A stretch of DNA of 15,519 nt, from the NCBI GenBank assembly GCA_003242115.1, contig QBMP01000076.1, positions 1 to 15,519 of the forward strand, in the 5' to 3' direction. The DNA comes from Phormidesmis priestleyi (GTDB lineage: Bacteria > Cyanobacteriota > Cyanobacteriia > Phormidesmidales > Phormidesmidaceae). The notes below the pieces were generated by a model, which was not told the origin of the DNA, searched no databases, and saw only the letters and a list, made by a program, of their open reading frames with translations. Below are positions 1 to 15,519 of the stretch, piece after piece (position 1 is the first letter of the stretch; each line of letters opens with the position of its first letter). A program made the translations under genes and the position numbers.

Positions 1-230
1 CTCTTGGGCTGAGCACTTTGAGCGGTGCTTTTGCCTTTGAAAACTGAGGTCTTGCTAACTGGGGCGCTGAGAATTGAGCTGATGACTGAAACGGGTCACC
101 ACAAAAAACTACGTTCTAAATAATGTCTGGCGAATGAGCTGAATTAGAGTAACTAGGCGTACACCGATGGCTAACAGCAGCGGCGGGGCGATCGCTAACT
201 TAGCCTGTAACAATCCCAGAAGGCTACTGG

Positions 231-1562
231 CTACTCATTCATATTCTTGTAGGTAGCAACGGCTGACGGTGAAATCCGATTGAGGTAGCGGAAAATCCAG
301 TATTTGAAGACGGTATCTAAAATAACGGGGAAGGTAGCGATGAATAGAAAAATAAAGTTTCGGTTCGCGGGCAGTCCTAAATGAGAAGCCATGCCCTCTA
401 GCAAAACCTCCCAACCATGCGGCGAGTGAAAGCCCACAAAGGTATCAGTGAAAAGAATGATAATGAAGGCTTTGGCGCTATCGCTGAGGCCATAGACAAG
501 CTCGTCGATAAAGGCTTTGAGGGTTGCGACTTTTTCTTTGCAGCTAGTGAGCAAAAGCACGAATGTCAGCACCGTTACCGCATCCGCAAAAACATTCTGA
601 ATGGCACCGGCGCTACGCTGCCGGTATTCTTCTTCAATGTCAACGGCTTTTTGCCTGACCCGTTTTTCAATTTCTTGCTCCCCAATTTCAGGGGCTTTAC
701 CAATTAGCACTTCAAATCGAAAACGCTCTTCGTACTGCTGAAGCTCATGCAGCGCATCTTCTTCCATTTCTTCATTCAGGAAGACGTCGGCTTGAGTGCT
801 GTCGCGGCTGTAGGCAACGAGGGGGCTGAAGATGAAATTTTTGCTAAGGTATTGGGCCAATAGCGGAATGATAATTAGCTGCAAGACAAAGGTAATCGCA
901 ACGGTTGTTTGCGTTTTGGAGCTGCGAAAGTTGCGCACAACCTCAACTTCCGCGTCAGGATCTAAGTCTTGTTTGATGCGGTCTACGGTTCGTAAAATGG
1001 AGCGGGGTAGAACGCTGGTGCGACTGTTGAGAGCTTCGTTGGAGGTTTCATCAGCCGGAGTAGGGCGATCGCCAGATAGTCCAATCGGCTTGCGAGTTTG
1101 AATTTGGCCAAGCGCAAAAACAGGCTGGGCAAAAATTGAGGGTCGCTGATAGCGATCTGTGATTTCGTCAATGAGCTGGAGCTTGCGAAAGAAAATCGCT
1201 GGGCCATTGAGCTGATTGAGGGGAACATCGTCTGGTAGGGAGCGATCGCGCTGATCGGCTAGCCCACTGCTGCTAAGCTCTGTTGCCGTTGGCAGGTACT
1301 CTGAACTGCTGGCCTTAAATTCGGCCATTCGCCTTTTGATGATCTTGAGATTTTTGCTGAGTTCTTGATCTAATAGACGATAAGCGCTGCGGCTGTAGTT
1401 GCCGTAGCTCTCAGAAATCGGCTGACCATCAAAGTGCTTGTCTTCAAGCTGACGAACTTTGAGGGCGGCTTCATAGGCCGAATCAAGCGCTCGGCTGGGC
1501 GTTTTTGAAAACCACTGCCAAAGCTGGCCAAACAGCCCAAACCGTTGCGAAGAGTTTGTCAT
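231..1562 (-). CDS. pxcA: PxcA/CemA-family proton extrusion protein
   Basis: This 443-residue membrane protein matches the cyanobacterial PxcA family, related to chloroplast CemA. The family is needed for light-induced proton extrusion and supports CO2/bicarbonate uptake, in the cytoplasmic membrane. The N-terminal half (about 1-215) is hydrophilic and holds the family-type segment around residues 25-80, rich in Tyr, Arg and Lys. The C-terminal CemA domain has four hydrophobic stretches at about 219-238, 325-340, 363-378 and 402-420. A charged, coiled-coil-like Glu/Arg-rich loop lies at 262-318, between the first and second. The protein ends in SPSAVATYKNMNE, the usual CemA/PxcA-type tail, so the C-terminus is complete. 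Length is normal for PxcA. The ATG start has no clear Shine-Dalgarno. It follows the distal end of the acyl-transfer operon after 236 bp and probably has its own promoter. Family assignment is from recognition of the sequence. Confidence 0.9.
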   Translation of the reverse strand: MTNSSQRFGLFGQLWQWFSKTPSRALDSAYEAALKVRQLEDKHFDGQPISESYGNYSRSAYRLLDQELSKNLKIIKRRMAEFKASSSEYLPTATELSSSGLADQRDRSLPDDVPLNQLNGPAIFFRKLQLIDEITDRYQRPSIFAQPVFALGQIQTRKPIGLSGDRPTPADETSNEALNSRTSVLPRSILRTVDRIKQDLDPDAEVEVVRNFRSSKTQTTVAITFVLQLIIIPLLAQYLSKNFIFSPLVAYSRDSTQADVFLNEEMEEDALHELQQYEERFRFEVLIGKAPEIGEQEIEKRVRQKAVDIEEEYRQRSAGAIQNVFADAVTVLTFVLLLTSCKEKVATLKAFIDELVYGLSDSAKAFIIILFTDTFVGFHSPHGWEVLLEGMASHLGLPANRNFIFLFIATFPVILDTVFKYWIFRYLNRISPSAVATYKNMNE

Positions 1563-1798
1563 TGATTAACTGACACCGCAAGCCATGAAAGATTAGATAG
1601 ATCACTCTATATTAAGGGGGAAATGCAAAAGTTGCGGCCTTTACCTGCTGAATTTTAGGCTGTTGATCAAGCCAATTAGTAAAACGCTCAATTACCGGAA
1701 AGTGGTCTTACTGACTGTTTTCTGAGACAACATTTTGAACCGCCGCCCAAAAGAGCAGTTCTTTTGAACGAACGTTTGAATTAGGTAAATTGGGTGAA
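1563..1798. other. Spacer between HTTM gene and pxcA
   Basis: This 236-bp spacer separates the last gene of the long minus-strand run from pxcA. It holds a perfect inverted repeat, CAAAAGA-5 nt-TCTTTTG, at 1748-1766. That is about 33 bp after the HTTM stop in the direction of transcription, but without a U-tract, so it is at best a weak terminator. The pxcA promoter should lie here, but I could not pick a convincing -35/-10 pair with proper spacing. No coding potential is seen. Confidence 0.4.
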
Positions 1799-3685
1799 TT
1801 AGGAGCGCTGACAGGATTGCTCCCAAATCAGCTTTTTCTCAATCGGCTGAGGTTTGCCAGGAGCGGCGGTGCGCTCATCCATGAAATAGACCTTGATGTC
1901 TTTGAGCGGGTAGCCACGGCGATCGCTCTGCTGACACATATAGTTGCCATAGCTAGGCAGCACCTTTTGGCCAACATGACGATTGAGATTGATGTAAAAG
2001 GTGCGCCACTGCATGTTTTTGTAGAACTGGGCGCGATCGCCCAAACTAGGTTTCTCAAACCGAATCGACTGCTGCGGCTTCAGCACGTTGATTTCGTCGC
2101 CAGTCAAAGAGGTGCCCGTAATCACATGCCAGCCATCATCAGTGGGCGGGCCTGGGGCAAAAATGCTCCAGCTTTGATCGAGCCTAGTGACTCTGCCAAC
2201 CCAGTCAAGTCTTTGAGCCGTGCGGCTAGTTACGACTCGGCGTACCAGCTGCACCGCAGGCTGCGGGCTATCTGCAAACGCAGGAATACTGACAACGTTG
2301 CGGACATTCCACATAAAAGCAAGCGCCAGCAGCAATAGCGCTAATGCACTCAGCCAGCCAGGATTTTTGACCGTAAGCGGCTTGAACTTGAAGGGTTTGG
2401 TAAAGCGGCCCGCAATTTTGCGGTGAGTGGCAATCCACTCGTAAAATCGGGTGCCGACGCTCATCAGCGGTTTCCAGCGCAGCAGGGGCGCAAAGCCCCA
2501 GAATACGGGCGAGAGGCTAACAACGTAAGCAATTCCTTCAAATTTGTAGTGGTGCTGACCTTGCCAATCGACAATCACCCATGAATTTTGGCGCTCCATT
2601 GCCTGATGAATTTCTGGGATACTTTGGGCGGTGGCCAAAGGCGTGTGCGGCAACACGAGCAGCATCCGAATCAAATACACCACCTTTTTGCAGAAGCCGC
2701 AGTCAGCATCGTAGAAAATTTTGAGGCCAGTGCGCGCGAAGCCTTGCGGCTGAGATCCGTAGACTTTTTGGCTTAAAAATTCCCATGCTGAGGTAGGGAT
2801 AAAAGCCAGCCAGGTAACGATGCTCAAAGCTGGAAAAATACCGAGGTTGAGCGTTAGGCCAAAGCCTGCATGAAGGCTAATAAATAAAGCGACGGCAGTC
2901 AGGCGGCAGGCATCGTTGCGCCACGGCGACCAGATCAGCAGTGGGCCTACCCATTCCAGCACCAGGGTTACAAAGGTAAATATTGTCAGCAATGGGCCTA
3001 GATTCAGCAAAAAATGGCCCAGCGCTGTCACGTACTGGTCGTAGCTAAGGGCATAGTAAACGGCGCTGCCGTCGGGCCACCAAGTAGTGCTGGTCGTTTT
3101 GAAAGCCGCTGAGAAAATGTAAATAAAGCACTGTTGAGCCATCAGCGCGAGCGTGGCTCCAGATAATATCCGCAGCGGGACGGGGCGGCTAGCGGTATTC
3201 ATGGCTCTATCGACTGAATAGGCTGCGCCTAAAGGCAAAAACATTGCCCAGAACATAATCGCTCTGAGGACATCATCAGCGGCGAAAATGAGCAGCGGGT
3301 TGCGGTTCTGCATAGAAATAAGCAGCGCCCACGAGGCAATGACGGCCAGCCGAGAATGGTAGCCGAACAGCATTGCCACCGCAAAAACAGCAGCGCTTAA
3401 AAAGAGCATCCCTTGAAAAATAGGCGCACCGCTCAAGGTATGAATAGTCCAGTAGCCCGGTCTGATCAAGCCATCGTTCAAGACCGATCGCGGCAGCACG
3501 CCCGCATCCGTGTAGTGAGCAGTTAAATCGCCAAACCGCGTCCATAAATCGCTGAGCAGCACCAGCGCTAAGCCTATTCTGAGCAGAGCAAGCGATCGCA
3601 CATCCAAGCTATAGCGCTCTAAAGACTGATACAGTGCGCCCAGAAACGGATAAGAGAGGCTCTTTTTTTGAGGTTCAAAAGTCAT
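1799..3685 (-). CDS. HTTM membrane protein fused to DCC thiol-oxidoreductase motif
   Basis: This 628-residue protein has two recognisable parts. Residues about 25-305 are a multi-helix membrane region of the HTTM type, the horizontally transferred transmembrane domain related to vitamin-K-dependent gamma-carboxylase. Evidence is the RSLALLRIGLALVLLSD start, the NRNPLLIFAADDVLR segment at 128-141 and repeated hydrophobic helices. Residues about 322-430 carry a DCC (DUF393) thiol-disulfide oxidoreductase-like domain with FYDADCGFCKKVV at 324-336; the motif residues are D326, D328, C329 and C332. A further helix (about 444-460) and a soluble C-terminus follow, containing LDQSWSIFAPGPP (502-514), seen at the end of other HTTM proteins. 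HTTM-DCC fusions occur in other bacteria, and their reactions are unknown to me. It is the last gene of the operon, 44 bp after the flavoprotein gene. A redox role in the membrane is inference. Confidence 0.85.
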   Translation of the reverse strand: MTFEPQKKSLSYPFLGALYQSLERYSLDVRSLALLRIGLALVLLSDLWTRFGDLTAHYTDAGVLPRSVLNDGLIRPGYWTIHTLSGAPIFQGMLFLSAAVFAVAMLFGYHSRLAVIASWALLISMQNRNPLLIFAADDVLRAIMFWAMFLPLGAAYSVDRAMNTASRPVPLRILSGATLALMAQQCFIYIFSAAFKTTSTTWWPDGSAVYYALSYDQYVTALGHFLLNLGPLLTIFTFVTLVLEWVGPLLIWSPWRNDACRLTAVALFISLHAGFGLTLNLGIFPALSIVTWLAFIPTSAWEFLSQKVYGSQPQGFARTGLKIFYDADCGFCKKVVYLIRMLLVLPHTPLATAQSIPEIHQAMERQNSWVIVDWQGQHHYKFEGIAYVVSLSPVFWGFAPLLRWKPLMSVGTRFYEWIATHRKIAGRFTKPFKFKPLTVKNPGWLSALALLLLALAFMWNVRNVVSIPAFADSPQPAVQLVRRVVTSRTAQRLDWVGRVTRLDQSWSIFAPGPPTDDGWHVITGTSLTGDEINVLKPQQSIRFEKPSLGDRAQFYKNMQWRTFYINLNRHVGQKVLPSYGNYMCQQSDRRGYPLKDIKVYFMDERTAAPGKPQPIEKKLIWEQSCQRS

Positions 3686-3707
3686 GCTGGTTACTGAAAT
3701 GGCTGTT

Positions 3708-3726
3708 TTAAAAGTGGTGCTTTTAA
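3708..3726 (-). other. AT-rich inverted repeat after NDH-2-like gene
   Basis: Perfect 7-bp arms TTAAAAG and CTTTTAA are separated by 5 nt, starting 3 bp after the stop of the flavoprotein gene and inside the 44-bp spacer before the HTTM gene. In RNA this would make a weak hairpin with no U-tract. It may be an mRNA-stability or partial attenuation element, or chance in AT-rich sequence. Confidence 0.25.
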
Positions 3727-3729
3727 TTG

Positions 3730-4974
3730 CTAGATAGAATTAGCTTTCAAAAAATTCAATGATTCGCTGAGCGCTCGTCGAGCGACTTTCACCTGATGGC
3801 GGCGAGTCGGCATCCGAAAAATGTACACGCCCCGACGGCTTAAAGCTGCAAGCCTACCGCCAAGCGTGATCCCAAAGCTCCACAGCCCAGCGTCGCCAAT
3901 GCCCAGCGTGATCATGTCACCAAGATGCAGATAGTTAAAAGGTTTGGGGCTTTTCCCTTGGGTGAGCGCGGCCAAATTTGCGGCGACTCTATTGGCCGCC
4001 TGAAAAGCTGCCTGAGCGGTGTTAGGAGCAGGCTGGTGATGACGGCCTCTAACATCAGCACTATCGCCAAGGACAAACACATTGTCATGAGAAATGAGTT
4101 GGAGCGATCGCCGAGTCAACCGCTGACCATAGTCATTTTCAGGCACCCCTTCGCCTAGCCAAGGACGAGGCTGGGTGCCAACCGCCCATAGGGTAAGCTG
4201 GCTAGGAATCACTTGCTCTGTATTGCCCTGTCGGAGGGTGAGTGTTTTAGCCGTTACGTTTGTGACCAGGGTTTCAGTTAATACGCTGATTTTCCGTCGG
4301 GCAAGGGCGCGTTGAGCCAAGCGTCTGAGCCCTGTGGCAAAGGCTTTGAGAATCGTCGGGCCGCTTTCGATGAGGGTGATTTGAGCGCGATCGCCCAAAT
4401 AATCTGAGACTTTGCCCGCTAGCTCCACACCGCTTGCGCCACCACCTATGATGGTGACTGGAATTGGCATTCTAGGGTTTTTAAGGGGGTTTTCAAAGGA
4501 GAGCGATCGCACCATCTGATCCAGCCTCACCTTAAGTCTTTGAGAATCTTCGAGCGAACGGAAGGTCAAGGCATGTTCCTGAACGCCTGGAATATTGACC
4601 GGGCGACTTTCAGCCCCATTAGCTACCACCAAATAATCGTAGGTGAGCGTTTCACCCTGGCTCGTCGTCACCGTTTGCCGGGCCAAATCTATGGCACTTG
4701 CAGAGGTCTGCTGCCAGCTAATAGAAGTCCCCGCAATCAAACTGCTATACGTCGGTGCAATCTCCCACTCTTTCAGCTCATTGGTAATCAGCTCATACAT
4801 CATTGGGGTAAATAAAAACCGCTCCTTGGGTTCAATCAAGGTGATCCGGCTACGGCGTAGGTGACGATACTTTTGCAGATAGAGCGCCGTATACAAACCG
4901 CCAAACCCACCTCCGACAATACAAATGTGTGGTCGAATTGGCTGAGTATTCTGGGTTGTGAACGTCTGAATCAT
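3730..4974 (-). CDS. NDH-2-like NAD(P)/FAD-dependent oxidoreductase
   Basis: This is a two-dinucleotide-fold flavoprotein of the type-2 NADH dehydrogenase group, which passes electrons from NAD(P)H through FAD to quinones at the membrane. Counting from the chosen ATG (414 residues), the FAD fold ICIVGGGFGGLYTALYL is near 17-33, DYLVVANGAE near 113-122, the NAD(P) fold VTIIGGGASGVELAG near 173-187, LWAVGTQPRP near 262-271 and the second FAD motif VFVLGDSADV near 299-308. Length fits the family. An in-frame TTG at 4998 directly abuts the TAA of the upstream SGNH gene. I prefer the ATG eight codons later because it still precedes the FAD fold by a normal distance, but neither start has a strong Shine-Dalgarno. 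Cyanobacteria have several such proteins (the Ndb group, one of which acts in phylloquinone synthesis), and I cannot tell which this is. Co-transcription with SGNH and HTTM genes is likely. Confidence 0.85.
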   Translation of the reverse strand: MIQTFTTQNTQPIRPHICIVGGGFGGLYTALYLQKYRHLRRSRITLIEPKERFLFTPMMYELITNELKEWEIAPTYSSLIAGTSISWQQTSASAIDLARQTVTTSQGETLTYDYLVVANGAESRPVNIPGVQEHALTFRSLEDSQRLKVRLDQMVRSLSFENPLKNPRMPIPVTIIGGGASGVELAGKVSDYLGDRAQITLIESGPTILKAFATGLRRLAQRALARRKISVLTETLVTNVTAKTLTLRQGNTEQVIPSQLTLWAVGTQPRPWLGEGVPENDYGQRLTRRSLQLISHDNVFVLGDSADVRGRHHQPAPNTAQAAFQAANRVAANLAALTQGKSPKPFNYLHLGDMITLGIGDAGLWSFGITLGGRLAALSRRGVYIFRMPTRRHQVKVARRALSESLNFLKANSI

Positions 4975-4998
4975 CTTATCTGCGCTGCTTTTCAGCAA

Positions 4999-5973
4999 TT
5001 ATTGAGCGGTCAACAAAGGCTTGATCTGGCTGGCAAGCTGCTCTGAGCGGACTTTTCGGCCTTCCGGCTTTAAATGGTAGTGAGTATCAGCAAATAGGGT
5101 GGGCTGAGATTGAATATTGAGCGTCTTTGGATCGATCAAAACAGGCGCGATTTTGCTGAGTTCTTCAGCAGTTTTTTGGATGTTAGACCGAGTTAGCGTT
5201 TCTTCCGCGTTGCCGTAGATCCAAGGCATCGACACAATTAGCTGGCCGCCTCTCGCTTCGACTTCAAATTTGAACTGCGCAATTCGCTGAAGAGCGTGAG
5301 GTGAAACCGGATCGGGAATCGATAACGGCCACCAAGCGCCCTGGCGCAGCTTGGTTTCAGTCGGATCGCCCCGCTTCGTTAGGGGGCCATCGTAATAGCC
5401 TGTAAATTGACCCTCCTCAGTCACATCCACAGCAGCTTTAACAGCCCATCGCAAAGATGGAACGCCCATTTGCAGTGTTTCTAGCGCGAGCTGCTTAGCC
5501 GGGATGCCGCCAAGCGCTGGTTGGCCAGTAGCCACAGCAAACATGCCTGATCTGTCGCCGAAGCCATCTTCGTCAAGCAGCAGCATATATTCAGGAATCA
5601 GCAGCACCGTGTCTCCAGGTTTCACGGTTTTTAAGATGCTAGGCAAAATCACATCTAGCCCGACTGGCCCGTCTAAGCCGAGGTTGACGACAGGCAGATT
5701 GATCGCTTTAGAGAGCACATCGGAATTGATGGTGTAGTGTGCGCCCGACCCGCCTGTGACAATCAGCTTCGGATCAGGTGTTTGGTTAGCGATCGCAATT
5801 TTATTTTCGTAAAGTGATTTGAGCCAATGAGCTTCCCCGCCCAGATACACGTTGTAAATAAAGCCACCGCTCCAAGCCAAAGCGGCCACAGCAAACCAAC
5901 TCAAAAACTTGGGCCGCTTTAGCGCTGGCAGCTTTGAATTTGGCATTTCTAAATTGGGCAGCTCAGTCGTCAT
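4999..5973 (-). CDS. Membrane-anchored SGNH/DltD-like protein, partner of MBOAT
   Basis: This 324-residue protein has one N-terminal membrane segment (about 23-43, after a short basic stretch LKRPK) and a large domain expected outside the membrane. SGNH-type blocks are visible. IVTGGSGAH (71-79) offers a nucleophile Ser76, NLGLDG (97-102) resembles block II, and FADTHYHL near the C-terminus (294-301) provides the Asp/His pair, D296 with H298 or H300. This layout, with a single anchor, early Ser and late D-x-x-H, is that of DltD and other MBOAT-partner proteins such as the AlgJ/AlgX type. Those carry or complete acyl transfer to a glycan. It lies 8 bp after the MBOAT gene, which supports a paired function and translational coupling. 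It could instead be an esterase that removes acyl groups. The exact family is not certain, but the catalytic blocks are clear. Confidence 0.7.
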   Translation of the reverse strand: MTTELPNLEMPNSKLPALKRPKFLSWFAVAALAWSGGFIYNVYLGGEAHWLKSLYENKIAIANQTPDPKLIVTGGSGAHYTINSDVLSKAINLPVVNLGLDGPVGLDVILPSILKTVKPGDTVLLIPEYMLLLDEDGFGDRSGMFAVATGQPALGGIPAKQLALETLQMGVPSLRWAVKAAVDVTEEGQFTGYYDGPLTKRGDPTETKLRQGAWWPLSIPDPVSPHALQRIAQFKFEVEARGGQLIVSMPWIYGNAEETLTRSNIQKTAEELSKIAPVLIDPKTLNIQSQPTLFADTHYHLKPEGRKVRSEQLASQIKPLLTAQ

Positions 5974-5981
5974 AGGAATCT

Positions 5982-7448
5982 CTAGAACTCGAAGTAAATA
6001 AAATCAGCCGGAATATTGGCGGCTAAGAGAATTGTCAGCACCAGCAGAATCTTAGACATCCAGGGTGAGGTCAATAGCTCATATTCACAGGCGCGCTCTT
6101 GCCACACGGCAATGTGTTCTAAAGCAAGAAAGGCAATCGCCAGCCCCAGTGTCACGCCCAATACCAGCCCTTCAGGCGAATTAAACACGCCCACTGCCTC
6201 CATAAAGTGGGTTGGGGAATAGGCCCAAGGCGTTACCAAAGTCACCAGCTTAGCCAAAAGCCGCCGACTGTTGGTTTCCATAAAAAAGAGACAGCCCAAA
6301 ATCACCGCTCCAAATGTCAGCGCCCAAGACACCACCTGAGGCCGCTTTACAAACTGATTGGTCATCTTTGCAAAAGGCCGTCCGGCGTAGCGCAGCAGCA
6401 GCAGCAGCGCCCCGTGATACGCGCCCCAAATCATAAAATTCCAGGCCGCGCCATGCCAAAAGCCCGACAGCGTAAAGGTAATAAACAGGAAAAAAGCCGC
6501 CCATTTTTTGCGCTTGCCCATCAGCGGCAAAAACACATAGTCCCGAAACCAGGTGCTCAGCGACACATGCCACCGTCGCCAAAATTCATTGATGCTTTGA
6601 GAGGTATAGGGCGCGAGAAAATTGATCGTGAGTTTGACACCCATAATGCGCGCCAAGCCCACCGCCATAAAGCTGTACCCGCCAAAGTCGAAATAAATCC
6701 GCAGGGTAAATAGAAAAGCGTAGAACCACACTAGCCAAGGATTTGCGCTCTCGCCAATGCCATCAGAAATGTAGGGCGAAAGATTATCGCCCAACACAAA
6801 TTTCATAAATAGACCCAGCGATAGCCACCGCATCCCGACATCAAAGTTATCGGCGCTGAACTTGAACTTAAAGTCTTGAATTTGAGGCAGCAGCTTACTG
6901 CGCCTTTCAATTGGGCCCGCGACAATCTGCGGGAAAAAGGACACAAAGTTAATGTAGTCCAGCAGCTTCAGAGGCTTTTTACGACGCGCGGTGTACGAAT
7001 CGACCACAAAGGCCACCATTTGGAAGGTATAGAAAGAAACCCCCGGTGGAATCGTTTGAAAGACGGGTAACGGAAAGCTGGCTTGCCAATCGCTAGAAAT
7101 GGGCGCTGCTAACCCGATAAAGTCTTCAATAAAAAAGGTGAGGTATTTGAAATAAGCCAGTACCGCCACGTCAAACACAATAATGGCCGTCGCAATCAGC
7201 CGTGCCTGCTGGCCCTCACGGCGCAGCATCAGGCTCACCATGTAGTAGTTAAACAGGATCTCAAAGAGAAAAACTGCAAAGCTAGTAGGACTAGCATTGA
7301 GAAATAGCAGCAGGGAAAGAGCGGCAATGCCAACGGTGTCGAAGCGATCGCGCCACCAATCAAACCGTTGGCCAAAGTAGCGCACCGTAAAGAACGGCAC
7401 GCTTGTCAGCAACAGCACCCACCAAAATGAAAACTCGGAAAAATTCAA
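5982..7448 (-). CDS. MBOAT-family membrane O-acyltransferase (AlgI/DltB-like)
   Basis: This 488-residue polytopic protein belongs to the membrane-bound O-acyltransferase family, which moves acyl groups through the membrane to acceptors. Family landmarks are IPPGVSFYTFQMVAFVVDSY (133-152), SFFPQIVAGPIER (170-182), the amphipathic re-entrant segment SINEFWRRWHVSLSTWFRDY (285-304), and GFWHGAAWNFMIWGAYHG (329-346) with the invariant catalytic His332. These match bacterial AlgI/DltB-type members, whose length is similar. The start is TTG; it gives an N-terminus (MNFSEFSFWW) of the expected kind just before the first helix, with GAG about 8 nt upstream. It follows the ACP gene after 129 bp containing short tandem repeats and is closely followed by the SGNH gene. 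In Dlt systems the MBOAT takes the acyl group from a carrier protein. In alginate-type systems it takes acetyl groups from another donor. The neighbouring ACP and ligase favour the first, as inference. Confidence 0.92.
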   Translation of the reverse strand: MNFSEFSFWWVLLLTSVPFFTVRYFGQRFDWWRDRFDTVGIAALSLLLFLNASPTSFAVFLFEILFNYYMVSLMLRREGQQARLIATAIIVFDVAVLAYFKYLTFFIEDFIGLAAPISSDWQASFPLPVFQTIPPGVSFYTFQMVAFVVDSYTARRKKPLKLLDYINFVSFFPQIVAGPIERRSKLLPQIQDFKFKFSADNFDVGMRWLSLGLFMKFVLGDNLSPYISDGIGESANPWLVWFYAFLFTLRIYFDFGGYSFMAVGLARIMGVKLTINFLAPYTSQSINEFWRRWHVSLSTWFRDYVFLPLMGKRKKWAAFFLFITFTLSGFWHGAAWNFMIWGAYHGALLLLLRYAGRPFAKMTNQFVKRPQVVSWALTFGAVILGCLFFMETNSRRLLAKLVTLVTPWAYSPTHFMEAVGVFNSPEGLVLGVTLGLAIAFLALEHIAVWQERACEYELLTSPWMSKILLVLTILLAANIPADFIYFEF

Positions 7449-7501
7449 TGTCTTTGCTCTAGCGCAATGGGCCGATTAGGCGATAACTGAGGAGGCTCGA
7501 C

Positions 7502-7540
7502 CGAACCTACAGACCGAGCCTACAGACTGAACCTGCGGCT
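7502..7540. repeat. 13-bp imperfect tandem repeat, three units
   Basis: Units CGAACCTACAGAC (7502-7514) and CGAGCCTACAGAC (7515-7527) differ at one base. A third, TGAACCTGCGGCT (7528-7540), is more diverged. A still weaker fourth may follow. The array sits in the 129-bp spacer between the ACP and MBOAT genes and so lies in the leader before the TTG start of the MBOAT gene. Confidence 0.7.
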
Positions 7541-7577
7541 CGAACTTATTGAGCTTATTACTTATTGCTTGTTGAAC

Positions 7578-7874
7578 TTACAGAGTGACGTCAAATTCTT
7601 CGACCATGTGGGCAGCGGCTTTTTCGATACTGGGGTAGTCCCATAGCAGGGTGGAAGGCAACTCTAGATCAAGCCAGTCTTCTAAGTCACCGACTAGAGT
7701 CACCGCATCAATTGAATCTAGCCCGTAGCGAGTTAGAGGCTGCTTCACATCAATGGTAGTCGGATCAAGCGAGAGCACATCGGCAAGCTGATCAACTAAC
7801 CAAGATTGAATTTTGCTGACGGGCGTAGGTTGCGTTAATGGCTCAGATGCGCTGGGGTTCTGGAGCTGTTGCAT
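7578..7874 (-). CDS. Stand-alone acyl carrier protein
   Basis: This 98-residue carrier protein has the phosphopantetheine attachment motif YGLDSIDAV (50-58), with the modified Ser54. The expected four-helix fold surrounds it: VDQLADVLSLDP before the site, LEDWLDLELPSTLLWDYPSIEKAA after it. The sequence is closer to PKS/NRPS-type stand-alone carriers (LTRYGLDSIDAVTLVGDLE, acidic helix II, LWDYPSI) than to the fatty-acid-synthase AcpP. A polar extension of about 20 residues precedes the domain. It should receive its 4'-phosphopantetheine from the divergent transferase at 12140-12877 and its acyl group from the FAAL upstream in the operon. It sits between the dehydrogenase and MBOAT genes, matching the place of DltC in the Dlt comparison. 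The ATG has AGGAAA about 10 nt upstream. Confidence 0.93.
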   Translation of the reverse strand: MQQLQNPSASEPLTQPTPVSKIQSWLVDQLADVLSLDPTTIDVKQPLTRYGLDSIDAVTLVGDLEDWLDLELPSTLLWDYPSIEKAAAHMVEEFDVTL

Positions 7875-7890
7875 GAGAGTTGGTTTCCTG

Positions 7891-7935
7891 TGTAAAGGGA
7901 TGAGTTGTAAAGGGATGAGCTGTAAAGAATGGAGT
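7891..7935. repeat. 15-bp tandem repeat upstream of ACP gene
   Basis: Three units follow one another. TGTAAAGGGATGAGT (7891-7905) and TGTAAAGGGATGAGC (7906-7920) differ at one base, and TGTAAAGAATGGAGT (7921-7935) differs at four. They fill about half of the 81-bp spacer between the dehydrogenase stop and the ACP start, just upstream of the ACP ribosome-binding site. They could alter mRNA structure or be a replication-slippage scar. Confidence 0.75.
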
Positions 7936-7955
7936 TTGGGAACCGTTTGTAGGCT

Positions 7956-9779
7956 CTAAGTGACCAAACAGGGCGCGGCTATAGCTGGCGCGCGCGATCG
8001 CTGAGCTAGCTGAAACGGCACAATTGAGAACATTTTGTCCGCCTGATGTAGCTGCAAAAGTTCTTGGGCTACGTTTTCGTAGTAGGTGCTAGGGGGCGGG
8101 GTGAGCGATCGCCGAAAGCGAGAAAGCAGCCGATGCAAGCTCAGCACCAGCCATTCACCTTCAGCGAAAAAGCCCTGCATATCTTCGTGATTGCGATTGT
8201 GCATCCACATTAGAATGCAGGCTATAGCCGCATGTAAATGGCAGTACTGCTTGGCGAGTTCAAAGCTCTCAAACGACTGATCGTGGCCATGCTCAAACGC
8301 TGACTGAGTAATCAGCGCATCTTGCGCATTGATCTCTTCTAAAATGACTTTCCCAAGTTCTATCACCTGGGAAAGTACCGCTTGGTTTACAGGCTGACTG
8401 GACATAGACTGACCAGATCCCTGCCAAGCTTCGAGATCAGCTAAAGTGCTCTCCAGCCCCTGCATCACATCGTCAGCCCCTCGGCTAAATAGCTCTAGCC
8501 GGTTAGGCTCGAACGGCGGCAGACTCTGATCGAGTGAAAAGCTCTGAGCCAAGCGAACCTTGAGCGCCGCTAGCTGATCGGGCTTTTGGCGAATCCGCAA
8601 ACGAGCTTTCGCTAGCTGCCGACGCTGCAAAATCAGCGCATGTAAATTCACCACTGAGCTGCCGTCAAACATACTGATGATGGCACTGTCTCGAAGCGCC
8701 TTTTGAAAGACCCCTGAATCGTGCTCATCGCGCATATAAAACCGTGACCCCAGCACGACTGAGGTCTCTTTCATCACCTGTTCTAGCGTTACTGGAACAA
8801 AATATTTGTCCACCGCTGACCAAACGCTGAACTGGTCAGTCGCAACATGAAAACCTCTAGCTGCGCCAATATTTACACAATCGCAAATGAGCATATCCAC
8901 AAAGGCATTCGTCAGCGTGCGCCGCGCGTGGGGCATATCAATCACGGTTTTGCCATAGAGCTGACGATTCACCGCAAAATTAAGCGTTGTGCGCATTGTG
9001 GTATCTGCCGCCCCTTGAGAAAAAGCAGCGCACAGCGCCCGCGTAATTTGAAAACCCTTTAAGCCCAGCTCTAGCCCATGACCTTCCGGGCCTAGCAGCA
9101 TCCTGTCAGGAATAAAGCAGTCACTAAAGCCAATGCCGCTCATATCGGCAGCGCGAATGCCGTGGGTTTTAATCTTGGGCAGGTTGTAATACTGACTCGG
9201 CTCAAGGTATTGTTTCTCCACCATAAATAGCGAAAGCCCTCGATTGCCACCATCGGGATCGGTGCGCGCTAGCACATAAGTCACGCCCGAAATAGTCGCT
9301 CGATTAATTGGCCACTTCTCGCCATTCAGCAAATAGCCGCCTGCAACCTTAGTCGCCGTCACTCCGCCACCGACCAAATCACTCCCATGCTCACGCTCAG
9401 AATAGGCCAAACACATAGCTGTATGGTCTTCACTCATGAGCTGAGAGAGCGTTTGCTTTTGCTCATCGCTGCCTGCCATCCAGGTCAAAAAAGACCAGAA
9501 CAGCGTGGTAAACGCAATCGAGATATTTAGATCGCGGCGAGCTAATACCCGCACAAAGGCCACAAATTCCTCAAAAGATGTGAACTTACCGCCACACTCA
9601 GTCGGAATGTAATAATTTTGCAGACCCCAGCTATACAGCCAAGCAATTTCGTCATGCGGAAACTGCTCAGCTTCGTCTAACTCAGCAGTGCGCTGAAAAG
9701 ACATCAGACTCTCGACCTGATGAGGATTGCCTAAAGCCTGCTCTAACTGCTCTGCGAGTTGGTATTGCGCTAATGTCAT
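7956..9779 (-). CDS. Acyl-CoA-dehydrogenase-like flavoprotein, probably acting on acyl-ACP
   Basis: This 607-residue protein has an acyl-CoA dehydrogenase core (about 1-390) and a helical C-terminal extension of about 200 residues. Core signs are CLAYSEREHGSDL (123-135), the counterpart of the usual A-x-TEP-x-AGSD flavin-binding strand, YLLNGEKWPINRA (149-161), NRQLYGKTVIDMPHAR (271-286) and FDGSSVVNLHALI (371-383). The last aligns with the usual YEGTSEI-type motif, whose Glu is the catalytic base in many members; here it is Asp372. Such enzymes introduce an alpha,beta double bond using FAD. Between a FAAL and an ACP, the likely substrate is a fatty acyl-ACP, as proposed for lipid side chains of ramoplanin-type lipopeptides. 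A strong GGGAGG lies 5 nt before the ATG. The 46-bp gap after the ligase and 81-bp gap before the ACP support one operon. Whether it is a dehydrogenase, an oxidase or has lost activity is open. Confidence 0.88.
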   Translation of the reverse strand: MTLAQYQLAEQLEQALGNPHQVESLMSFQRTAELDEAEQFPHDEIAWLYSWGLQNYYIPTECGGKFTSFEEFVAFVRVLARRDLNISIAFTTLFWSFLTWMAGSDEQKQTLSQLMSEDHTAMCLAYSEREHGSDLVGGGVTATKVAGGYLLNGEKWPINRATISGVTYVLARTDPDGGNRGLSLFMVEKQYLEPSQYYNLPKIKTHGIRAADMSGIGFSDCFIPDRMLLGPEGHGLELGLKGFQITRALCAAFSQGAADTTMRTTLNFAVNRQLYGKTVIDMPHARRTLTNAFVDMLICDCVNIGAARGFHVATDQFSVWSAVDKYFVPVTLEQVMKETSVVLGSRFYMRDEHDSGVFQKALRDSAIISMFDGSSVVNLHALILQRRQLAKARLRIRQKPDQLAALKVRLAQSFSLDQSLPPFEPNRLELFSRGADDVMQGLESTLADLEAWQGSGQSMSSQPVNQAVLSQVIELGKVILEEINAQDALITQSAFEHGHDQSFESFELAKQYCHLHAAIACILMWMHNRNHEDMQGFFAEGEWLVLSLHRLLSRFRRSLTPPPSTYYENVAQELLQLHQADKMFSIVPFQLAQRSRAPAIAAPCLVT

Positions 9780-9784
9780 GAATG

Positions 9785-9790
9785 CCTCCC
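9785..9790 (-). promoter_or_regulatory. Strong ribosome-binding site of dehydrogenase gene
   Basis: GGGAGG on the minus strand sits 5 nt before the ATG at 9779, within a purine-rich leader following the FAAL stop codon. It is the clearest Shine-Dalgarno in the operon and fixes the start. It suggests that the dehydrogenase is translated independently of the broken ligase frame upstream. Confidence 0.7.
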
Positions 9791-9825
9791 TTTTTTAATC
9801 CCTTTCCTTAATCTCTTTTTCAATC

Positions 9826-10842
9826 CTATTGATGGCTTAGCTTTTGCACCAAGGACTCGACCTCGTTTTGCAGACTGCGTACCTTCGCGGTGAGTCGAGG
9901 GTTTTCGCTCCAGTCGGCAAGGACTTCTAGCTCACCTGCCAAAAAGCTCGCTTTACACTTGCGCCGCTGAATTTTACCGCTTGAGGTTTTGAGCACGTTG
10001 CCTGATTTTACGAGGGCCACTGCATACACTTGCAGCTCATGGGCTTCCGAAATAGCCTGACGAATTTCAGCGATTAGCTCCTCAGCCTCTAGGCTCTGCT
10101 GATGCTGCCGCTCAATTTCTTGCACCACAACTAGCTGCTCTTCACCGTCTTCAATAATAGAAAAGCATGCACCGTAATCAGGTCGCATGGCCGGGGCAGT
10201 TTGCTGCACTGTCCACTCAATGTCTTGAGGGTAGTGATTGGTGCCGCGAATAATAATCAGATCTTTGATGCGGCCAGTGATGTAAAGTTCGCCGTTTTGC
10301 AGAAAGCCTAAATCGCCGGTTCGCAGATAGCGCATGGCTCCTTCTTTGGCAATTTGCGCTTCAAAGGTTTCTCGGGTGGCATCGGGCCGTTGCCAGTAGC
10401 CATGCGCAACGCCAGGATCATTCACCCAAATTTCACCAATTTCAGCAGCAGCGCAGCGCTCTAGCGTATCGGGATTGACGATGGCAACACTCGTTTCACA
10501 GACCAAGGTGCCGCAGCTAACGGCTTCTCGAATGTAAGCAGTATTGAGGGTGTCTGCATCAGCTGCCACCACTTTGCCCTGCTCTAGTTCGCTGGCGGCT
10601 AGCTGTAAAATCACGGGCGCTCGGCCAACCGAAGTAGAAGAAACTAGCAGGGTCGCTTCTGCTAAACCGTAAGCGGGCGAAAAGCTTTCCCACTTAAATC
10701 CGTAGTCTGCAAAAGCTGCGTAAAAGTCGCGCATAACTCGCGGATTTATAGGTTCGGCGGCGTTGCCTGCGCTGAGCCAGTCGCTGAGATCTAAGCCTTC
10801 GCGCTGGGCGGGTTTAATGACGAACGCAGAGGTCGTAGGCAA
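9826..10842 (-). CDS. Fatty acyl-AMP ligase, C-terminal part (frameshifted)
   Basis: This frame carries the second half of a fatty acyl-AMP ligase whose first half is in another frame immediately upstream. Numbering is from the first possible TTG (10842), which is likely not a real start because it lies inside the coding sequence of the other half. It holds LDLSDWLSAGNAAEPI (17-32), the adenylation motif YGLAEATLLVSS (58-69), GYWQRPDATRETF (148-160), RTGDLGFLQNGELYITGR (174-191), IIIRGTNHYPQDIE (196-209, the form typical of FAALs) and SSGKIQRRKCK (287-297), with the catalytic Lys290 of the swinging C-terminal domain. Everything up to the stop looks intact. The missing N-terminal part means that it cannot be a full enzyme unless joined. 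A short coiled-coil-like tail (about 312-336) follows. It ends 46 bp before the dehydrogenase gene. Confidence 0.85.
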   Translation of the reverse strand: MPTTSAFVIKPAQREGLDLSDWLSAGNAAEPINPRVMRDFYAAFADYGFKWESFSPAYGLAEATLLVSSTSVGRAPVILQLAASELEQGKVVAADADTLNTAYIREAVSCGTLVCETSVAIVNPDTLERCAAAEIGEIWVNDPGVAHGYWQRPDATRETFEAQIAKEGAMRYLRTGDLGFLQNGELYITGRIKDLIIIRGTNHYPQDIEWTVQQTAPAMRPDYGACFSIIEDGEEQLVVVQEIERQHQQSLEAEELIAEIRQAISEAHELQVYAVALVKSGNVLKTSSGKIQRRKCKASFLAGELEVLADWSENPRLTAKVRSLQNEVESLVQKLSHQ

Positions 10843-11725
10843 AGTTGGGGGCCTGACTGTGGGTGGCTCCGTATTTTTGGATGGCTTGAAGCCAGCGTAA
10901 GGGGCGCTTGACGAAGGCCAGAGGGGCCATGATGTAGCAGGGTGCGCCGTTGTACAGCGGCTGAATCAGCCCTTCTACCAGGCCGTAGTCGTGAAAGTAG
11001 GGCATCCAGGTGACGGTGGGGCCAGTAGGGTGGTAGCCGCAGCCCCTTTGTAAGTAGTCGGAGTGGTGCAGCAGGTTATAGTGGCTGAGCATCACGCCTT
11101 TGGGCGTAGAGGTAGAGCCTGATGTGTATTGCAAGTAGGCCAGTACGTCTTTGTCGATTTGGGGATCTTGCCAGTCTTTAGCCAGGGCTAAATCGACGGT
11201 TTCGGTATCGATCCAGCGCATCGCTGCAAATTCAGGGAAGTCGAGGCCGCTTGATTGAATGAGTTCGATAATGTGGGCGTTGCTTAGAACGATGGTGGCT
11301 GCGGCGTCTTTGATGATTTCGCGCAGTCGGGGCAGGGTGCGCTTCATCCGGCCTGCATCAGGGGGGGGTACGGGAATGGCAATCACGCCTGCGTAAAGGC
11401 TGGCGCAAAAGGCCGCAACGACTTCTATGCCTTGGGGATAGAGCAGTAGGGCGCGATCGCCTTTCGTCTCTTGTTGCTGAAGTAATGCTGCGATCGCGCG
11501 CGCCCACTGATCTAGCTCGGCGTAGGTATAGGCTGCACCTTCTCTTTTGCCATCAACTAAAAACTGGTAGGCCAGATCATTGGGCTGCGTTTTAGCCCGA
11601 TGCTGAAGCAGCTCTATCAGCGTAGAGAATTGAGCACGTTGGTGATGAGTACTGTCTGGGGCAGTTTGGGTTTGGGCAGTTTGAGGCGGAGAATAAACCA
11701 TCGCTAGCAACCGAGAAAGAGTCAA
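10814..11725 (-). CDS. Fatty acyl-AMP ligase, N-terminal part (frameshifted)
   Basis: This 303-residue frame is the first half of a fatty acyl-AMP ligase, which activates a free fatty acid as acyl-AMP and loads it onto a carrier protein. Signs are FSTLIELLQHRAKTQPNDLA (33-52), TYAELD (67-72), the ATP-binding loop YTSGSTSTPKG (200-210), LSHYNLLHHSDYL (213-225), TWMPYFHDYGLVEGL (239-253) and SQAPNFAYDLCVR (290-302), where it stops abruptly at His-TAA. Family members continue past CVR, and here the continuation is in the +1 frame. Joined, the two parts give about 630 residues, a normal length. TTG at 11725 is the first start; ATG at 11701 (codon 9) is an alternative and neither has a clear Shine-Dalgarno. 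It is the first gene of the minus-strand operon. Its place and role match DltA in the Dlt comparison. Treat both halves as one gene, either disrupted or wrongly sequenced. Confidence 0.87.
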   Translation of the reverse strand: MTLSRLLAMVYSPPQTAQTQTAPDSTHHQRAQFSTLIELLQHRAKTQPNDLAYQFLVDGKREGAAYTYAELDQWARAIAALLQQQETKGDRALLLYPQGIEVVAAFCASLYAGVIAIPVPPPDAGRMKRTLPRLREIIKDAAATIVLSNAHIIELIQSSGLDFPEFAAMRWIDTETVDLALAKDWQDPQIDKDVLAYLQYTSGSTSTPKGVMLSHYNLLHHSDYLQRGCGYHPTGPTVTWMPYFHDYGLVEGLIQPLYNGAPCYIMAPLAFVKRPLRWLQAIQKYGATHSQAPNFAYDLCVRH

Positions 11726-12139
11726 TCGAGCAGTGCTTCTAAAGCACTTTTTAAGGCCCTATGGGCTGCTCATATTGACAGATGTACACTGAGAGAGTTG
11801 GGAGAATGTTTGAATTGAGACCGCTTATCTAAATAGAGCTGAACAAAACCAAAGATGATTGCATCACCCTCTACGAAAGAATACTGACACACTCGTTCTC
11901 TAAAAAAAAACGGCTGCGCGATCGCTTTACATAAAAAACAAGCTTTTACATTGTCTTTATGAATAGATTTAGTGCTTGTGCATTTCCAAATAACATTAGC
12001 CGACGCACCAATACCTGCTTTAGATTTCCCAAGCATGAAACGCCCATAACCTCGGATTCTGTCCCGCCAATACGTCGATTCACTAATGCAGTCAGCAATG
12101 CAATCAGTGTGACAAAAGCCCTGTGAGTGAGGACTTTCT
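11726..12139. other. 414-bp divergent promoter region between FAAL operon and PPTase
   Basis: This spacer must hold the promoters of the minus-strand acyl operon and of the plus-strand transferase. It is AT-richer than its flanks and contains one HIP1 site near 11918. It also has a run of nine A at 11902-11910, a perfect inverted repeat at 11732-11748, and a near-direct repeat GCTTTACAT (11924-11932) / GCTTTTACAT (11942-11951). A minus-strand reading frame (11770-12153) spans it, but it looks non-coding: it is Cys-rich without recognisable motif and overlaps the start of the transferase gene. I could not assign a convincing -35/-10 pair. Confidence 0.5.
11732..11748. promoter_or_regulatory. 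Inverted repeat just upstream of FAAL start, possible operator
   Basis: AGTGCTT and AAGCACT form perfect 7-bp arms around 3 nt, 7 bp upstream of the TTG start of the FAAL. On the plus strand it runs into TTTT and so resembles a small terminator, but no plus-strand gene ends here. A repressor site or a 5'-leader hairpin of the operon is more sensible. No factor can be named. Confidence 0.35.
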
Positions 12140-12877
12140 ATGAATGATGACATTCAAGTTTGGCAAATTCCGCTTCAGGTGAGCTTAAAAACAGTTGATG
12201 GCTATTTAGCCTGTCTTGGCGAAGATGAAATCTTAAGGGCTAATCGCTTCAAGTTTCCTGATGATAGGCGTCGTTTTGTGGTGGCTAGAGGCGCTTTACG
12301 ACATCTGCTAGGCAACCACATAGGGAAAGCACCGGCTGGCATCGAGTTCGGCTACGGCGAATACGGTAAACCTTTTGTCAGACAAGCCTTTACAGCACAA
12401 TTGGGGCCAGCGGGTTCTTTGGATATTCTGCCTCACGAGGCTTTTCAATTTAACCTTTCTCACTCAGGTGACCTGGCCGTATGTGGGCTGGGTCGTCATC
12501 GAAAAATAGGCATTGACATCGAAAAAATTAGGTCTATCGGTCGGCTAGAAATGATGATGGAGCGCTGCTTATCAGCGGCTGAACAAGTACTGGTGAAAGC
12601 GGCGCGGCTAGAAGATCAATCCCAACTGTTCTTAGAATATTGGACTTGTAAAGAGGCTTACTTGAAGGCGACTGGACTAGGCTTAACTCAATCTATGCAG
12701 AGAGTTGAGATAGCAGCTTCGCGACTGGTTCACGTTCCAGACGATTGTGCAGAGGGCTGGCAGCTGCATTCAATAGCGGTGCCTGAAGGCTATATTGCGG
12801 CTTTGGTTGTAGCAGGGACAGCAGACACTAGGACAGACGTTCCAGTTAAGGCGTGGTCGCATCCTGATTTCGCCTGA
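12140..12877 (+). CDS. 4'-phosphopantetheinyl transferase, Sfp/HetI type
   Basis: This 245-residue enzyme should transfer the 4'-phosphopantetheine arm of coenzyme A onto the conserved Ser of carrier proteins, making holo-ACP in the cytoplasm. Motifs are EILRANRFKFPDDRRRFVVA (30-49), FGYGEYGKPF (70-79), FNLSHSGDLAVCG (104-116), GIDIEKI (124-130) with the Mg-binding Asp126 and Glu128, and LEYWTCKEAYLKATGLGL (165-182) with Glu172. Length and motif order are those of Sfp-type enzymes, called HetI-like in cyanobacteria. The ATG is preceded by GAGG with 7-nt spacing. It is divergent from the acyl operon that encodes a carrier protein, so that ACP is a natural client. Cyanobacteria often have a single such enzyme serving all carriers, so it may also be the general one. 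Its last 32 bp overlap tail-to-tail with the next gene. Confidence 0.93.
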   Translation: MNDDIQVWQIPLQVSLKTVDGYLACLGEDEILRANRFKFPDDRRRFVVARGALRHLLGNHIGKAPAGIEFGYGEYGKPFVRQAFTAQLGPAGSLDILPHEAFQFNLSHSGDLAVCGLGRHRKIGIDIEKIRSIGRLEMMMERCLSAAEQVLVKAARLEDQSQLFLEYWTCKEAYLKATGLGLTQSMQRVEIAASRLVHVPDDCAEGWQLHSIAVPEGYIAALVVAGTADTRTDVPVKAWSHPDFA

Positions 12878-13931
12878 TCATAATGACGGATTTGACCGGG
12901 CGTTGAACGGGCTGGCCTTCTGCATCTAGTTTGCCCAGGTAGGTTTGCCCGTCGTAGTACAGGGAGGATGAGCTGCCGCCGTCCAGGTTGAGCAGTTGGG
13001 TTGCGCCGAGAGAGGTGGCAAATTCGGTGAGGTCAGCTAGCGTCATGCCAGTTGCGATTTGACTATTGGCTTGACTGGTGGCTTGATCGTTGGCTTGATC
13101 GTTGGGCAGGTTAGTGCGCTGGGAAACCATGATTAGGAGCAGGGTGCCATCGGGGCGAATCGCTAGGGCACTTCTGGCATTGGGCTGCACACTGCCAATG
13201 GCATCGCGGATTAGGGTGCCATTCTCGTCGCCATTTTCATAGTCAGTGAACGCCTCGGTGAAAGCGGTATCTTTTGGCAAAAGCTGCGGGCCAGCGCCGA
13301 GAGCTGTTTCAGTTTCGCAACCGCTAGGTGAAACGGCATCGTGGGGCGCAATATCATAGCGAATTTGGGCTGAACCAGGGTCTAACCCTTGGGCTAAACC
13401 CTGGCAGCGATAGACGCGAAACTCAGAGCGGTTCAAAATTTGGGGTAGATAGGCTTGAAGATTGGGGTTGCCGGTCAGCCTTTCGTTGTTAGCCGGATCG
13501 CCGACTGATTGGCCTTGAGAGATGAGATGCGAGGTTGTTTTGCCGTTTTGTGGGTCAAAGAAGCCGCCATTGATGACGGCTAGGGCGTTATTTTGCTGGG
13601 CGAAGTCTGTAACTGTTGCGAGGTTGGGGGTGGTTGCGATCGCAACCGGCACACCAACGTCAACGCTCACCACATGAACAGTAGCTTGCGGCAGATCGTA
13701 TGTCTGATAGTGAGTGGAAGGTTGGCTAAGGGACACAGATAAATTATCTGACGAATGATTGGATGAATTACCTGAAGTCAGCGGGTTTTGAGGCGGATTA
13801 GCCTTTTCAAAAACTGAGCGGGTTCTAGCAGGTTTAGCTAAGTACAAAAAGGCGACGCCAGCACCCAAGGCAATCCCAAAGACAAGTGGCATCCACAAAT
13901 AAAGTGCTTTGAAGTTTTTATCCGGCAGCAT
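12846..13931 (-). CDS. Phosphodiester glycosidase family (NAGPA/DUF2233) envelope protein
   Basis: This 361-residue protein has an N-terminal membrane anchor or signal segment (about 10-32), a low-complexity Ser/Asn-rich linker (about 45-72) and a NAGPA-like domain. Domain motifs are ALAVINGGFFDPQNGKTTS (116-134), RDAIGSVQPNARSALAIRPDG (242-262) and the signature LLNLDGGSSSSLYYDG (313-328). Relatives include the human enzyme that uncovers mannose-6-phosphate tags and bacterial proteins linked to exopolysaccharide or wall-glycan turnover. The reaction here is unknown. An in-frame 12-bp tandem repeat gives a (N/T)-(D/S)-Q-A run at about 277-291. The ATG overlaps the end of the upstream glycosyltransferase by 14 bp, so translation is probably coupled. 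Its 3' end overlaps the convergent transferase gene. A role outside the cytoplasmic membrane on a glycan is inferred from anchor and neighbours. Confidence 0.85.
   Translation of the reverse strand: MLPDKNFKALYLWMPLVFGIALGAGVAFLYLAKPARTRSVFEKANPPQNPLTSGNSSNHSSDNLSVSLSQPSTHYQTYDLPQATVHVVSVDVGVPVAIATTPNLATVTDFAQQNNALAVINGGFFDPQNGKTTSHLISQGQSVGDPANNERLTGNPNLQAYLPQILNRSEFRVYRCQGLAQGLDPGSAQIRYDIAPHDAVSPSGCETETALGAGPQLLPKDTAFTEAFTDYENGDENGTLIRDAIGSVQPNARSALAIRPDGTLLLIMVSQRTNLPNDQANDQATSQANSQIATGMTLADLTEFATSLGATQLLNLDGGSSSSLYYDGQTYLGKLDAEGQPVQRPVKSVIMIRRNQDATTP
13059..13106. repeat. In-frame 12-bp tandem repeat within glycosidase-family gene
   Basis: Four 12-bp units on the plus strand run TTGACTATTGGC, TTGACTGGTGGC, TTGATCGTTGGC and TTGATCGTTGGG, without gaps. 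Because 12 bp is four codons the frame is kept, giving the tetrapeptide-like run N-D-Q-A / N-D-Q-A / T-S-Q-A / N-S-Q in a loop before the signature motif. Confidence 0.8.
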
Positions 13932-14961
13932 TGCGTACTTTCTCGCTGTAATCTTTGGGGCGCATTTGGCGAAAGCCTTGAAAGGCGAGCTGTCTGACCC
14001 AGGCTGGTAAGTACGATAGCACTTGGCCGACTCTGGCTCGATTTGAAAGGGTACTAGCGTTTTTAAGCTCGGTGATCAGGGCTCTGCCTCGCTGGGTTTC
14101 GCCTTTTTCTATCAGACGCATGGCTAGCACCTGCTTCAGGCCGTGCAGCTTAGTGATCCGGGCCTGCTCTAGATCAGGGCGCTCAGGAAAGCGGTAGCTC
14201 GCTAAGCAAAAAGATTTGGCGGTGAGGAAGTGGATATCTTGTCTGAGGCTGGTTTGACCACCGTGAAAGCGGTATTCCATCAGGCGTTCGGGAATGAAAT
14301 AGGCGCTTTGATTTGCCAGAGCGCAGCGCACTAATAGATCAAAATCCTCGCAGCCATCGGCCTCAAATCTCATGAAGTCTACGGCCTGTAGGCTGCTTTT
14401 GCGAAAGAGCGATGAGCCGACCTGTAAGCTTTGGTGCAAGAAGGTTTCGGATAGCAAATCATCAATCACACCGCGCCCTAGCCGATCTTTTCCCCATTTA
14501 GCTGAATTGGCGTCCGTGGCGGCAAAGTCGCGTTCGTTGCGGGCGTTGATAATCCAGTGATCTGAGCAGACAAAATCGACCTGCGGCTGATGATCCAGAA
14601 TGGCGACGGCTTTTTCTAAAAAGGTGGGGGTGAGAGCGTCGTCGTCATCGAATTTGATGAAGTATTCGCCTTGGGCCGCTTCGTAGCCAGAGCGCATGTT
14701 GCGGCTGCGCTGAATGTTTTGCGGGTGGCGCAGATAGCGGATGCGCGGATCTGACCACTGGCTAACGACGGTAGAAGTATGGTCAGGCGAGGCATCGTCA
14801 CAGATGATCAGCTCAAAATTTGAGTAGGTTTGACTGAGAACACTGGCGACGGCATAGGGCAAAATATCAGCGCGGTTGTAAGTAGGGATGCAAACGCTGA
14901 CTTTAGGTGAGGGAGGAAGCGATGGCTGGGAGAAGGAAACGGGAGCAGGTTCATTAGACAC
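13918..14961 (-). CDS. Glycosyltransferase family 2
   Basis: This 347-residue GT-A glycosyltransferase should transfer a sugar from a nucleotide-sugar donor in the cytoplasm, probably for a surface polysaccharide or glycolipid. The catalytic domain begins at about residue 20. It shows VSVCIPTYNRADILPYAVAS (21-40), SQTYSNFELIICDDASPDHT (43-62) with the nucleotide-binding Asp pair D55/D56, and EYFIKFDDDDAL (99-110) with the metal-binding acidic motif. VCSDHWII (131-138) and ADGCEDFDLLVRC (about 200-212) follow as acceptor-side segments. No membrane helix is evident. The start is GTG; no ATG occurs before the catalytic core, so this choice is reasonable. The stop overlaps the ATG of the next gene by 14 bp. 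Acceptor and sugar cannot be told from sequence. Confidence 0.9.
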   Translation of the reverse strand: MSNEPAPVSFSQPSLPPSPKVSVCIPTYNRADILPYAVASVLSQTYSNFELIICDDASPDHTSTVVSQWSDPRIRYLRHPQNIQRSRNMRSGYEAAQGEYFIKFDDDDALTPTFLEKAVAILDHQPQVDFVCSDHWIINARNERDFAATDANSAKWGKDRLGRGVIDDLLSETFLHQSLQVGSSLFRKSSLQAVDFMRFEADGCEDFDLLVRCALANQSAYFIPERLMEYRFHGGQTSLRQDIHFLTAKSFCLASYRFPERPDLEQARITKLHGLKQVLAMRLIEKGETQRGRALITELKNASTLSNRARVGQVLSYLPAWVRQLAFQGFRQMRPKDYSEKVRNAAG

Positions 14962-15244
14962 GATGTGGTCAGGAATGAAGGGATAGATCGGCGGTAGATT
15001 GATGGTAGATGAGCAGTGGTGAAGCAGTAGATGAGCAGTAGATGTTAGCTAGCGTAATCGCTGTTTTCTCTGCTCATATAGATTAGATGTAAATATTTTC
15101 TAGGGCAGGTTAGATCTATATAAGTATCTGTTGAAGATTGTCGATTCGACGGCAGCAGATATTCAAAAGCTGTCATGATCAGCGTGATAGACCAGCGTAA
15201 TAGAGTAGCGGGTGTGATTCGATGCGTGATTTGATTGGATTCAT
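14962..15244. other. 283-bp divergent spacer between two glycosyltransferase genes
   Basis: The spacer should contain the start signals for both flanking genes. It holds short repeats, described separately, and AT-rich stretches around 15075-15125. The minus-strand frame at 15045-15311 looks non-coding, since it has no recognisable motif and overlaps the plus-strand GT2 start. No promoter pair was assigned with confidence. Confidence 0.4.
15005..15039. repeat. Short direct repeat in leader of GT2 gene
   Basis: GTAGATGAGCAGT occurs at 15005-15017 and again at 15027-15039, a period of 22 bp. Partial copies (GGTAGAT, AGTAGATG) lie on either side. It lies 44 bp upstream of the GTG start of the minus-strand glycosyltransferase. 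Confidence 0.65.
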
Positions 15245-15519
15245 ATGGCAGAGATGGGCGGCTCTTTGATGATGGCGGATTCGACAGCTTTGCCGGAAGC
15301 GCTCCTTTCAAAACGGGCTAGCTTATATTGCCCGAAGGTTTCTGTGATTGTGCCGATCTATAACGGTGAACAGGACTTACCCGGTTTGCTGGCTTGCCTG
15401 ATGGCGCAAACTTATCCAGCCGAGCAGGTGGTGTATTTGCTGGTGGATAATGGCAGCAGCGATCGCACTCCCCAAATTTTAGCGGCTGCCGCTGCCGACT
15501 TTACCGCCAAAGGCTTGCC
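15245..15519 (+). CDS. Glycosyltransferase family 2, N-terminal fragment (cut by window edge)
   Basis: From the ATG at 15245 an open frame runs 91 codons to the right edge. It contains CPKVSVIVPIYNGEQDLPGL (residues 29-48), LMAQTYPAEQVVYLLVDNGS (52-71) and SSDRTPQIL (71-79), the first strand and nucleotide-binding Asp region of a GT2 enzyme. In-frame ATGs at 15254, 15269 and 15272 are other possible starts, and none has a strong Shine-Dalgarno. It is divergent from the GT2 at 13918-14961, with which it shares a 283-bp spacer. Its overall length, membrane segments and specificity lie outside the window. Confidence 0.85.
   Translation, partial: MAEMGGSLMMADSTALPEALLSKRASLYCPKVSVIVPIYNGEQDLPGLLACLMAQTYPAEQVVYLLVDNGSSDRTPQILAAAAADFTAKGL

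What the first reader, a model, noticed from the sequence alone, without database searches (positions are those of the whole stretch)
4999..11725. Dlt-like fatty-acyl export system: FAAL + dehydrogenase + ACP + MBOAT + SGNH protein
Four consecutive functions mirror DltA (AMP ligase), DltC (carrier), DltB (MBOAT) and DltD (membrane-anchored SGNH-like). The ligase here is a fatty acyl-AMP ligase rather than a D-alanine ligase, and a dehydrogenase is inserted. No PKS or NRPS module is in the window to take the acyl-ACP, while an MBOAT/SGNH pair follows directly. This suggests transfer of a possibly alpha,beta-unsaturated fatty acyl group from ACP through the membrane onto an extracellular acceptor, which I do not know as a described cyanobacterial pathway. 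Gene identities are seen in the sequence; the joint function is inferred.
Basis: partly seen in the sequence, partly recalled or inferred. Interest (0 to 1): 0.85.

Follow-up and report, generated by a model that had tools for sequence, protein, structure and literature searches.

The report
Cyanobacterial fatty-acyl envelope transfer system
A set of genes that cyanobacteria keep or lose together appears to load a fatty acid onto a carrier protein, oxidise it, and pass it through the membrane onto something outside the cell, a route that resembles known cell-wall acylation machines but that I found no description of in this form.

Summary
On the minus strand lie a fatty acyl-AMP ligase (FAAL, split by a frame change in this assembly), an acyl-CoA-dehydrogenase-family protein (ACAD), a stand-alone carrier protein (ACP), an MBOAT and an SGNH-fold protein. 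The same order recurs in 31 of 64 named loci. In a sample of 386 genomes of the phylum, FAAL, ACAD, MBOAT and SGNH orthologs occur in the same 18 genomes (12 genera), although in 10 of these some of the genes lie at separate places. One genome carries the locus as broken pieces. The MBOAT keeps its histidines and ends in FIYF[EDS]F, the FXYXXF acyl-shuttle motif, in 51 of 51 copies, but lacks most of the segment by which DltB contacts DltC. Best reading: a carrier-protein-fed MBOAT-SGNH system that exports a fatty acyl group onto an unknown extracytoplasmic acceptor. Chemistry and acceptor are inferred. New variant of a known kind; interest 0.75.

The parts
10814..11725 (-). FAAL, N-terminal frame (AMP-binding domain)
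   Evidence: Pfam AMP-binding 149.6 bits; best NCBIfam models include FAALs; closest solved chains 7r7f/7r7e; ortholog score 545 bits for this piece
9826..10842 (-). FAAL, C-terminal frame, out of frame with the N-terminal one
   Evidence: Pfam AMP-binding and DIP2-like AMP domain; FAAL models in NCBIfam; 560 bits; tblastn of intact relatives puts the frame change near residue 313-317 of the L002 protein
7956..9779 (-). Acyl-CoA-dehydrogenase-family protein (ACAD), presumed acyl-ACP dehydrogenase
   Evidence: three ACAD Pfam domains; Asp at the place of the usual catalytic Glu, FDGS; same 18 of 386 genomes as its partners
7578..7874 (-). Stand-alone acyl carrier protein with YGLDSI phosphopantetheine site
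   Evidence: Pfam PP-binding 58.7 bits; YG[LV]DSI in every ACP listed but that of L083
5982..7448 (-). MBOAT acyltransferase; His294 and His332 invariant
5985..6002 (-). C-terminal FIYFEF hexapeptide, match to the FXYXXF acyl-shuttle motif (Tyr485)
   Evidence: 51 of 51 MBOATs of 400 bits or more in named loci end FIYF[EDS]F; motif defined in PMC12148441 (passages)
4999..5973 (-). SGNH-fold protein with one N-terminal hydrophobic helix; Ser76 in GSG[AV]H and ADTHYHL near the C-terminus
3730..4998 (-). Type II NADH dehydrogenase-like flavoprotein, frequent partner
   Evidence: Pyr_redox_2; closest solved chains YjlD and other NDH-2-type enzymes; in 36 of 64 named loci at 200 bits or more
1799..3685 (-). 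HTTM/SdpB-like membrane protein (label from a weak match) with DCC1-like thiol-disulfide domain (CGFC)
   Evidence: Pfam DCC1-like; SdpB match below cut-off; Cys329 and Cys332 invariant in A5; orthologs in the 18 carrier genomes of 372
12140..12877 (+). HetI-like 4'-phosphopantetheinyl transferase, divergent from the FAAL; candidate activator of the ACP
   Evidence: Pfam ACPS 62.1 bits, NCBIfam HetI 183.6 bits below its cut-off of 370; a match in 7 of 64 named loci

Best explanation
A transmembrane fatty-acylation system. Inferred steps: the PPTase arms the ACP; the FAAL adenylates a free fatty acid and loads it onto the ACP; the ACAD oxidises the acyl-ACP, most simply to the 2-enoyl form; the acyl-ACP meets the MBOAT at the inner membrane face; the MBOAT, with His294/His332, moves the acyl to Tyr485 of its own C-terminal FIYFEF peptide; the membrane-anchored SGNH protein takes it onto Ser76 and esterifies an extracytoplasmic acceptor (glycan, lipid or other alcohol, unknown). 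The HTTM-DCC1 protein is a constant partner of unknown step. The NDH2-like protein is the best candidate for taking electrons from the ACAD to quinone, because no ETF alpha was found in the carrier genomes. Shown here: gene set, conservation, co-inheritance, predicted folds and motifs. Not shown: any reaction, the acyl chain, the acceptor.
For: FAAL, ACAD, MBOAT and SGNH orthologs in the same 18 of 386 genomes, 12 of 143 genera, and HTTM-DCC1 in the same 18 of 372. In the seven g31 genomes and in G105, G111 and G143 the genes lie at separate places yet all are kept. In G385 the locus survives as broken pieces in the same order; no ACP piece was recognised there. Five-gene order on one strand in 31 of 64 named loci. 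ACP and MBOAT genes follow each other, 19-305 bases apart, in 33 of 39 named loci that hold both. MBOAT: FIYF[EDS]F in 51 of 51, both His invariant in 20 of 20, DltB the nearest solved fold. SGNH fold with conserved Ser, Asp, His. Many ACPs have a C-terminal tail with Trp and basic residues, in keeping with membrane docking: 28 of 39 by a crude pattern. ETF alpha in 0 of 18 carriers, while 10 of 14 control genomes ring. G229, with only distant FAAL and ACAD relatives, has them about 4 kb from a distant MBOAT ending FIYFQF and a neighbouring 320-aa protein with SGNH-like motifs (GSS..N, DGIH), though no match to the SGNH profile. Mechanism of MBOAT-SGNH pairs from PMC12148441 (passages and Discussion).
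Against: The MBOAT has 35 residues between its two His motifs in 50 of 51 copies (the pattern failed in the last), where DltB has about 44 (counted by hand). The missing residues cover most of the helix that contacts DltC (contacts in PMC11035591, passages), so the ACP cannot dock quite as DltC does and direct ACP feeding is unproven. In 6 of 39 named loci other frames lie between ACP and MBOAT, and in L045 the SGNH gene is turned round. The window's own ACP lacks the Trp/basic tail. The FAAL is split in this genome, so the system may be inactive here. The ACAD has Asp where its relatives have the catalytic Glu. NDH2 is missing near many loci: 34 of 57 with room downstream have it, and it was not tested phylum-wide. 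Two genomes of the window's own family (G170, G215) lack the set. Co-inheritance shows a shared function, not the order of steps.
Confidence: 0.68

Rival explanations
1. Two modules of one pathway that do not hand over acyl directly: FAAL/ACAD/ACP builds a small lipid or a lipidated metabolite in the cytoplasm, and the MBOAT/SGNH pair, using acetyl-CoA or another acyl-CoA, decorates it or its glycan outside.
For: Most of the DltC-contact segment is absent from the MBOAT; the authors of PMC12148441 hold that non-Dlt MBOAT-SGNH pairs use acyl-CoA donors; in the Microcystis-type genomes ACAD-ACP and MBOAT-SGNH sit apart. A putative MBOAT is proposed to acylate a hexose on a cyanobacterial peptide (PMC13122637, passage).
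Against: ACP and MBOAT genes follow each other in 33 of 39 named loci with both, and in L066 and L068 ACAD-ACP-MBOAT stay together although FAAL and SGNH have moved away. No other product-forming enzyme is known as a constant partner, but only the families named here were tested across the phylum sample.
Confidence: 0.2
2. The FAAL/ACAD/ACP set makes a starter unit for a polyketide synthase or lipopeptide synthetase elsewhere in the genome; the MBOAT/SGNH pair is an unrelated envelope O-acetylation system.
For: The FAAL review describes FAALs as starters of PKS and NRPS lines (PMC11837247: abstract, passages and section 4.1 seen). The window genome has two type I PKS regions.
Against: No condensation domain found in the draft genome; the PKS on C396 has its own carrier domain and both PKS regions lie on other contigs. 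An unrelated MBOAT/SGNH pair should not share the same 18 of 386 genomes. PKS co-distribution across the phylum was not tested.
Confidence: 0.07
3. The set modifies a protein, for example by O-acylation of an exported protein or peptide, and the HTTM-DCC1 protein is a peptide-modifying or quinone-coupled enzyme like other HTTM proteins (family role recalled).
For: HTTM-DCC1 is inherited with the set; weak SdpB similarity.
Against: No conserved small substrate gene stood out among neighbouring families, though only frames of about 85 codons or more, and labelled ones, were clustered.
Confidence: 0.05

Closest known systems
Dlt D-alanylation system (DltA, DltB, DltC, DltD, DltX)
   Same: AMP-forming ligase, stand-alone carrier protein, MBOAT with catalytic His, SGNH-fold partner; DltB is the closest solved structure of the MBOAT
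   Different: fatty acyl ligase instead of D-Ala ligase; ACAD added; shuttle peptide fused to the MBOAT instead of on DltX; DltC-contact segment mostly missing; HTTM-DCC1 partner
PatA/PatB and related MBOAT-SGNH O-acetylation pairs
   Same: MBOAT with C-terminal FXYXXF peptide plus separate SGNH protein
   Different: a dedicated carrier protein, ligase and dehydrogenase accompany the pair; the authors of PMC12148441 state that MBOAT/SGNH pathways other than Dlt lack such a carrier protein
FAAL-ACP loading sets of cyanobacterial lipopeptides, polyketides and olefins (jamaicamide, cylindrocyclophane, olefin synthase; passages of PMC11837247)
   Same: FAAL with cognate ACP, in jamaicamide also a desaturase
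   Different: no PKS or NRPS module in the window; an MBOAT/SGNH pair follows
Mycobactin acyl set MbtM, MbtN, MbtL (recalled; weak NCBIfam match of the ACAD to MbtN)
   Same: FAAL, acyl-ACP dehydrogenase and ACP act together
   Different: the product there goes to a siderophore in the cytoplasm; no MBOAT or SGNH (recalled)

Membership tests
Dlt D-alanylation system | D-alanine-activating ligase DltA | tested here: not met
   TIGR01734 56.3 bits on the N-terminal frame against a cut-off of 559.85; FAAL models score higher there
Dlt D-alanylation system | MBOAT of the DltB equivalog family | tested here: not met
   TIGR04091 194.7 bits, cut-off 375
Dlt D-alanylation system | MBOAT segment that contacts DltC | tested here: not met
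   about 9 residues shorter between the two His motifs; DltC contacts per PMC11035591 passages
Dlt D-alanylation system | stand-alone carrier protein in the locus | tested here: met
   PP-binding protein 7578-7874; YG[LV]DSI in relatives
Dlt D-alanylation system | separate DltX microprotein | not tested
   frames under 70 codons were not listed; the motif is on the MBOAT itself
MBOAT-SGNH transmembrane acyltransferases | C-terminal FXYXXF hexapeptide on the MBOAT | tested here: met
   51 of 51; motif from PMC12148441
MBOAT-SGNH transmembrane acyltransferases | universally conserved catalytic His of the MBOAT | tested here: met
   His332 and His294 in 20 of 20 rows of A4
MBOAT-SGNH transmembrane acyltransferases | separate SGNH-fold protein with Ser, Asp, His | tested here: met
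   predicted fold; Ser76, Asp296 and His300 in 30 of 30, His298 in 29 of 30; which His is catalytic was not settled
MBOAT-SGNH transmembrane acyltransferases | covalent acyl-Tyr and acyl-Ser intermediates | not testable with these tools
   needs biochemistry
PatAB-type pairs (sub-kind) | acyl-CoA donor, no carrier protein in the pathway | tested here: inconclusive
   a carrier protein is part of the conserved set; the actual donor cannot be tested here
Fatty acyl-AMP ligases | AMP-binding fold closest to FAALs rather than to acyl-CoA ligases | tested here: met
   NCBIfam ranking; solved FAALs among the nearest chains; the FAAL-specific insertion was not examined
Acyl-CoA dehydrogenases | catalytic Glu at the MCAD Glu376 place | tested here: not met
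   Asp372 in FDGS, invariant in A2 and in 38 of 38 copies in named loci; residue number Glu376 recalled
FAAL-initiated PKS/NRPS cluster | PKS or NRPS module beside the FAAL and ACP | tested here: not met
   none among the ten window proteins scanned; no condensation domain found in the genome; the other loci were not scanned for PKS domains

The most novel reading that the evidence does not exclude
A previously undescribed cyanobacterial envelope-acylation pathway in which a dedicated carrier protein, not CoA, feeds a long acyl chain, oxidised on the carrier, into an MBOAT with a built-in tyrosine shuttle. It is coupled to a quinone redox module: the NDH2-like protein takes the ACAD electrons in cells without ETF, and the HTTM-DCC1 protein carries out a quinone- or thiol-dependent step on the acceptor or product.
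Probability: 0.3. Interest if true: 0.87.

Novelty: new variant of a known kind. Interest (0 to 1): 0.75.

Why it matters
By the statement in PMC12148441 Dlt is the only MBOAT-SGNH pathway with a carrier protein; this would be a second one, and one for fatty acyl groups. It is found in Microcystis, in Anabaena and Nostoc species and in Leptolyngbya, Okeania and other genera. It predicts an unknown acylated surface molecule in these organisms and gives specific residues and gene deletions to test. A shared phyletic profile this sharp makes the functional unit unusually certain for an uncharacterised pathway.

Tried and rejected
A sequence search of solved structures with the SGNH profile gave nothing credible, so a model was made. 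In the VIA listing DltD and PatB were not among the 50 rows shown; Foldseek listed DltD (6o93, 7dxm) and PatB (7trr, 7tjb). G229 was not counted as a carrier: ACAD 687 bits against 1017.7-1162 for the 18, FAAL at most 651 bits, no SGNH match at 1e-10; on a later look it has a distant MBOAT and a protein with SGNH-like motifs nearby, which I report as a possible distant relative. G157 was set aside: SGNH 50 bits beside a distant MBOAT. L020 was left out of the loci searched for a distant ACAD because an ACAD fragment lies at its contig edge. The two misses (genomes of L053 and L055) are metagenome-assembled; of the 23 found, those of G388, G396 and G400 are broken or cut. The FAAL cut-off of 1e-270 was chosen after the score gap (orthologs 1077 bits or more, others 861 or less), and the 18 HTTM-DCC1 orthologs were picked by the score gap from 24 genomes with a match. 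In the phylum runs only the best 3-5 first-look candidates per genome were scored, so misses are possible. Paper searches listed no paper that, from title and abstract start, describes such a set; 'fatty acyl-AMP ligase' + MBOAT + cyanobacteria and 'acyl-AMP ligase' + MBOAT each gave 0 papers. The library holds only open-licence papers, so absence there is weak. One search was badly framed and told nothing. PMC10143770 and PMC4594306 (passages) gave nothing on this set. That the frame change might be programmed was not pursued: relatives have an uninterrupted frame.
Full report
What is there. The window is contig C413 of a 4.78 Mb draft genome, 92.8% complete, by the names given to near protein relatives a Phormidesmis/Leptolyngbya-type cyanobacterium (inference). 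On the minus strand, in transcription order, lie FAAL (two frames, 11725-10814 and 10842-9826), ACAD (9779-7956), ACP (7874-7578), MBOAT (7448-5982), SGNH protein (5973-4999), an NDH2-like flavoprotein (4998-3730) and an HTTM/SdpB-like DCC1 protein (3685-1799), then PxcA (1562-231). A HetI-like phosphopantetheinyl transferase starts divergently at 12140.

The split FAAL. Intact relatives align to the window DNA in two frames with the break near residue 313-317 of the L002 protein. Elsewhere in this draft a transketolase-like gene (label recalled) is interrupted at a run of N, and a ketosynthase gene is broken near an unknown base. Runs of N may also be stretches withheld by the operators. An assembly error is plausible, but real decay is not excluded.

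Gene order. The SGNH profile found 64 named loci. Frames were labelled with the window proteins and counted: MBOAT in 51, ACP 39, ACAD 38, NDH2 36, HTTM 35, FAAL 31, PPTase 7 of 64. All five genes, same strand and order, are present in 31 of 64, and in 29 of the 46 with at least 6.3 kb upstream. Where all five were in one stretch no other order was seen; in L045, which lacks the FAAL in its stretch, the SGNH gene is turned round. The 17 loci with room that lack the full order include Microcystis, Okeania and Hydrococcus. For 25 of the 26 loci without a full ACAD gene in the stretch I searched the whole genome: 23 of 25 hold the ACAD elsewhere, three of them broken or cut. In Okeania, Hydrococcus and others it lies again beside FAAL and ACP, and beside MBOAT where the stretch reaches that far; in the Microcystis genomes it lies with the ACP alone. 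ACP and MBOAT are 19-305 bases apart in 33 of 39 named loci with both; in L027, L033, L041, L042, L058 and L059 other frames lie between.

Co-inheritance. In one evenly drawn phylum sample of 386 genomes: ACAD at E <= 1e-100 in 19, of which 18 score 1017.7 bits or more and one 687; SGNH at E <= 1e-10 in 20, of which 18 score 419 or more, one 50, and one lies in broken pieces; MBOAT at E <= 1e-100 in 18; FAAL at E <= 1e-270 in 17, to which the window genome with its split gene is added. The 18 are the same genomes throughout, in 12 of 143 genera; seven are of one genus (g31). In a draw of 372 genomes the HTTM-DCC1 profile matches 24 at 1e-60: these 18 at 859-1104 bits, and six others at no more than 517; second copies in two carriers reach 594 and 567. 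In G312, for example, FAAL, MBOAT-SGNH, ACAD and HTTM-DCC1 lie at about 905, 976, 4190 and 414 kb of one contig. The genes regroup in several ways: ACAD-ACP-MBOAT-NDH2 apart from SGNH-HTTM (L066/L156, L068/L157), and FAAL-ACAD-ACP-MBOAT apart from SGNH-NDH2-HTTM (L097/L010, L098/L063). In G385 pieces of HTTM, NDH2, SGNH, MBOAT, ACAD and FAAL lie in the usual order, all broken. Loss as a unit is the simplest reading.

Limits of the Dlt analogy. Between the two His motifs the MBOAT has 35 residues in 50 of 51 copies against about 44 in DltB (counted). The missing part holds most DltC contacts named in PMC11035591 (passages). Many ACPs end in a tail with Trp and basic residues, for example KGWGGLWNKISGS (28 of 39 by a crude pattern), which could bring the ACP to the membrane in another way; the window's ACP lacks it.

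The redox side. The ACAD has Asp where the solved relatives shown have Glu, in 38 of 38 named copies. ETF alpha, part of the usual ACAD electron acceptor (established knowledge), was found in 0 of 18 carriers; 10 of 14 controls ring. The NDH2-like protein, whose nearest solved relatives are NDH-2-type enzymes, is therefore a candidate acceptor. It lies with MBOAT where SGNH is elsewhere (L066, L068) and with SGNH where MBOAT is elsewhere (L010, L063), but 23 of 57 loci with room downstream lack it.

PKS question. The genome has ketosynthase matches on four contigs. Two regions are type I PKSs: KS-AT-DH-PPTase on C38, and KS-AT-ACP-KR-DH with a nitronate-monooxygenase-type domain, in several frames, on C396. 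No condensation domain was found. Nothing seen ties them to this locus.

A possible distant relative. In G229 two FAALs, an ACAD and an ACP (all distant) stand with a fatty acid hydroxylase, an aminotransferase and a reductase; about 4 kb on, in the other direction, lie a distant MBOAT ending FIYFQF and a 320-aa protein with GSS..N and DGIH motifs but no match to the SGNH profile. If real, it is an independent pairing of the same two modules.

Judgement. The functional unit is near certain; transmembrane fatty-acyl transfer is the best reading (0.68); direct ACP-to-MBOAT transfer, unsaturation and the acceptor remain inference.

Noticed in passing
L152 (G385:C1:436500-456400), 6078-16137: A broken copy of the locus, pieces of HTTM to FAAL in the usual order, in a genome without intact members among the families searched.
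   Followed up: partly
L008, L009, L010, L012, L013, L014, L015, L020, L021, L028, L041, L055, L056, L060, L062: A second MBOAT ending FLYFQF (15 copies), in each of these 15 loci with one or more members of one further family (one scanned: DUF1574, below cut-off): a second, different acylation pair near this one.
   Followed up: partly
L083 4101-17722 (G229): FAAL, fatty acid hydroxylase, FAAL, ACAD, ACP, aminotransferase, SDR, then in the other direction an MBOAT ending FIYFQF and a 320-aa protein with SGNH-like motifs: perhaps a distant version of the same system.
   Followed up: partly
L092 2810-7465 and L093 4835-13243 (own genome): Two type I PKS regions, one next to an HlyD-type protein, the other in several frames.
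   Followed up: partly
window 7956-9779: ACAD with Asp in place of the catalytic Glu, and a C-terminal part of about 220 residues beyond the ACAD domains.
   Followed up: partly
ACPs of L008-L045 and others: Trp-containing basic C-terminal tails on many of the ACPs, absent in the window's copy.
   Followed up: no
L096 854-2287 (own genome C180): A second MBOAT of the genome with a run of N near its end, so its C-terminal motif cannot be read.
   Followed up: no
window 12846-14961: A putative phosphodiester-glycosidase-like protein and a glycosyltransferase-2-like protein (labels recalled, not scanned), both also upstream of the locus in L002.
   Followed up: no
L095 1255-3280 and 3800-5045 (own genome): A transketolase-like gene (label recalled) interrupted at a run of N and a broken ketosynthase gene: signs of a rough draft assembly.
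   Followed up: no
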